Assembly: GCF_900114705.1 (NCBI RefSeq)
Contig: NZ_FOTW01000004.1
Span: 248,001-312,000, forward strand
DNA from: Rugamonas rubra
GTDB lineage: Bacteria > Pseudomonadota > Gammaproteobacteria > Burkholderiales > Burkholderiaceae_D
Length of the DNA stretch: 64,000 nucleotides
Direction of reading: 5' to 3'
Shown here piece after piece: positions 1 through 64,000 of the stretch (its first letter is position 1; each line of letters begins with the position of its first letter). Position numbers and translations under genes: made by a program. Below the pieces are notes generated by a model that was given only the letters and a program-made list of their open reading frames with translations, did not search any database and was not told the DNA's origin.

Positions 1-359
1 TCCCGCTCGAGCGGGACCACCGTGGCCAGGCGTGTGACTTCGGCGGTATCCTGGCCTTTGCGGACGCGATACCCGGGCGGCAATACCGGAAGAAATTCCT
101 TCTCCATCATGTACGGCGCGTCATGAGAAATGAAACGCATGGTCGCCGCCAGCTTGCCGTCCTTCCGGAACGCTCCGATATGCACCGCGCCCTGGTCGTA
201 GGCGTCGATCTCGAGGCCGGTGATGGACGCCGGCACCCAGCATAGATGCTCGCAATACACTTTGTGCCGCAACGTGTAGACCGCCACCTTGTCATCCTCG
301 CTGGTCACGGTTCGCACCAACAGACCCTTCTCTTCAAAACCAATGGACTTCAGCATCAT
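1..359 (-). CDS. LuxI/FeeM-type autoinducer or N-acyl amino acid synthase (partial)
   Basis: The reading frame is open from the ATG at 359 to the window edge (119 codons), so the C-terminus is missing. It shows the full set of residues conserved in LuxI-family GNAT enzymes: LRHKVY with a following Trp, the acidic run LEIDAYD, an Arg in ATMRF, the MMEKEF segment and the E-x2-R of AEVTRLAT. The family moves an acyl group from acyl-ACP to an amino acid or to S-adenosylmethionine. An AGGTGA Shine-Dalgarno lies 6 bases before the ATG, and a lux-box palindrome (425-440) is centred about 73 bases upstream, the usual place for autoinduction. LuxI proper, FeeM-like N-acyl amino acid synthase and the PEP-CTERM-associated acyltransferases all fit; I favour a signal synthase because of the lux box. 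Confidence 0.75.
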   Translation of the reverse strand, partial: MMLKSIGFEEKGLLVRTVTSEDDKVAVYTLRHKVYCEHLCWVPASITGLEIDAYDQGAVHIGAFRKDGKLAATMRFISHDAPYMMEKEFLPVLPPGYRVRKGQDTAEVTRLATVVPLER

Positions 360-646
360 GTGTATTCACCTGTCGTAGTTTGGGGGGGATGGGCATTCAA
401 ACGCGCCCTTGCGACTTTTGTCACCTGTCCGGCTGGACAGTCGACGGCATGGTGCGCCGCCGAACAATTCACATCGCGGCCGACCCGCCACGCGCCACGC
501 GCCACGCAAGGGCGGCCGGCGCCGACCTGTCCTTTCGGGCAGTAATGCCTGGTTTCCATGCATGTTACGCTTCCATAATAATAAGATAATAAAATCAGAA
601 ATTCTGACATTGGCGCGAACCATGCGTGTGAATAAAGGAGATGAGG
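360..646. other. Divergent intergenic promoter region of the cluster
   Basis: No credible gene lies here. The region holds the lux-box palindrome at 425-440, an A/T-rich stretch at about 575-600 and the AAAGGAG Shine-Dalgarno (634-640) of the PLP enzyme gene. On the minus strand a TTTGAAT-like segment near 397-403 could be the -10 of the synthase gene, given the position of the box, but it is weak. Confidence 0.6.
423..442. promoter_or_regulatory. lux-box-like operator (copy 1)
   Basis: The core is CTGTCC-GGCT-GGACAG, a perfect 6-bp inverted repeat that obeys the CTG-N10-CAG rule for LuxR-family binding sites. It lies between the divergent synthase gene (start 359) and the biosynthetic operon (start 647). 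A second box with the same arms lies at 16799-16814. The LuxR regulator itself is not in the window. Confidence 0.7.
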
Positions 647-2176
647 ATGTACGGCGAAGTAGATACTGGCACGCCCCTTGCACTGCGGACCGCGGAACAA
701 ACCCTCGGTCTTATTCAACTTATTTCGGCGACGGACGATGTTGTCGAGTTAAAGACCCGCTTCCACGACTATCAGGCCTACTGCGTCGCCAATGACGTGC
801 CGCTGCTTCGCCCCATTATTTCCCATCTGGAATCGACCCTCTCCTCGGCCATCGAGGCGGCCAAAACAAAAATCGATCGTGAACTGGCGCTATATTCTCT
901 GGGCGAAGTGGACCGGCAAACCGTCGAGTGTGAACAGATGGCGAGGTTGATGCTGCAAACCAAAAGCTATGTTGTTCAGAGTTTCGAATGGTGCGCGCCG
1001 TCCTACGACCAGTCCCTGGCAAATCAATTCTTCGATCTGCGCGGGCAAAAAAACACCACCGTCAATTACGAGCGCTATGAGTCGAAAGAGGTGGAGGCGA
1101 TCGAGCGGCAATTGGCGGATATTCTATCCTATAGCACGGAGAAAACAGCCGTGCTGCTCACCTCGTCGGGCATGTCCGCCTATGCGGTGGTCGAGGCATT
1201 TATCACGCGCGAATTGCTGAAGGATTACCTTGATACCGTCCTGGTGTCGCCGTATATATATTTTGAAGCATCGGGACAATTAACCACGTTGAATTCGCTG
1301 AACGTGGTTTTCGCAACGAGCTACGAGACAGAACAAATGCTCGACAGCGCGGAAACCCTTCAGCCCAAGGTGATTTTTCTTGATCCGTTGTCGAATACGC
1401 CTGAGCAGAGGTTAATCGACCTCGATGCGTTCTTTGAAAAGCTGGGCGGACGCATCATCGACAGGGTCACTGTCGTCATCGATGGAACCATGTCGCCGGG
1501 CTGTTACAAGGACAAGTGGCGCACCCATAGCGGCAATGTCGACATCATCTACTACGAGAGCTGCTCGAAGTATCTGCAGTTGGGTTTTGATAACACGATG
1601 AGCGGTTATGTGCTGGCGCCCGTCGAGTGGAAGAAAAAAATGGCGGAAATCCGCAGGAACACCGGGGCGATTCTGGCCCGGGACTGCGCCAACACCTTCC
1701 CGCGCTATTCGGCGGCCACGTTGTGGAAAAGGATGGACGTCATCCAGAGGAACGCGATGGCCGTCGTCGACTATTTCGACAAACTGCCGGCGATCCATAA
1801 GCTGATCGAGGTGCATTATCCGGGACACCATACGCATCCGGATTTCAACGTCGGAAAGCAATACAGGACACTGGGCGGATGCGTGTCGTTCAAATTTCAT
1901 TCCGGAAACGGTTATGACAAGCTGAATCGCTTCATCAGCGAACTGATCGGCGTATGCAAGGCCAACAATGTCCAGCTGATCAAGGGCGTGTCGTTCGGCC
2001 ATACGATTCCACGCATTTCCGCGTCGTCGGCGATGGCCGGTTTCGACAAGCCGTATATCCGCCTGTTTGTGGGCGCCCTGGAGTCCGACTCGATTCTCGA
2101 GTTGTGCAAGGCGATTGAATACTCTCTGCTGGAAGGCAAGTATCTGGGGTCGGGGAATGTCGATGAACCCGCATAG
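647..2176 (+). CDS. PLP-dependent enzyme, Cys/Met metabolism (cystathionine gamma-synthase-like) family
   Basis: This 509-residue fold-type I PLP enzyme carries the family landmarks in order: SSGMSAY (phosphate-binding turn), DGTMSPGC in the place of the cofactor-pairing Asp motif, ESCSKYLQLG with the likely Schiff-base Lys308, GGCVSFKF and a C-terminal IRLFVGALES block. Family members catalyse beta- or gamma-elimination and replacement on Cys, Met or acylated homoserine. It is about 110 residues longer than usual, because of an extra helical N-terminal segment. I chose the ATG at 647 rather than 641 because AAAGGAG ends directly at 640. It is first in the operon and probably shapes the amino-acid building block. 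Its exact reaction cannot be read from the sequence. GC content is visibly lower than in the genes after 19 kb. Confidence 0.85.
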   Translation: MYGEVDTGTPLALRTAEQTLGLIQLISATDDVVELKTRFHDYQAYCVANDVPLLRPIISHLESTLSSAIEAAKTKIDRELALYSLGEVDRQTVECEQMARLMLQTKSYVVQSFEWCAPSYDQSLANQFFDLRGQKNTTVNYERYESKEVEAIERQLADILSYSTEKTAVLLTSSGMSAYAVVEAFITRELLKDYLDTVLVSPYIYFEASGQLTTLNSLNVVFATSYETEQMLDSAETLQPKVIFLDPLSNTPEQRLIDLDAFFEKLGGRIIDRVTVVIDGTMSPGCYKDKWRTHSGNVDIIYYESCSKYLQLGFDNTMSGYVLAPVEWKKKMAEIRRNTGAILARDCANTFPRYSAATLWKRMDVIQRNAMAVVDYFDKLPAIHKLIEVHYPGHHTHPDFNVGKQYRTLGGCVSFKFHSGNGYDKLNRFISELIGVCKANNVQLIKGVSFGHTIPRISASSAMAGFDKPYIRLFVGALESDSILELCKAIEYSLLEGKYLGSGNVDEPA

Positions 2177-4115
2177 TTCGACGCGGCCGCGGGCGAAGGC
2201 GGACGAAGCCGGCACGTTCGTCCTACTGCCGCCGCCCAACGTCACGGGCGACCTCCACCTCGGCCACGGCTTCAGCTTCACCTTGCTGGATACCTATGTT
2301 CGATTCCTGCGCAAGCGCGGCGAAACCGTGCGTTTCCATCCGGGAACCGAGCACGCCGGGTCGCGCGCGGAGATCGCCTACGCGCGTCTGGGCGCGGGGC
2401 GGGACAAGCCGGATTTCCTGACATGGCAGGACAAAACGCGGCAATCGATTATCGGCCAGATCAAACTGATGGGGGTGGACGCCGATTGGGGCGACGAATA
2501 CAACTCGATGGACGATCGGCGGGTGGAATTCATTCGTGGCGCGTTCGTAAAGCTGAGCAACGACGGCTTCATCTATCCATCGACGGAGATGGTCAACTGG
2601 TGCCCGTGCTGCGACTCCTCGCTGCCCGATATCGACGTCAAATTTTCCTGCAAGGCCGGCACGCGGTATCTGCTGTCCTTGTCCGATAGCAAGCCGGGGT
2701 TCACCATCGCGACCTTCGGCCTGGAACGCCTGCTGGGCGCCACGGCGCTGGCGGTCTCGCCGCGCCACCGATTTGCCGATGAGCTCGACGGCACCCGTGT
2801 CCGCTTGCTCGGGCGCGAGATCGCGGTCACAAAGGCCGGCCCCGGGGATTTCGCCGATCCGTCCGTGCTGATCGCCATCAACCCGCAGGTCAATCCCGCC
2901 GACTTCCGCGCCGCCGGTTCGAGCGCCGGCGCGAACCTCTATGACAGGGACGGAAACATCGGCGCGGCCCATCGGGATTTTCGCGCGGACAATCTGGCAG
3001 CGAGCCGCAACGCGCTCGAAGCCAGGCTGGTGGAGGACGGCTGGAGCGTCGAAAAAGAGGCCGTCGACCACCACACGCCGCATTGCGCCGTCTGCAATGC
3101 CGAGGTGCATCCGATGATTTCCGAGCAGTGGTATTTCGATATCGCCAAGGGACTGGAGCGCACCCGCAGAAACCCGGAATTCCACTCCAAACTGTGGAAA
3201 AAAGGGTTTGAGCTGTGGATGGAAAAACTGCGGCGGCCGCTGGAGAATGCATTCCATGAATCGATGAACACCAGTCACTACGGGGGATACTCCAGCAACC
3301 GCGACTTCCTCGTTTCGAGCCAATCCGGCTGGGGCCAGCCATTGCCCGTGCTGCGCTGCCTGGAGTGCGGCACGGTGAGCGTCGCGGCACACGAACCCGA
3401 TCAATGCCGCGCCTGCGGCGCGCGGCGGTTCGAGGCGTCCGGCGAGGTGATATCCATCTTTTTCAGTTGCTGCCTGATGGGAGCGTCGACCAATCCTTCG
3501 TCGCTGAGGAGGAACGCGGTCGATTTCACCATCTGCGGCCATGACATCTACCACTACTGGGGCTCGTTGAAAAACATACTGGCCTGCGCCTTGGGCTATG
3601 AAGCGGGTTTTGGCGGCTTGATGGTGCATGGCTTGTTGGTCGACCAATCCGGCGAGAAGATGACCAAGTCGAAAGGCAACGTGGTCGGCCTCGCCGGACT
3701 GGTGGACCGGTACGGCGTCGACACACTGCGCACCGTGGTGTATGACTGCGTCTACAACAACCACGACAGGCCATTCATAAAATTCGATCCCGCCGATTTC
3801 AGCCCCGCCCACAGCTATATCGCCGAACTCAAAGCCAGGCTGCTGGAGCACGAGATCGACGAACACGCCGACGAACACGCCGACGAAAGCGCCGACAACG
3901 TCATCACGGATTCGGCCGTGCAATACCTGCGCACTGAAATCGACGCGTTGATGGAGGGGTACAAGATCGGACACGCCTACAAGAAATTGTTGTCGGTGAT
4001 CGACCAGCGCAAGATTGTATTCAAGACGCACTCCGCAAAAATCGGCTTCTTGAAATTGCTCTATCCATTCCACCCGAGCTTTTGCGGCGAATCGGGCAGC
4101 GGGGAAAATCAATGA
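2163..4115 (+). CDS. Valyl-tRNA-synthetase-like amino acid activating protein lacking the anticodon-binding domain
   Basis: This 650-residue class I synthetase homologue has the ValRS signature PPPNVTG followed by HLGHG (HIGH motif, near residue 35), the VNWCPCC and PDIDVK blocks, a C-x2-C...C-x2-C zinc knuckle near residues 398-420, and K499-MTKS (KMSKS motif). True ValRS has about 900 residues. Here only about 150 follow KMTKS, so the anticodon-binding domain and C-terminal coiled coil are absent. In the CP1 editing insert the TTRPET segment reads TFGLER, so proofreading is probably lost. The start overlaps the PLP gene by 14 bases, and the stop overlaps the carrier-protein gene as ATGA. 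Inference: it adenylates an amino acid and loads the carrier protein or a small acceptor. A resistance copy of ValRS is the alternative, but is unlikely without tRNA-recognition parts. Confidence 0.85.
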   Translation: MNPHSSTRPRAKADEAGTFVLLPPPNVTGDLHLGHGFSFTLLDTYVRFLRKRGETVRFHPGTEHAGSRAEIAYARLGAGRDKPDFLTWQDKTRQSIIGQIKLMGVDADWGDEYNSMDDRRVEFIRGAFVKLSNDGFIYPSTEMVNWCPCCDSSLPDIDVKFSCKAGTRYLLSLSDSKPGFTIATFGLERLLGATALAVSPRHRFADELDGTRVRLLGREIAVTKAGPGDFADPSVLIAINPQVNPADFRAAGSSAGANLYDRDGNIGAAHRDFRADNLAASRNALEARLVEDGWSVEKEAVDHHTPHCAVCNAEVHPMISEQWYFDIAKGLERTRRNPEFHSKLWKKGFELWMEKLRRPLENAFHESMNTSHYGGYSSNRDFLVSSQSGWGQPLPVLRCLECGTVSVAAHEPDQCRACGARRFEASGEVISIFFSCCLMGASTNPSSLRRNAVDFTICGHDIYHYWGSLKNILACALGYEAGFGGLMVHGLLVDQSGEKMTKSKGNVVGLAGLVDRYGVDTLRTVVYDCVYNNHDRPFIKFDPADFSPAHSYIAELKARLLEHEIDEHADEHADESADNVITDSAVQYLRTEIDALMEGYKIGHAYKKLLSVIDQRKIVFKTHSAKIGFLKLLYPFHPSFCGESGSGENQ

Positions 4116-4381
4116 ACGCAAGAATCGACCAGGACATGCTGTCGGCCCGCGTCAAAGCGATCATTGCCGGGGTGTTGCAAATGGACGTGCAAGACCTTGT
4201 CGCCGAAAAAAGCCTGAAAGACCAGGGCCTCGATTCACTGTGCCTGCTGTTTTTGATCGATGAGCTGGAAGCCGAATTCGAGATAAGGCTGATCGGCGAG
4301 GAACTGGAGGTCGAGCATTTCAAATCGGCCAATTCGATCACATCCCTACTGAACGACAACTACCAGGTGAGCGGAAACTGA
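4112..4381 (+). CDS. Acyl/peptidyl carrier protein 1
   Basis: This 89-residue carrier protein has the phosphopantetheine motif GLDSL with Ser42, followed by the acidic recognition helix (LLFLIDELEAEFE). It should carry a thioester-bound amino acid or acyl group after modification by a phosphopantetheinyl transferase encoded elsewhere. Translation is coupled to the synthetase-like gene through an ATGA overlap, which suggests the two work as a pair. The desaturase gene starts one base after its stop. Confidence 0.9.
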   Translation: MNARIDQDMLSARVKAIIAGVLQMDVQDLVAEKSLKDQGLDSLCLLFLIDELEAEFEIRLIGEELEVEHFKSANSITSLLNDNYQVSGN

Positions 4382-4382
4382 C

Positions 4383-5330
4383 ATGGAAGATTCGTATGTG
4401 AACATCAAGCTGAGCATCGATGAAAAACGGGCTCTTGCAGCAAAGCGACCCGCGATCGTCGTTGTCCGATTCGTCTTCCTGGCCGCGATCTATGCCTGCC
4501 TCGCCTACGCCGGCTTGCGCGTGGATTCGCTATGGCTTTGGATCCCCATCTGGATCGTGCTGGGCGCGATCCTGGGTGGGCTGAACCTCATCGCCCATGA
4601 ATGCGTCCATTCCTCGTTCTCGAACTCGGCGAGAATCAACCGCGTCGTCGGTTCCGTCCTCATGGCGTCGAACTTTTTGAACTTCACACTCCATCGGGGC
4701 TACCACCTCAAGCACCATGCGCACACCACGCAGGAGGGCGACACCCAGAACGAGATCGGCTTGTACGGCTATCGCACGTTGTCGCAGTATCTGAAGGATT
4801 TGCTGTCCTGGTCCAGCATATTCAATTCCTTCTTTTACAACGAATGGAAATACAGCGTTCTGGCCTTCCTGGGCAAAAAAAGCGCCTTCTTCAACACCAA
4901 GGATGCCGATCTGGGCAAGGTGCGGACCGACTTCTTCGTCATGGTCGCATGGTGCGCCGCCCTCGGCTATCTCGCGTACAGCAATTTCTGGCCTGTGCTC
5001 TACACATTCCTGGTGCCCATCGTATTTTTCTTCCCGTTCATCCTGTACGTCATCAGCCTGCCGGAGCACTACAAGGTCAATAGCGGCGACAACGCGATCC
5101 AGAACACGCGGACCGTCAAGTCGAACTGGCTGGCACGCATGATATTTTGGAATATCAACTACCACACCGTCCATCACGCGTTTCCATATATTCCTTTCTA
5201 CAACCTGCCGAAAGCCCACAAGCTGCTGGAGAACGACTTGCTGTTTTATGAGCCGAGCTACATCGGTTTTCATCTGAAGGTGTTCCGGGACCTCAAGCAA
5301 ACAGGGCGAACCGAAAGGGAAGCGGCGTGA
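4383..5330 (+). CDS. Membrane fatty acid desaturase (first of two)
   Basis: This 315-residue integral membrane protein has the three histidine boxes of the fatty acid desaturase family: HECVH near residue 72, HLKHHAH near 110 and HTVHH near 260. These bind the diiron centre. Hydrophobic segments lie at about 25-70 and 180-215. The likely substrate is an acyl chain on a carrier protein or a lipid, in which it introduces a double bond (or hydroxylates, or makes a triple bond). It sits between carrier protein 1 and the GNAT-like gene, and overlaps the latter's GTG start by four bases (GTGA). Confidence 0.9.
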   Translation: MEDSYVNIKLSIDEKRALAAKRPAIVVVRFVFLAAIYACLAYAGLRVDSLWLWIPIWIVLGAILGGLNLIAHECVHSSFSNSARINRVVGSVLMASNFLNFTLHRGYHLKHHAHTTQEGDTQNEIGLYGYRTLSQYLKDLLSWSSIFNSFFYNEWKYSVLAFLGKKSAFFNTKDADLGKVRTDFFVMVAWCAALGYLAYSNFWPVLYTFLVPIVFFFPFILYVISLPEHYKVNSGDNAIQNTRTVKSNWLARMIFWNINYHTVHHAFPYIPFYNLPKAHKLLENDLLFYEPSYIGFHLKVFRDLKQTGRTEREAA

Positions 5331-6475
5331 ACAAAGCGATGGAACGTTTCATCCAAAGTCTTTCGGACAGCGAGACAGTGCCGGCCGACTTTCATTTCGT
5401 CAGTCCGGAAGAGGTCGGCGGCAACGCCGGAAAGTACGCGCAGATCATCGCCGCCATCGTCAACGAGTGCTATGGCTCGGAGTATCCGGCGCCCACCCGC
5501 GACAGCAGCTACCTGGTGAGCGCCTTGAACGGCAAGTCGCAGCTCAGCGCCGTCTGGTCGCTGAATCCGCAAACCCGCGATGCGGACCAGTACGGCACCC
5601 TTTCGCTGTACGACGCGGGTTTCCCCTTCGGGCCGAACATCGGCGAGCTTGGGAAAAGCGGCTCGCCCAGCGACGGCGGCGCGAAGTATGGCTTCGCGCT
5701 CTTTGAACGGCACTGGAGGGAGAGCCATGCCAGGGGCTTGAAGTACCGTAGTTTCTTTTGTACTTCGAGGAACTGTGGCAGCCGGCCGGCCAAGGAGGGG
5801 CGGGTGCGCGCCGGCGCGGCGGTGCGATATCTGGTTGCGCGGGTGATGCGGATGACGCAATGGGGCTACGCGCCCTGGTACCTGATGCCCGACACCGGCT
5901 CGGGCTCCTACGAGCTGCTCGATTTCTTCGTCCGCTTGCCGGACGACGTGGATCGCCATCCGTCCATCGCCTCCACCACGGTCCATGTCGCCAGCGCCGC
6001 GGCGGCCAGGTTCGTCGAGGGCGTCTTCACCAGCAACTGGGGCTTCTCTCCGCGGCTTGCCGAGCGCCGCGACGCGGCGCCGGCGCCGCCGGTCGGATGG
6101 AGCTTGCTTGAAGAGGACTATCAGCAGCAAAAAAATCCGGTCAAGCTGCTGGTCGGCCCGGGCAAGGAAACATTCGAGGCGGCCTTTGACAGGCTGGAAA
6201 ACCTGGCCGGCAGCACCGCCGTGGTCGTCCTGCCCCTCACGGAAGCCTATCTGGCCGCCCAGGCGACAGTGGAAGGCCGTGGCTACACCTTGTGCGCCGT
6301 GTATCCCCCCACGCGTCTGGACGCTCCGGTTCAAGGCATGTGGTGTCGTCTGAATTCGTCGAACCCGATCATCCCGCCCAAGCACCAGGGAAATCCGGAT
6401 GGCGCCTGCAGCCCGTGGCTGTCCGGCTACATCGACGAGTTGCTGGCCGCGTTGGTCGAGCATAGACGTGCATGA
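5327..6475 (+). CDS. Unrecognised protein with GNAT-like features
   Basis: I do not recognise this 382-residue protein. Its first half resembles a GNAT acyltransferase core: a short helix with YGSEYPAPTRD, a beta-strand pair, then IGELGKSGSPSDGGAKYGFALFE, which could be the acyl-donor pyrophosphate loop. The C-terminal part has a second strand pattern (AVVVLPLTEAYLA...GRGYTL). No membrane segments or signal peptide are seen. The GTG at 5327 is preferred because GAAAGGGA lies just upstream and the start overlaps the desaturase stop; an in-frame ATG follows at 5339. Being inside the operon, it may transfer an acyl or aminoacyl group from one of the carrier proteins, but this is a guess. Confidence 0.8.
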   Translation: MNKAMERFIQSLSDSETVPADFHFVSPEEVGGNAGKYAQIIAAIVNECYGSEYPAPTRDSSYLVSALNGKSQLSAVWSLNPQTRDADQYGTLSLYDAGFPFGPNIGELGKSGSPSDGGAKYGFALFERHWRESHARGLKYRSFFCTSRNCGSRPAKEGRVRAGAAVRYLVARVMRMTQWGYAPWYLMPDTGSGSYELLDFFVRLPDDVDRHPSIASTTVHVASAAAARFVEGVFTSNWGFSPRLAERRDAAPAPPVGWSLLEEDYQQQKNPVKLLVGPGKETFEAAFDRLENLAGSTAVVVLPLTEAYLAAQATVEGRGYTLCAVYPPTRLDAPVQGMWCRLNSSNPIIPPKHQGNPDGACSPWLSGYIDELLAALVEHRRA

Positions 6476-6520
6476 GGCCGGACCCGCGCGCCCATCCCCC
6501 CGAATCACAGGAATAGACTA

Positions 6521-7441
6521 ATGCGGAATGTTTACTTCGGAATGTTCAACCACCAGCTTGGCGAAGCCTTTCCGGTGGAAGGCTTGGCCCAGCTGTCCGG
6601 GCGGGACGAATTGCGCGCCGGCATAGCAAAATGCGGCTTCCGCCACTATCGCCGCGCCGCGAAGTCGCCCGCGCAGCTGGCCCGGTCCTGCGTCGAACAA
6701 CTGTTCGACAAGCATCCGTCGCTGGCGAATCAAATCGACACCATTGTTTACGCCAGCCTGACCTTGCGCGACAGCGAGTTTTACAACGAGCAACTGGGGG
6801 ATTGCCTGGTGGGCCTGGGTTTGGAGCAGGTCAACATGGTGGGTCTGTTCTCCTCGGAGTGCGGCAACCTGGGCAGCGCGTTGCTGGTCGCGCAGAGCCT
6901 GATCCGCAGCGGCAAGGCCGGCACCATCCTGGTGATCTCGGCCGACGTCTGTCTTGACGAGAACAAACGCATCATCGATGAAAACGTCGTGGTGAGCGAC
7001 GGCGCCAGCTGTTTCATCGTGAACTCCGATCCCGGCAACGATTTCCAGCTGGTGGACACGCTGCAACGGAGCAATCACCGGCTGCGCCTGGAGACCTCGG
7101 GCACCTATTTGCCGCGCTACCTGAAGCTGTCCACGGACGGGATGAAGGACTGCGTTGAAAACCTGCTGGCCGGCCATGCCACCAGCCGCGGGCAAATCAG
7201 TGCCTTCGTGACGGGCAATTATTCCATGCCCGTGCTGGCGATGTTCAGCTATGTCGCCGGCCTGAAGAGCGCGCTGCATTTCAAGGGCGACGTCGCCGGC
7301 ACCGCCCATGCCTACGCCTGCGACATCGCGATCAACCTGCAGCGCCTGCTGACCGAGTCGCCCCCCGCCCCGGGCGACAAGCTGCTGTGCCTGGCGACCG
7401 GATCGAGCACCTGGTTCGCATCGTTGCTGGTGAAGACATGA
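6521..7441 (+). CDS. Atypical beta-ketoacyl-ACP synthase III-like protein
   Basis: This 306-residue thiolase-fold protein aligns with FabH. The nucleophile region reads SSECGNL with Cys114. Where FabH has the catalytic His in a HQAN motif, this protein has TGNYSMP, and where FabH has Asn in GNTSAAS it has GDVAGTA. The Cys is therefore kept while both decarboxylation residues are missing. KAS III relatives lacking decarboxylative condensation act as acyltransferases that form esters or amides, or carry out other carrier-protein acyl transfer. The gene stands between the GNAT-like gene and the acyl-AMP ligase gene, with AGGA upstream of its ATG. The alignment was made by eye, so the absent residues should be confirmed. 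Confidence 0.85.
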   Translation: MRNVYFGMFNHQLGEAFPVEGLAQLSGRDELRAGIAKCGFRHYRRAAKSPAQLARSCVEQLFDKHPSLANQIDTIVYASLTLRDSEFYNEQLGDCLVGLGLEQVNMVGLFSSECGNLGSALLVAQSLIRSGKAGTILVISADVCLDENKRIIDENVVVSDGASCFIVNSDPGNDFQLVDTLQRSNHRLRLETSGTYLPRYLKLSTDGMKDCVENLLAGHATSRGQISAFVTGNYSMPVLAMFSYVAGLKSALHFKGDVAGTAHAYACDIAINLQRLLTESPPAPGDKLLCLATGSSTWFASLLVKT

Positions 7442-7525
7442 GGTATTTTCCGGCCGCTGGCGCCGCCACACGCCGCCGTTCAAAACGGCCGGCGCACATC
7501 GAAGCTTTAGCAGAGGACAATTCGA

Positions 7526-9202
7526 ATGACTTCCACCGTCAATGAGCTCCATGGCATGGCCGGGACCCTGGAACAATTGTTGCTGGACCGCGAAACGGGA
7601 TGCGACGGGAACACCGCCTACCGCTTTATCATGCGCGCCGACGGCGAGCCCGTCGAATGGAGCTACGCCACCCTGGTGGCGCGCGCGAAGACCATCGCGG
7701 CGGCGCTCCAGCGCCGCAACTTGGCGCGGGAACGGGTGCTGATCCTGTGCTCCATCGGCGAGGACTATGTCTCCACGCTGTTCGGATGCCTGCTGTCCGG
7801 CGCCATCGCCGTGCCCTGCACGCCGATCAAAGCCTCGCGCAACCAAAGCAAGATCCTCCAGATCATACAGAACTGCGGCCCCGGACTGATTGTGTGCGAC
7901 CAGCCGTCCGCGCCGAAAATGCGCACGCTGCTCGATTCATTCGGACTGTATGAGATCGAAGTCGTCGATCCGGTGCAATTGTCGGACGAGGACAACGTTT
8001 GGCGGCGCGCGAACATCGCGGCGGACGACATCGCGTTCCTGCAATACACGTCGGGCTCCACCAGCGCCCCCAAGGGCGTGATCGTCACGCACGCCAACAT
8101 TCTCGCCAACCTGGCGGCGATCACCGGCAAATTCGGCCTGACACGCGCATCCCGCGGACTGGTCTGGTTGCCGCCCTATCACGACATGGGTTTGGTCGGC
8201 GGCATCCTCAACCCGCTGTTCGTCGGCTATCCGGTCACCTTGCTGGCCCCGCTCCTTTTCATACAGAAACCGCTGCGCTGGCTGGAACTGGTCAGCCGCT
8301 ACCGCATCACCGCCAGCGGCGGCCCGAACTTCGGCTATCAAGCCTGCGTCGACCGGATACAGGACGCCGATTGCGCCGACCTGGACCTGCGCTGCTGGCA
8401 ACTGGCCTTCAACGGCGCCGAAAGGGTCAACGCCGCAACCCTGGAGCGGTTCACGGCCAAGTTCGCCCGCTGCGGGTTTGACGGACGCGCGCACTATCCC
8501 ACCTACGGCATGGCGGAGGCCACGCTGATGATCAGCGGCGGCGTGCAAGGCGAGGCTTTCCGGGTCGAGCGGCACATCGCCGGCGGCGGGGAGGGCTGGT
8601 CGCGCGACGTGGTGTGCTGCGGTTCCGTGATCGACGGGCACGCCTTGCTGGTGGTCGACGCCGACAGCGGAGTGGCGCTCGGCGAGGGCGGCGTCGGCGA
8701 AATATGGTTCTCCGGGCCGAGCGTCGCGCGCGGCTATTGGAACGCCGACAACGCCGCGTTCGAAGGCGCCCTGGCCGATCGCCCGGGGCGCTTCCTGCGC
8801 ACGGGCGATCTGGGCGTGCTGATCGACGGCGAGGTGTATCTGCTGGGCCGGGCCAAGGAAATGGTGGTGCTGCGCGGAGCGAACTATTTCCCGACCGATC
8901 TGGAAAACGCGATCCGCGTGTCGCACCCGGCCTTGAATCCCGACGGCATCGTGGTCTTTTCCTGCGCCGCGGAGCTCACCGAAAGGCTGGTGGTGGTGGC
9001 GGAGTTGAAGCGCAACGCCAAGGAGGTCGTCGACAGCGAGGTCCGGACGCGGATCGTCGCCGCCATGGTCGAGGAATACGACATCGCCCCGGACGAGGTG
9101 GTCCTGCTCGACCAGGGCGCGATGCAACGGACCTCCAGCGGAAAACTCATGCGCACGGCGATGAAAAAAAGTTACCTGGAAAAGCGGCCCGCCAACACCT
9201 GA
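7526..9202 (+). CDS. Fatty acyl-AMP ligase (FAAL)
   Basis: This 558-residue member of the adenylate-forming superfamily has the AMP-binding P-loop YTSGSTSAPKGV, the FAAL-type LPPYHDMGLVGGIL block, the substrate-channel motif SGGPNFGYQAC, NGAERVN, and TYGMAEATLMISGG. The hinge region RTGDLGVL and a C-terminal lobe with a Lys near SGKLMR follow. FAALs activate free fatty acids as adenylates and transfer them directly to a carrier protein. The partner is probably carrier protein 2 (14019-14303), used with the second desaturase. An AGAGGAC Shine-Dalgarno precedes the ATG. Confidence 0.93.
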   Translation: MTSTVNELHGMAGTLEQLLLDRETGCDGNTAYRFIMRADGEPVEWSYATLVARAKTIAAALQRRNLARERVLILCSIGEDYVSTLFGCLLSGAIAVPCTPIKASRNQSKILQIIQNCGPGLIVCDQPSAPKMRTLLDSFGLYEIEVVDPVQLSDEDNVWRRANIAADDIAFLQYTSGSTSAPKGVIVTHANILANLAAITGKFGLTRASRGLVWLPPYHDMGLVGGILNPLFVGYPVTLLAPLLFIQKPLRWLELVSRYRITASGGPNFGYQACVDRIQDADCADLDLRCWQLAFNGAERVNAATLERFTAKFARCGFDGRAHYPTYGMAEATLMISGGVQGEAFRVERHIAGGGEGWSRDVVCCGSVIDGHALLVVDADSGVALGEGGVGEIWFSGPSVARGYWNADNAAFEGALADRPGRFLRTGDLGVLIDGEVYLLGRAKEMVVLRGANYFPTDLENAIRVSHPALNPDGIVVFSCAAELTERLVVVAELKRNAKEVVDSEVRTRIVAAMVEEYDIAPDEVVLLDQGAMQRTSSGKLMRTAMKKSYLEKRPANT

Positions 9203-9252
9203 GCCGGCCGCCGTCGTTTCGACCACAACGTTCTATAAGTTCAATTGACAAG

Positions 9253-11013
9253 ATGAGACACTATATCGGTATTGCCTGCACCGGCCACGAGAACGCCCTG
9301 GCCATCGTCGACTCGTCCGGCGAGATCCTGTTCGCCGAGGCGACCGAGCGCTTCCTGCAAAACAAGCGGGCCGTCAACACGCCGGCCGACGACCCGCTGC
9401 GCATCCGCGACCTGATGGAAAAGTACTGCGCCTCGAGCGAAGAGATCGTCGTCGCCAAAACCTGGAGCCAACTCTCCGCCGCCAAGATGCAGGCCGACGC
9501 GGCGCGGATCTTCAAGGCGGTCGCCGGCGCCGATCCGGTGGCCGACCGCGACTGGATCAACCGGGTCGTGTTCCACGCCGGCCTGTGGGACAAGCTGATC
9601 GGGCCGAACCGCCAACTGGCCGGCAACGGCGTGGAGCGGTATTGCAATATGCAAGGAAAGAAATTCATTTCCCGCGCCTACGACCATCATCTGACCCACG
9701 CCGCCTACGCCTGCTTCACCTCGCCGTTCGAGCGGGCGGTCTGCGCGGTGTTCGACGGCTACGGCGAGGGCGTGCACAGCAGCTTCTTCCGCTACGCCGA
9801 CGGCCGGCTCGCGCTGATCGAGCACGAGGCCTCGCCGAACAACTTGTTCGGCTCGCTGTCCAGCCTCGGCCTCTACTACGGCTATACCATCTGCTCCCTG
9901 TTCGGCTTCGACATCGTCAACGGCGAGGAATGGAAAGTGATGGGCCTGGCGCCCTACGGGAAACTGGACGGGGAGCTGTATGCGATTCTGCAGCGCCACA
10001 TCCATGTCGACGGCTTGAACCTGGTCGTCGGCGAACACGCCGCCGCCTCCTACCGGCAACTGCGCGCCTACGCCCGCCGGCCCGGCCAGACCTATCAGGA
10101 CATGGCCGACATCGCCCACACGGCGCAACATCATTTCAACGAGTTGATGTTCGGGGTGTTGCGCCACCTTCACGGGCTGGGCATATCGGACAACCTGGTC
10201 CTCGCCGGCGGCTGCGCGCTGAACTCCACCACGAACGGACTGGTCGAGGCGGCCACCGACTTCCGGCACCTGCATGTCCCGCCCGCGCCCTCCGACGACG
10301 GCAACGCCGTCGGCGCGGCGCTGCTGGCCTTGCAGGAGGATGGCGGCGGCGTGCCGGCGCGGCGTTTCCACAGCCCCTATCTCGGCTCGGCCATCGAGAA
10401 AAAGGAACTCGACCTGTTCCGCAAGAACGCCGCTCGGCTCGGCCGCGTCGAGATCGCGCCGGAAAACATCTGCCGCTACGTCGCCGCCGAGCTGGCCAAG
10501 GGCAAGGTGGTGGCCTGGGTCCAGGGCCGGGCGGAATTCGGTCCGCGCGCGCTGGGCAACAGGTCCATCCTGGCCGATCCGCGCAATGCCGCGATGAAGG
10601 GCAAGATCAACGCCATCGTCAAGTTCCGGGAAAGCTTCCGTCCGTTCGCGCCCTCCGTGCTCGATGAATTCGGCGAGCGCTACTTCGAGAACTATTCCAG
10701 CACCCCGTATATGGAAAGGACGCTGACCATACGCGCCTCGCGCCGCGCGGAAATCGCCGCGGTCTGCCATGCCGACAACACCGGCCGTCTGCAGTCGGTG
10801 CGGCGCGAGTGGAATCCCCGCTTCTACGATCTGATCAGCGCCTTCAACGAGATCACCGGCACGCCGATGCTGCTCAACACCAGCTTGAACGTGATGGGCA
10901 AGCCGATCGTCCACAGCGCGGCCGACGCGATCAGCGTTTTCCTGTCGTCCGGCCTGGACCTGCTGGTGATCGACGACGAGGTGTTCCAAAAAGACGAAGA
11001 GGTATCGGCGTGA
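9253..11013 (+). CDS. O-carbamoyltransferase (NodU/TobZ family)
   Basis: This 586-residue protein has the two-domain layout of the family. The N-terminal Kae1-like part starts GIACTGHENALAIV and carries the metal-site motif DHHLTHAAYA, GGCALNSTTNG and PSDDGNAVGAA. The C-terminal part has EFGPRALGNRSIL and KFRESFRPFAP, which bind carbamoyl phosphate. The reaction uses carbamoyl phosphate and ATP to place a carbamoyl group on a hydroxyl of a small molecule, through carbamoyl-AMP. In this cluster it implies a carbamate, perhaps on an N-hydroxyl or side-chain hydroxyl (inference). Its stop overlaps the GTG start of the next gene (GTGA). The upstream Shine-Dalgarno is weak; the start was set from the family's usual N-terminus. 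Confidence 0.92.
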   Translation: MRHYIGIACTGHENALAIVDSSGEILFAEATERFLQNKRAVNTPADDPLRIRDLMEKYCASSEEIVVAKTWSQLSAAKMQADAARIFKAVAGADPVADRDWINRVVFHAGLWDKLIGPNRQLAGNGVERYCNMQGKKFISRAYDHHLTHAAYACFTSPFERAVCAVFDGYGEGVHSSFFRYADGRLALIEHEASPNNLFGSLSSLGLYYGYTICSLFGFDIVNGEEWKVMGLAPYGKLDGELYAILQRHIHVDGLNLVVGEHAAASYRQLRAYARRPGQTYQDMADIAHTAQHHFNELMFGVLRHLHGLGISDNLVLAGGCALNSTTNGLVEAATDFRHLHVPPAPSDDGNAVGAALLALQEDGGGVPARRFHSPYLGSAIEKKELDLFRKNAARLGRVEIAPENICRYVAAELAKGKVVAWVQGRAEFGPRALGNRSILADPRNAAMKGKINAIVKFRESFRPFAPSVLDEFGERYFENYSSTPYMERTLTIRASRRAEIAAVCHADNTGRLQSVRREWNPRFYDLISAFNEITGTPMLLNTSLNVMGKPIVHSAADAISVFLSSGLDLLVIDDEVFQKDEEVSA

Positions 11014-13103
11014 TACCGGCGGCCGCCCCGGCGCCAGCGGGCGCCCGAGCGCCCGCGTACTCCGCGCACGGCGTCGACGCCATCGCCGGCGCGCGGGCGG
11101 CGGACATGCGGCGGGTGTGTGAAACACTTGCCGAAGAACCCGTCACGGAGTACCGCCTGTTTCTCGCCCAGGGTGTCGCGGCGTTTCTCGACCAGCGCGG
11201 CGGCGGGACGGACAGCGGCCTCGACGGGGCGGCCGAGGCCGCCGCGCGCGCCCTGTCGGCGTGCGTGCGGGGCGCGCGCCACAACGAGCCGCTGCTGATC
11301 CATCTGCAACTGATGGCCTGCGTTTGCGAGCGGCTGTTGGTCCGCGTGGCCGACGTCAGAAATTTCTCCCGGCCCATGATGCATCCGCTGTTCTCCCTGG
11401 TGGAGAATTTCGACCATCTATCGATCTCGGCGACGCTGAAAGCGTTCATCCTGGCCGAGAAGCCGACGTTCAAGCATACGCGGACGCTCGATTCCTACCT
11501 GTCCGACCTGTGCATGGAGGATGAATCCTACCTGGCCGCGAGCATTCCCTTGGCCTTGTCGGCGCTGGCCGTGGAGCGGCTGCCGGAGATTTTCGGCTTC
11601 ACCTACGCGCTGTGGCGCGCCATGGCCCGGGTCGCCCGCGACACGCCCGAGGGCGAATACTATGGACGGCAGTACCGCCGCTTGTCCGCCGCGCTCGAAT
11701 GCATGGAGCGGCAGGGCGGCGGCGCGGCGGCGCTGTCGCGCGCCTTGGAACGGGGCGCGCGCACCCTCGCGTTCTGCCTCGGCCTGCTGGAGGAGGCCAG
11801 CCGTGGGAACGCGGCGCGCTCGGCGCGGCGGGCGGCGCAGATCATGCGGGAAAAAAGCCAGTTCGCCCTTATCCACCACGAGAAGGTCATGCTGGGCGGG
11901 CGGCGCCTGGTGGAGCTGTTCACCGACGCCACGGCGTCGGGCGCCGCCATTCTCGACGCGCTGGAGGCGTCCGATTGGATAGACCCGGACGCCGTCGACG
12001 AGAGCAGGTTCTTCAAGCGGCTGCTCGGTGTCGGCGGAAAGATGCACGGTGTGTTCAGCCAGGTTGAAATCGACGCGCTGAAAAATTATTTCAGGTCGAA
12101 GCGCCACGCCCGGCAGGACACGCCGCATTCCACGGCGCCGTCCGAATTGCTCCAGTTCCTGAGCCGCCACGCGCGGGCGGTGCTCGAGGCGCCGCCCGGC
12201 GCCGGCGGGCCGCCCGTCGACCACCGCGCGGCGTACTATTCGACGATCAACGCGGAGTGGCGGCCCGCCGGCATCGCCGACGCGCAACATGTCGTCCACG
12301 CCGTCTTCGCCGAGTTCGACAAGTGCCGCCCGGCCCTGGAGAGGGATGTGGAGATGCGGGCGTTTCCCTATTCGAGCGAGGCGTTTGAACGGCGCGTCGA
12401 GGAGATCTATTATTCCCAGTCCAGGCAGACCAAGTCCTTGAACCTGGCCGTGGACGACGACGCCCTGGCCGCGATCCATCTCGCTTTCGCCCCGTTCGCC
12501 ATGGTCGACGGATGCTGGCTCAAGAATATCAGCGCCGCCAACCGGGGCGACCGCGCCGGCGAATTGCTGTTCTCGATATTCGCCGACGAGATCGGCAACG
12601 GGATCGACGCGGCGAACCACGCCAACATCTATCAGCGGCTGATGGGCGATTTCGGCTTGGCGCTGCCGCCGCCGTGCCACGCCGGCTTCGCCGCCGACCA
12701 GCGGATTCCGCACCAGGCGTTCAAGGTGCCCGCCTTCCTGGTCGCCATCAACCTGCGCCACACCGAATATTTCCACGAAATACTGGGGCTGAACCTGGCC
12801 ATCGAAATGTCCGGTCTGGACGGCTTTTACGAGGCGATGATCGACAACCTGGAGCGCAGAAAAATGCGCGCCGATTTTTGGCGGGTGCACGTGTCGGCGG
12901 ACAACTTCTCCACCGGGCACGCCAGGCAAAGCGTGCATCTGATCCAGCACCACATGGGCAGGATCGAACGCTATGCCGGGCGCGAGGAGTCGGTGCTGGT
13001 CTGGAACAGGATCTGGCGCGGTTTCTTGACGATGATCTATCTATTCCGGATTGAACTGGCCGTCCTGCTGTCTCAAAAGAAAATCAACCAAACCGTGGCT
13101 TAA
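11010..13103 (+). CDS. Haem-oxygenase-like diiron oxidase with long N-terminal extension
   Basis: The C-terminal half (about residues 410-690) belongs to the iron-containing redox family with a haem-oxygenase-like diiron fold. The candidate metal ligands are all present: Glu527 and His537 in ADEIGNG...NH, Glu599 in LGLNLAIE, and His627, Asp631 and His637 in the HVSADN...GH motif. Known members hydroxylate amines to N-oxides, decarboxylate fatty acids to alkenes or cleave amino acids. The first 330 residues are helical and have a LPEIFGFTYALW segment that echoes the LGLNLA helix, so this part may be a degenerate second copy of the fold. The GTG at 11010 follows GAAGAGG and overlaps the carbamoyltransferase stop; the next in-frame ATG is at 11106. 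The likely role is N-oxidation or oxidative tailoring of the amino-acid part. Confidence 0.85.
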   Translation: MIPAAAPAPAGARAPAYSAHGVDAIAGARAADMRRVCETLAEEPVTEYRLFLAQGVAAFLDQRGGGTDSGLDGAAEAAARALSACVRGARHNEPLLIHLQLMACVCERLLVRVADVRNFSRPMMHPLFSLVENFDHLSISATLKAFILAEKPTFKHTRTLDSYLSDLCMEDESYLAASIPLALSALAVERLPEIFGFTYALWRAMARVARDTPEGEYYGRQYRRLSAALECMERQGGGAAALSRALERGARTLAFCLGLLEEASRGNAARSARRAAQIMREKSQFALIHHEKVMLGGRRLVELFTDATASGAAILDALEASDWIDPDAVDESRFFKRLLGVGGKMHGVFSQVEIDALKNYFRSKRHARQDTPHSTAPSELLQFLSRHARAVLEAPPGAGGPPVDHRAAYYSTINAEWRPAGIADAQHVVHAVFAEFDKCRPALERDVEMRAFPYSSEAFERRVEEIYYSQSRQTKSLNLAVDDDALAAIHLAFAPFAMVDGCWLKNISAANRGDRAGELLFSIFADEIGNGIDAANHANIYQRLMGDFGLALPPPCHAGFAADQRIPHQAFKVPAFLVAINLRHTEYFHEILGLNLAIEMSGLDGFYEAMIDNLERRKMRADFWRVHVSADNFSTGHARQSVHLIQHHMGRIERYAGREESVLVWNRIWRGFLTMIYLFRIELAVLLSQKKINQTVA

Positions 13104-13106
13104 GCG

Positions 13107-13997
13107 ATGGCGATCATAGAAAAATATTCCTCACCTCTTCTCCACGATTCCGATTTCGACTTCGGCGGAAGGCGGCTCCGGTACTCGCTTGAATCCCGCC
13201 AGCAAGACCGGGCCGACGCGCCGGCCGTGGTCTGCGTCCACGGCATCACGCGCACCCGGCACGATTTCCGCTTCCTGGCGTCGCGCTTGGAACGCGGGTT
13301 CGCCACCTACGCGCCGGATTTGATGGGGCATGGCGAGAGCGAGTGGCTGGGCGAAGGGCTGGTTTACCGCAAGGAGATGTTTCTCGCCCAGCTGTCCCAC
13401 TTGCTTGGGCGGATAGGGCAAAAAAGGCTGGGCTATGTCGGCACCTCCTATGGCGGCCTGTTGGGCATACTCCTCGCGGCCGAGCCCGACCGCCGGATCT
13501 CGTGCCTGGTCCTCAACGACACGGGGCCGGGGCTGGATCCGGCGCTGTTTGAAAAAATGGCGAAAATGATCAGCTACTACCCGGTCTTCGGCTCCATGAC
13601 ATCGGCCGGGGTGTGGGTGCGGGCGGCGATGAAGCAGAGCGGCGGCGCGTCCGACGAGATGTTCGACCATTTGCTGCGGCATGGCGTCCGGCAAATCGGC
13701 CCGGACAAGTTCAGCCTGGCCTACGATCCGGCGCTCCCCAAGCTCTACACGGAACAAGGGCAGCGGCCGGCCGATATCTGGGATGTATGGGAGAAAGTGA
13801 AGTGTCCGGTATTGGTGGTGCACGGCAGGCACTCCCAGGTGCTCACCACGTCCATGCTCGAACGCATGAAGGCGACCATGCCCGGCATGGAAGTTTTCGA
13901 AGTGCCCGACGCCGGGCATTTCCCCCACCTGATGAGCGTCGACCAAACCCGGTATGTCGAAGACTGGCTGGCCGCGCATTTACAAGCACAACATTAA
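13107..13997 (+). CDS. Alpha/beta-fold hydrolase
   Basis: This 296-residue cytosolic hydrolase has the oxyanion motif VCVHGITRT, the nucleophile elbow GTSYGG with Ser114 and the C-terminal DAGHFPHL with the catalytic His. In close relatives the catalytic acid lies in a segment of the type SDLLS; here the segment reads HSQVLTT, with Gln at that place, so the triad may be incomplete or the acid may come from elsewhere. In acyl-carrier pathways such a protein often releases or proofreads the thioester product. It lies three bases after the diiron oxidase gene and directly before carrier protein 2. Confidence 0.88.
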   Translation: MAIIEKYSSPLLHDSDFDFGGRRLRYSLESRQQDRADAPAVVCVHGITRTRHDFRFLASRLERGFATYAPDLMGHGESEWLGEGLVYRKEMFLAQLSHLLGRIGQKRLGYVGTSYGGLLGILLAAEPDRRISCLVLNDTGPGLDPALFEKMAKMISYYPVFGSMTSAGVWVRAAMKQSGGASDEMFDHLLRHGVRQIGPDKFSLAYDPALPKLYTEQGQRPADIWDVWEKVKCPVLVVHGRHSQVLTTSMLERMKATMPGMEVFEVPDAGHFPHLMSVDQTRYVEDWLAAHLQAQH

Positions 13998-14018
13998 TAT
14001 TTCAGAAGGAGATAACCC

Positions 14019-14303
14019 ATGGGTAATTTAGTCGCGGAACACGCAGTACTCGACGAGCAAGCGATCGCGCGGTGGCTGGTCGGCCACCTGTCCGGCAAAT
14101 TGGACCTGGCGCCGGAGCGGGTCGACCCGGCCATGACGTTCGCCGAGCAGGGCGTCGATTCGATGATGGCCATCGTGATGTCCGGCGACCTGGCGGAATG
14201 GTCGGGCCGCAATATCGATCCAACCGTCCTCTACGAGTACCCGACGATCGCCGCGCTGGCGAAATACGTCTCCACGCTGGGTGGCGCCGGCAAGCAACCA
14301 TAA
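14019..14303 (+). CDS. Acyl carrier protein 2
   Basis: This 94-residue carrier protein has the attachment motif GVDSM (Ser48) and the C-terminal YEYPTIAALAKYV helix typical of polyketide or FAAL-associated carriers. A near-perfect Shine-Dalgarno AGAAGGAGATAA precedes the ATG, so it is probably the most strongly translated gene of the operon. It is the natural acceptor for the fatty acyl-AMP ligase, and the presenter of the chain to the following desaturase. Confidence 0.9.
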   Translation: MGNLVAEHAVLDEQAIARWLVGHLSGKLDLAPERVDPAMTFAEQGVDSMMAIVMSGDLAEWSGRNIDPTVLYEYPTIAALAKYVSTLGGAGKQP

Positions 14304-14309
14304 CGACAC

Positions 14310-15215
14310 ATGGAAAAGATGGATACATTTAAACAGCTGCACCAGGCGCGCCTGCGCAGGTACGACTATGTGCTGGGCCGGCTCTTCGTGGCGTTGCCGG
14401 TCATCGGCCTGATCGCGGCGGTCGCGCTGCTGTTCGCCGATTGGCGGATCGGCTGGCTGGAGATACTGATGTGCCTGGGGATGTATTTGTTCACGATGAT
14501 GGGGATCGAAGTGGGTTTTCACCGCTGCTTCGCGCACCGGGCCTTTCGCGCCACCCCCGGCCTCGAATGGGTTCTCGCCGTGGCCGGTTCGATGGGGGGG
14601 CACGGCCCGTTGATCTGGTGGGTGACCACCCATCGGCGGCACCACCGCTTTGTCGACACGGCGGACGATCCGCATACCCCGAACAGGAACCTGGACGGGC
14701 TCTGGAAAAACTTGCAGTCGTTCCTGTATGGCTACGTGGGCTGGACCATCGATACCGACGTCAAGCTCAAGGAGGGGTGGCAGCAATTCGGCACGGACCT
14801 GTACAAGAACCGCATCTTGTTCAAGGTGCATTCCAATTTCGCCATGATCGCGCTGGCCGGCATCCTGATCCCGGCCGTGGTTGGCGCGCTGGTTCGGCAG
14901 TCCGTGGAGGGCGCGCTGATGGGCTTGTTGTGGGGCGGACTGGTCCCTGTTTGCATCACGCAGCATCTGTTTTGGATGATCAACGCTTTCGGGCATCGCG
15001 TCGGCAGCCGGCCCTTCAGCAACAAGCTGGTCGGCCGCAGCACGAATTGCTGGTGGCTGGCGTTGCCGACCTTCGGACAGGGATGGCACAACAACCATCA
15101 TGCCGACCCGGCCGCCGCCAGCACGCAAAAAACGTGGTGGCAGCTGGACCCGGGCGCGTGGCTCATCCGCCTGTTCGTCCTGTGCGGCTGGGCCGCCAAG
15201 CCAAACTGGCGTTGA
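14310..15215 (+). CDS. Acyl-CoA/acyl-ACP desaturase-like membrane enzyme (second of two)
   Basis: This 301-residue protein belongs to the stearoyl-CoA-desaturase branch. Its histidine boxes are HRCFAHR (near residue 71), HRRHH (near 108) and HNNHH (near 251), and hydrophobic segments lie at about 25-65 and 175-230. The trio FAAL, carrier protein and desaturase recalls enzyme sets that make terminal alkenes or alkynes on carrier-bound chains. It is the last gene of the plus-strand operon and converges on the condensation-domain gene, with 39 bases between their stops and no clear terminator. Confidence 0.9.
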   Translation: MEKMDTFKQLHQARLRRYDYVLGRLFVALPVIGLIAAVALLFADWRIGWLEILMCLGMYLFTMMGIEVGFHRCFAHRAFRATPGLEWVLAVAGSMGGHGPLIWWVTTHRRHHRFVDTADDPHTPNRNLDGLWKNLQSFLYGYVGWTIDTDVKLKEGWQQFGTDLYKNRILFKVHSNFAMIALAGILIPAVVGALVRQSVEGALMGLLWGGLVPVCITQHLFWMINAFGHRVGSRPFSNKLVGRSTNCWWLALPTFGQGWHNNHHADPAAASTQKTWWQLDPGAWLIRLFVLCGWAAKPNWR

Positions 15216-15254
15216 CCCGGCGCGCCCTTCCGGCGCCGCGGGAGCGGTGCCGCG

Positions 15255-16712
15255 TTATCGCCCCACGGCCTCGTTCAGCGCGGCCAAGCGCCGCACATAG
15301 TCGCCGATGACGGCATCCACGATGGCGTCGTAGTACACCGACGTGTTGTAGGCGACAACAAGGGAGAAGTCGCCGCCGGCGGCGGGTGGCGTGACGGTCA
15401 CCGCGAGTTCGTGCTTGACGCTGCCGTAGTGGACCTGTTCCACGGCCTCCGCGTTCAAGCCCGCGAATGGCAGTTCATCCCGCGCCGGCGCGCGGTGGAA
15501 ACTGAAGCAGACCTGCACCGGCGGCGTGCCGACCCGGCGGCCGTGCAGATCCGCGACGGCCATGATGGCGGGCAACGGAACGGCTTCGTGCGCCAGCGCC
15601 TGTTGAAGGGAGCCGGCGTATTTCGCCATCCTCGTGCGCCATGGCTCGCCCTCGTCGCGCCGCAGGCGAACCGGCAAAAGATTGGCGATCATTCCGACGG
15701 TGTCGTGGAATTCGCTTTGCGCACGATTGGCGACTTCCGTGCCGATCAGGAAATCGCTTGTGCCGCTCAGTTCCCCCACCAGCTCGCTGAAAACGGAGAA
15801 CATCAGCTGGAACGGCGTCACGCGCAAGCGCTCCGCGGCGGCCCCGATCAGCGCCCAGTTGGAATACGGCAGGGAAAGACGGCGTTGCTTGCCGCCGAAG
15901 GTCTTTTTCGCGCTTCTGTGCTTGGCGCCGCGCAGCTCCAACAACGCGCCGGCTCCCCGCAGATAGTCGCGCCAAAAATTGATCGATTTTTTGCACGCGT
16001 GCGAGTTCAACCAATGCCGTTCGTGCGCGCAAAATTTTCTGAACTGCGAGCAGTCGGGCGGGGATGGCCGGTGCTTGGCCGAGGTCCGGATAGTGTAAAA
16101 GTGCGCCAGTTCCCGCTTGAGTATTTTCGACGACCACTCGTCATGGAGAAAACGGTGCTCGACCTGGCGCAACACATGCTCGGTATCGCCGATTTCGGTC
16201 AAGCTCCAGCAAATCAGCGGCAACTTTTCCGGATCGAATTGAACCGGCATGCCGCCCGCCGCCGGCGCCGGCGTCGCCCCCGGCCGGGCGCCGGCATCGA
16301 CCTTGTCAACATGCAGTATCGCGGTCCACGGGGGATGGATGGTTTGTACCGCGCCGCCGTTGGCGTCGACGCGATAGGTGGTGCGTAGCGCCTCGTGCCG
16401 GGCGACCAGATCGGACAGGGCGGCCTCCAAGGCCACCACGTCCAGCCGGCCTTTCAGCACCAGCGCGCTGTGCGCCTGGTCCGCCGTATCGGCGGGATCG
16501 TAATTGTGCTCGTGGATGAGGACTTCCAGATTCGACGGGGCGGGGACGATGCTCGCGGGATGAAGGATGCATTCCAAACCGCCGGCCGGGCCGGGTATCG
16601 GGCTTCTTTCGGTGAATGCGATATGTTCGCCAATCTTTGCGGCCGCCCTGCCGGCCGCATGTCCGGACCAATGTTTGTTGCGCCGAGATCCGATATTCTC
16701 TTCAGGGTCCAA
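15255..16712 (-). CDS. Free-standing condensation-domain protein
   Basis: This 485-residue protein resembles one NRPS condensation domain with a short N-terminal leader. Recognisable parts are RHEALRTTY, the core region VEHRFLHDEWS (residues 184-194) and FLIGTEVANR...IANLLPVRLR. In the canonical motif HHxxxDG the second His is the catalytic base. Here the alignment gives H186-R187-xxx-D191-E192, so that His is an Arg. The domain may still join two carrier-bound units by a different mechanism, or may have a binding role. Translation probably starts at TTG 16712, because AAGGAGG lies 7 bases upstream. It is transcribed towards the operon from a promoter region holding the second lux box. Confidence 0.85.
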   Translation of the reverse strand: MDPEENIGSRRNKHWSGHAAGRAAAKIGEHIAFTERSPIPGPAGGLECILHPASIVPAPSNLEVLIHEHNYDPADTADQAHSALVLKGRLDVVALEAALSDLVARHEALRTTYRVDANGGAVQTIHPPWTAILHVDKVDAGARPGATPAPAAGGMPVQFDPEKLPLICWSLTEIGDTEHVLRQVEHRFLHDEWSSKILKRELAHFYTIRTSAKHRPSPPDCSQFRKFCAHERHWLNSHACKKSINFWRDYLRGAGALLELRGAKHRSAKKTFGGKQRRLSLPYSNWALIGAAAERLRVTPFQLMFSVFSELVGELSGTSDFLIGTEVANRAQSEFHDTVGMIANLLPVRLRRDEGEPWRTRMAKYAGSLQQALAHEAVPLPAIMAVADLHGRRVGTPPVQVCFSFHRAPARDELPFAGLNAEAVEQVHYGSVKHELAVTVTPPAAGGDFSLVVAYNTSVYYDAIVDAVIGDYVRRLAALNEAVGR

Positions 16713-16796
16713 GGCAAAGCCTCCTTCTTGTGGGTGACGCTTCGTCCATCGTCCATCGCTCGTCGCGATATCTTAGGCGCCGTCCGGCGCGAAGCC

Positions 16797-16816
16797 TGCT
16801 GTCCATCCGGACAGTT
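16797..16816. promoter_or_regulatory. lux-box-like operator (copy 2)
   Basis: The core CTGTCC-ATCC-GGACAG has the same 6-base arms as the box at 425-440 and again fits CTG-N10-CAG. It is centred about 94 bases before the condensation-domain gene (minus strand) and 167 bases before the secreted hydrolase gene (plus strand), so it could control one or both. Confidence 0.7.
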
Positions 16817-16973
16817 ATCAACGGCGCGCGGCTGGATTATGTTTTCCACTTGCCGCCGCAAGCGCTTGTTCGCTGGCGGCCCGCATCCGAAAAACCCTGG
16901 GTGCCCCGCCGCCCGTGCCGCCCCGGCTATGTGGCGGGGTATCGAATCCTTACTTGAAAACAGAGGAAAATTC

Positions 16974-18998
16974 ATGCTCCTACACGCGGTGAACCGAATG
17001 GCGGTCGCAATCGCCCTGGCCTCGTTGGCAACCGGCGCTCTGGCCGACGACAACGCGAGCCGGGAAAAGGGCGGCGGACCGCTCAGGCACGCGCTGATGC
17101 CCGACTATCCCGATGTGGTTGGCGAATATGTGCAAATCCCCGGCGCCCGCCAGGCCGATGACATCCACGTCATCGCAACGCCCGAGGAATTCAACACCGC
17201 GACCTTCCTGCGCGTGCGCTCCGCGCTCGATGGCGTCAAGCCAAGAAAGGCCAACGCGGTCATTCTGGCGATGCCGGGATTCTCCAGCACGCCAGGGAAC
17301 TGGATGTATTTGGCGTCGCAACTCGTCCACAAGGCGAACCGGAAAAAAAACGCCTGCAAGGACGGCGATAAAATCGTCGATTGCCGGCTCGAAGTGTGGA
17401 TCGTCCAGCGCCGCGGCGCCCACCTCGCCGATACGCTGGGCGCGCGCCGGGCGATCGTGCAAGACGAGCCGTTGGCGGCGGTCGCCTACTATTTCGGCGA
17501 ATCGATCATGGGCAGCGACGGCCGGACCGCCCTGGATGGACGTGGCAAGTTTCCCGTCGTCGGGCCCAAGCTGCTGACGGGCCGTCCCGACGCCACCTGG
17601 CGTCCGCTTGAGCAAGGCGACCTGGGCTTTATCGCGGATTGGGGCGTGGAAACCTTTGCAGGCGACGTGGACCGCATGCTGGCCTTGATCGGCCAGGAAG
17701 CCGACACCAAGAACGTGTTTCTGGCGGGGCACTCGCAGGGGGGCAGCTTCACCAGTGTCTATGCCGGCCGCCTGCGGCCCGACCGCACCCGCGGCTACCA
17801 GCATCTGGCGGGCATTGTGATGTTGGACGACGCCGGCGCCTACGGCACCCCCGGCTTGCCGTCGGAGGCGCAGAGGACGGCGCATCAGGCGGCCATTGAC
17901 GCGTTGCGGGACGGCAGCCGCCCGGTCTACACCGACGCCACCGGCCTCAACCTGGCCTCCGGCCCCGCCGCCGGGGCGCGCGAGTTGGCCAGCACGCGTT
18001 ACTACGCGAGGGAAAATCCCCGCGCCGAGTCCTTGTTCGCCCCCCGCCAGACGGGCATGATCACGGCGTCGGCCGGCTTTCCGGGAACCACCGCGGCCAG
18101 CGCGAACGCCTTCCTGGGCCACATCCGCCTGTCGCATCTGGCACGCGCGGGCATGAATTTCGATACCAGCCCCACCAGCGCGGCGTCGCTGCCCTTGCAG
18201 GTCAACCTGCAGGAGCCCCTGGTCATAGCCGTGGGCGAGAGCCTTGGTTTGCTCAACTTCGAACCCGTGCCCGCCACGGAGCATCACTGCGACAGCACTT
18301 CGCCGCCGGACCGCTGCGTCCCGCTGCTCTCGCAAATCGACGAGGAGAAAATCTATGGATGGACGGAGGCGGGCGGCGGCTCCGTCATCCCGCCGGCGCA
18401 GAAGGTCGGCGTCGGCAAGGCCGCGCAGTTTATGAAAGGGTATGCCTGGACCAGCAATCGCACCAACATCCGGCCAGTCACCTATCGCTTCCCGGTCAGC
18501 GGCACCGTGTCGATCGACGCGCGTGAAATTGTCACCAGCAACTGGTATCCGTCGGAGCGCTATGAGCTCGAGATGAAGCTGGTCAGCGCCGGGCCGACTT
18601 TCACGTTCGATTACAAAGGGGTCAATCTGGACATCGATAAGAGCCTGATCGACATTCCCTTGTACTACGCGAACCAACGGCCGGTGTCGTCGACCGTCCC
18701 TTCGGTCTTCCCCTTGGTGACGGACTATACCAATATTGGCGCCACGGGCACGGTCCAGTCGCCGGCCGCGGCGGCCAAGTCCCCTATATCGGCGAGCATC
18801 AACACCCGATATTACAAGCACACCGACTTCGTCGCCGCCGACGACTCCCTGGGTGAACGAGCCTTTGCGCCTGCCCCGGGCATGCCTGGAAGCAGCCTGG
18901 TCGCTAACACCCTGGTCGACTGGGTTCTGGCGCGGACAGGCGGCAAAGCCGCACGCGTGCCCACCCCGCGCGAACTCGGGGTGGCCCTCAGCCGTTGA
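16974..18998 (+). CDS. Secreted alpha/beta hydrolase
   Basis: This 674-residue protein begins with a Sec signal peptide (MLLHAVNRMAVAIALASLATGALA, cut near residue 24). The mature part has AVILAMPGFSSTPGNW near the oxyanion hole and the nucleophile elbow GHSQGG in an alpha/beta hydrolase fold, while the C-terminal third looks beta-rich. Two Cys pairs in the mature region suit an exported protein. The substrate is unknown; esterase or lipase activity is the simplest guess. AGAGGAAAA precedes the ATG at 16974. It is the last gene before the genome changes character, and shares the lux-box promoter region with the condensation gene, so it may be quorum-controlled or just a neighbour. Confidence 0.82.
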   Translation: MLLHAVNRMAVAIALASLATGALADDNASREKGGGPLRHALMPDYPDVVGEYVQIPGARQADDIHVIATPEEFNTATFLRVRSALDGVKPRKANAVILAMPGFSSTPGNWMYLASQLVHKANRKKNACKDGDKIVDCRLEVWIVQRRGAHLADTLGARRAIVQDEPLAAVAYYFGESIMGSDGRTALDGRGKFPVVGPKLLTGRPDATWRPLEQGDLGFIADWGVETFAGDVDRMLALIGQEADTKNVFLAGHSQGGSFTSVYAGRLRPDRTRGYQHLAGIVMLDDAGAYGTPGLPSEAQRTAHQAAIDALRDGSRPVYTDATGLNLASGPAAGARELASTRYYARENPRAESLFAPRQTGMITASAGFPGTTAASANAFLGHIRLSHLARAGMNFDTSPTSAASLPLQVNLQEPLVIAVGESLGLLNFEPVPATEHHCDSTSPPDRCVPLLSQIDEEKIYGWTEAGGGSVIPPAQKVGVGKAAQFMKGYAWTSNRTNIRPVTYRFPVSGTVSIDAREIVTSNWYPSERYELEMKLVSAGPTFTFDYKGVNLDIDKSLIDIPLYYANQRPVSSTVPSVFPLVTDYTNIGATGTVQSPAAAAKSPISASINTRYYKHTDFVAADDSLGERAFAPAPGMPGSSLVANTLVDWVLARTGGKAARVPTPRELGVALSR

Positions 18999-19052
18999 CG
19001 TCAAAGGCCGCGCGCCGGGGCGGCCGCCCGCGCCGGCGCCGCGCCGCAGCCG

Positions 19053-20666
19053 TCAATGGCGCCGCGCCAGCAGGTCGGCGCGGCGGGTCAGGTCGCGCAG
19101 CACCATGCGGTACAGCTCGTCGCCGAGCACGCCGTCCTCGTTGCTGGCGTCGATGTTCGGATTGTCGTTGACCTCGATCACCACCGGCCCCCTGGCGCTC
19201 ATCTTCATGTCGACACCGTACAGGCTGTCGCCGATCAGGCGCGCGGCGCGCACGGCGTGGTCGAGGATATCGGCCGGCACCGCCTCGAGCGGCACGGCGC
19301 GGCTCAGGCCGAACTCCGCCTTGCCGTCCATGCCGCGCTTGGCGACCTGCCAGTGGCCCTTGGACATGTAGTACTGGCTGGCGAAGATGGCCTCGCCGTT
19401 GAGCACGCCGATGCGCCAGTCGAAGTCGGTGTACAGGTACTCCTGCACCAGGATCAGCGACGATTGCGCCAGCAGCTCGCGCGCGGTGCGCTCGAACTCG
19501 GCGCGGTCGGCCACCTTCGACACGCCGCGCGAGAAGGCGCCGTCGGGCACCTTCATCACCATCGGATAGCCGATCTCCCGCTCCAGCCATTGCGTGTCGC
19601 CCAGCTGGCCGGCCTGCAGCACGTAGGTGCGCGGGGTGGGGATGCCGTTCAGGCGCAGCAGGTCGGCCAGGAAGATCTTGTTGGTGCAGCGCAGGATGGA
19701 GGCGGCGTCGTCGATCACCGCCAGGCCCTCGCTCTCGGCCTGCTTGGCGAACAGATAGGTGTGGTGGTTGATGGCCGTGGTCTCGCGGATCAGCAGCGCG
19801 TCGTGGCGGGCCAGGCCGGCGAAGTCCTTCTTCTCGATCAGCGCGACGTGGATGTCGAGCTCGCGGCCGACGCGGATGAAGTTGTCGAGCGCGGCGCGGT
19901 TGCTGGGCGGCAGCGCCTCGTCCGGGTCGTGCAGGATGGCGACGTGGTGGCGCGCGCCGCGCCGCGCGCTGGCGGGCAGCGCCGGCGCGTCCGGCTGGAA
20001 GGCCTGCAGGGCGGCGCCGAACAGGGCGTGGCGGTGCGGCTCCAACGCCGCCACGTTGAGCACGCGCAGCGCGCGGATGTGCCAGTCGCCGCCGTGTTCG
20101 CCGCCGCGCTCGAACTCGGCGCGCATGGCCGGCGCCGGGAAGGTGGCGAAGATGCGCCGCGCCAGAGCGTCCAGCGGGGCGAAGTCGGCGCTGCCGAAAT
20201 GGATATCCATGGCGAACTCGGACGGCATGGGGCGGCAGTCGGGGCCGCCCAGGGCGCGGTTCAAGGCATGGTCGAGGTCGTCGATCTCGTGGCTGTAGGC
20301 GGCCTTGCGCGACAGGTCGTTGATGGTCTTCACCGAGGGGTAGACGCGGTGTCCGCGGGCCTCGGCCAGCAGCGAGCAGTAGTAGCCGAGCGACAGGTAT
20401 TTGTAGCTGCGGCACAGGTTGACGATGGTGGTGCCCGGCGCCAGTGTCGGCGCGGCGGCGTCGAGGAAGTCGGCGGCGGTCATGCAGGTGGCGCCCGGCG
20501 CCAGCGCCTGACCGTCCTGCGCGCTTTCGACCAGCAGCAGGCGGCGGCTGCCGGCGCGCGGGCGCGGCATGGGGGGCGGGTTGGCGGGCGGTTCGTCGTC
20601 GCCTTTGCTGGGTTGTTGGACCGCTTGGAGCGGCGCGGGTGCGGCGGATAGTTTGGTGGTAGTCAT
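19053..20666 (-). CDS. RimK-family ATP-grasp ligase with N-terminal RLAN-type domain
   Basis: The 537-residue protein has an N-terminal RimK-like domain (LLVESAQDG...TIVNLCRSYKYLSLGYYCSLLAE) and a C-terminal ATP-grasp ligase (residues about 290-530) with YPMVMKVPDGAFSRGVSKV, EYLYTDFDWRIGVL and VIEVNDNPNID, which bind ATP and two magnesium ions. The family joins amino acids to a carboxyl group by ATP hydrolysis; the acceptor here is unknown. The ATG at 20666 starts an MTTTKLS leader rich in Pro and Ala. It has its own 65-bp regulatory module (20763-20827). A GNAT gene lies upstream on the same strand, a common pairing for this family. Confidence 0.88.
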   Translation of the reverse strand: MTTTKLSAAPAPLQAVQQPSKGDDEPPANPPPMPRPRAGSRRLLLVESAQDGQALAPGATCMTAADFLDAAAPTLAPGTTIVNLCRSYKYLSLGYYCSLLAEARGHRVYPSVKTINDLSRKAAYSHEIDDLDHALNRALGGPDCRPMPSEFAMDIHFGSADFAPLDALARRIFATFPAPAMRAEFERGGEHGGDWHIRALRVLNVAALEPHRHALFGAALQAFQPDAPALPASARRGARHHVAILHDPDEALPPSNRAALDNFIRVGRELDIHVALIEKKDFAGLARHDALLIRETTAINHHTYLFAKQAESEGLAVIDDAASILRCTNKIFLADLLRLNGIPTPRTYVLQAGQLGDTQWLEREIGYPMVMKVPDGAFSRGVSKVADRAEFERTARELLAQSSLILVQEYLYTDFDWRIGVLNGEAIFASQYYMSKGHWQVAKRGMDGKAEFGLSRAVPLEAVPADILDHAVRAARLIGDSLYGVDMKMSARGPVVIEVNDNPNIDASNEDGVLGDELYRMVLRDLTRRADLLARRH

Positions 20667-20762
20667 GAGTGGACCGGTGGATGCGCTCGCGCGCGAACGC
20701 CCTGTTAGCGGCACGGGCGGCCTGGGTTGAAGCGTCGGTGTGGTTCGTCGTTGTGTTTCGTT

Positions 20763-20827
20763 ACTGTACCGGGACGGCTGTAAAAACCGTGCAAAGAAAG
20801 CGCCCGGTTTCATAAAAATTGAGTAAG
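20763..20827 (-). promoter_or_regulatory. 65-bp four-pentamer promoter module, copy F (RimK-like gene)
   Basis: Read on the minus strand it runs CTTAC, 6 bases, TTTAT, 16 bases, TTTGC, 6 bases, TTTAC, 11 bases, then a TACAGT -10 hexamer. The spacing is identical to the five other copies. It points at the start codon at 20666, with a leader of about 90 bases. Confidence 0.65.
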
Positions 20828-20872
20828 CGCGGCCGTGGCGGGCGGCGCGGCGCGCCCGCCGCGCAGGCGGCG

Positions 20873-21322
20873 CTAGCGCGCGCCCGCCAGCGGCTTCTCG
20901 AGCCGGTGGGCGTGCATGCCGTCCTCGTAGTAGTCGGCGTACTGGCCGAAGATGCGGTAGTCGCGGCTGTGGAACAGGCCCAGCGAGGCCTGGTTGTCGT
21001 GGCGGATTTCCAGCCGCAGGCGGTCGCAGCCACGCTCCCGCGCGGCCAGTTCGGCGCGCCGCAGCAGCGCCGCCGCCACGCCCCGGCCGAGGAAGTCGGG
21101 ATGGGTGGCGATGGTGTACAGCCGCGCCACCGAGCTGTTGGCGCGGAACAGCAGCATGAGGTAGCCGCGCGGCGCGCCGACGCGGGCGTCGAGCAGGGTC
21201 AGCGTGTTGCCGTGGCCGAGCAGGTGGCGGAAGCTGCGGCGGCTGATGCGGTCGCCGGCGAAGCTGGCGTTCTCGATGCTCAGCAGGGCGGTGATGTCCT
21301 GGGCGGTGGCGATGTGGATCAA
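20873..21322 (-). CDS. GNAT-family N-acetyltransferase (RimI-like)
   Basis: This 149-residue protein fits a single GNAT domain: strands around GYLMLLFRA, then VARLYTIATHPDFLGRGVAAALLRRAE, which contains the Q/R-x2-G-x-G/A acetyl-CoA loop (LGRGVA), and a C-terminal LGLFHSRDYRIF. RimI-type enzymes acetylate protein N-termini or small amines. It lies 21 bases after the hypothetical gene at 21344-21817, so both may be read from the promoter module at 21852-21916. The RimK-like ligase gene follows, suggesting a joint peptide- or amino-acid-modifying role (inference). Confidence 0.85.
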   Translation of the reverse strand: MIHIATAQDITALLSIENASFAGDRISRRSFRHLLGHGNTLTLLDARVGAPRGYLMLLFRANSSVARLYTIATHPDFLGRGVAAALLRRAELAARERGCDRLRLEIRHDNQASLGLFHSRDYRIFGQYADYYEDGMHAHRLEKPLAGAR

Positions 21323-21343
21323 GTCGGTTCTCGTTCGATGGTG

Positions 21344-21817
21344 TCAGTGCGGCGCCGGCAGTTGCAGGTCGAGCGCCAGGTTCAGCGCCAGCAGGCTGAC
21401 GCGCGGCTCGCCGACCCGGCCGGCCGGTTGCGGCGCGACGCTGGCCGCCAGCAGGCTGGCCACGGCGGTCGGGCTGGCGCGCCGCGTCGCCGCCACGCGC
21501 GCCACTTGTTCGTGCGCGGCGCTCAGCTCGAGGCCGGCGGCGTGGCCGGGCGGCGGCGCGCCGTTGCGGCCGGCCTGGAAGTACAGCTGGGCGAGGCGCG
21601 TCGTCGGCGGCGGCGGCGGCAGTTCGCGCTGGCTGCGCTGGCGCGCCGGCGCCGGCGCGTCGGCCCGCGTCAGCTGGGCCACGGCGCTGGCTGCCCACAG
21701 CGCGGCGGCCAGGCACAACAGGCACAACAGGCGCTGGCCGGTGCGCCGCGCCAGCGACGGCGGCGCGCGGCGCTTTGGCGGCACCGTGGTGCCGCTGTCG
21801 CAACGATGTGTCTTCAT
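21344..21817 (-). CDS. Hypothetical membrane-anchored protein
   Basis: I do not recognise this 157-residue product. It has a basic N-terminus, one hydrophobic helix or uncleaved signal (LLCLLCLAAALWAASAVA, about residues 30-48), then a Pro/Ala/Arg-rich low-complexity stretch and an ordinary C-terminal segment. The best evidence that it is real is a promoter module whose -10 hexamer ends 35 bases before the ATG, and a GGGGGG run just upstream of the start. Confidence 0.55.
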   Translation of the reverse strand: MKTHRCDSGTTVPPKRRAPPSLARRTGQRLLCLLCLAAALWAASAVAQLTRADAPAPARQRSQRELPPPPPTTRLAQLYFQAGRNGAPPPGHAAGLELSAAHEQVARVAATRRASPTAVASLLAASVAPQPAGRVGEPRVSLLALNLALDLQLPAPH

Positions 21818-21851
21818 GTCACGCCCCCCGTGTTGGCTGTCAGTGGGAGAA

Positions 21852-21916
21852 AGCTTAGCGGGATGCGGCTAAATATTTTGTAAAGAGTTGCGCGTCGGGC
21901 GTATCGGATGCGTAAA
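21852..21916 (-). promoter_or_regulatory. 65-bp four-pentamer promoter module, copy A
   Basis: Read on the minus strand: TTTAC, 6 bases, GATAC, 16 bases, TTTAC, 6 bases, TTTAG, 11 bases, then TAAGCT as -10. The predicted start of transcription, near 21845, leaves a leader of about 28 bases before the ATG at 21817. Copy B near 25 kb shares long stretches with it outside the pentamers, including AACTCTTTACA and GCTAAGCT. Confidence 0.7.
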
Positions 21917-21941
21917 AACGCCGCCCGGCCGGCGCGCCCGC

Positions 21942-23144
21942 TCAGGCCACGCGCATCAGCAGCAAGCCCTTCAGATAATCGCCTTCGGGGAAGCTGGTCA
22001 TCAAGGGATGGTCCATGCCGGCGTGCATGCGGCGCAGGATGCGGGCGTTGACCTTGGCGTCGGTGGCGGCGCCGGCGATGATCTTCTGGAACAGCTCGGC
22101 GCTGATCGCGCCCGAGCAGGAGTAGGTGAACAGCAGGCCGTTCTCGCGCAGCAGCTGCAGCGCCAGCAGGTTGACGTCCTTGTAGGCGCGCGCCGCGCGC
22201 TCGACCTGCTGCGCGGAGGAGGCGAACTTGGGCGGGTCGAGTACGATCAGGTCGAAGCTGCGGCCCTGTTGGCGCATCTGGCGCAGCAGGCCGAACACGT
22301 CGGCGTCGCACCAATGCGCCCTGGCGGGATCGAAGCCGTTCAGGTCGAAATTGCGTTTCGCCAGGGCCAGCGCGTCGCCGGCCGAGTCGACCGAGGTGAC
22401 GCCGGCGGCGCCGCCGCGCATGGCCGCCAGGGTGAAGCCGCCGGTGTAGCAGAAGCAGTTGAGCACCTCGCGTCCCTTGGCGTGCTGCATCACCAGTTGG
22501 CGGTTGTCGCGCTGGTCGATGTAGAAGCCGGTCTTGTGGCCGGTGCGCACGTTGACCGCGTAGCGCACGCCGTGCTCCTCGATGTGGATGTGTTCGGGTG
22601 GCGCCGCGCCGGCCAGCACGCCGGTGGCCTTCGCCAGGCCCTCGCGTTCGCGCACCGAGGCGTCGGAACGCTCGTAGACGTTGGCGCAGCCGGTCTGCGC
22701 CACCAGGGCCTGCACGATCTCGCCCTTCCAGCTGTCGACCCCGGCCGACTGGAACTGGCAGACGAGGTGGCCGTCGCGGCCGCCATACCAGTCGACCACC
22801 AGTCCGGGGAAGCCGTCGGCCTCGCCGAACACCAGGCGCACCGCGTCGGTGCCGTGCACGTTGGCGGCGCGGTAGGCCAGGGCCTTGCCGATCTGTTTGC
22901 CGATGAAGGCCGGGTCGACCGCTTCGTCGTCGAAGGTCCACATGCGGGCGCAGATTTTCGAACTCGGATTGTAGGCCGCGCGGGCCAGCAGCTCGCCGCT
23001 GGCCGAGCGCACCAGCGCGGTGGCGCCGGGCGGGGGGGCGGCGCCCGCCTGGCCGTCGACGCGAGCGATCGAGGCGGGGAAGATCCAGGGGTGGCGCCGC
23101 AGCAGGCTTTTTTCCTTGCCTGGCTTGAGAGTGAGAGTGAGCAT
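21942..23144 (-). CDS. rlmI: 23S rRNA (cytosine-5) methyltransferase RlmI
   Basis: The 400-residue protein starts MLTLTLKPGKEKSLLRRHPW, the usual N-terminus of RlmI, with a PUA domain (about residues 1-75). The methyltransferase part shows YIDQRDNRQLV, NCFCYTGGFTLAAM (SAM-binding motif I), VLDPPKF and TYSCSG with the likely catalytic Cys. RlmI methylates C1962 of 23S rRNA in E. coli. I chose the start at 23144 over in-frame starts further upstream (for example 23195) because it matches the family start. A promoter module (23256-23320) lies about 110 bases upstream. Confidence 0.9.
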   Translation of the reverse strand: MLTLTLKPGKEKSLLRRHPWIFPASIARVDGQAGAAPPPGATALVRSASGELLARAAYNPSSKICARMWTFDDEAVDPAFIGKQIGKALAYRAANVHGTDAVRLVFGEADGFPGLVVDWYGGRDGHLVCQFQSAGVDSWKGEIVQALVAQTGCANVYERSDASVREREGLAKATGVLAGAAPPEHIHIEEHGVRYAVNVRTGHKTGFYIDQRDNRQLVMQHAKGREVLNCFCYTGGFTLAAMRGGAAGVTSVDSAGDALALAKRNFDLNGFDPARAHWCDADVFGLLRQMRQQGRSFDLIVLDPPKFASSAQQVERAARAYKDVNLLALQLLRENGLLFTYSCSGAISAELFQKIIAGAATDAKVNARILRRMHAGMDHPLMTSFPEGDYLKGLLLMRVA

Positions 23145-23255
23145 GTGGGATGGACGGGAGGGTTGCTGGCGCTTGCGCTGGGCGCCATGGATCAATGGGA
23201 TGGCTGTGGCGGCTGCGCCGGCACCGGCGGGGCACGGCCCGGGCCCCCTGGCGGA

Positions 23256-23320
23256 AATATACCGGCGAAGGCATAAACGCCGCGTAAATTGCCGGGCTTA
23301 TCCCGTCAAGATTGTGTAAA
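23256..23320 (-). promoter_or_regulatory. 65-bp four-pentamer promoter module, copy D (rlmI)
   Basis: Read on the minus strand: TTTAC, 6 bases, TTGAC, 16 bases, TTTAC, 6 bases, TTTAT, 11 bases, then TATATT as -10. The spacing is exactly that of the other copies. It lies in the 308-base gene-free stretch 23145-23452, together with copy E on the other strand; nothing else was seen there. Confidence 0.65.
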
Positions 23321-23353
23321 TCCGCGCCCCGCCTCGACGTTTCTTCGCGCATC

Positions 23354-23418
23354 TATATACCGCCCATACGACTTCGGCCGGATCTTTTAGAAAATTTTTA
23401 CAGTCGAACTGTTAACCT
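23354..23418 (+). promoter_or_regulatory. 65-bp four-pentamer promoter module, copy E
   Basis: On the plus strand: TATAT, 6 bases, CATAC, 16 bases, TTTAG, 6 bases, TTTAC, 11 bases, then TAACCT as -10. The first pentamer is the weakest of all copies. Transcription would begin near 23425, 28 bases before the ATG at 23453. Confidence 0.65.
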
Positions 23419-23452
23419 TTTCAGTACATAAACACTTAGTCGGAAGGTCGTC

Positions 23453-23767
23453 ATGCGCTTTCCCCTGCTGCCGACACGGCGTCGGCGCGCGGCCGTCCGG
23501 CCCTGTCCGCTGTGCATCGTCCACCTGGACATCGCGGCCGAATCGCTCACCACCCTGCGGCAGATCGTCTTCCGTGTCGCCGGCGACGCGCTGCGCTTCG
23601 TCCGTGCCGAGGCCTATCAGCACAACAGCAGAATGCGCGTCGCGCTGTGCCTGACGGAGGCGGCGGCGGGCGCCGTCGTCGACGCCGTCGGGCGGTTTTT
23701 ACCGGACGCCAGGCTGTGCCGGCTGGCGCCAATCACACTGACTCAAACGGAGGGAAAGACAGCATGA
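23453..23767 (+). CDS. Small hypothetical protein, possible ACT-like fold
   Basis: This 104-residue protein has a basic N-terminus, a CPLC pair and a pattern of alternating strands and helices (IVHLDIAAESLTTLRQIVFRV...MRVALCLTEAAAGAVVDAVGRF) that resembles a small regulatory ACT-like domain. That likeness is by eye only. GGAAGG lies upstream of the ATG. Its stop overlaps the next start as ATGA, so the two small genes are translationally coupled and are served by promoter module E. Confidence 0.6.
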   Translation: MRFPLLPTRRRRAAVRPCPLCIVHLDIAAESLTTLRQIVFRVAGDALRFVRAEAYQHNSRMRVALCLTEAAAGAVVDAVGRFLPDARLCRLAPITLTQTEGKTA

Positions 23768-23925
23768 TCATCGCCATCGTCAATCAAGCGGGCGCCCGTC
23801 GCAGGGGGCTTGTCGCCAACAAGCTGGCGGTGCTGCGCACCCGCAGCGGCCGCAAGGTGCCGCTGGCCGACGCGTTCGACTGCGGCCAGGGGCGCTGCGC
23901 CTGCGCCGCCGCCCGGGCTATTTGA
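23764..23925 (+). CDS. Small Cys/Arg-rich hypothetical protein
   Basis: A 53-residue product beginning MIIAIVNQAGARRRG and ending with a Cys-containing tail (DCGQGRCACAA). It is coupled to the preceding gene by an ATGA overlap, and GGAGG lies shortly before the start. The final 8 bases overlap the convergent GNAT gene. No family is recognised; the paired Cys residues could bind metal or form a disulfide. Confidence 0.5.
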   Translation: MIIAIVNQAGARRRGLVANKLAVLRTRSGRKVPLADAFDCGQGRCACAAARAI

Positions 23926-24490
23926 CTAGGTGCAGCGCAGGGGCGCCGCCGCGCCAGTCGCCGCGCAGCAGGCCGTACAACTGCGTGTCGTGCTTCTTGC
24001 CGTCGACGATCCAACGTTCGCGCAGACAGCCCTCGTGGCGGAAGCCCAGTCTTTCCAGGGCCGCCACGGAGCCGGTGTTGCCACGGTTGACGTCGGCCTC
24101 GATGCGGTTGAGGCCGAGCTCGCCGAAGGCGTGCTCCAGCAGCGCGCGCATCGCCTCCGACAGATAGCCTTGGCGCCAGTAGGGTTTGGCCAGCAGGTAG
24201 CCGAGGCTGGCGCAGCCGTGCTGCGGCACGAAGGCGTAGAGGGCGCAGCTGCCGATCAGTGCGCCGCTGGCGCTGTGCTCGATCGCGCAGTGCAGGGCGG
24301 CGCCGCTGGCGTAGTCCGCCCCGGCCTCGGCGATGGCCGCCTCGGCCTGGTCGAGCGTGGTCCATGGCGCGTGGTTCCAGTAGCGCATGACCTCGGGGTC
24401 GGCGTACAGCTCAAGCAAGGCCTTGGCGTCGCGGTCCTCCAGCAGGCGCAGCCTGATGCGCTTGGCGGTGAGATTGAAGGTGGAATGCAT
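23918..24490 (-). CDS. RimJ/RimL-type GNAT N-acetyltransferase
   Basis: The 190-residue protein begins TAKRIRLRLLEDRDAKALLELYADPEVMRYW, a typical start of the RimJ/RimL branch. It carries the acetyl-CoA loop in SLGYLLAKPYWRQGYLSEAMRALLEHAF, the N-x-GS-x2-LERLGF motif and a terminal DTQLYGLLRGDW. Members acetylate ribosomal proteins, antibiotics or amines. Its start overlaps the end of the reading frame for a small membrane protein at 24411-24773, so the two may form an operon under promoter module C. Confidence 0.88.
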   Translation of the reverse strand: MHSTFNLTAKRIRLRLLEDRDAKALLELYADPEVMRYWNHAPWTTLDQAEAAIAEAGADYASGAALHCAIEHSASGALIGSCALYAFVPQHGCASLGYLLAKPYWRQGYLSEAMRALLEHAFGELGLNRIEADVNRGNTGSVAALERLGFRHEGCLRERWIVDGKKHDTQLYGLLRGDWRGGAPALHLVK

Positions 24491-24773
24491 AGGCGGGGGC
24501 GGGCGAAAGGGATGGGTTGGTGCTGCGTTCGGCGTGCGCCGACGGCGCACTGCCGATGACGGCCGGCGGCGGCGGTATGTTAGTCGCGCCTTCGGCGAGC
24601 AGCAGGGAGATCACGGTGTACCAAAGCAGGACCACGGCGGCGATCATGGCCGTCCAAAACACGGCGTAGCCGTTCAGGCCGTGCCTGTCCTGGCCCGCCG
24701 CGTTGTCGTGGCGGACGCGGCGAACCCGGCCGCGGTTGTGTCGATGGTAGCGTTCCTGGTTCATTTGCAGCAT
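24411..24773 (-). CDS. Small single-pass membrane protein
   Basis: A 120-residue reading frame with a His/Arg-rich N-terminus, one strong transmembrane helix (YAVFWTAMIAAVVLLWYTVISLLL, about residues 36-59) and a Pro-rich tail. GGAG lies 9 bases before the ATG at 24773. The last 80 bases overlap the GNAT gene in another frame, so the C-terminal part may be shorter in reality if sequence errors exist. A promoter module points at it. The function is unknown. Confidence 0.5.
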   Translation of the reverse strand: MLQMNQERYHRHNRGRVRRVRHDNAAGQDRHGLNGYAVFWTAMIAAVVLLWYTVISLLLAEGATNIPPPPAVIGSAPSAHAERSTNPSLSPAPAYAFHLQSHRQAHQAAPAGGPRRQGLA

Positions 24774-24874
24774 GGCGTTGGGCTCCAAGGTCGGGAAGGA
24801 AGACAGCGATGACGCCGCCGCCCGGTGCGGCCGGATCGTGGCGGCGTGGACATGCGCTTTGTGCGTCACTTGGA

Positions 24875-24939
24875 ATGTTAGCGGTCTGGACGTAAAAACG
24901 TCATAAACAGTGCGTCCGTTCTTGTATACGCCGCGTAAA
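24875..24939 (-). promoter_or_regulatory. 65-bp four-pentamer promoter module, copy C
   Basis: Read on the minus strand: TTTAC, 6 bases, TATAC, 16 bases, TTTAT, 6 bases, TTTAC, 11 bases, then TAACAT as -10. The leader to the ATG at 24773 would be about 95 bases. Confidence 0.65.
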
Positions 24940-25004
24940 TATTGTTCGCGCTTGAGTCGCTGCGGGTGCCATCAATGCTGGCGGCCGGTTTGCTGGAGGT
25001 GGTT

Positions 25005-25069
25005 TTTATGCCGTGTATGCGCGCCGGGCACAACTCTTTACACCAATTTTAGACGCGCCTGGCTAAGCT
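25005..25069 (+). promoter_or_regulatory. 65-bp four-pentamer promoter module, copy B
   Basis: On the plus strand: TTTAT, 6 bases, TATGC, 16 bases, TTTAC, 6 bases, TTTAG, 11 bases, then TAAGCT as -10. Transcription would start near 25076, about 28 bases before the ATG at 25104, the same leader length as copies A and E. Confidence 0.7.
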
Positions 25070-25103
25070 GATCGATACCGAAATCAAACAGGGGCGAGGG
25101 CGT

Positions 25104-25283
25104 ATGAGTGGACATTCTTCTTTCGAGCACGGCGCCGCCAAGGTGTGGCGCGAACCGGACCGCTGCGCGCGGCTGGCGCGGGCGCGGCGCGCCAGCCGTG
25201 GCATCGCCTATCTGGTGGTGACCATGGTGGCGGCCGGTATGTCGCTGCATGTGCTGCTGGCTTGGTGGGGCGCGGGGCGCTGA
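25104..25283 (+). CDS. Small membrane protein
   Basis: A 59-residue product with an Arg-rich cytoplasmic start (CARLARARRASRG) and one C-terminal transmembrane helix (IAYLVVTMVAAGMSLHVLLAWW). A purine-rich GGGGCGAGGG lies just before the ATG, and promoter module B is positioned 28 bases upstream of it. The function is unknown. The topology matches the other small membrane proteins of this region. Confidence 0.6.
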   Translation: MSGHSSFEHGAAKVWREPDRCARLARARRASRGIAYLVVTMVAAGMSLHVLLAWWGAGR

Positions 25284-25305
25284 TTGAGCGTTGACCCCGC
25301 ACCGC

Positions 25306-25331
25306 AGGGTCAGACCCGAGGGTCTGACCCT
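25306..25331. repeat. GGGTCAGACCC-type palindromic repeat, copy 1
   Basis: AGGGTCAGACCC and GGGTCTGACCCT form a 12-base inverted repeat with a 2-base loop. The preceding segment ATTGAGCGTTGACCCCGCACC (25284-25304) recurs before the copy at 40871. It lies between a plus-strand small gene and a minus-strand VWA gene and could also act as a terminator. Confidence 0.7.
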
Positions 25332-25363
25332 TTTGCCGTGTAGCGGACTAGGGCGTCGACGGC

Positions 25364-26533
25364 CTACTTGCTCAGCGTGCGCATGGCCTGTTCCAGCCCG
25401 CTGATGGTCAGCCCGTACATGCGGTTGTTCATCAACTGGCGGATGATGGCGACCGACTGGCGGTACTGCCACAGCTGCTCCGGCTCCGGGTTGAGCCAGA
25501 CGAACTTGGGGAAGGCGGCGGTGAAGCGCGCCAGCCAGGCGGCGCCGGCCTCCTCGTTGTTGTACTCGACCGAGCCGCCCGGCTGCAAAATCTCATACGG
25601 GCTCATGGTGGCGTCGCCGACGAAGATCAGCTTGGTGTCCGGCGGGTACTTGCGCAGGATGTCCCAGGTCGGAAACCGCTCCGAGTTGCGCCGCCGGTTG
25701 TTCTTCCACATGTAGTCGTAGACGCAGTTGTGGAAGTAGAAGAACTCCATGTTCTTGAACTCCGTCTTCGACGCCGAGAACAGCTCCTCGGTGCGCTCGA
25801 TGTGGTCGTCCATGGTGCCGCCGACGTCGAACAGCATCAACACCTTGACCTTGTTGCGCCGCTCCGGCCGCATCTTGATGTCGAGGAAGCCGGCGTTGTT
25901 GGCCGTGGCGCGGATGGTCGCGTCGAGCGCCAACTCGTCCTCGGCGCCCTCGCGGGCGAACTTGCGCAGGCGCCGCAGCGCCACCTTGATGTTGCGCGTG
26001 CCCAGCTCGCGCTCGGTGTCGTAGTCCTTGTAGGCGCGCGCCTCCCACACCTTGACCGCCGTGCGGTTGCCGCCCTTGCCGCCGATGCGCACGCCTTCGG
26101 GGTTGGTGCCGCCGTTGCCGAAGGGCGAGGTGCCGCCGGTGCCTATCCACTTGCTGCCGCCCTCGTGGCGCTCCTTCTGCTCCTTGAGCAGCTCGGCCAG
26201 GCGGTCCATCAGCTTGTCGTAGCCGAACTTCTCCAGCTGCGCCTTCTGCTCCTCGCTCAGCTCGCGCTGCATGCGCTTGACCAGCCAGTCGAGCGGGATC
26301 GCGCCGTTGTTGTCGAAGGCGGCGTTGATGCCCTTGAAGTACTGGGCGAAGGCGCGGTCGAACTTGTCGTAGTGGGCCTCGTCCTTGACCATGGTCAGCC
26401 GCGACAAATAGTAGAAGTCGTCCATCGACGGCGCGATGACGTTCTTCTGCATCGCCTCGAGCAGGGTCAGGAACTCCTTGATCGACACCGGGATCTTGGC
26501 GTCCTTCAGGGTGAAGAAAAAATCGATCAGCAT
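25364..26533 (-). CDS. VWA (CoxE-like) domain protein
   Basis: This 389-residue protein pairs with the MoxR ATPase gene just upstream (4 bases apart). The N-terminal half is helical and charged. The C-terminal half is a von Willebrand factor A domain starting KVLMLFDVGGTMDDH, where the usual DxSxS metal site reads D-V-G-G-T, so metal binding may be altered. MoxR-VWA pairs act as chaperone-like systems that insert cofactors or mature protein complexes. The client here is not shown by the neighbours. Start at ATG 26533. Confidence 0.88.
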   Translation of the reverse strand: MLIDFFFTLKDAKIPVSIKEFLTLLEAMQKNVIAPSMDDFYYLSRLTMVKDEAHYDKFDRAFAQYFKGINAAFDNNGAIPLDWLVKRMQRELSEEQKAQLEKFGYDKLMDRLAELLKEQKERHEGGSKWIGTGGTSPFGNGGTNPEGVRIGGKGGNRTAVKVWEARAYKDYDTERELGTRNIKVALRRLRKFAREGAEDELALDATIRATANNAGFLDIKMRPERRNKVKVLMLFDVGGTMDDHIERTEELFSASKTEFKNMEFFYFHNCVYDYMWKNNRRRNSERFPTWDILRKYPPDTKLIFVGDATMSPYEILQPGGSVEYNNEEAGAAWLARFTAAFPKFVWLNPEPEQLWQYRQSVAIIRQLMNNRMYGLTISGLEQAMRTLSK

Positions 26534-26537
26534 GGCG

Positions 26538-27404
26538 TCAGCGGTTGGTGCGCGACATGTAGACCAGGCGCTCGAACAGGTGTACGTCCTGCTCGTTCTT
26601 GAGCAGCGCGCCGTGCAGCGGCGGCACCACGGCCTTGCTGTCCTGGCTGCGCAGCGCCTCGGCCGGGATGTCCTCGGCCAGCAGCAGCTTGAGCCAGTCG
26701 AGGAACTCGGAGGTCGACGGCTTCTTCTTCAGGCCGGCCACGTCGCGCACCTCGTAGAAGGTCTGCAGCGCGGTGGCCAGCAGCTCCTTCTTCAGGTTCG
26801 GATAGTGCACCGCGACGATCTGCTCCATCGTGTCCTTGTCGGGGAATTTGATGTAGTGGAAGAAGCAGCGGCGCAGGAAGGCGTCGGGCAGCTCCTTCTC
26901 GTTGTTGGAGGTGATGATGACCAGCGGGCGGTGCTTGGCGACCACCATCTCGCGCGTCTCGTAGACGTAGAACTCCATGCGGTCCAGTTCGCGCAGCAGG
27001 TCGTTGGGGAACTCGATGTCGGCCTTGTCGATCTCGTCGATCAGCAGCACCACCGGCTCGGGCGCGGTGAAGGCCTGCCACAGCACGCCCTTGACGATGT
27101 AGTTGTGGATGTCGCGCACGCGCTCGTCGCCCAGCTGGGAGTCGCGCAAACGCGACACCGCGTCGTACTCGTACAGGCCCTGCTGCGCCTTGGTGGTCGA
27201 CTTGATGTGCCACTGCATCAGCGGCATGTTCAGCGCCGCCGCCACCTCCTCGGCCAGCATGGTCTTGCCGGTGCCCGGTTCGCCCTTGATGAGCAGCGGC
27301 CGTTGTAGCGTCAAAGCCGCATTCACGGCCAGTTTTAAGTCGTTGGTGGCGACGTAGTTGTCGGAGCCTTGGAAGCGTTGGGCCTGGGCCGGTTGTGCGT
27401 GCAT
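26538..27404 (-). CDS. MoxR-type AAA ATPase
   Basis: This 288-residue AAA+ protein has Walker A GEPGTGKT (about residues 43-50), Walker B LLIDEIDK (about 118-125), sensor 1 ITSNNEKELPDAFLRRC and an arginine-finger region. It forms an operon with the VWA gene, the usual MoxR arrangement. The ATG at 27404 (MHAQPAQAQRFQGS) gives the family-length product; longer in-frame extensions upstream are non-coding. Confidence 0.9.
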   Translation of the reverse strand: MHAQPAQAQRFQGSDNYVATNDLKLAVNAALTLQRPLLIKGEPGTGKTMLAEEVAAALNMPLMQWHIKSTTKAQQGLYEYDAVSRLRDSQLGDERVRDIHNYIVKGVLWQAFTAPEPVVLLIDEIDKADIEFPNDLLRELDRMEFYVYETREMVVAKHRPLVIITSNNEKELPDAFLRRCFFHYIKFPDKDTMEQIVAVHYPNLKKELLATALQTFYEVRDVAGLKKKPSTSEFLDWLKLLLAEDIPAEALRSQDSKAVVPPLHGALLKNEQDVHLFERLVYMSRTNR

Positions 27405-27640
27405 TGGGACGGTCTCGCAGAGTGTTGAAGTAGCGCCGAGTATATGCCAGAACCGGCCCGGCGCGCAGTCCGGCGGCCGTGCGGTGGCGGCCAGAATCCA
27501 TGTGGACTCTAAGAATGTTATTGAGTTAGAATCGGACTCTGATAGTACAACAAGCATGTTTTTGCGATTTTTGATAGGGCATACATCAATTATTTCGCAA
27601 TTGCGGTCTCCGATTCCCCATTGATTAGCTTGCCACCACC

Positions 27641-27982
27641 ATGAAAAAAATCTACGCACTTCTCGTGCTCGCCGGCGTCGCCAATGCCGCCTCCGCGGCA
27701 GACATCGTTGGGGACGCCAAGGCCGCCCCGGCAAAGATTGAAATGTGCATCGGCTGCCACGGCATTCCGGGCTACAAGGCGACCTTCCCCGAAGTGTTCC
27801 AGGTGCCGATGATTGGTGGCCAGTCGGCCAAGTACATCGAGAAGGCCTTGAAGGCCTACCAAAAAGGCGACCGCAAGCATCCGTCGATGAAGGGCATCGC
27901 CGCCAGCCTGTCCGACCAGGACATGGCCGACATCGCCGCCTACTATTCGCAGCAGCCTGCCCAACACACCGCGGCGAAATGA
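27641..27982 (+). CDS. Periplasmic class I cytochrome c (c553/c4-like)
   Basis: 113 residues with a signal peptide (MKKIYALLVLAGVANAASA) and one haem site C36-IGCH40. The motif IGGQSAKYIEKALKAYQKGDR and a Met in the distal part (HPSMKGIAASLS) are typical of the c4/c5/c553 group. It is likely to carry electrons to terminal oxidases in the periplasm. A second cytochrome c gene follows 11 bases later. Confidence 0.92.
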   Translation: MKKIYALLVLAGVANAASAADIVGDAKAAPAKIEMCIGCHGIPGYKATFPEVFQVPMIGGQSAKYIEKALKAYQKGDRKHPSMKGIAASLSDQDMADIAAYYSQQPAQHTAAK

Positions 27983-27993
27983 AGGAGACCACG

Positions 27994-28335
27994 ATGAAAA
28001 AACTGATGACCGCACTGTTCCTGTCCGCCGTGTCGCTGTCCGCCATGGCCGGCGGCAGTATCGAAAAAGGCAAGCAACTGGCCGACAAGTACACCTGCTT
28101 CACCTGCCACGGCAAGGACTTCAACACGCCGATCTCGCCCGACTATCCGAAGCTGGCCGGCCAGCACAAGGACTACCTGGAGCACGCGCTGACCGCCTAC
28201 AAGCGCGGCGACGGCGCCAACGGCCGCAACGACGGCACCATGACGCTGCAGGTCAAGGCGCTGAGCCAGCAGGACATCAAGGACCTGGCGGCCTATCTGC
28301 ACAGCCTGCCGACCACGCTGGTGACCCACCGCTGA
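27994..28335 (+). CDS. Periplasmic class I cytochrome c, tandem paralogue
   Basis: 113 residues with a signal peptide (MKKLMTALFLSAVSLSAMA) and the haem motif C35-FTCH39, followed by YPKLAGQHKDYLEHALTAYKRGD and a distal Met (TMTLQVKALS). It shares layout with the upstream paralogue. The pair acts either as a diheme-like relay or as two soluble carriers. AAGGAGA precedes the ATG, and a strong terminator follows. Confidence 0.92.
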   Translation: MKKLMTALFLSAVSLSAMAGGSIEKGKQLADKYTCFTCHGKDFNTPISPDYPKLAGQHKDYLEHALTAYKRGDGANGRNDGTMTLQVKALSQQDIKDLAAYLHSLPTTLVTHR

Positions 28336-28359
28336 CGCGCGACACGGTCGCTTGTGAAC

Positions 28360-28387
28360 AAAAAGCCACGCTAGCGTGGCTTTTTTT
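28360..28387 (+). terminator. Rho-independent terminator of the cytochrome operon
   Basis: The perfect palindrome GCCACGCTAGCGTGGC (28365-28380) is flanked by five A on the left and seven T on the right, so it can end transcripts from both strands. Confidence 0.85.
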
Positions 28388-28410
28388 CGTCTGCGTTTTC
28401 GCGTCGCGGC

Positions 28411-28842
28411 CTAGCCGCGCGCGCGCCGCCGCACCGCCTCGACATAGCTCTCGGTGTCCGGCGGCAGGCCGGCGCGCTGCGAGGTCCAGATCATCTGGCC
28501 CAGGCACTCCATCACCTCGTGATGGGCGGCGTGCTCGGAGTCGAGCCGGCGCGCCAGCTCCTGGCAGGCGGCGCGGATGCCGCGCGGCTGGTCGATCGAC
28601 AACTGCTCGCTGATCGACAGGTGCATAGCCAGGTGCAGGAAGGGGTTGGCCTGGCCGCCCTCGACCGAGTAGTCGCGCGCCAGCGCCGCCTCGACGTCGC
28701 GCAGCGCCTCGTCGTATTCGGGGTGTTGGACGATCCAGTCGGCCGCCATGGCCTCGATCGGGCTGAGGATTTCCTTGGCGTGGTGCTTGCGGTGGGCGTC
28801 GCAGAAGAAGCGGCGCACGTCGTCGGAGGAGGGTGTGAACAT
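28411..28842 (-). CDS. DUF1841 family protein
   Basis: 143 residues starting MFTPSSDDVRRFFCDAHRK. The pattern PFLHLAMHLSISEQLSIDQPRGIR followed by HHEVMECLGQMIW is typical of the DUF1841 family of Burkholderiales. No catalytic motif with a known role is seen, and no signal peptide or membrane segment. It is transcribed divergently from the nitroreductase gene. Confidence 0.88.
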   Translation of the reverse strand: MFTPSSDDVRRFFCDAHRKHHAKEILSPIEAMAADWIVQHPEYDEALRDVEAALARDYSVEGGQANPFLHLAMHLSISEQLSIDQPRGIRAACQELARRLDSEHAAHHEVMECLGQMIWTSQRAGLPPDTESYVEAVRRRARG

Positions 28843-28948
28843 GGTCGTGTGCTGGTGAGGAAAAGGCAGGCGCCATTGTACCCCCTGGAGAAAATGTGTA
28901 GGCTGACAGGGTGTTTCCGTTCCCCAACCAACCTTTGCTGGAGCCGAC

Positions 28949-29530
28949 ATGCTCAACGACACCGCCCTCGACACCCTGTTCTACGCCGCCCGCACGCACA
29001 ACGGCTGGCAGCCGCGCGAGGTCAGCGACGCCCAACTGGAGCATCTGTTCGACCTGCTCAAGTGGGCGCCGACGGCGGCCAACTCATCGCCGGCGCGGCT
29101 GGTCTTCGTCAAGGGCGCCGAGGCCAAGGCCAGGCTGCTGCCGTGCATGGCGCCGGGCAACCAGGCCAAGGTCGAGCAGGCGCCGGTGACGGTGATCGTC
29201 GGCATGGACATGGAGTTCTACGAAAAGCTGCCGCAGCTGTCGCCGGCCGTCGACGCCCGCAGCTGGTTCGTCGGCAACGCCAAGGCGATCGCCGACACCG
29301 CCTTGCGCAACTCCTCGCTGCAGGGCGCCTACCTGATCATGGCGGCGCGCGCCATCGGCCTGGACTGCGGGCCGATGTCCGGCTTCGACGCCGACAAGCT
29401 CGACGCCGCCTTCTTCGCCGGCACGCCGGTGCGCGCCAACTTCGTCTGCAGCCTGGGCTACGGCGAGCCGGCCAAGGTGCGCCCGCGCGCGCCCCGGCTG
29501 AGCTTCGCCGAGGCCTGCCGCATCGTCTAA
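28949..29530 (+). CDS. rutE: Nitroreductase-family protein, RutE/HadB-like (malonic semialdehyde reductase)
   Basis: 193 residues matching the RutE/HadB branch of the FMN nitroreductase fold: start LDTLFYAARTHNGW, core LLKWAPTAANSSPARLVFV, then LQGAYLIMAARAIGLDCGPMSGFD and a C-terminal CSLGYG. RutE reduces malonic semialdehyde in pyrimidine breakdown, but no other rut gene is nearby, so the substrate here is uncertain. Confidence 0.85.
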   Translation: MLNDTALDTLFYAARTHNGWQPREVSDAQLEHLFDLLKWAPTAANSSPARLVFVKGAEAKARLLPCMAPGNQAKVEQAPVTVIVGMDMEFYEKLPQLSPAVDARSWFVGNAKAIADTALRNSSLQGAYLIMAARAIGLDCGPMSGFDADKLDAAFFAGTPVRANFVCSLGYGEPAKVRPRAPRLSFAEACRIV

Positions 29531-29550
29531 GCCCGCAACCTCGTAACCCC

Positions 29551-29679
29551 GGGGTCAGTGCCGACATTCGGACACGGCCTCAACCGTAGTGCCGGTTCCA
29601 CGGGGATAGGAAGAGGCGGGGAGGCGCGAACCTCATCCGCTAATTGTTGAGCTCGTGTCCGAATGTCGGCACTGACCCC
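29551..29679. repeat. 129-bp element with perfect 25-bp inverted ends
   Basis: The left end (29551-29575) begins GGGGTCAGTGCCGACATTCG, and the right end (29655-29679) is its exact reverse complement. The 79-base centre has no coding capacity. The size and structure suggest a MITE- or REP-like non-autonomous element, or a long hairpin. The GGGGTC ends recall the other palindromic repeats of the window. Confidence 0.7.
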
Positions 29680-29693
29680 GGTTGTGCGGTGCA

Positions 29694-29726
29694 AAAGAAA
29701 AGGGCCGGATCTGGCGATCCGGCCCT
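29694..29726 (-). terminator. Rho-independent terminator of rppH
   Basis: AGGGCCGGATC and GATCCGGCCCT form a perfect 11-bp stem with a 4-base loop (29701-29726). On the minus strand it is followed by a T-rich run. Confidence 0.8.
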
Positions 29727-29748
29727 TGTTCATTCCGTTGCCGCTGGC

Positions 29749-30378
29749 TCAGCCGCCGCTCTTGGCCGGCAGCGCCAGTTGCGGCTCGGCTTCGGCGGCG
29801 CACTCTGCCGTCGCCGGCTGGGCCTCGGCCTCGGCGGCCGGCTTGGGGCCGTGCGGCTGGCGCAGGTAGCGCGCCGTGTGGCGGTGGTGGCCGCTGCCGT
29901 GCGCCGGCCAGGTCAGGAAGCGCGACAGCTCCTGCAGCGCGCGCTGGTACACCTCGCGCTTGAACTCGATGACCACGTCGAGCGGCACCCAGTAGTCGTG
30001 CCAGCGCCAAGCGTCGAACTCGGGATGGTCGGTCAGCCGCAGGTTGACGTCGTTGTCGCGCGCACACATGCGCAACAGGAACCAAATCTGCTTCTGGCCG
30101 CGGTAGTGGCCGCGGATCTCGCGCTTGATGAAGTGGTCGGGCACCTCATAGCGCAGCCAGTCGCGCGTGCGGCCGACGATTTTGACGTGCTCCTGTCGTA
30201 GTCCGATCTCCTCCTCCAGCTCGCGGTACATCGCCTGCTCCGGCGTTTCCCCGTATTTGATGCCGCCCTGCGGAAATTGCCATGAGTGCTCGCGCACCCG
30301 CTTGCCCCACCACACCTCGTTTTGGGCGTTGAGCAGGATGATGCCGACGTTGGGCCGAAACCCTTCACGGTCGAGCAT
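29749..30378 (-). CDS. rppH: RNA pyrophosphohydrolase RppH
   Basis: 209 residues starting [17 protein letters not shown], the hallmark RppH N-terminus. The Nudix box (about residues 38-60) has G-x5-E-x7-REL-x-EE-x-G. RppH removes pyrophosphate from the 5' end of transcripts and so triggers their decay. The C-terminus is about 35 residues longer than in E. coli, and the extra part is Ala/Pro/Glu-rich. GAGGTG lies 5 bases before the ATG. It is divergent from proS. Confidence 0.93.
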
Positions 30379-30581
30379 ATTGCACCTCAAACTTTCTGCG
30401 ACAGCGCGTCCCTCTTATATTTTTGCCCACAAATCCGCGCGCCGGCTGGGTTTTCGGGGTACGAAAACGGCCGGAACGCCATCAATTGATCGCATTTGTA
30501 TAAAGTATGGACGCATCAGCCAGCTAATCCTTTAAAATTAGGTTGATTATAACCCTCTCTTTTTAAAAAGAATTCACCGTT

Positions 30582-32318
30582 ATGCGCGCCTCCCGATTTT
30601 TTATTTCCACGCTTAAAGAAGCGCCGTCCGACGCCGAAATCGTCAGCCACCAGTTGATGATGCGCGCCGGCATGATCAAACGCCTCGGTTCCGGCATCTA
30701 CACCTATATGCCGATGGGCCTGCGGGTGATCCGCAAGGTCGAGGCCATCGTGCGCGAGGAGATGAACCGCGCCGCCGGCATCGAGCTGCTGATGCCGCTG
30801 GTGCAGCCGGCCGAACTGTGGCAGGAGACCGGCCGCTGGGACAAGATGGGCGCCGAACTGCTGCGCCTGAAGGACCGCCATGGCCGCGAATTCGCCTTCC
30901 AGCCGACCTCCGAGGAGGTCATCACCGACGTGGTGCGCAGCGAGATCAAGTCCTACCGCCAGCTGCCGCTGAACTTCTACCACATCCAAACCAAGTTCCG
31001 CGACGAGCGCCGTCCGCGCTTCGGCCTGATGCGCGGCCGCGAGTTCACCATGAAGGACGCCTACTCCTTCGACCGCGACGCGGCCGGCATGCAGGCCTCC
31101 TACCAGGTGATGTTCGACGCCTACACGCGCATCTTCAACCGCTTCGGCCTGCAGTTCCGCGCCGTGGCGGCCGACAACGGCGCCATCGGCGGCTCCGGCT
31201 CGCACGAGTTCCACGTCATCGCCAGCACCGGCGAGGACGCGCTGGTCTACTGCCCCGACTCCGACTACGCCGCCAACATGGAGGCGGCCGAGGCGGTCGC
31301 CCCGGCCGCGCCGCGCGCCGCCGCCGGCGCCGCCCTGGTCAAGACCGCCACGCCGGACGCCACCAAGTGCGAGCAGGTGGCCGCCCAGCTGGGCCTGCCG
31401 TTGAGCCGGACCGTCAAGACGCTGGCGCTGACCGTCGACCTTGAGGCCGACGGCAAGACCACCCAGCAGCACTTCATGCTGCTGCTGCGCGGCGACCACG
31501 AGCTCAACGAGATCAAGGCCGGCAAGGTCGCCGGCCTGGCCAACCACCGCTTCTCCACCGAGGCGGAGATCCTCGACGTGTACGGCTGCGTGCCGGGCTA
31601 CCTGGGCCCGATCGGCACCAAGGCGGCGGTCACCGTGGTGGCCGACCGCAGCGTCGCCAACATGGCCGACTTCGTCTGCGGCGCCAACGACGCCGGCTTC
31701 CACTACACCGGCGCCAACTGGGGCCGCGACGTGGCCGAGCCGGCCCTGGTGGCCGACCTGCGCAACGTCGTCGAGGGCGACGCCTCGCCGGACGGCAAGG
31801 GCGTGCTGGCCATCGAGCGCGGCATCGAGGTGGGCCACGTGTTCCAGCTCGGCACCGCCTACTCGGAGAGCATGAAGGCCACCTTCCTCGACGAGAACGG
31901 CAAACCGGCGCCGCTGCAGATGGGCTGCTACGGCATCGGCATCACCCGCATCCTGGGCGCGGCGATCGAGCAGAACTTCGACGACAAGGGCATCATCTGG
32001 CCGACCGCGCTGGCGCCGTTCGAGCTGGTGCTGTGCCCGATGGGGATGGACCGCAGCGAGATGGTCAAACAGGCCACCGAGCAGTTGTACGCCGACGCGC
32101 AGGCGGCCGGCATCGACGTCATCGTCGACGACCGCGGCCAGCGTCCGGGCGCCATGTTCGCCGACTGGGAGCTGATCGGCGTGCCGCACCGCGTCGTCAT
32201 CGGCGAGCGCGGCCTGAAGGAAGGCAACCTGGAATACCAGGGCCGCCGCGATACCGAGGCCAGCGCCGTGCCGCTGGCCGAGATCATCGCCTTCGTCCAG
32301 GGCAAGATGCAGAAGTGA
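30582..32318 (+). CDS. proS: Prolyl-tRNA synthetase
   Basis: 578 residues of the bacterial class II ProRS. Motif 2 lies in [21 protein letters not shown], motif 3 in [17 protein letters not shown], and the INS/YbaK-like editing domain (about residues 225-400) removes misacylated alanine. The C-terminal anticodon-binding domain is complete ([23 protein letters not shown]). It starts [16 protein letters not shown], the standard ProRS N-terminus. The stop overlaps the start of the transglycosylase gene (TGATG). Confidence 0.97.
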
Positions 32319-32971
32319 TGCCGCGCGCGGTCCCCGCCGTCCGCGCGCCGGCGCCGCCGGCGCCTTGCTTGGCGCTGTTGGCGCTGGCGCTGGCCGGCGT
32401 CCTGCTGTGCGCGCCGGCGCGGGCCGGCAACCAGAAGGAGGAGGCGCTGGCCGACGCGGTGCGGCTGGCGCTGGCCAATTCGATCCGCGACAGCCGGCCG
32501 CCACGGCCGGCCTTCGCCAACGCGGCCGAGCGGCTGCGCTACCAGGACTGGCTGGCGCAGATGTCGCAGCGGCTGCGGCGCAAGCTGCCGGACCAGCAGG
32601 TGCGCGAGGAGTTCCTCGCCACCGCCTGGTACGAGGCCAAGCGCGCCGGCCTCGATCCGGCCATGGTGCTCGGCCTGATCCAGGTCGAGTCGGCCTACCG
32701 CAAGTACGCCGTCTCGATGGTCGGCGCGCGCGGCTACATGCAGGTGATGCCGTTCTGGACCAACGTGATCGGCGACCGCGACCGGCGCGCCCTGTTCGAC
32801 ATGCAAACCAACCTGCGCTACGGCTGCGCCATCCTGCGCATGTACATCGACATGGAGGCGGGCAACCTGTTCCTCGCCCTGGGCCGCTACAACGGCAGCC
32901 GGGGCCGGCCGGAGTACCCCAACGCCGTGCTGGCGGCCTGGAACAACTGGAAGCCCGCGGCGCCGCTGTAG
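32318..32971 (+). CDS. Lytic transglycosylase (SLT domain)
   Basis: 217 residues with an N-terminal signal peptide or anchor (LALLALALAGVLLCAPARAG) and a soluble-lytic-transglycosylase domain: GLIQVESAYRKYAVSMVGARGYMQV, where the Glu is catalytic, and ALGRYNGSRGRPEY. It cleaves the MurNAc-GlcNAc bond of peptidoglycan in the periplasm. Its start overlaps the proS stop, so it is translated with proS, an arrangement common in Burkholderiales. Confidence 0.92.
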   Translation: MPRAVPAVRAPAPPAPCLALLALALAGVLLCAPARAGNQKEEALADAVRLALANSIRDSRPPRPAFANAAERLRYQDWLAQMSQRLRRKLPDQQVREEFLATAWYEAKRAGLDPAMVLGLIQVESAYRKYAVSMVGARGYMQVMPFWTNVIGDRDRRALFDMQTNLRYGCAILRMYIDMEAGNLFLALGRYNGSRGRPEYPNAVLAAWNNWKPAAPL

Positions 32972-33013
32972 GCGCGCCCGCCACGGCGTCGCGCCGCCAC
33001 AAACCTTCAAACG

Positions 33014-33048
33014 AAAAAAATGCCCCCGTCGCGACGCGAGCGGGGGCA
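33014..33048 (-). terminator. Terminator of the SWIB gene
   Basis: TGCCCCCG...CGGGGGCA forms an 8-bp outer stem with a further GC-rich inner part, followed on the minus strand by seven T. Confidence 0.8.
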
Positions 33049-33076
33049 CTTCGGCGCGGCCGTCGGGCCGCTGCGC

Positions 33077-33457
33077 TTATTTCAGATGGTCGGAAATGAG
33101 CTTGGTCATTTCGAACATGGACACTTGGGCTTTGCCGCCGAATACTGCTTTGAGCTTGTCGTCGGCATTGATCATGCGGCGGTTGGCCGGATCTTGCAGG
33201 TCGAGCTTTTTGATGTAGTCCCAGACCTTCTTGGTCACTTCGGTACGCGGCAGCGGCGTGGCGCCGACGACGGCGGCCAACACGGCGGAAGGCGTCATCT
33301 CTTTCATGAAAGCGGCGTTCGGCTTGCGCGGCGTTGCAGGAGCGGCTTTCTTGGCTGCGGCTGGTTTGGCGGGTGCTGCTTTTTTCACGGCTGCGGGTTT
33401 GGCGGCCGCGGCCTTTTTAGCTGGTTCTGCTGCTGGGGTTTTTTTGGCTGTTGCCAT
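33077..33457 (-). CDS. SWIB/MDM2-domain protein with histone-like basic tail
   Basis: 126 residues. The first 45 are Lys/Ala/Pro repeats of the KPAAAKKAAPA kind, and the rest is a SWIB (BAF60b) domain: MTPSAVLAAVVGATPLPRTEVTKKVWDYIKKLDLQD...LKAVFGG. Bacterial SWIB proteins are thought to act on DNA or nucleoid structure. A strong AAGGAGG lies before the ATG. The basic tail closely resembles the repeats of the large H1-like protein at 51680-52954. Confidence 0.92.
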   Translation of the reverse strand: MATAKKTPAAEPAKKAAAAKPAAVKKAAPAKPAAAKKAAPATPRKPNAAFMKEMTPSAVLAAVVGATPLPRTEVTKKVWDYIKKLDLQDPANRRMINADDKLKAVFGGKAQVSMFEMTKLISDHLK

Positions 33458-33634
33458 CTTCGAGCCTCCTTAACGAACACATGGAAAATTGCGCAATTGA
33501 TCGCACGGCTAATATTGGTGGGGATTTACCGTGGATGCAAGTGTTTTTCGTTATTTTTCCCGCAAACGCCACGTAAATGGGGGCCGCGGCGCGCCCGTGC
33601 ACCGCGAAAGGGCGTGGACACTGGCTTTTGCACG

Positions 33635-33670
33635 AAAAAACACCGCCGCGCAGGGGCTGCGGGGCGGTGT
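33635..33670 (-). terminator. Terminator of ffh
   Basis: ACACCGCC and GGCGGTGT form an 8-bp stem with an inner GC-rich loop. On the minus strand the stem is followed by a T run. Confidence 0.75.
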
Positions 33671-33723
33671 CGTCGGTCTTGTCGCCGTACTAATATAGAG
33701 GGCGAACAGCGGGCGCAAGGCGC

Positions 33724-35091
33724 CTAGCGCATGCCCGGCATCATGCCCTTCATCGAGCGCATCATCTTCATCATGCCGCCGCCGGAGAGCTTTTTCATCA
33801 TGGTCTGCATCTGCTCGAACTGGGTCAGCATGCGGTTGACCTCCTGCACCTGGACGCCGGCGCCGGCGGCGATGCGGCGCTTGCGGGTGGCCTTGATCAG
33901 CTCCGGCTTGGCGCGCTCCTGCGGCGTCATCGAATCGATGATGCCGACCATGCGGCGCACCTGCTTGTCGGCCTGGTCCATGTTGGCGCCGCCGGCGGCC
34001 TGCTGGAACTGGGCCGGCAGCTTGTCGACCAGGCTGGCCATGCCGCCCATCTTCTTCATCTGGCCCAGCTGGGCCTTGAAGTCGTTCATGTCGAACTTGC
34101 CGCCGACCTTGATCTTCTGCGCCAGCTCGGCGGCCGCCTTGGTGTCGACGCCTTTGCGCGCCTCCTCGACCAGGGCCATGATGTCGCCCATGCCGAGGAT
34201 GCGGTTGGCCATGCGCTGCGGATCGAAGGCCTCCAGGCCGTCGAGTTTTTCCGACACGCCGGCGAACTTGATCGGCTTGCCGGTGATGTGGCGCACCGAC
34301 AGGGCGGCGCCGCCGCGGGCGTCGCCGTCGAGCTTGGTGAGCACGATGCCGGTCAGCGGCAGCGCGTCGTTGAAGGCCTTGGCGGTGTTGATGGCGTCCT
34401 GGCCGAGCATGGCGTCGACCACGAACAGGGTCTCGATCGGCTTGACGGCGGCGTGCACGGCGGCGATCTCGCGCATCATCTCCTCGTCGATGCCGAGGCG
34501 GCCGGCGGTGTCGATGATCAGCACGTCGTGGTAGTGCTTCTTGGCCCAGTCCAGCGCGGCCAGGGCGATGTCGACCGGCTTGTCGGCGGCGGTGGAGGGG
34601 AAGAAGTCGGCGCCGACCTGGGCGGTCACCGATTGCAGCTGGGCGATCGCGGCGGGACGGTAGACGTCGGCCGAGACGGTCAGCACCTTCTTCTTCTTTT
34701 CCTCCTTCAGGTACTTGGCCAGCTTGCCGACGGTGGTGGTCTTGCCGACGCCCTGCAGGCCGGCCATCAGGATGATCGCCGGCGGCTGCTGGGCGAAGCT
34801 GAGCTGGGAGGCCTCGGGGCCGAGGTCGGCGCCCATGATGGCGGCCAGCTCGCGCTGCACCACGCCGACCAGGGCCTGGCCCGGCGTCAGCGAGGAGATC
34901 ACCTCCTCGCCCATGGATTTTTCCTTGACCTTGGCGATGAACTCGCGCACGGCCGGCAGGGCGACGTCGGCCTCGAGCAGGGCCAGGCGCACTTCGCGCA
35001 GCATCTCTGCGGTGTTGGCCTCGGTCAGGCGCGCCTCGCCGCGCATGGTCTTGACGACCTTGGCGAGGCGTTGGGTAAGATTATCTAGCAT
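33724..35091 (-). CDS. ffh: Signal recognition particle protein Ffh
   Basis: 455 residues with N, G and M domains. The GTPase part shows GLQGVGKTTTVGKLA (G1), DVYRPAAIAQL, DTAGRLGIDEEMM (G3) and TKLDGDARGG (G4). The Met-rich C-terminal M domain ends MMKMMRSMKGMMPGMR and binds 4.5S RNA and signal sequences. Ffh targets nascent membrane proteins to FtsY and SecYEG. The gene is full length. Confidence 0.97.
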   Translation of the reverse strand: MLDNLTQRLAKVVKTMRGEARLTEANTAEMLREVRLALLEADVALPAVREFIAKVKEKSMGEEVISSLTPGQALVGVVQRELAAIMGADLGPEASQLSFAQQPPAIILMAGLQGVGKTTTVGKLAKYLKEEKKKKVLTVSADVYRPAAIAQLQSVTAQVGADFFPSTAADKPVDIALAALDWAKKHYHDVLIIDTAGRLGIDEEMMREIAAVHAAVKPIETLFVVDAMLGQDAINTAKAFNDALPLTGIVLTKLDGDARGGAALSVRHITGKPIKFAGVSEKLDGLEAFDPQRMANRILGMGDIMALVEEARKGVDTKAAAELAQKIKVGGKFDMNDFKAQLGQMKKMGGMASLVDKLPAQFQQAAGGANMDQADKQVRRMVGIIDSMTPQERAKPELIKATRKRRIAAGAGVQVQEVNRMLTQFEQMQTMMKKLSGGGMMKMMRSMKGMMPGMR

Positions 35092-35231
35092 GGGGAAACC
35101 TGCAATCTGTCTGGGTGGGTGCCGGCGGCGGGCCGGACGATGGCCGCCATTTTACCCCATCGGGCAGGGGCCGGCGGCGCCAGTCCTGTTATCATTTCGC
35201 CTTTGGCCGTTGCGGTTTCCCGGGAGTGCGC

Positions 35232-35993
35232 ATGAGAAGAGTGTGGCGTTGGCGCTGCTTGCTGTGGTGCGCCGCCCTGGGCGGCGCGCTGGCCGGCGGC
35301 GCCGCGCCGGCGGCCACCGTGCGCATGGGCTTCGGCGACAACCTGCCGCCCTACATCCTGGTCGAACAGGACGGCGGCATCGAGGTCGAGGTGGTGCGCG
35401 AGGCGCTGGCGCTGCGCGGCCACACGCTGCGCGCCGAGTACCTGCCGATGGGGCGCCTGCCGGTCGCCTACCGCAGCGGCCGGGTCGACGCCATCATGAT
35501 GGACGTCGGCGAGGACATGGCCGGGCGCGGCCACTACGCCGAGCCGCCGGTGCTGTACGACAACGTGTTCTACACCCTGCGCGCGCGCAAGCTGCACATC
35601 GAGCGGCCCGAGCAGCTGCGCGGGCGCAGCATCATGGCCTTCGTCGGCGCCGCCAAGCGCTACCCGGAATGGCTGGGCGCGCTGAGCCGCTCGCCCGACT
35701 ACGTCGAGCGCAACAACCAGGCGGCCCAGCCGCTGCTGCTGGCGCTGGGCCGCTACGACGTGGTGCTGAGCGACCGCACCATCTTCCAATACTATGTGTG
35801 GCAGCGGCGCGAGCGCGACCCGGCCTTCGTCATGCCGGCCGTCGACGAGCACGCCTTCACCCGCGCCGACCCGCGCGACTACCGGCCGGTGTTCCGCGAC
35901 GCGCAACTGCGCGACGACTTCAACGCCGGCCTGGCGCAACTGCGCAAGAGCGGGCGCTACCGCGCCATCTACGGCAAGTACCGGGGCGAGTAG
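35232..35993 (+). CDS. Periplasmic solute-binding protein, family 3 type
   Basis: 253 residues with a signal peptide (WRCLLWCAALGGALAGGAAPAA). The mature protein reads VRMGFGDNLPPYIL...GIEVEVVREALALRGHTL, then QLRGRSIMAFVGAAKRYPEW, typical of family 3 amino-acid-binding proteins. No permease or ATPase gene is next to it, so it may be an orphan receptor or a sensor-like protein. The ATG at 35232 follows GGGAG. Confidence 0.85.
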   Translation: MRRVWRWRCLLWCAALGGALAGGAAPAATVRMGFGDNLPPYILVEQDGGIEVEVVREALALRGHTLRAEYLPMGRLPVAYRSGRVDAIMMDVGEDMAGRGHYAEPPVLYDNVFYTLRARKLHIERPEQLRGRSIMAFVGAAKRYPEWLGALSRSPDYVERNNQAAQPLLLALGRYDVVLSDRTIFQYYVWQRRERDPAFVMPAVDEHAFTRADPRDYRPVFRDAQLRDDFNAGLAQLRKSGRYRAIYGKYRGE

Positions 35994-36032
35994 GGCGCGG
36001 CGGCGCCGACGCGGCGCCGGCCACGGCCACGG

Positions 36033-37898
36033 TTAGGGCAGCACCAGGCGCACGATGGCGGCGCCGCTGGCCACGGCGAAGCTGCCGGGGCCGGTGGCGA
36101 CGATCGAGCTCGGGTGGTCGAGCTGGCCGGGCAGCGCGCCGAGGATGGTGCCGTGCTGGTCCAGCACGCCGGCCACCACGCTGCGCGCGCCGGCCGGCGT
36201 GGTGCGGTAGACCACGCCGTGCTTGGCGTCGGCCGTGTAGACGTTGCCGTCCGCCGCCGCGTTGAGGCCGGCCGGCAGGGCGGCGATGGTGCTCACCGCC
36301 GCCTTGGCGTCGATCTTGCGGAAGCCGTCGCCGTCGCGCAGGAACAGGTTGCCGTCGGCGTCGATGCCGGCCAGCGCGGGATGGTTGAAGCGGGCCGCCG
36401 CGCCGACGCCGTCGCGCTGCCGCGGTTCGCTGGCGGCCGCCTCGGGCACGCCGGCCAGCAGCACCAGGCGCTGGCCGTCGAGCACCTGGTAGACCGCGCC
36501 GCCCAGCCAGCGCTGCTGGCCGATGCCGGCCGGCTGCAGCGAGACGTAGACCTTGCCGTCGCGGCTGACGGCGATGCCGCTGGGCGCGCCGGCGTCGGAC
36601 TTGGCCAGCGTGCTGACGGTGCCGTCCGGCGCGGTTTTGCGCAGCACCAGCGAGGAGGGCGCGAAGATGGCCTGCACCACGCCGCCGGTGCCTTCGATCG
36701 AATACACGTTGCCGGCGCCGTCGGCGCCCAGCATGCCGGGCGCGAAGTAGCGCGCCGCCGCGCCCCGGCCGTCGACGCCGTAGCCCTCGTTGTCGTCGGC
36801 CAGGCCGGCCAGCGGCGCCAGCGCGCCGTCGCTGCCGACGCGGTGCAGCATGCCGTTGCTGGCGATCAGCATCGTGCCGTCGGCCGCCAGGCGCAGCGGC
36901 TTGGCGCCGATATCGCGCTGGAACGGGTAGCCGGCGCGGCTGTGCTCGCTGAACAGGGTGGTGATCCGGCCGCCGCTGATCTGACGCAGCTTGTATTCGC
37001 TGCCGCCGAAGCCGCGCCCGCCGTCGGCCAGCAGGATGTCGCCGTTGCTGCGCACGGCCAGGCCGAGCACCCGCCCCACGCCGACCTCGGCCAACGTGCC
37101 GTCGCGGCCGTCGGACATCGGGTCGCGGCGCGCCAGCACGCTGAGCTTGCCGTCCGGCGTGACCCGGCTGATGCTGGCGTCTCTGATGGCATACACGTCG
37201 CCGTTCGGCGCCAGCGCGATGTCGTCGCGCAGATAGTCGTTGCCGCCGCCGTAGGCGCTGCCTTGGACCAGCGCGACCCGGCCGTCGGCCGCCATGCGGG
37301 CCAGCGCGCCGGGCGCGGCGATGTAGACCACGCCGCCGCTGGCGGCGGCGATGCGGCCGGCGCCGGCCAAGTCGCGCTCCAGCGTGGCCAGCGTGCGGAT
37401 GGCGCCGTCGGCGCCCAGCAGGCGGACGTGGACGCCCTGGGCACCGCCATCGAGCAGGTAGACCTTGCCGTCGGGCGCCACGCTGACGCTGCGCACGCCC
37501 TCGACGCGGGCGTGGGCGCGGTCGCCGTCGACGTGGCCGGGGGCCGCGTTGGTCAGCGTGGTCACCACACCGTCCTTGTCGACCTTGCGCACGGCGCCGG
37601 TCTGGCCATAGGCGGCGTCGGCCACGTAGAAGCCGCCGGCGGCGTCGCCGGCGAAATCGACGATATCGGCGAAGCGGGCGTCGGCACCCTTGCCGTCGAG
37701 CAGGAAACGGCCGCCGGTGTTGCCGGCGATGGCGCTCAGACCGGCCGGTGCGGCGACCGTGGCCGGTGCGGCGACCGTGGCCGCCGCGCCGCCGCCGCCG
37801 CCGCCCCCGCCGCAGGCCGCCACGCCGAGCGCCAACGCCAGGGCGCAGGCGCGGCGGGCCAGTTGTGGAAGGGAGGGTTTGGTTTGCTTCGTCATCAT
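36033..37898 (-). CDS. NHL-repeat/beta-propeller lipoprotein
   Basis: 621 residues. The signal peptide ends in the lipobox LGVAAC (Cys near residue 29), followed by a run of eight Gly, a spacer seen in many Burkholderiales lipoproteins. The mature part has repeated blades of the type GxVYxxDxxxGxVRKVxxDG, as in NHL proteins. An 18-base duplication near 37744-37783 repeats ATVAAP. Such proteins are exported and bind ligands or proteins; no enzyme role is visible. A perfect 16-bp palindrome lies 37 bases upstream. Confidence 0.85.
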   Translation of the reverse strand: MMTKQTKPSLPQLARRACALALALGVAACGGGGGGGGAAATVAAPATVAAPAGLSAIAGNTGGRFLLDGKGADARFADIVDFAGDAAGGFYVADAAYGQTGAVRKVDKDGVVTTLTNAAPGHVDGDRAHARVEGVRSVSVAPDGKVYLLDGGAQGVHVRLLGADGAIRTLATLERDLAGAGRIAAASGGVVYIAAPGALARMAADGRVALVQGSAYGGGNDYLRDDIALAPNGDVYAIRDASISRVTPDGKLSVLARRDPMSDGRDGTLAEVGVGRVLGLAVRSNGDILLADGGRGFGGSEYKLRQISGGRITTLFSEHSRAGYPFQRDIGAKPLRLAADGTMLIASNGMLHRVGSDGALAPLAGLADDNEGYGVDGRGAAARYFAPGMLGADGAGNVYSIEGTGGVVQAIFAPSSLVLRKTAPDGTVSTLAKSDAGAPSGIAVSRDGKVYVSLQPAGIGQQRWLGGAVYQVLDGQRLVLLAGVPEAAASEPRQRDGVGAAARFNHPALAGIDADGNLFLRDGDGFRKIDAKAAVSTIAALPAGLNAAADGNVYTADAKHGVVYRTTPAGARSVVAGVLDQHGTILGALPGQLDHPSSIVATGPGSFAVASGAAIVRLVLP

Positions 37899-37934
37899 CT
37901 ACCTTTGTTTCGTGCGTTCGCGCGCGTGTTGAAT

Positions 37935-37950
37935 CAGTCAATATTGACTG
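37935..37950. promoter_or_regulatory. Perfect 16-bp palindrome, candidate operator
   Basis: CAGTCAATATTGACTG is perfectly self-complementary. It lies 37 bases before the lipoprotein start codon (minus strand) and 160 bases before the solute-binding gene (plus strand). I do not recognise the binding protein. Confidence 0.5.
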
Positions 37951-38060
37951 TTGTGAATTTTTAAAAACTTGCCATTATGCACTTTTTCAACATGGATAAA
38001 TACACACAATGTCACGCCGGCGCGGCGCGGGCGGACCGGCGATAGGCAAGCGCGCCCGGG

Positions 38061-38072
38061 CTTGGTATGATC
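38061..38072 (+). promoter_or_regulatory. Candidate extended -10 promoter of the ABC operon
   Basis: TTGGTATGAT contains a good -10 hexamer (TATGAT, 38066-38071) with an upstream TGG extension. It lies about 38 bases before the ATG at 38110. No convincing -35 is seen. Confidence 0.4.
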
Positions 38073-38109
38073 GGTGCACCTTTGCAACACCCACTTGGAG
38101 AGAGCGCGG

Positions 38110-39096
38110 ATGAAACTCGTATCGATAGGCAAGACCCTGACCCTGGCAGCGTTGTCGACTGCGTTGTTGGCCGCCGGCGCGGCGCGGGCGCAGGACGTGG
38201 TGCGCCTCGGCAACCTGAAGTTCGCCCACTACGGCGCCGTCGCCTACATCAAGGAGATCGCCCCCAAGTGCGGCATCAAGGTCGAGGAGCACATCTTCGC
38301 CAAGGGGCTCGACGTGATGCAGGCGATCATCGCCGGCGAGCTCGACGTCGGCACCACCGCCTCCGAGGCGGCCATCTCCGGCCGCGCCGGCGGCGCGCCG
38401 ATCTTCATCGTGGCCGGCTTCGCCAAGGGGGGCGCGCGGCTGGTCGGCCGCGCCGACCTCAAGCTCAAGAGCATCAAGGACCTGAAGGGCAAGCGGGTCG
38501 GCGTGACGCGCGGCGGCATCCAGGAGGTGCTGTTGCTGGCCGAGTTGCAGCAGAACGGCCTGACGGTGTCGGACCAGCCGGGCAAGGACGTGCAACTGGT
38601 GTTCCTCGCCTACGCCGATTTGAACCAGGCGCTGCTGGGCAAGAACATCGACGCCATGATGCAGTCCGAGCCGCAATCGTCGCAGGCCATCAACAAGGGC
38701 TTCGGCAACGAGATCGTCAAGCCTTACGACACGCCGATCGGCGAGCCGGTGCGCACCATGGTGATGACCGAGAAGTTCTACAAGGACAAGCGGCCGGTGG
38801 CCGAGAAGTTCATGCGCTGCTTCGTCGAGGCGACCAAGACCTTCATCGACAACAAGGCGATCGCCGAGAAGTACGTGCGCGAGACGGTGTTCAAGGGCCA
38901 GCTCACCAAGGACGACTTCGACGACGCCATCGGCAACTCGCCGTACTCCTACGACATCAGCCCCGAGCACATCCAGACCACCACCGACGTGATGGTCAAG
39001 ACCGGCGTCGGCAAGATGAGCAAGCCGCCAGTGGCCAAGGACTGGGTCAAGACCGACCTGCTCGACGCCGCCAAGAAGAGTCTGAACGTCAAGTAG
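38110..39096 (+). CDS. NitT/TauT-type ABC transporter substrate-binding protein
   Basis: 328 residues with a signal peptide (LTLAALSTALLAAGAARA). The mature part resembles SsuA/TauA/NrtA-type receptors: VRLGNLKFAHYGAVAYIKE, GLDVMQAIIAGELDVGTTASEAAISG, and LKGKRVGVTRGG. The ligand could be a sulfonate, taurine, nitrate or another small anion, and is not fixed by the sequence. It is the first gene of a three-gene operon with its permease and ATPase. Confidence 0.9.
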   Translation: MKLVSIGKTLTLAALSTALLAAGAARAQDVVRLGNLKFAHYGAVAYIKEIAPKCGIKVEEHIFAKGLDVMQAIIAGELDVGTTASEAAISGRAGGAPIFIVAGFAKGGARLVGRADLKLKSIKDLKGKRVGVTRGGIQEVLLLAELQQNGLTVSDQPGKDVQLVFLAYADLNQALLGKNIDAMMQSEPQSSQAINKGFGNEIVKPYDTPIGEPVRTMVMTEKFYKDKRPVAEKFMRCFVEATKTFIDNKAIAEKYVRETVFKGQLTKDDFDDAIGNSPYSYDISPEHIQTTTDVMVKTGVGKMSKPPVAKDWVKTDLLDAAKKSLNVK

Positions 39097-39211
39097 GTGG
39101 CCAAGCGGCGCTACATACATATATAAGTAGCACTAATAAGAAGGGCGGCGCCGTAAGCGCCGCTTATCACTCGCTAATCACAGGCCGCCGCGCGGCGGCA
39201 GGGGAGTCTGC

Positions 39212-40036
39212 ATGGCAAATTCGAAGTGGCGCGAGGTCGGCGTCGGCCTGGTCGTCCCGGTCGTGGTGGTGGCCCTGTGGCAGGCGGCGGCGATGGCCGG
39301 CCTGGTCAATCCGCAGGTGCTGCCGTCGCCGCTGGCGGTGCTGGAGAAGTGGATCGCCTACCTGCTGCCGATGCAACCCTATGATCCGGCGGCCGGCTCC
39401 TGGCTGCTGTGGGCCGTCTCCGGCGAGCTGATCACCGACTCCATCGGCAGCCTGTACCGCGTGGTGCTCGGCTTCGTCATCGGCGCCGGCCTGGCCCTGC
39501 CGCTCGGCCTGGCGATGGGCGCCCAGCCGCGCGTCTATGCCTGGCTCAACCCGCTGGTGCAACTGCTGCGGCCGATCCCGCCGATCGCCTACATCCCCCT
39601 GTCTATCCTCTGGTTCGGCCTGGGCAACCCGCCGGCCGTGTTCCTGATCGCCCTGGGCGCCTTCTTCCCGGTGCTGATGAACACCATCGCCGGGGTGCGC
39701 CAGGTCGACGGCATCTACCTGCGCGCCGCGCGCAACCTGGGCGCCTCCGGCTCGACCATGTTCCTGCGGGTGATCCTGCCGGCCGCCGTGCCGTACATCC
39801 TGTCGGGCGTGCGCATCGGCATCGGCACCGCCTTCATCGTCGTCATCGTCTCGGAGATGATCGCCGTCAACAACGGCCTGGGCTTCCGCATCCTCGAGGC
39901 GCGCGAATACTTTTGGTCGGACAAGATCATCGCCGGCATGATCAGCATCGGCCTGATCGGCCTGGCCATCGACGTCGCCATGAACAAACTCAACAACCAC
40001 TTGCTGCGCTGGCACCGCGGCCTGGAGAACCAATGA
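39212..40036 (+). CDS. ABC transporter permease (SsuC/TauC-like)
   Basis: 274 residues with about six membrane helices, the BPD_transp_1 fold and the cytoplasmic EAA loop region YLRAARNLGASGSTMFLRVILPAAVPYILSGVR. It forms the membrane channel of the importer. Its stop overlaps the ATPase start (ATGA). In the 115 bases upstream, GCGGCGCC and GCGCCGC form a short hairpin (39146-39165). Confidence 0.92.
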   Translation: MANSKWREVGVGLVVPVVVVALWQAAAMAGLVNPQVLPSPLAVLEKWIAYLLPMQPYDPAAGSWLLWAVSGELITDSIGSLYRVVLGFVIGAGLALPLGLAMGAQPRVYAWLNPLVQLLRPIPPIAYIPLSILWFGLGNPPAVFLIALGAFFPVLMNTIAGVRQVDGIYLRAARNLGASGSTMFLRVILPAAVPYILSGVRIGIGTAFIVVIVSEMIAVNNGLGFRILEAREYFWSDKIIAGMISIGLIGLAIDVAMNKLNNHLLRWHRGLENQ

Positions 40037-40830
40037 GCGCAGCCCACATCACCATCGCCGGCGTCAACAAGGTCTTCAAGACCGACAGCCGCGAGGTCGT
40101 CGCCCTCAAGGACATCAACCTCGACATTCCGCAGGGCCAGTTCGTCTGCCTGCTCGGCCCCTCGGGCTGCGGCAAGTCGACCCTGCTCAACGCGGTGGCC
40201 GGCTTCGCGCCGCCCTCGTCCGGCCAGATCCGCGCCGACGGCAAGCTGGTCACCGGCCCCGGCCCCGAGCGCGGCATGGTGTTCCAGGAATACGCGCTGT
40301 TCCCCTGGATGACGGTGGAGAAGAACATCGCCTTCGGCCTGGAGATCAAGGGCCTGGCGCCGGCGCAGATCGACGCCAAGGTCGACCAGCTGCTGCAGAT
40401 GCTGTCGCTGGGCGACTTCAAGACGCGCTTCCCCAAGGACCTGTCGGGCGGCATGCGCCAGCGCGTCGCCATCGCCCGCGTGCTGGCGCTCGACTCGCCG
40501 ATCATGCTGATGGACGAACCGTTCGGCGCGCTCGACGCGCTGACCCGGCGCAACCTGCAGGACGAGCTGCTGCGCATCTGGTCCGAGTTAAAGAAGACGA
40601 TCATCTTCGTGACCCACTCGATCGAGGAGGCGATCTACCTGGCCGACCGCATCGTCGTCATGACCTACCGCCCCGGCACCGTCAAGCGCGACATCCTGGT
40701 CGACCTGCCGCGCCTGCGCGACCCGGCCTCGGCCGAGTTCAACGCCCTCAAGCGCGAGCTGGGCCAGTTGGTGATGGAGGAGCAGCAGCGCCACCACAAC
40801 GACGAGATCCGCGTCGCCGCCATCGACTAG
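40033..40830 (+). CDS. ABC transporter ATPase (SsuB/TauB-like)
   Basis: 265 residues with Walker A GPSGCGKST (near residue 44), the Q-loop VFQEYALFPW, signature LSGGMRQRV, Walker B IMLMDEPFGALD and the H-loop THSIEEA. It powers the importer encoded by the two preceding genes. It starts at ATG 40033, which overlaps the permease stop. Confidence 0.94.
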   Translation: MSAAHITIAGVNKVFKTDSREVVALKDINLDIPQGQFVCLLGPSGCGKSTLLNAVAGFAPPSSGQIRADGKLVTGPGPERGMVFQEYALFPWMTVEKNIAFGLEIKGLAPAQIDAKVDQLLQMLSLGDFKTRFPKDLSGGMRQRVAIARVLALDSPIMLMDEPFGALDALTRRNLQDELLRIWSELKKTIIFVTHSIEEAIYLADRIVVMTYRPGTVKRDILVDLPRLRDPASAEFNALKRELGQLVMEEQQRHHNDEIRVAAID

Positions 40831-40870
40831 GCGGCTTGGGATTGAGCGTTGACCCCGCACCCCGGACGCC

Positions 40871-40913
40871 GGGGTCAGACTCCCCGCCTTGGCGCCATGC
40901 GGGGTCTGACCCC
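40871..40913. repeat. GGGGTCAGAC palindromic repeat, copy 2 (43 bp)
   Basis: GGGGTCAGACTCCCCGC and GCGGGGTCTGACCCC flank an 11-base loop (cttggcgccat). The copy at 54173 has the same length and differs at only a few bases. The leader segment ATTGAGCGTTGACCCCGCACC, just upstream, also precedes the repeat near 25.3 kb. Confidence 0.75.
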
Positions 40914-41001
40914 TGCCAGCCGCATTGCGGGGTGGCGGCCGGCACGGCGCGAAAAGCGCGGCGGAGCGCACACGCCCGCCCTTGTGGTGTAAACTTCGCC
41001 T

Positions 41002-41805
41002 ATGCAGACCATCCTCCTCATCGCAGCCGCCGCGCTGTACCTCGTTTGTGCCCTGTTGCCCGCGCGCCAGGGCGCCCTGATCACCGCCGTCACCGGCCTG
41101 GCCTGGCTGGTGCACGGCGTCGCCCTGTGGTTCGACGTGCTGGCGCCCGGCACCCTGCGCATCGGCTTCGCCACCATGCTGTCGTCGGCGCTGTGGGTCT
41201 CGGTCTGCGCCTACTGGGTGGAGAACCGCAACTTCAGCCTGGACGGCCTGCGCCGCCTGGTCATGCCCAGCGCCGCCCTGTCGGTGGCGCTGCAGGCGCT
41301 GTTCCCCGGCGTGTTGGTGACGCTGGAGGGCAAGTCCGGCATGTTCGGCTGGCACATCGCCATCGCCATCATGGCCTACAGCAGCCTGACCATCGCCGCC
41401 TTCCACGCCGTGCTGATGGCGCTGCAGGAGTCGCGCCTGCACACCCGCACCGAGGGCGGCGGCTTCCTGGCCGGCGCGTTGGACCAGCTGCCGGCCCTGC
41501 TGACGATGGAGAAATTGCTGTTCCGCCTGATCGGCTTCGGCTTCGTGCTGCTCAGCCTGACCGTCCTGTCGGGCATCGTGTTTTCGGAACAATTGTTCGG
41601 CCAGGCCCTGAAATGGGACCACAAGTCGGTCTTCACCATGCTGTCCTGGCTGCTGTTCGCGGCCCTGTTGGCCGGCCGCCGCTTCCGTGGCTGGCGCGGC
41701 AAGACCGCGCTCAGCTTCACCCTGGCCGGTTTCGCCACCCTGCTGCTGGCCTACGTCGGCAGCCGGTTCGTGTTTGAAGTGGTCTTGCATCGGGGATTGG
41801 CATGA
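41002..41805 (+). CDS. Cytochrome c assembly (CcsA/YpjD-like) inner membrane protein
   Basis: 267 residues with about eight membrane helices. The motifs GMFGWHIAIAIMAYSSL and WDHKSVFTMLSWLLFAALLAGR match the CcsA/HemX/YpjD family, which handles haem in cytochrome c maturation or has related roles. It overlaps the next gene (PP0621 family) by four bases. In related genomes this block leads into pilS and pilR, as here. Confidence 0.9.
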   Translation: MQTILLIAAAALYLVCALLPARQGALITAVTGLAWLVHGVALWFDVLAPGTLRIGFATMLSSALWVSVCAYWVENRNFSLDGLRRLVMPSAALSVALQALFPGVLVTLEGKSGMFGWHIAIAIMAYSSLTIAAFHAVLMALQESRLHTRTEGGGFLAGALDQLPALLTMEKLLFRLIGFGFVLLSLTVLSGIVFSEQLFGQALKWDHKSVFTMLSWLLFAALLAGRRFRGWRGKTALSFTLAGFATLLLAYVGSRFVFEVVLHRGLA

Positions 41806-42077
41806 CGCGCATCTTGTTCTGGCTGGGCCTGGTTTTCCTGGTCATGTTCGCCATCCGTACCAAATTGCAGGGCGGCCGTCCGCCGCAGCCGCGCCGCCAG
41901 GCGCCGCCGCCGGACGCGGAGCGGGGCGGCGCGGCGCGCGGCCGCCGCGCCGCCGCCGAGATCGAAACCATGCTGTGCTGCGCCCACTGCGGCATCTACT
42001 ACCCGGCCTCGGAGACGGTGCAGGCCAAGGGCCTGGACTACTGCAGCGCCGCGCACGCCCGCCTGCCGGCTCCCTGA
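41802..42077 (+). CDS. PP0621 family protein
   Basis: 91 residues: an N-terminal membrane helix (ILFWLGLVFLVMFAI), a basic Pro/Arg/Ala linker, and a small Cys motif MLCCAHCGIYYPASE...YCSAAHA that may bind zinc. This is the PP0621 family layout. It is coupled to the ccsA-like gene by an ATGA overlap and followed two bases later by the sensor kinase gene. Confidence 0.88.
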   Translation: MTRILFWLGLVFLVMFAIRTKLQGGRPPQPRRQAPPPDAERGGAARGRRAAAEIETMLCCAHCGIYYPASETVQAKGLDYCSAAHARLPAP

Positions 42078-42079
42078 CG

Positions 42080-43825
42080 GTGGTCGCGCGCCTGCAGGCC
42101 TTGTCGGCAGCAACGCGCGAGACCTTCTGGCGCTCCCTGCAAACGCTCAACGGCACGCGGGTGGCAATCGCCTTGGTGCTGCTGGTCTACCTCAGCGTCG
42201 ACCAGGCCGGCCACGGCGCGCGCGGCGGCGCCGACCCGCTGTACGGCCGCGTCTGCGTCGCCTACCTGCTGCTGGCGCTCGGCTTCGCCCTGACCACGCT
42301 GTATGTGCGGCGCCGCTTCCTGCTGCAGTTGATGGCGCAGATCGTCTGCGACCTGGCGCTGATCTCGCTGCTCTACCTGGCCGCCGGCGGCGCCCGCAGC
42401 GGCCTGGCCATCCTCTACCTGTTCCCCCTGGCCGGCGTGGCGATCCTGGCGCCGCTGCTGCTGGCGCTGTTCTGCGCCGCCCTGGTCACCCTGTTCGTGC
42501 TGGGCGAGAGCATCTACCGCACCCTGCTGCTCGACGGCGAGACGGCGCTGCTGCAGGCCGGCCTGTACTGCGCCGCCTTCTTCGCCGCCGTGCTGGTGGT
42601 CAACCGCATGGCGGCCCGCCTGATCGGCCAGGAGGCGCTGGCGCTGCAACGCGGCGTCGAGATCGACGTGCAGCAGGCCGTCAACCGCCTGGTGATGGCC
42701 ACGGTGGGCGACGGCATCCTGGTCATCGGGCCGGACGGCGAGGTCTTGGCCGGCAACCCGGCGGCCCAGCAGATGCTCGGCCTGGCCGCGCTCGAGGGGC
42801 TCGACGGCACCGCCCGGCCGCGCCTGGCCGACGCGGCGGCGCTGCAGCCGCTGGCCCAGGCCTACGCCCGCTGGCGCGCCGCGCCGGCGCAGGACAGCGC
42901 CTTCGTCACCATCAAGCCCTACCACGACAACGCGCTGCAGGGCGTGACGGCGGCCTGGCGCGCGCGGCGCGACCTGCTGGCCCACCTCAAGCTGCGCTTC
43001 GCGGCGGTCGACACCAGCGGCCTGGACACCGAACGCAGCGTGATCTTCCTGCAGGACGTCGGCGGCATCGAGAACCGCGCCCAGGAGCTCAAGCTGGCCT
43101 CGATGGGCCGGCTCACCGCCAGCATCGCCCACGAGGTGCGCAACCCGCTGTCGGCCATCGGCCACGCCACCGCGCTGCTGGCCGAGGACCTGGCCGGCGC
43201 CGGCCAGCAGCGCCTGCTGCAGATCGTCGGCGACAACGTGGCCCGCGTCAACCGCATGGTCGAGGACATCCTGCAACTGTCGCGCAAGGTGCAGCCGCAC
43301 GGCGAGCCGCTGGCGCTGGCCGCCTTCCTGGCCGAGCTCAAGGCCGAGTTCGACGCCGGCCACGGCCTGGCGGCCGAACTGCTGCGGCTCGACGTGGCCG
43401 CCGGCGCGGCGGTGCGCTTCGACCCGCTGCACCTGCGCGAGGTGGTGCTCAACCTGCTCAACAACGCGGTGCGCTACGCCAGCGGCGGCCCGGCCAGCAT
43501 CCGCCTGTATCTGATTAGCGACAACGGCCGCCGCCTCGAATTGCACGTGCAGGACGACGGCCCGGGCATCACGCCCGAGGTGAGGGCGCATTTGTTCGAA
43601 CCGTTCTACACCACCTCGAGCAAGGGCACCGGACTGGGCTTGTATCTGGCGCGCGAACTGTGCTTGAATAACGAAGCGATGCTCGACTACGAGTACCGCT
43701 TCGACGCCGACGGCGAGACCGCCGGCGCCGTCGGGGCCGAGGCCGGCGCCGACGGCCGCCGTTCCAGCGGCCGCTTCGTCGTCACCTTCGCCCGGCCGGC
43801 CGCGGCGGCCGTGCCGGTCGCCTGA
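42080..43825 (+). CDS. pilS: PilS-like sensor histidine kinase
   Basis: About 581 residues from GTG 42080, three bases after the PP0621 stop. Five to six membrane helices fill the first 190 residues. A PAS-like domain follows (GDGILVIGPDGEVLAGNPAAQQMLGL), then HisKA with the phospho-accepting His in SIAHEVRNPLSAI and an HATPase domain with NLLNNAVRYA, DDGPGI and GTGLGLYLAREL. PilS phosphorylates PilR to control type IV pilin genes. The pairing with the NtrC-type gene downstream supports the name, although no pilA is in view. Confidence 0.9.
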   Translation: MVARLQALSAATRETFWRSLQTLNGTRVAIALVLLVYLSVDQAGHGARGGADPLYGRVCVAYLLLALGFALTTLYVRRRFLLQLMAQIVCDLALISLLYLAAGGARSGLAILYLFPLAGVAILAPLLLALFCAALVTLFVLGESIYRTLLLDGETALLQAGLYCAAFFAAVLVVNRMAARLIGQEALALQRGVEIDVQQAVNRLVMATVGDGILVIGPDGEVLAGNPAAQQMLGLAALEGLDGTARPRLADAAALQPLAQAYARWRAAPAQDSAFVTIKPYHDNALQGVTAAWRARRDLLAHLKLRFAAVDTSGLDTERSVIFLQDVGGIENRAQELKLASMGRLTASIAHEVRNPLSAIGHATALLAEDLAGAGQQRLLQIVGDNVARVNRMVEDILQLSRKVQPHGEPLALAAFLAELKAEFDAGHGLAAELLRLDVAAGAAVRFDPLHLREVVLNLLNNAVRYASGGPASIRLYLISDNGRRLELHVQDDGPGITPEVRAHLFEPFYTTSSKGTGLGLYLARELCLNNEAMLDYEYRFDADGETAGAVGAEAGADGRRSSGRFVVTFARPAAAAVPVA

Positions 43826-43849
43826 GCGCGCCACAGTAAAGGAAGTGCC

Positions 43850-45364
<1,515 letters not shown>

Positions 45365-45372
45365 GCCATTCA

Positions 45373-46086
45373 ATGAACCTTCCGACGCCCAATCCAACGC
45401 CCAATCCAACGCCCAATTCGATGAACACTTCGACCAGCAATCCGCCACCGTCCGCGCCGCTGCTGCTCGGCGCCGACGGCTGGTGCGCCGGCGCGCGCCG
45501 CTACGATTCGCCCCATTTCGACGCCCGTCCGGACGGCGCCGGCATCAGCCTGCTGGTGGTGCACAACATCAGTTTGCCGGCCGGGCGCTTCGGCGGGCCG
45601 CACGTGTCCGACTTGTTGACCGGCCGCTTAGACTATAATGCCGATCCCTCCCTGGCCGGCCTGCGCGGGTTGCGGGTGTCCAGCCACTTCTTCATCCGGC
45701 GCGACGGCCGCCTCGTGCAATATGTTTCTTGCAACGACAAGGCGTGGCACGCCGGCGTCTCGATGTTCCACGGCCGCGAGCGCTGCAACGAGTTTTCCAT
45801 CGGCGTCGAGCTGGAGGGGACGGACGATCTGCCCTTCGAGCCGGCCCAGTACGCCACCCTGGCGGCGCTGACCCTGGCACTACAGGAGCGCTATCCGCTG
45901 CGCGACGTGCAGGGCCACGAACACATCGCGCCGGGCCGCAAAACCGACCCGGGGCCGTGTTTTAGTTGGGAAAAATACATTGTTTCATGGATGCATCTGC
46001 TTAAGGAAAAGGCAAGCGGGGCCGATGCGTTAGTATGTGCTAACCGGGAGCTGCGCTTCCCGGTTGGCCTGCCGGAAAGTCAATAG
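45373..46086 (+). CDS. ampD: 1,6-anhydro-N-acetylmuramyl-L-alanine amidase AmpD
   Basis: 237 residues. The Amidase_2 fold has zinc ligands in VVHNISLP, WHAG and the late HEHIAPGRKTDPGPCF segment. It cleaves anhydro-muropeptides in the cytoplasm and so keeps AmpC-type induction low. The start at 45373 includes a leader coded by a 12-base tandem repeat (cgcccaatccaa, three times); an in-frame ATG at 45421 may be the true start. The C-terminal tail of about 25 residues is unusual for the family. Confidence 0.93.
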   Translation: MNLPTPNPTPNPTPNSMNTSTSNPPPSAPLLLGADGWCAGARRYDSPHFDARPDGAGISLLVVHNISLPAGRFGGPHVSDLLTGRLDYNADPSLAGLRGLRVSSHFFIRRDGRLVQYVSCNDKAWHAGVSMFHGRERCNEFSIGVELEGTDDLPFEPAQYATLAALTLALQERYPLRDVQGHEHIAPGRKTDPGPCFSWEKYIVSWMHLLKEKASGADALVCANRELRFPVGLPESQ

Positions 46087-46135
46087 GAATATTCCCGCTT
46101 TGAACAAAATTTCCGCTTGTCTTGGGCATTTTTGA

Positions 46136-46151
46136 ACACTACAATCAGTGT
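46136..46151. promoter_or_regulatory. NrdR-box-like site 1
   Basis: ACACTACAATCAGTGT keeps both ACAC and GTGT ends of the NrdR box. It is 31 bases (three helical turns) upstream of the second site, the usual arrangement for NrdR tetramers upstream of ribonucleotide reductase genes. Confidence 0.65.
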
Positions 46152-46166
46152 ATCGATTCACGCAAT

Positions 46167-46182
46167 TCACTAAATGTAGTGG
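46167..46182. promoter_or_regulatory. NrdR-box-like site 2
   Basis: TCACTAAATGTAGTGG is the second, slightly less perfect palindrome with CACT and AGTG arms. The region from here to 46364 also has a CCCAGCC/GGCTGGG hairpin (46268-46289), which may end the ampD transcript or sit in the nrdA leader. Confidence 0.6.
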
Positions 46183-46364
46183 TCAAACATGTCAAAGGTT
46201 CACCGAACGCTCAGCTGTCCGCCACTAGCCCACCGAACCGATTTCTAATCCTTTTTGTCGCTGTCACCCCAGCCCGCAGCTAGGCTGGGCGCTTCATTTT
46301 GGCCTTTTTTACACAACAACTAGCCGCGCAGTACGACTGCACGCTGTTATCCCGGGGAGCTTAA

Positions 46365-49295
<2,931 letters not shown>

Positions 49296-49438
49296 TGAAG
49301 TAAATCGGCAGTAAAGCGCCGCCGCCCGGCCCCGGCCGGCGGCGCTAAAATATACACCTAGAACCGACCCGGCCCCGCCGGGCGCTTCTTTTTACAGAAC
49401 ACGCCGGCGCCCCGCCGGCCATAGGAAGGAACACCACC

Positions 49439-50584
49439 ATGTTGTCTTGGGATGATGAAGCCACGTCGGCCGCCGCGCCGCGTCCAGCCAACCAAACGCC
49501 GCTCGGCACCGCCGAGCCGACCACCGGCCTCGGCATCGCCGGCGAGGCCAACGCCGAACAAGTCGCGCTGCGCGTCAACGCCGACGACAAGCGCATCATC
49601 AACGGCAAGACCGACGTCAACCAACTGGTGCCCTTCAAGTACAAATGGGCCTGGGACAAATACCTGGCCGGCTGCGCCAACCACTGGATGCCGCAAGAGG
49701 TCAACATGCAGCGCGACATCGAGCTGTGGAAGAACCCGAACGGCCTGACCGACGACGAGCGCCGCCTGGTCAAGCGCAACCTGGGCTTCTTCGTCACCGC
49801 CGACTCGCTGGCCGCCAACAACATCGTGCTGGGCACCTACCGCCACATCACGGCGCCGGAATGCCGCCAGTACCTGCTGCGCCAGGCCTTCGAGGAGGCC
49901 ATCCACACCCACGCCTACCAGTACATCGTCGAATCGCTGGGCCTGGACGAGGGCGAGATCTTCAACGCCTACAACGAGGTCAAGTCGATCCGCGACAAGG
50001 ACGAGTTCCTGATCCCCTTCATCAACACCCTGACCGACCCGGCCTTCGCCACCGGCACGGTGGAAAACGACCAGAAGCTGCTGAAGTCGCTGATCGTCTT
50101 CGCCTGCCTGATGGAAGGCCTGTTCTTCTACGTCGGCTTCACCCAGATCCTGGCGCTGGGCCGGCAGAACAAGATGATGGGCGCCGCCGAGCAGTACCAG
50201 TACATCCTGCGCGACGAGTCGATGCATTGCAATTTCGGCATCGACCTGATCAACACGATCAAGATGGAGAACCCGCTGCTGTGGACGCCGGCCTTCCGCG
50301 AGGAGATCAAGGTGCTGTTCCTCAAGGCCGTCGACCTGGAATACGCCTACGCCGAAGACACCATGCCGCGTGGCGTGCTGGGTCTGAACGCGCCGATGTT
50401 CAAGGGCTACCTGCGCTTCATCGCCAACCGCCGCGCCCAACAGATCGGCCTGGAGACCTTGTTCGACCAGGAAGAGAACCCGTTCCCGTGGATGAGCGAG
50501 ATGATCGACCTGAAGAAGGAGCGCAACTTCTTTGAGACCCGCGTCACCGAATACCAGACCGGCGGCGCGCTGAACTGGGACTAA
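49439..50584 (+). CDS. nrdB: Class Ia ribonucleoside-diphosphate reductase, beta subunit
   Basis: 381 residues of the diiron-tyrosyl radical protein. Iron ligands lie in [15 protein letters not shown], which also holds the radical Tyr, and in [11 protein letters not shown] and [11 protein letters not shown]. The C-terminal GGALNWD is the tail that docks on NrdA. It is transcribed with nrdA, 143 bases downstream. AGGAAGG precedes the ATG, and a strong terminator follows. Confidence 0.96.
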
Positions 50585-50628
50585 GCATCGGCCAGCGCCG
50601 CCGCGCGCGGCGGCCGGCCACACTGCCA

Positions 50629-50657
50629 ACCCGGCGCCTCGGCGCCGGGTTTTTTTT
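50629..50657 (+). terminator. Terminator of nrdAB
   Basis: ACCCGGCGCC and GGCGCCGGGT form a perfect 10-bp stem with a 2-base loop, then eight T. Confidence 0.9.
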
Positions 50658-50707
50658 ATGCCCGCGCGGCGCGCCGACACGTCGAAGAAAACCGGCGGCA
50701 GACATCG

Positions 50708-50734
50708 AGGGTCAGACCCTCAGGGTCTGACCCT
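50708..50734. repeat. GGGTCAGACCC-type palindromic repeat, copy 3
   Basis: AGGGTCAGACCCT and AGGGTCTGACCCT are exact reverse complements separated by one base. The unit is the same as in the repeat at 25306. Confidence 0.75.
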
Positions 50735-51679
50735 GGCTCTTCGGCCTTGGATTTTGCCCGCGTCACCGGCGCCTTGATTGCGGCGCTTTTTCCGCGCGCG
50801 CGCCGCCGCGCGCCAGTGTTCATGCGCCGTCCGCGCGCACCGCTGCGGCAATCCGCTTGCCAATACCTTCCCCGTGTCTCATAATCGCGACGAATTTGAA
50901 AACAGAGCAGAGTAGAGAAGGACGTGGCGTGTGCCGCGTCGGACGGCGCGCCGCGATCGGCGCGGCGGCCCGCGCCGAAGCGGGCGCGATCGCATACACC
51001 CAGGCGGCAATTGGTGCGCTTTGACGCGGCGGTTTTTTTCGCCGCGCCCGGCGGCGCCAAAAACCGCGCCGATGGCGCGGCGACCCAGCGTCGCGGCGGC
51101 GGCTGCGACGACGACGCAGCGCGCCGGGCGCCGCGGCCGGCGGACGTATGCTGCAAAAAAGCGTTGAATAGTTGCCGTGCTGGTTGCGTACAAGTAAGGT
51201 TTTCGTGTACTTTACGAGATTGTAATAGTGTGTTTGTGAAAGCGGCGTAACACGAACCGCGCAGCACGCTGGAAGATCGAAAAAATGGGAACGAGATTCG
51301 CACAGATATGCACAAGTCCACACCGTTTTTTTTCGGCCGCCTTGCCTGATTGAGTTCAGGCCGGGCGGTTTTTTCTTTGAAAATTAAAACGGTGCAGTGA
51401 CAACGACGTCGGTGACGGTGCTGAGCGCACGCCCGAAAAACCGCGAGACGTCGCGACAAGATTCAGACAAGGCCGCCAGTCCGCAACAGGGCGGCGGCCC
51501 AAGTCGATGGCTGAAGCGCTGCAATACGTGAGCAATTGCAGCAGTTCAGCTGGTGCCGAATTCATTAGCGCAAACCCTTGGTTTGCGCCGATGAATAATT
51601 CGCCTGGCCCAATCCTGGGCTGGACGGGTTTTAATCTTGTGCGTGATTTTTTCCCATCCCAGATGAAGGAGAGACAAAA
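50735..51679. other. Long non-coding stretch before the H1-like gene
   Basis: About 0.95 kb without a convincing gene on either strand. Reading frames present lack Shine-Dalgarno sites and family resemblance. It contains a lone terminator-like hairpin (51337-51375), a perfect GCGCAAACC/GGTTTGCGC hairpin (51568-51588) and a CCTGGCCCA/TGGGCTGG hairpin (about 51604-51622) in the leader of the H1-like gene. A small RNA or a structured leader is possible. Confidence 0.5.
51337..51375. terminator. Orphan terminator-like hairpin
   Basis: CCGCC/GGCGG and CCTGA/TCAGG form an interrupted stem. A T run stands on each side, so it could work on both strands. No gene is seen ending here; nrdB already has its own terminator, 680 bases upstream. 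Confidence 0.6.
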
Positions 51680-52954
51680 ATGGCTACAGCCGCTAAGAAA
51701 TCCGAAGTAAAGAAACCAGCCGCCAAGGCCGCCCCTGCCGCTAAAAAGCCGGTAGTCGCAGCCAAGGCCGCTGCCAAGCCAGCCGCGAAAGCCGCAGCAA
51801 AACCAGCCGCAAAACCAGCAGTGAAAGTAGCAGTCAAAGCAGCCGCCAAGCCAGCCGCAAAAGCAGCGGTGAAAGCCGTCGCCAAGCCGGCGGCAAAAGC
51901 CAAGCCGGCAGCGAAAGTCGCCGCCAAGCCAGCGGTGAAAGCCGCTGCGAAGCCGGCCGTCAAAGCCAAGGCAGCAGCCAAACCGGTGGCCAAAAAAGCC
52001 GCCGCAGCCAAGCCAGCCGTCAAGGCCAAGGCAGCAGCCAAGCCAGCAGTGAAAGCCAAGGCAGCGGCCAAGCCGGTCGCCAAAAAAGCCGCAGCCAAGC
52101 CAGTCGCCAAAAAAGCGGCAGCCAAACCTGCAGTGAAAGCCAAAGCCGCCGCCAAGCCGGTCGCCAAGGCCAAGGTCGCCGCCAAGCCGGTCGCGAAAAA
52201 AGCCGCCGCCAAACCAGCAGCCAAAGCCAAAGCCGCCGCCAAGCCGGTCGCCAAAGCCAAGGTCGCCGCCAAGCCGGTCGCCAAGAAAGCCGCCGCCAAG
52301 CCAGCAGCCAAAGTGAAAGCCGCCGCCAAGCCGGTCGCCAAAGCCAAGGTCGCCGCCAAGCCGGTTGCCAAGAAAGCCGTCGCCAAACCAGCCGCCAAGG
52401 TCGCAGCGAAACCGGTAGCCAAAGCCGCCGCCAAGCCAGCAGCCAAAGCCGCCGCCAAACCGGCAGCGAAAAAACCGGTCGTCAAAGCTGTCGCCAAGGC
52501 GGGCGCCAAGGCAGCAGCTAAACCAGCCGTCAAAGTTGCAGCAGCCAAGCCGGCTGCAAAGGCTGCGGCTAAGCCAGCGGCAAAAAAGCCGGTAGCTAAG
52601 GCCGCCGCCAAGCCAGCCGCTACTCCAGCAGCCAAGCCAGCAGCAGCCAAGCCAGCAGCCGTAGCCAAGCCAGTAGCAGCGGCCAAGCCGGCAGCAGCCA
52701 AGCCGGTCGCCAAGAAAGCCGCCGCCAAACCGGTGGCCGCTCCGGCGCCAGTGGTAGCAGCACCAGCTGCAGCAGCCGCACCTGCGGCAGCGGCACCGGT
52801 CGCAGCAGCCAAGCCAGCAGTGAAAAAAGCCGCCGCGCCGAAGAAGGCCGCAGTCGCCAAACCGGCACCCGCAGTCGCCGCAACGCCAGCCGCGAAGACC
52901 GTGCTGGCGCCGGCCGCCGCTTGGCCTTTCCCAACCAGCACGCGCCCATCCTAA
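51680..52954 (+). CDS. Histone H1-like (AlgP-type) Lys/Ala/Pro repeat protein
   Basis: 424 residues composed almost wholly of AAAKPAAK-type units of 4-13 residues, giving a very basic, disordered DNA-binding chain. The C-terminus is less basic and ends with AAAWPFPTS, a tail often seen in betaproteobacterial proteins of this kind. Such proteins compact or bind DNA, and AlgP influences alginate genes in Pseudomonas. AAGGAGAG precedes the ATG. The coding repeats are prone to copy-number change. The long opposite-strand frames are an effect of base composition. Confidence 0.9.
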   Translation: MATAAKKSEVKKPAAKAAPAAKKPVVAAKAAAKPAAKAAAKPAAKPAVKVAVKAAAKPAAKAAVKAVAKPAAKAKPAAKVAAKPAVKAAAKPAVKAKAAAKPVAKKAAAAKPAVKAKAAAKPAVKAKAAAKPVAKKAAAKPVAKKAAAKPAVKAKAAAKPVAKAKVAAKPVAKKAAAKPAAKAKAAAKPVAKAKVAAKPVAKKAAAKPAAKVKAAAKPVAKAKVAAKPVAKKAVAKPAAKVAAKPVAKAAAKPAAKAAAKPAAKKPVVKAVAKAGAKAAAKPAVKVAAAKPAAKAAAKPAAKKPVAKAAAKPAATPAAKPAAAKPAAVAKPVAAAKPAAAKPVAKKAAAKPVAAPAPVVAAPAAAAAPAAAAPVAAAKPAVKKAAAPKKAAVAKPAPAVAATPAAKTVLAPAAAWPFPTSTRPS

Positions 52955-52985
52955 GCAAATACTTAGGTGCCTGCTGAGGCAAGCT

Positions 52986-53022
52986 GCCGCTGTGTGAGAC
53001 AATCACACAGCGGCTTTTTTTT
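52986..53022 (+). terminator. Terminator of the H1-like gene
   Basis: GCCGCTGTGTGA and TCACACAGCGGC form a perfect 12-bp stem with a 5-base loop, then eight T. The next gene's Shine-Dalgarno starts directly after it. Confidence 0.92.
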
Positions 53023-53033
53023 GGAGGGACCTC

Positions 53034-53564
53034 GTGCTTAGTATTGTTATGTTGATTGTCGATGCCATCGCCACCCTGTTGGGCGGGGCATTGCTGTTGC
53101 GCTTCTGGATGCAGGCTATCCGCGTTAGGCCGCCGTCGTCGGTCGCCCAATTCACTTTCCAATTGTCGGACTGGCTGGTGCGCCCGTTGCGCCGCGTCGT
53201 GCCGGGCGTCGGCGGCTACGACTGGGCCAGCCTGATCGGCGCCTTCCTTATCGTGCTGCTGGCCACCTCGGTGTTGTTCGTCGCCGGTTGGACCGTGCAC
53301 GCCGTGCTGATGCAGGCGCTGCAGCGCTTCCTGCAGTGGATACTCTACGGCTTCATGGCGCTGCTGGTGGTCGAGGCCATCTTCAGCTGGGTCAACCCGC
53401 ACGCGCCGCTGGCGCCGTTCGTGCGCGCGCTCAACGAGCCGCTGCTCAGCCCGCTGCGCCGCGTCGTGCCGCTGGTCGGCAATCTGGACCTGTCGTTGCT
53501 GGTGGCCTTGATCCTGTTGCAGATCGCCCAGTTGGTGCTGGGGATGCTGTTTAGCGGTCTATGA
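53034..53564 (+). CDS. YggT family membrane protein
   Basis: 176 residues with two YggT repeats, each with paired helices (LLRFWMQA...LVRPLRRVVPG and WVNPHAPLAPFVRALNEPLLSPLRRVVP). It is linked in other bacteria to envelope stress and osmotic tolerance, or to division-site proteins. GTG 53034 is preferred over ATG 53049 because GGAGGGA lies just upstream and the N-terminus matches relatives. It overlaps the DUF167 gene by four bases. Confidence 0.9.
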   Translation: MLSIVMLIVDAIATLLGGALLLRFWMQAIRVRPPSSVAQFTFQLSDWLVRPLRRVVPGVGGYDWASLIGAFLIVLLATSVLFVAGWTVHAVLMQALQRFLQWILYGFMALLVVEAIFSWVNPHAPLAPFVRALNEPLLSPLRRVVPLVGNLDLSLLVALILLQIAQLVLGMLFSGL

Positions 53565-53866
53565 AGCCAGCTTGGTGCTCAGCGCTGCCGGGCGGAGTCC
53601 GCCTGGCGGTGCAAATTCAGGCCAACGCCAAGAAGACCGAGGTGATCGGCGTGTTGGAAGACGCGCTGAAGATCAAGCTGCACGCGCAGCCGATCGAAGG
53701 CAAGGCCAACGAGGCGTTGATCCGCTTCCTGGCCGATGCCCTGTCCGTGCCGAAGAGCGCGATCGCGCTGACGCACGGACAAACGAACAAACGCAAGCTG
53801 CTGGAGCTGTCCAGCAGCAAACTGACGCCGGAGAGCGTGGCGAAACTGCTGCTGGGCGAGCCATAA
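53561..53866 (+). CDS. DUF167 (YggU) family protein
   Basis: 101 residues, small and cytosolic. The motif LAVQIQANAKKTEVIGVLEDALKIKLHAQPIEGKANEALIRFLAD is the DUF167 signature. Its function is not established. The ATG overlap with the yggT-like gene reproduces the yggT-yggU pair seen in many proteobacteria. Confidence 0.93.
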   Translation: MKPAWCSALPGGVRLAVQIQANAKKTEVIGVLEDALKIKLHAQPIEGKANEALIRFLADALSVPKSAIALTHGQTNKRKLLELSSSKLTPESVAKLLLGEP

Positions 53867-53908
53867 GCGAGCCGGCAGCGTCCATTTTGTTGATAACCTG
53901 GAGGTGGC

Positions 53909-54055
53909 ATGATGAAACGATCGATCCTATTTTGTGGCGTGGCCTTGTTGGTGCTGAGCGGCTGCGCCAGCCAGCCGACTTACGAGTGGGGCAAGTACGA
54001 GCAGTCGCTGTTCGGCCCGGACGCGGCGCCCGCCGCGCCGGCGCCGGCGCGCTAA
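53909..54055 (+). CDS. Tiny lipoprotein, possible truncated DUF4810 type
   Basis: 48 residues: signal peptide MMKRSILFCGVALLVLSGC with the lipobox LSGC, then the segment YEWGKYEQSLFG. The latter resembles the start of DUF4810 lipoproteins, which are usually over 100 residues long, so this may be a shortened member or a remnant. GGAGGTGG lies before the ATG, and a strong terminator follows, which supports expression. Confidence 0.6.
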   Translation: MMKRSILFCGVALLVLSGCASQPTYEWGKYEQSLFGPDAAPAAPAPAR

Positions 54056-54094
54056 GGCCCGCCGCCACCGCGTCCGCCTTCGCGGCGCAACGCG

Positions 54095-54131
54095 AAAGCC
54101 CCGACCGCATCGCTGCGGCCGGGGCTTTTTT
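54095..54131 (+). terminator. Terminator after the small lipoprotein gene
   Basis: AAAGCCCCG...CCGGGGCTTT with the inner CCGCA/TGCGG pair, followed by T. Confidence 0.85.
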
Positions 54132-54172
54132 ACTTGCGGGACTCGGCGGCGCCAGGCAAACCCGGGTAGGGC

Positions 54173-54215
54173 GGGGTCAGACTCCCCGCCTTGGCGCCGT
54201 ACGGGGTCTGACCCC
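54173..54215. repeat. GGGGTCAGAC palindromic repeat, copy 4 (43 bp)
   Basis: It has the same 43-base layout as the copy at 40871, with the loop cttggcgccgta. It lies between the convergent lipoprotein and sugar kinase genes. Confidence 0.75.
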
Positions 54216-54260
54216 ATTGACGTCCCGGGGTGCTGCTGGCGTCCACGGCGACGCGCGCTG

Positions 54261-55199
54261 TTAGTAGCGGTAGCCGAAGGCCGCCTCGAAGCGGTCGGCG
54301 ATCTGCGCCGTGCTCAGCTTGTGGTTCTGGCCGCCCTTGTGGGCGATCTTGATCGAGCCCAGCAGGCTGGCCAGGCGGCCGGTGGTTTCCCAGCTCCAGT
54401 CGTTGGTGATGCCGAACAGCAGGCCGGCGCGGTAGGCGTCGCCGCAGCCGGTCGGGTCCAGCTCGGCTTCGGCCTTGACGGCCGGGATCTCGATGCGCTG
54501 GCCCTTGGTGTAGATCTCCGAACCGTTCTCGCCGCGCGTGACGATCAGCGCCTCGAGGCGCTCGGCGATCTGCGGCAGGGTCAGGCCGGTGCGGTCCATC
54601 AGCAGCTCGATCTCGTAGTCGTTGGCGGTGAGGTAGGTGGCCTTGTTGATGAAGTCGATCAACTGCTCGCCGCTGAACATCGGCAGCTGCTGGCCCGGAT
54701 CGAACATGAAGGGGATGTTCAGCTCGGCCAGGTCGGCGGCGTGCTGGAGCATGCCCAGGTGGCCGTCCGGCGAGATGATGGCGACGCGCGCGGCGCCGGC
54801 CTTGGCGATCGGGTTCTCGTGGGCGAACGACATGGCGCCCGGGTGGAAGGCGTTGATCTGGTTGTTGTCGGCGTCGGCGGTGACGAAGCACTGCGCGGTG
54901 TAGCTGTCGTCCTTGAGCAGGATGTTGGCGGTCGCGATGTTGAGCTTGTTCAGGCGCTCCAGGTAGGGGCCGCCGTCGAGGCCGATCACGCCGACGATGC
55001 GCGGCTCGCCGCCCAGCAGCGCCAGGTTGTAGGCGATGTTGCCGGCGCAGCCGCCGTATTCGGTGCGCATGGTCGGCACCAGGAAGGAGACGTTGACCTT
55101 GTGCAGCTGATCGGCCAGCAGGGTGTCACCGAAGCGGCCGGGGAATTGCATGATGGTGTCGATGGCGAGCGATCCGCAGATCAGGGAGGTCTTGTTCAT
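54261..55199 (-). CDS. PfkB-family carbohydrate/adenosine kinase
   Basis: 312 residues of the ribokinase fold. The N-terminal part has EYGGCAGNIAYNLALLGG (substrate side). The C-terminal part has DPTGCGDAYRAGLL with the catalytic Asp of the DTxGAGD-type anion hole. Adenosine kinase-like members phosphorylate nucleosides or sugars; the substrate here is unknown. It is the last gene of the minus-strand block that starts at aroQ. Confidence 0.9.
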   Translation of the reverse strand: MNKTSLICGSLAIDTIMQFPGRFGDTLLADQLHKVNVSFLVPTMRTEYGGCAGNIAYNLALLGGEPRIVGVIGLDGGPYLERLNKLNIATANILLKDDSYTAQCFVTADADNNQINAFHPGAMSFAHENPIAKAGAARVAIISPDGHLGMLQHAADLAELNIPFMFDPGQQLPMFSGEQLIDFINKATYLTANDYEIELLMDRTGLTLPQIAERLEALIVTRGENGSEIYTKGQRIEIPAVKAEAELDPTGCGDAYRAGLLFGITNDWSWETTGRLASLLGSIKIAHKGGQNHKLSTAQIADRFEAAFGYRY

Positions 55200-55208
55200 G
55201 ATAGTTTT

Positions 55209-56807
55209 TTAGGGGTAGAAGACGGCGATATGATAGCCGGACGCCTTGACGTGGGCTAATTCGAAGTACAGTTTGACAGATTGTTCGCTACGCGGCGAGA
55301 AGCCTTTGTCGACTTCGGCCTGGCTGGCCAGATATTCGCGCGGCGTGAAGACGCGGCGCAACACCGGCTTGTCGTTGGCGTCGTTCAGGGTCAGCTCGAT
55401 GTGCGGCCAGCTTTGGCCGACCCGGCCCTGGTTGCGCAGCTGGGTGGCGAAGGAGAAGGTGGTCTCGCTCACCGTCAGCAGCTCGCCCGGCTCGATGCTC
55501 AGCTCGTCGATCTGCGACGGCAGCTCGACCTTGCAGCCGGCCCGCGCGCAGATCGCCAGCAGCGCCGGCTTGAGCGCCGGCAGGTACGCGGCCAGCGGGT
55601 TGCGGAAGGTGGCCACCGTCTGCGCCGCCAGCGCCGCCAGCAGCAGCACGGAGCCGAGCGCCATGACGATGCGCGCGGCCTTGCCGACGCGCTGGTTCCT
55701 GCGGTCGCGTTTGACGAAGCCGGGTTCCTCGTCGCCGGCGTCGGCCGGCTCGTCGCCCGCCGCTGCCGGTGTGGCGGGCGGCTGGTGTGCGACGGCGTCG
55801 TCGGCCGGCTCGACGGCCGGCTCGCCCAGCACGGGCTCCTGGCGCGCCGATGGCGCGGCGGCCGGCTCGGCTTGCAGCGCGAGCGGGTCCGCCGCCGCCG
55901 TCGACCATGGCTCCACCTCGGGCCAGGGCGCGGACTCGCGTTCGGGCAATGGTTCGTGTTCGAGTTCGGTTTCCTCCGGCTCGGGCCAAGACGTGGCGTC
56001 GCGCGCGGGAGAGGACTCGGACTCGGTGTTCGGCCCGGCCCTGGACGCGACCTCGTGCTCGGGCGAAGGCGCGCGCTCCGGCGCGGGCGCGGATGGTGGC
56101 TCGGCCCATGGCGCGGACGCGCGTTCAGGCAGGGGCGCGCGCTGGGGTGCGGAGTCGGCCGGCGGTGATGGTTCGGCCTCGGCCAAGGGCGCTGCCGCCT
56201 TGCGCCAGACGGCGGCCTTCGCCGGCGCTGCGACTTCGGCAGGCGCCGCCGGCGCTTCCGCCTCGATTTCCAGGTCCAGCTCTAGCGCCTGCTCGAACGC
56301 GGTTGGCGCCGGCGCCGGCGCCAGGTCGGCCACCGTCATCGGCGCGCGCGGCGGCGCATCCGGTACGATATCCGGCGCCTGGACGGCCTCGGCGTCGATT
56401 TCCCGCAGCGGGGTGGTCGGCGCGTCGTCGGCGCCGTCGTGGCCGCCCAGATCGAGCGCATACGGCTGTTCGGTCGGCGGCGGCAGCACCTCGGCGGCGC
56501 GGGTGTCGAGCGCGGCCATGGCGGCGTCGAACGGCGCCGGGGCGTAGCTGGTCGGCGCGGCCGTCAAAGCGGATGCGGCAGAAGGTACTGGAGCGGGGGC
56601 GGGACTGGCAGCCGAGGCTGGGCTTGGCGTGGGGGAGGGCGGCGGCGTTTCCGCCGCGCCCCTGGCGGGCGGCTCGATCAGCGCCGCGTTGCCGTCAAAG
56701 ACTTGGTTGCAGGCGCCGCAGCGCACTATGCCCCCACGTAATTTCAACTGGTCGAGGGCGACCCGAAATATCGTGTTGCAGTGGGGGCATTTGGTGGCGA
56801 GCGCCAT
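55209..56807 (-). CDS. Zinc-ribbon / DUF3426 membrane protein
   Basis: 532 residues. The N-terminus is an MJ0042-type zinc ribbon (CPHCNTIF...VRCGACNQVF). A long Pro/Ala/Glu-rich linker of about 330 residues follows, then one membrane helix (IVMALGSVLLLAALAAQTV) and a C-terminal DUF3426 domain (VELPSQIDELSIEPGELL). The linker is longer than in most relatives. It lies directly after prmA, as in other Burkholderiales. Confidence 0.88.
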   Translation of the reverse strand: MALATKCPHCNTIFRVALDQLKLRGGIVRCGACNQVFDGNAALIEPPARGAAETPPPSPTPSPASAASPAPAPVPSAASALTAAPTSYAPAPFDAAMAALDTRAAEVLPPPTEQPYALDLGGHDGADDAPTTPLREIDAEAVQAPDIVPDAPPRAPMTVADLAPAPAPTAFEQALELDLEIEAEAPAAPAEVAAPAKAAVWRKAAAPLAEAEPSPPADSAPQRAPLPERASAPWAEPPSAPAPERAPSPEHEVASRAGPNTESESSPARDATSWPEPEETELEHEPLPERESAPWPEVEPWSTAAADPLALQAEPAAAPSARQEPVLGEPAVEPADDAVAHQPPATPAAAGDEPADAGDEEPGFVKRDRRNQRVGKAARIVMALGSVLLLAALAAQTVATFRNPLAAYLPALKPALLAICARAGCKVELPSQIDELSIEPGELLTVSETTFSFATQLRNQGRVGQSWPHIELTLNDANDKPVLRRVFTPREYLASQAEVDKGFSPRSEQSVKLYFELAHVKASGYHIAVFYP

Positions 56808-56815
56808 CGCGGTGG

Positions 56816-57753
56816 TTACGCGCCTTCGCGTGCTGGCGGCACCACATCGCTGCCGAGGCGGCCATGCAGGGCGACCCAGCCTTCGAGCTCGGCCCACACG
56901 CCCAGCTTGATGAACGGCGCGTAGGCGGCGGCCACTTCCTCGGCCTGGCGTGCCAGCACGCCCGACAGGATCAGCGCGCCGCCGGGGGCGACGCGGCCGG
57001 ACAACATCGGCGCCATCACCTTAAGCGGGCTCGACAGGATGTTGGCGACGACGATGTCGAACTTCTGCTCGGCGTGCTTGGTGGTGGCGAAGGTGTCCGG
57101 CAGGTAGTAGTCGACGGCGCACTTGTTGCGTTCGGCGTTGTCATGCGCCGACTCGATCGCCTGCGGATCGATGTCGACGCCGACCACCTCGGCCGCGCCG
57201 AGCTTCTTGGCCACCATCGCCAGGATGCCGGAGCCGCAGCCGTAGTCGAGCACCGTCTTGGCCGGCGCCGGATGGGCTTCCAGCCACTCCATGCACAGGC
57301 GGGTGGTCGGATGGCTGCCGGTGCCGAAGGCCAGGCCGGGGTCGAGCTCGAGGATCAGCGCGGACGGGTCCGGCGCCTCGTGCCAGCTCGGCACCACCCA
57401 GATGTTCTTGCCGATGTGGATGGGGGCGAACTGCGACTGGGTCAAACGCACCCAGTCCTGCTCCTCGACCTTGCGCAGGGTGTACTTGGGCAGCACCGCC
57501 AGCTTGATCCGGGCGGCGGCGGCGGCGACGATGGCGGCCTGGTCGGCCGCCTCGTCGGTCAACGCGACGACGCGGCTGTGTTCCCAGGCCGCTTCCTTCG
57601 GTTCCATGCCCGGCTCGCCGAACAGCGGTTGCTCGGCGTCGGTGCCCTCGTCGGCGTCCTCGACGGAAACCGACAGGGCGCCGGTTTCCATCAGCGCGTC
57701 GGACAATGCCTCGGCGTGTTCGCGGGCAATTTCAATAACGATTTCGGTCCAGC

Positions 57754-57757
<4 letters not shown>
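56816..57757 (-). CDS. prmA: Ribosomal protein L11 methyltransferase
   Basis: 313 residues. The N-terminal substrate-binding domain starts [26 protein letters not shown]. The methyltransferase domain has [37 protein letters not shown] and [12 protein letters not shown]. PrmA trimethylates L11. Its ATG overlaps the accC stop (ATGA), so the two genes are translated together. Confidence 0.95.
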
Positions 57758-59151
<1,394 letters not shown>

Positions 59152-59267
59152 GATAGGTTCGCGTATGTCTGTGAGCGCCGGCAAGCCGGCAAAACATCTG
59201 GAGGGAGAATGCGGTACGAAGTCCGGGACACCGGCCGGCGGGAGCCTGGCCGGTGCGCGCGGCGGAC

Positions 59268-59732
59268 TTAGCCTATCACAAACAGGGGTTGACCGAATTC
59301 GACGGGTTGGCCGTTTTCGACCAGAATCTGGGTCACGACGCCGGCTTTGTCGGAGTCGATTTCATTCAACAGCTTCATCGCTTCGATGATGCACAGGGTG
59401 TCGCCTTCCTTGACGGTGCTGCCGATTTCCACGAAGGCCGGCGAGCCGGGGGCCGACGAGCGGTAGAAGGTGCCGACCATCGGCGATTTGACCACGTAGC
59501 CGGTCGGTTCGACCACGGCGGCGACGACGGCGGCGGCCGGTGCGGCGGCCATCGGCGCGCCCTGCTGGTAATGCTGCTGCATGCCCTGCGGCTGCATCAT
59601 CACAACTTGGTTTTGCGGCATGGCGGAGGACTTGACGATGCGTACCTTGCTTTCGCCCTCGGTCACTTCGAGTTCGGCGATGTCCGATTCGGCGACCAAG
59701 TCAATCAAGGTCTTGAGCTTGCGTAGATCCAT
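59268..59732 (-). CDS. accB: Acetyl-CoA carboxylase, biotin carboxyl carrier protein
   Basis: 154 residues: an N-terminal helical part ([26 protein letters not shown]), a Pro/Ala/Gln linker and a C-terminal biotinyl domain with the biotinylated Lys in EAMKL. It delivers carboxybiotin to the transferase subunits. It is part of the aroQ-accB-accC-prmA block. Confidence 0.97.
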
Positions 59733-59823
59733 CTGAAACCCCTTGGAATTATCTTGTTTTGTGAGTGAGTGCGGTGCCGCCTTATGGGCGTCGCCGCGCT
59801 AGAATGCGCGCAGATCGCGTAGA

Positions 59824-60261
59824 TTAACGGTTTTTAAGCGCAAAGTCGATGGCAAAGCGATATCCCTCGATACCCAGGCCGCAGATCGTCCCTTGCGCGA
59901 TCGCGCTGAGAAAAGAATGGTGGCGAAACGCCTCGCGCGAATAAATATTCGAAATATGCACCTCGACAAACGGGATGGCGACACCGGCCAAGGCATCGCG
60001 TAGGGCCACGCTGGTGTGGGTGAGCCCGCCCGGATTGATGACGATGGCGTCGACGCCCTCCGCCTTGGCGGTGTGGATGCGGTCGATCAAGGCGCCTTCG
60101 TGGTTGCTCTGAAAACAAGACAACTGCGCCCCGGCCGCCGTGGCTTGGGCCTGGGCAGCGTGTTCAACATCGGCCAAAGTGCTTGCGCCGTACACCTCGG
60201 GCTCGCGCGTCCCCAGCAAATTCAGGTTGGGGCCGTTGAGCAGTAGGAGGTTTTTTGCCAT
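59824..60261 (-). CDS. aroQ: Type II 3-dehydroquinate dehydratase
   Basis: 145 residues starting [22 protein letters not shown], with the catalytic loop Arg and Tyr, then [16 protein letters not shown] and [18 protein letters not shown]. It dehydrates 3-dehydroquinate in the shikimate pathway. The ATG at 60261 follows AGGAGG-like purines after a T-run on the opposite strand, and matches the family start. Confidence 0.96.
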
Positions 60262-60346
60262 GTAGTCGAGACCGTTTTCCGCGAAAGTTCCGCATTTTGC
60301 CGCCAACCGCCGGCCTTGGCAAGACAAAAATATCTTGCAAAACTAT

Positions 60347-60895
60347 TTACAGTGTTGCCAAGTCCGCACGCAGCTGGTCAAACTTCAGGCGCCCTAGATA
60401 AGTCTTCTTGACTTGTCCATCGGCGCCGATCAATACCGTGTATGGCAATCCGCCGGCGCTGTTGCCGAATTGGCGGGACAGGTCGGTGCCGCCCATGCCG
60501 GCCACGTAGACGGGGTAGGCGATCTTGAATTTGCCGGCGAATTCGGCGATGTTCGCCGGAGAATCGATGCCGATGCCGATGATTTGCACGTTCTTGCCGA
60601 CCCCTTCGGCCTGCAGCGCGGACAGTTCCGGCATTTCCTGCACGCAGGGGCCGCACCACGGCGCCCAGAAGTTGACCAGCAGGGCCTTGCCCTTGAACTG
60701 GGCCAGCGCCTGGGTGGTGCCGGCGGCGTCGGGCAGCGACTGCTTATATAGTGCGTCGACCGGACCGGTGACGCCGGGCGCGACGGTGGTGGTGAGCGGC
60801 CCCGCCGCCTCCTTGCGGTGGGTGCCCACATAGGCGCCCATGGCGCCGAACATCAGGGCGATGACGGTGTAGGCAATCAGGTTCTTTTTGGTCAT
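60347..60895 (-). CDS. TlpA-like thioredoxin-fold protein, membrane-anchored
   Basis: 182 residues: an N-terminal membrane anchor (LIAYTVIALMFGAMGAYVG) and a periplasmic thioredoxin domain with the active site NFWAPWCGPC. TlpA/ResA proteins reduce disulfides, for example in apocytochromes c. Its start overlaps the preceding gene by four bases. Confidence 0.92.
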   Translation of the reverse strand: MTKKNLIAYTVIALMFGAMGAYVGTHRKEAAGPLTTTVAPGVTGPVDALYKQSLPDAAGTTQALAQFKGKALLVNFWAPWCGPCVQEMPELSALQAEGVGKNVQIIGIGIDSPANIAEFAGKFKIAYPVYVAGMGGTDLSRQFGNSAGGLPYTVLIGADGQVKKTYLGRLKFDQLRADLATL

Positions 60896-61569
60896 GATGG
60901 CAGGTCGGTGGTGGAATATTCGGTGTCGCCGGCGCCGTCGCCCGGGCTGCTATTAACTAGCAGGGCGCGCAGGCCGGCGATGTCGGTGCGGATGGTCTTG
61001 CCGTCGGCGCGCGCCTTGAGGGCGCCGCGCAGGTCGTCGAGTTCGTACAGGGCGGCGTGCACGCCCTCCTTGTGCCACAGGAAGCTGACCGTCTCGACCG
61101 GGTCGTGGCGGGCGCCCTTGAAGTGGGGCGTCTCGCTGATGTCGATGTTGACGTTGCGGTTGAGCAGGAAGATCTCGACCTCCTTGGCGCTGTCGGCGAA
61201 CAACTGCAGGTGGATGTCGTCGTGCGGCCCGGCGGTGCCGTTGAGCACGGCGCCGGTCAGGAAGGGGTTGAACTGGGCCAGCGATTCCATCACCTGCAGC
61301 GCCATGGTGCGCAGGCGGAACAGGCGGGCCGGCTGGCTGTCGGCCTTGAACAGGGCGTGGTAGAGGCGCAGCTCGACCTCGATCTGGGCGTTGTCGGGCA
61401 GCACGTTGGCGGGCGCCTGGGCCTCGCCGAGGATCTGCCGCGCCGCCTTGCGTTTGGCGCTGCCGTAGTCGGCGCCGTCCTGGGCGATCAGGCGCGCGGC
61501 GGCGGCGGCGATCTCGGCGCGCAACAGCTGGGCATCATCGGGTGGCTTGGGCATCATGGACGAGATCAT
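60892..61569 (-). CDS. Conserved protein, possible nucleotidyltransferase-like fold
   Basis: 225 residues. A helical N-terminal half contains IEVELRLYHALFKADSQPARLFRLRTMALQVME. The second half has a block GAVLNGTAGPHDDIHLQLFADSAKEVEIFLLN, which resembles the G-S-x10-D-x-D core of minimal nucleotidyltransferases, but the assignment is tentative. Starts at 61569, 61557 and 61554 are all possible. It stands upstream of the TlpA gene and divergent from mpl. Confidence 0.8.
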   Translation of the reverse strand: MISSMMPKPPDDAQLLRAEIAAAAARLIAQDGADYGSAKRKAARQILGEAQAPANVLPDNAQIEVELRLYHALFKADSQPARLFRLRTMALQVMESLAQFNPFLTGAVLNGTAGPHDDIHLQLFADSAKEVEIFLLNRNVNIDISETPHFKGARHDPVETVSFLWHKEGVHAALYELDDLRGALKARADGKTIRTDIAGLRALLVNSSPGDGAGDTEYSTTDLPS

Positions 61570-61642
61570 ACTCTCAACCGGTAAAAGTCACTGCGTCAGG
61601 TAAAATCCCATACTTGACCATTCGCCTAACGCAACTCACAAC

Positions 61643-63025
61643 ATGCATATTCATATACTCGGCATCTGCGGCACCTTCATGGGCGGCCTTGCCGTACTGG
61701 CGAAAGAGGCCGGCCACCGTGTCACCGGCTGCGACGCCAACGTTTATCCGCCGATGAGCACCCAGCTGGAAGCCCAGGGCATCGAATTGATCCAGGGCTT
61801 CGGTCCCGAGCAGATCGAACTCAATCCCGACCTTTATGTGATTGGCAATGTTGTCTCGCGCGGCAATCCGCTGGTCGAGGCCATCCTCAACCGCAGCCTG
61901 CCCTATGTGTCCGGGCCGCAGTGGATGGGCGAACATATATTACGCGACAAATGGGTGCTGGCCGTCGCCGGCACCCACGGCAAGACCACCACCTCGGCCA
62001 TGCTGGCCTGGATCCTGGAGGACGCCGGCTACGCGCCGGGCTTCCTGATCGGCGGCGTGCCGATGAACTTCGGCATTTCGGCGCGCCTGTCCGGCCACGC
62101 CGACGGCAAGAGCGCCGAGACGGCCTTCTTCGTCATCGAGGCCGACGAGTACGACACCGCCTTCTTCGACAAGCGCAGCAAGTTCGTCCACTACCACGCC
62201 AAGACGGCGGTGCTGAACAACCTGGAATACGACCACGCCGACATCTTCCCCGACCTGGCCGCCATCGAGACCCAGTTCCACCACCTGGTGCGCACCGTGC
62301 CCGGCATCGGCCGGCTGGTGGTCAACGCCGACGAGGAATCGCTGCGGCGCGTCGTCGCGCGCGGCTGCTGGAGCGAGCACGAGGGCTTCGGCCACGGCGC
62401 CGGCGCCGACTGGACCCTCAACGAGCACGCCGACGGCAGCTTCGACGTGGTGTTCCGCGGCGAGACGGCGGGCCGCGTCGAGTGGCAGTTGACCGGCAAG
62501 CACAACCGCGCCAACGCGCTGGCCGCCATCGCGGCGGCGCGCCACGTCGGCGTGCCGATCGCCCAGGCGGCGCAGTCGCTGGCCCGCTTCGAGAACGTCA
62601 AGCGGCGCATGGAGGTGCGCGGCGTGGTCAAGGACGTCACCGTGTTCGACGACTTCGCCCACCATCCGACCGCCATCGCCACCACCGTCGGCGGCCTGCG
62701 CCAGAAGGTCGGCGCGGCGACGCGCATCCTGGCCGTGCTCGAGCCGCGCTCGAACACCATGAAGCTGGGCGCCATGAAGGACGCGCTGCCGGGCAGCCTG
62801 GCCGAGGCCGACCTGGTGTTCGGCTTCGGCAGCCGCGAGGCGCTGGGCTGGAGCCTGGCCGACGCGCTGGCGCCGCTGGGCGCCAAGGCCTCGGCCTACG
62901 AGCAGATCGACGCGCTGGTGGCGGCCATCGCCGGCGCCGCCCGCCCGGGCGACCAGATCGTGGTGATGAGCAACGGCGGCTTCGGCGGCGTGCACCAGAA
63001 GATCCTCGAGGCGCTGGCGCGATGA
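61643..63025 (+). CDS. mpl: Murein peptide ligase Mpl
   Basis: 460 residues of the Mur ligase family: N-terminal HIHILGICGTFMGGLAVLAKE, ATP loop GTHGKTTTS, FFVIEADEYDTAFFDKRSKF, HHPTAIATTVGGLR. Mpl joins the recycled tripeptide L-Ala-gamma-D-Glu-meso-DAP to UDP-MurNAc, closing the recycling route that AmpD (45373-46086) feeds. Its stop overlaps the esterase start (ATGA). Confidence 0.95.
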   Translation: MHIHILGICGTFMGGLAVLAKEAGHRVTGCDANVYPPMSTQLEAQGIELIQGFGPEQIELNPDLYVIGNVVSRGNPLVEAILNRSLPYVSGPQWMGEHILRDKWVLAVAGTHGKTTTSAMLAWILEDAGYAPGFLIGGVPMNFGISARLSGHADGKSAETAFFVIEADEYDTAFFDKRSKFVHYHAKTAVLNNLEYDHADIFPDLAAIETQFHHLVRTVPGIGRLVVNADEESLRRVVARGCWSEHEGFGHGAGADWTLNEHADGSFDVVFRGETAGRVEWQLTGKHNRANALAAIAAARHVGVPIAQAAQSLARFENVKRRMEVRGVVKDVTVFDDFAHHPTAIATTVGGLRQKVGAATRILAVLEPRSNTMKLGAMKDALPGSLAEADLVFGFGSREALGWSLADALAPLGAKASAYEQIDALVAAIAGAARPGDQIVVMSNGGFGGVHQKILEALAR

Positions 63026-63600
63026 TCCTGTACCTGCACGGTTTCCGTTCCTCGCCCAGCTCGATGAAGGCGCGTCTGGTCGGCGAGCGCATGGCCGAGC
63101 TGGGCCTGGCCGCCGACTTCGTCTGCCCGCAACTGCCGGCCTCGCCGGCGGCGGCGATGGCGCTGGCGCTCAACCTAATAGATGGCGTGCCGGCCGAGCG
63201 GCTGTGCGTGGTCGGCTCCTCGCTGGGCGGCTACTACGCCACCTGGCTGGCCGAGCGCGTCGGCTGCCGCGCCGTGGTGCTGAACCCGGCGGTGACGCCG
63301 CTGCGCAACCTGGACCAGCATGTCGGCGTCACCACCCAGTTCCACTCGGACGAACCGTTCGAGTTCAAACAGGAATATATCGCCGAGCTGGACGCGCTGG
63401 CGGTGGCAAAAATCAGCCGGCCCGAGCGCTATTTCCTGATCGCCGCCAGCGGCGACGAAGTGCTGGACTATCGCGACATGCTGGCGCACTATGCGGGCGC
63501 GCGCCAGCACGTGATCGAAGGCAGCGACCACGCCATCGGCGAGTTCGCCGAGCACGTCGCGCCGGTGCTGGCCTTCTGCGGCGTCGGGGCGGGGCGGTGA
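63022..63600 (+). CDS. YqiA/UPF0227-family esterase
   Basis: 192 residues starting MILYLHGFRSSPSSMKA. The nucleophile elbow is GSSLGGYYA, and the late Asp and His lie in SGDEVLDY and GSDHAIGEF. YqiA relatives hydrolyse short esters or CoA thioesters. It is translationally coupled to mpl upstream and to ubiC downstream. Confidence 0.92.
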   Translation: MILYLHGFRSSPSSMKARLVGERMAELGLAADFVCPQLPASPAAAMALALNLIDGVPAERLCVVGSSLGGYYATWLAERVGCRAVVLNPAVTPLRNLDQHVGVTTQFHSDEPFEFKQEYIAELDALAVAKISRPERYFLIAASGDEVLDYRDMLAHYAGARQHVIEGSDHAIGEFAEHVAPVLAFCGVGAGR

Positions 63601-64000
63601 CGGGGCCGGCACGGCCATCGTCGCTGCGCCAGGCACGTTGGATAGAACATGTGGGCGGCGTCAACGCGCCGGCCGCGCTGCGCCACTGGCTCACCACCGG
63701 CGCCTCGCTGACGGCCAAATTGAAGGCGCACAGCCTGGCCTTCCGCGTGCAGCGCCTGCGCCAGCGCAGCGGCCGCTGCCTGAGCGACGAGGCGGCGGCG
63801 ATCGGTTTGCCACGCGCCGGCCGGGTTTGGGAACGCGAAGTGCTGCTGCGGTGTGATAATACGCCGGTGGTGTACGCCCACACGGCGGTGCCGGTGGCGG
63901 CCACGGCCAGCGACTGGCCGCTGTTCAGCGCGCTGGGCGAACGCTCGCTCGGTTCGACGCTGTTCGGCGACCCGCAGGTGCGGCGCGGCGAATTGGAGTT
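63597..64000 (+). CDS. ubiC: Chorismate lyase UbiC (partial)
   Basis: The frame opens at GTG 63597, overlapping the esterase stop, and runs off the window after 134 codons. The family motifs are visible: HWLTTGASLTAKLK, VWEREVLLRCDNTPVVYAHTAVP and LGERSLGSTLFGDP. UbiC converts chorismate to 4-hydroxybenzoate, the first step of ubiquinone synthesis. The C-terminal part lies outside the window. Confidence 0.88.
   Translation, partial: MTGPARPSSLRQARWIEHVGGVNAPAALRHWLTTGASLTAKLKAHSLAFRVQRLRQRSGRCLSDEAAAIGLPRAGRVWEREVLLRCDNTPVVYAHTAVPVAATASDWPLFSALGERSLGSTLFGDPQVRRGELE

Follow-up and report, generated by a model that had tools for sequence, protein, structure and literature searches.

In Escherichia coli, KdpD phosphorylates KdpE, a response regulator of the OmpR family. 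PhoB and OmpR act at class II promoters in which tandem direct repeats with a 10- to 11-bp period replace the -35 box, CpxR sites are GTAAA-N5-GTAAA repeats, and PhoP sites read (G/T)GTTTA-N5-(G/T)GTTTA. E. coli KdpE, for which structures are available (PDB 4KNY and 4KFC), binds the half-sites TTTATA and TTTACA, direct repeats of the form TTTA(T/C)A that lie 5 bp apart within a footprint from -72 to -50, and contacts DNA through R193, R200, and T215 (PMC3264566). The protein has been termed a single-target regulator (PMC8249747), and kdpFABC has been called its sole target in E. coli in a study that reported 31 ChIP-exo peaks for KdpE and added adeP, uxaA, and uxaC as direct targets (PMC7657598). 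The KdpE site of Mycobacterium smegmatis also belongs to the kdpFABC promoter but is a 22-bp A-rich motif, described by its authors as unlike that of E. coli (PMC5401905).

The window, that is, the whole 64,000-nucleotide stretch of Rugamonas rubra DNA analyzed here, contains six promoters that share with the E. coli kdpFABC promoter a 65-bp plan and an equal distance to a -10-like hexamer. From sequence comparison, we propose, with a probability of about 0.87, that the six modules act as sigma-70-type promoters under KdpE control and that the Kdp (potassium-limitation) regulon extends locally into the window.

RESULTS

The first-pass annotation had described six promoters built on one fixed-spacing plan, and their coordinates, strands, and spacing were all confirmed, with a recurrence far above chance. 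All six 65-bp modules have the spacing 5-6-5-16-5-6-5-11-6 and carry 16 to 18 of the 19 letters of four TTTA blocks and TA...T. The upstream pair is degenerate at the modules starting at 21852 and 25005 (6/8 letters of TTTA-TTTA) and at 23354 (5/8); over the strong sites of the genome, the TTTA-N7-TTTA core keeps 7 or 8 of its 8 letters at 11 of 14, these three having 5 or 6. The sixth letter of the published half-sites, A, is absent at most sites. By eye, no TTGACA-like box lies 17 bp before any of the six -10 hexamers, in agreement with the annotation, and each transcription unit that it named does have a module. As to the shared leader that it reported, the modules at 21852, 23354, and 25005 are followed by an equal 34 nt from the -10 to the ATG.

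On the minus strand, the module at 20763..20827 (CTTAC-TTTAT/TTTGC-TTTAC, -10 TACAGT) precedes the gene of a 537-residue RimK-like ATP-grasp ligase with an RLAN domain (19053..20666, minus; Pfam PF14401, E 2.6e-42, and PF08443, E 1.4e-7). The module at 21852..21916 (minus; -10 TAAGCT) has the degenerate GATAC as its second upstream pentamer and precedes a unit composed of a 157-residue protein carrying the C-terminal 53 residues of KdpC (21344..21817, minus) and of the acetyltransferase GNAT1 (20873..21322, minus; PF00583, E 2.9e-13). This KdpC-tail protein scores 37.4 bits against the Pfam KdpC family PF02669 (cut-off 24.1) over profile positions 129-181 of 182, matches the NCBIfam KdpC models below their full-length cut-offs, is 47% identical to the tail of the KdpC of the same genome, and has, by eye, a hydrophobic stretch at its N-terminus. 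An RlmI-like rRNA methyltransferase (21942..23144, minus; PF10672 and PF17785) follows the module at 23256..23320 (minus; -10 TATATT). The plus-strand module at 23354..23418 (-10 TAACCT), which has the weakest upstream pair (TATAT/CATAC), precedes p104 (23453..23767, plus) and a 53-residue ORF (23766..23927, plus), apparently a remnant of a ParA N-terminus given its 62% identity over 34 residues to the ParA encoded beside kdp. A Pfam search with p104 returned no family; the protein is a paralog (44%) of p116, also encoded beside kdp, for which a structure model and a fold search predict a PII/ACT-like fold (beta-alpha-beta-beta-alpha-beta). The module at 24875..24939 (minus; -10 TAACAT) precedes a small membrane protein ORF (24411..24773, minus; 120 residues from this ATG) and GNAT2 (23921..24490, minus; PF13302, E 9e-35); queried with its first 97 residues only, the small membrane protein has a homolog (37% over 62 residues) ahead of GNAT2 in a relative (L202). 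Finally, the module at 25005..25069 (plus; -10 TAAGCT) precedes p59, a single-pass small membrane protein (25104..25283, plus); the four related proteins in our alignment with it (49, 36, 31, and 23% identity) are each preceded by a module. A PADLOC scan of seven proteins returned nothing.

Comparison with shuffled sequence and with a weight matrix, both suggested by the first-pass annotation, bore out its six modules. The downstream half of the plan, TTTA-N7-TTTA-N12-TANNNT, which leaves out the upstream pair, matches the window 11 times at up to two mismatches, all six modules included, versus a mean of 0.39 and a maximum of 2 in 100 dinucleotide shuffles. In the whole genome, this pattern has 12 matches without mismatch versus 1 for its reversed control, and the upstream pair recurs at six of the seven exact matches outside the window; C37:79598, an exact match that is AT-rich and devoid of the upstream pair, was discarded as a chance occurrence. 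When C is required as the fifth letter in three pentamers, the pattern matches nothing, so that letter is variable. A matrix built only from 19 kdp promoters of other genera places the six modules at ranks 1 to 6 in the window, with scores of 21.5 to 41.1 bits; the next window position scores 2.0, and 60 shuffled windows reach at most 5.3. They also rank 1 to 6 with a matrix from 29 same-genus kdpF promoters, two above and four below zero, the module at 23256 (-54.1) falling under the best shuffled window (-50.4); this matrix is over-tight. The shuffles, the reversed-pattern controls, and the outside-trained matrix rule out chance or an AT-rich artifact.

The same genome carries a 19/19 module ahead of its kdp operon, which encodes KdpABC, KdpD, and KdpE (operon read in L123 and L253). 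The first small ORF starts 37 nt after this module and is followed by a KdpF-like ORF and then by kdpABCDE. With the same genome and 29 relatives compared, 30 of 30 kdp loci of the genus have a 19/19 module; in eight further genus genomes with kdpA, coordinates place a module before kdpA, exact in seven and, in G002, with one mismatch and ahead of a porin gene. Among 40 genus genomes, the two without kdpA are also the only two with no module (at up to two mismatches), a co-absence that concerns two cases only and is partly trivial because the kdp promoter itself counts among the sites. Outside the genus but within the order, 19 of 28 kdpA-upstream regions score at least 16 (shuffled regions, 0.07%) and 9 score below 16, some having no recognizable module. 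In 25 cases anchored on the upstream pair alone, TTTA-like letters were seen again at +43 (17 cases) and +32 (14 cases), and 15 cases had TANNNT at +59; the medians over offsets were 2 and 0, respectively.

The E. coli K-12 kdp promoter itself fits the 65-bp plan with 17 of 19 letters (TTTAT-N6-TTTAC-N16-TTTGC-N6-TTTGC-N11-TACCCT), and a model whose training set did not include it gives it 29.7 bits (E 1e-7). Its upstream pair corresponds to the published S1/S2 half-sites, unlike its downstream pair, TTTGC-N6-TTTGC, which is not presented as a KdpE site where that paper describes S1 and S2 (PMC3264566). The distance from the upstream pair to the -10 in the modules equals that of kdpFABC. In a phylum-wide model scan, 15 of 22 matches in other genomes precede, in the same orientation, kdpA (14, three of which are training sequences) or kdpD (1), and three are unexplained (L264, L269, and L278). 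The L278 match adjoins a gene that by eye resembles kup but faces away from that gene and was therefore left out of the count; the kdp promoter of G070 was missed at E 0.001 despite its presence in the training set.

At orthologous promoters of relatives, modules are kept for some targets, so the conservation asked about by the first-pass annotation is partial. The rimK orthologs of G019 (L204) and G022 (L207) have modules with the identical -10 TACAGT, the GNAT1 ortholog in L204 has one about 310 bp upstream, and the unit of small membrane protein and GNAT2 in G019 (L202) has one with the identical -10 TAACAT; the GNAT2 homolog of G022 (L207) has no module in its own direction. The p116-ParA unit beside kdp, paralogous to the p104 unit, has a module in L123, L203, L205, L209, and L213. 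At the p59 ortholog of G012 (L216), the module is weak (E 9.5e-4) and has one base fewer between the pairs; the spacing said never to vary is thus invariant in the six window modules and not beyond them. Use of RlmI as a synteny anchor brought up no close relative in the set of named loci retrieved, and the full gene is missing from those genomes of the genus that were sampled.

DISCUSSION

The modules follow the kdp promoter plan, their first pair is the published KdpE site, and a matrix from kdp promoters of other genera ranks them first; therefore, the regulator is most likely KdpE. The KdpE of this organism is 65% identical to that of E. coli, and R193, R200, and T215 are conserved in both KdpE copies of the genome. 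We propose that, when potassium is short, KdpD would phosphorylate KdpE, one dimer of which would bind the upstream pair TTTAY-N6-TTTAY (about -72 to -50) while a second would bind the downstream pair, which lies three turns of the helix further along, where the -35 is missing. Together, the dimers would position RNA polymerase at the TANNNT -10, exactly 11 bp past that pair, so that low potassium would switch on together kdpFABCDE and the RimK-type ligase, the two GNATs, RlmI, the KdpC-tail protein, p104, and the two small membrane proteins.

The regulon had been viewed as local and apparently undescribed. It is not only local, as the genome has 14 to 15 sites, of which 6 are in the window: at up to two mismatches we counted 13, versus a median of 3 in 39 relatives. 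With three mismatches allowed, the pattern has 15 matches versus 4 for the reversed control, so weak matches alone prove nothing; the 15th site, C19:33679, reaches only E 0.3 with the model, and homologs of its gene lie behind a module in L208 and behind a weak module in L207. Based on these predicted sites, the regulon appears to include the RimK-type ligase, the GNATs, RlmI, the KdpC-tail protein, PII/ACT-like proteins, and small membrane proteins. The plan is not new, since kdp promoters share it in this genome, the genus, much of the order, and E. coli; two features appear undescribed in the literature searched, namely, how large the regulon is and that a second, downstream box pair stands in fixed phase with the -10.

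A second KdpE homolog (KdpE2, on contig C24), rather than the KdpE of the kdp operon, may own the window promoters, which we regard as unlikely. KdpE2 is 68% identical to KdpE, keeps the contact residues, and has KdpE as its best NCBIfam match, below the cut-off of that model; its gene lies behind a module, as does its divergent GGDEF/EAL neighbor. None of the ORFs listed next to KdpE2 was recognized as a kinase gene, and the two regulators probably have sites in common. Across the order, kdp promoters carry the same module, which may argue for the KdpE of the operon.

We find it improbable that duplication of the kdp neighborhood (p116-ParA, KdpC) left the modules behind as inert relics, carried along with gene fragments. 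The KdpC tail, p104, and the ParA remnant resemble pieces of that neighborhood, and vwa, a neighbor of the cluster, adjoins kdp in relatives, as gnat1 and rimK do in G019. However, intact genes unrelated to kdp have modules, the -10 hexamers recur at the orthologous rimK (G019 and G022) and small membrane protein-GNAT2 (G019) promoters, and the pentamers and their spacing are conserved whereas the intervening bases differ.

The first-pass annotation had offered a regulator of the OmpR/CpxR type as a reasonable guess. The family holds, given the direct repeats and the lack of a -35; CpxR or OmpR itself is not supported, since the plan is that of the kdp promoter. Another member, PhoP included, acting on these boxes is very improbable. 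All bind direct repeats of similar size, and the GTAAA of CpxR boxes is the complement of TTTAC; however, the gap is 6 bp in all six window modules (the search pattern fixed it at the other sites) versus 5 bp for CpxR, and the G that PhoP sites would have before the pentamer is present, by eye, at only 5 of their 24 pentamers. The modules resemble PhoB and OmpR class II promoters in having tandem repeats in the -35 position and differ in their half-site letters and in comprising two pairs, separated by a constant gap of 16 bp (the first and third pentamers are 32 bp apart). We rejected CpxR, OmpR, and PhoP because the module marks kdp promoters, and it does so across the order and the phylum. 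That the repeats form an extended promoter for an alternative sigma factor, as the fixed distance of all elements from the -10 might suggest, is extremely improbable, since in E. coli the pair equivalent to the upstream one is the KdpE site defined by footprinting (PMC3264566) and the -10 variation stays within the sigma-70 type.

Beyond the window, we lean toward the view that many Pseudomonadota, E. coli included, have a second, so far unrecognized pair of KdpE boxes over the -35 and that, in one burkholderial genus, KdpE acts at up to 14 to 15 promoters with accessory cargo: the ligase-acetyltransferase cassette, small membrane proteins, PII/ACT-like and ParA units, a porin, and a second KdpE with a cyclic-di-GMP enzyme. 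This would be a potassium-starvation program reaching beyond ion uptake. From the conservation of this pair, E. coli K-12 is predicted to place a second KdpE dimer over the -35; if true, this would account for the initiation of kdp transcription in the absence of a -35 box. The module is so uniform that the regulon can be read from the sequence, and the small membrane proteins, the PII/ACT-like proteins, and the RimK-GNAT cassette thereby gain a context, low potassium or osmotic stress. Listed as a single-target regulator in E. coli and apparently controlling a dozen or more promoters here, KdpE would offer an example of how a switch widens.

Modules in the window and across the genome

The first-pass annotation had described six 65-bp promoter modules in the window, each made of an upstream pentamer pair, a downstream pentamer pair and a -10 of the form TANNNT, and we confirmed all six with the placement and spacing given there. 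Each matches 16 to 18 of the 19 letters of TTTA-N7-TTTA-N17-TTTA-N7-TTTA-N12-TANNNT, and the downstream half, with at most two mismatches, occurs 11 times in the window, against 0.39 on average and never more than 2 in 100 shuffles. Across the 6.83-Mb genome, the exact downstream half was found 12 times (1 match in the reversed control), 5 times as window modules and 7 times elsewhere; one of these seven, AT-rich and without an upstream pair, was dropped, and the upstream pair, unused in the search, is present at all six others. The full pattern gave 13 matches versus 0 in the control with at most two mismatches and 15 versus 4 with at most three. With profile R1, built from an alignment of 40 sites (A1), 14 sites reached an E-value of at most 1.3e-4 and the next best lay at 0.09; since all 14 belonged to the training set, this result shows only the absence of a further outstanding site. 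Nine of the 14 cluster in a 40-kb stretch of the window's contig (C46:233850-273069).

Modules at kdp promoters

About 10 kb left of the window start, a module (L123:9610-9674, equal to C46:237609-237673) precedes a complete kdp operon, in the order 30-aa ORF (starting 37 nt on), KdpF-like ORF (recognized by eye), kdpA, kdpB, kdpC, kdpD, and kdpE. KdpD/KdpE switch on kdp at low potassium. The E. coli K-12 kdp promoter has the same 65 bp (TTTAT-N6-TTTAC-N16-TTTGC-N6-TTTGC-N11-TACCCT) and scores 29.7 bits (E 1e-7) under R1, from whose training it was absent. A structural and binding study (PMC3264566) describes the KdpE half-sites as TTTATA and TTTACA with 5 bp between them, refers to a footprint spanning -72 to -50, and singles out residues R193, R200, and T215, all of which are kept in both KdpE copies of our genome. 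The second KdpE homologue (locus L125) lies behind its own module, as does the divergent GGDEF/EAL gene; this pair (L125:5828-9096) raises a possible link between potassium and cyclic di-GMP.

Within the genus, kdpA is present in 38 of 40 genomes, our own counted, and a module matching 19/19 letters was found at all 30 fetched kdpA loci, own included. By coordinates, the other eight kdpA genomes also have a module before kdpA, exact in seven and with one mismatch, ahead of a porin gene, in G002. With at most two mismatches, the 40 genomes yielded 113 matches versus 8 in the control, at least two of them in 31 of the 38 genomes having any; the only two genomes without a match (G017 and G034) are also the two without kdpA. 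Our genome has 13 such matches, and the median of its 39 relatives is 3.

At the level of the order, kdpA occurs in 33 of 100 sampled genomes, own included; 29 other loci were fetched, 28 with enough upstream sequence, of which 19 score at least 16, a value reached by 0.07% of 1400 shuffled upstream regions, and 9 score less. A matrix from those 19 promoters, trained without window sequences but in the register of the first-pass pattern, ranked the window modules 1 to 6 (21.5-41.1 bits), the next window position reaching 2.0 bits and the best of 60 shuffled windows 5.3 bits. When built instead from kdpF promoters of the genus (n=29), the matrix again ranked them 1 to 6, with four below zero and one under the best shuffle. 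When anchored on the upstream pair alone (n=25), TTTA-like letters appeared at +43 in 17/25 and at +32 in 14/25, and TANNNT at +59 in 15/25, the medians over offsets being 2 and 0, respectively; the corresponding counts at 12 further phylum loci were 10, 6, and 4. Scanning 299 genomes of the phylum gave 22 matches in 15 genomes besides our own, in a search insensitive enough to miss the kdp promoter of G070, itself a training sequence. Fourteen lie upstream of and co-directional with kdpA, possibly with intervening genes, and include three training sequences; one precedes kdpD, four precede DHDPS-, p116-, or ParA-like genes, and three are unexplained.

Other putative target genes

By Pfam, the window targets include an RLAN/RimK-like ligase, GNAT1, RlmI, and GNAT2; others are the small proteins p104 and p59 and a ParA remnant. 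The protein encoded at 21344-21817 has the C-terminal 53 residues of KdpC as its own end (Pfam, 37.4 bits; cut-off, 24.1). Here the KdpC domain follows an N-terminal part unrelated to it, and the gene lies outside the kdp operon and behind a Kdp-type promoter; the protein is possibly a regulator or a mimic of KdpC. Of the genus genomes sampled, only the window's own yielded a full-length RlmI. All 40 genus genomes have a second RlmI homologue, at 45-52% identity, whose match covers the N-terminal half and ends near residue 204; in the two copies inspected (own copy, L126 = C42:191590-192213, and L083), a stop follows directly on the match and the methyltransferase domain is absent.

Conservation at orthologous promoters was seen at rimK: its orthologue (62-65%) occurs in 2 of 12 relatives searched, and both have a module in front with the window's -10, TACAGT. 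Likewise, the unit of G019 that joins a small membrane protein gene to gnat2 carries a module with the window's -10, TAACAT. In G022, no module points in the direction of the GNAT2 homologue. Near kdp, the p116-ParA unit, a DHDPS-like gene, and a TorF-type porin carry modules in varying combination (L123, L203, L205, L209, L213, and L214). For the p104 paralogue p116, the predicted fold is beta-alpha-beta-beta-alpha-beta, at a mean pLDDT of 75.8 with the core exceeding 90; matches of this model to PII-like and ACT-like folds are weak, the best at E 1.9e-3 and none under 1e-3. Small protein p59 aligns at 23-49% identity with four other single-pass proteins of about 60 aa behind modules; at the promoter of its orthologue in the close relative G012 (L216:1202-1264), the gap between box pairs is 1 bp shorter.

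Further arrangements were noted. At L124:8332-9042, two modules face each other about 580 bp apart, with ORFs for 59-aa and 98-aa membrane proteins, one per side. In three genomes (L207:8374, L208:7372, and L212:6680), members of a protein family of about 130 aa are preceded by a module or by a weak one, the L208 member matching DUF6697 at 20.6 bits, just under the Pfam cut-off of 23.9. A module at L211:6625-6689 stands 119 nt ahead of a CNNM/CorC-type membrane protein gene (PF01595, E 9.3e-37).

A proposed KdpE regulon

We propose that two KdpE dimers would bind each module, the second replacing the -35, and that the polymerase would start a few bases past TANNNT. Support for this putative arrangement comes from the strict phasing, across families, of the four pentamers and the -10. 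According to published work, KdpE sites in the kdpF promoter had been identified in four species (PMC5401905), E. coli KdpE is termed a single-target regulator (PMC8249747), and kdpFABC is given as its sole target in E. coli by PMC7657598, although that study itself saw 31 ChIP-exo peaks and counts three more genes among the direct KdpE targets. Searches of an open-access library, covering listings, abstracts and some passages, turned up no account of a second pair, nor of a widened KdpE regulon in Burkholderiales, a weak absence given that subscription papers, the original E. coli footprint paper among them, were outside their scope.

In our genome, other genes fill the roughly 21 kb that lie between kdpE and the window cluster, and the gap between kdpA and the cluster neighbour vwa is 34 kb. 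Since this gap is 6-10 kb in five relatives (G004, G015, G019, G026, and G038) and the gene order in G019 (L204) is kdpE, module, gnat1, module, rimK, vwa, the window cluster seems to have long belonged to the kdp neighbourhood before becoming separated from kdpE. Our guess is that the ligase-acetyltransferase pair may serve osmotic or potassium homeostasis.
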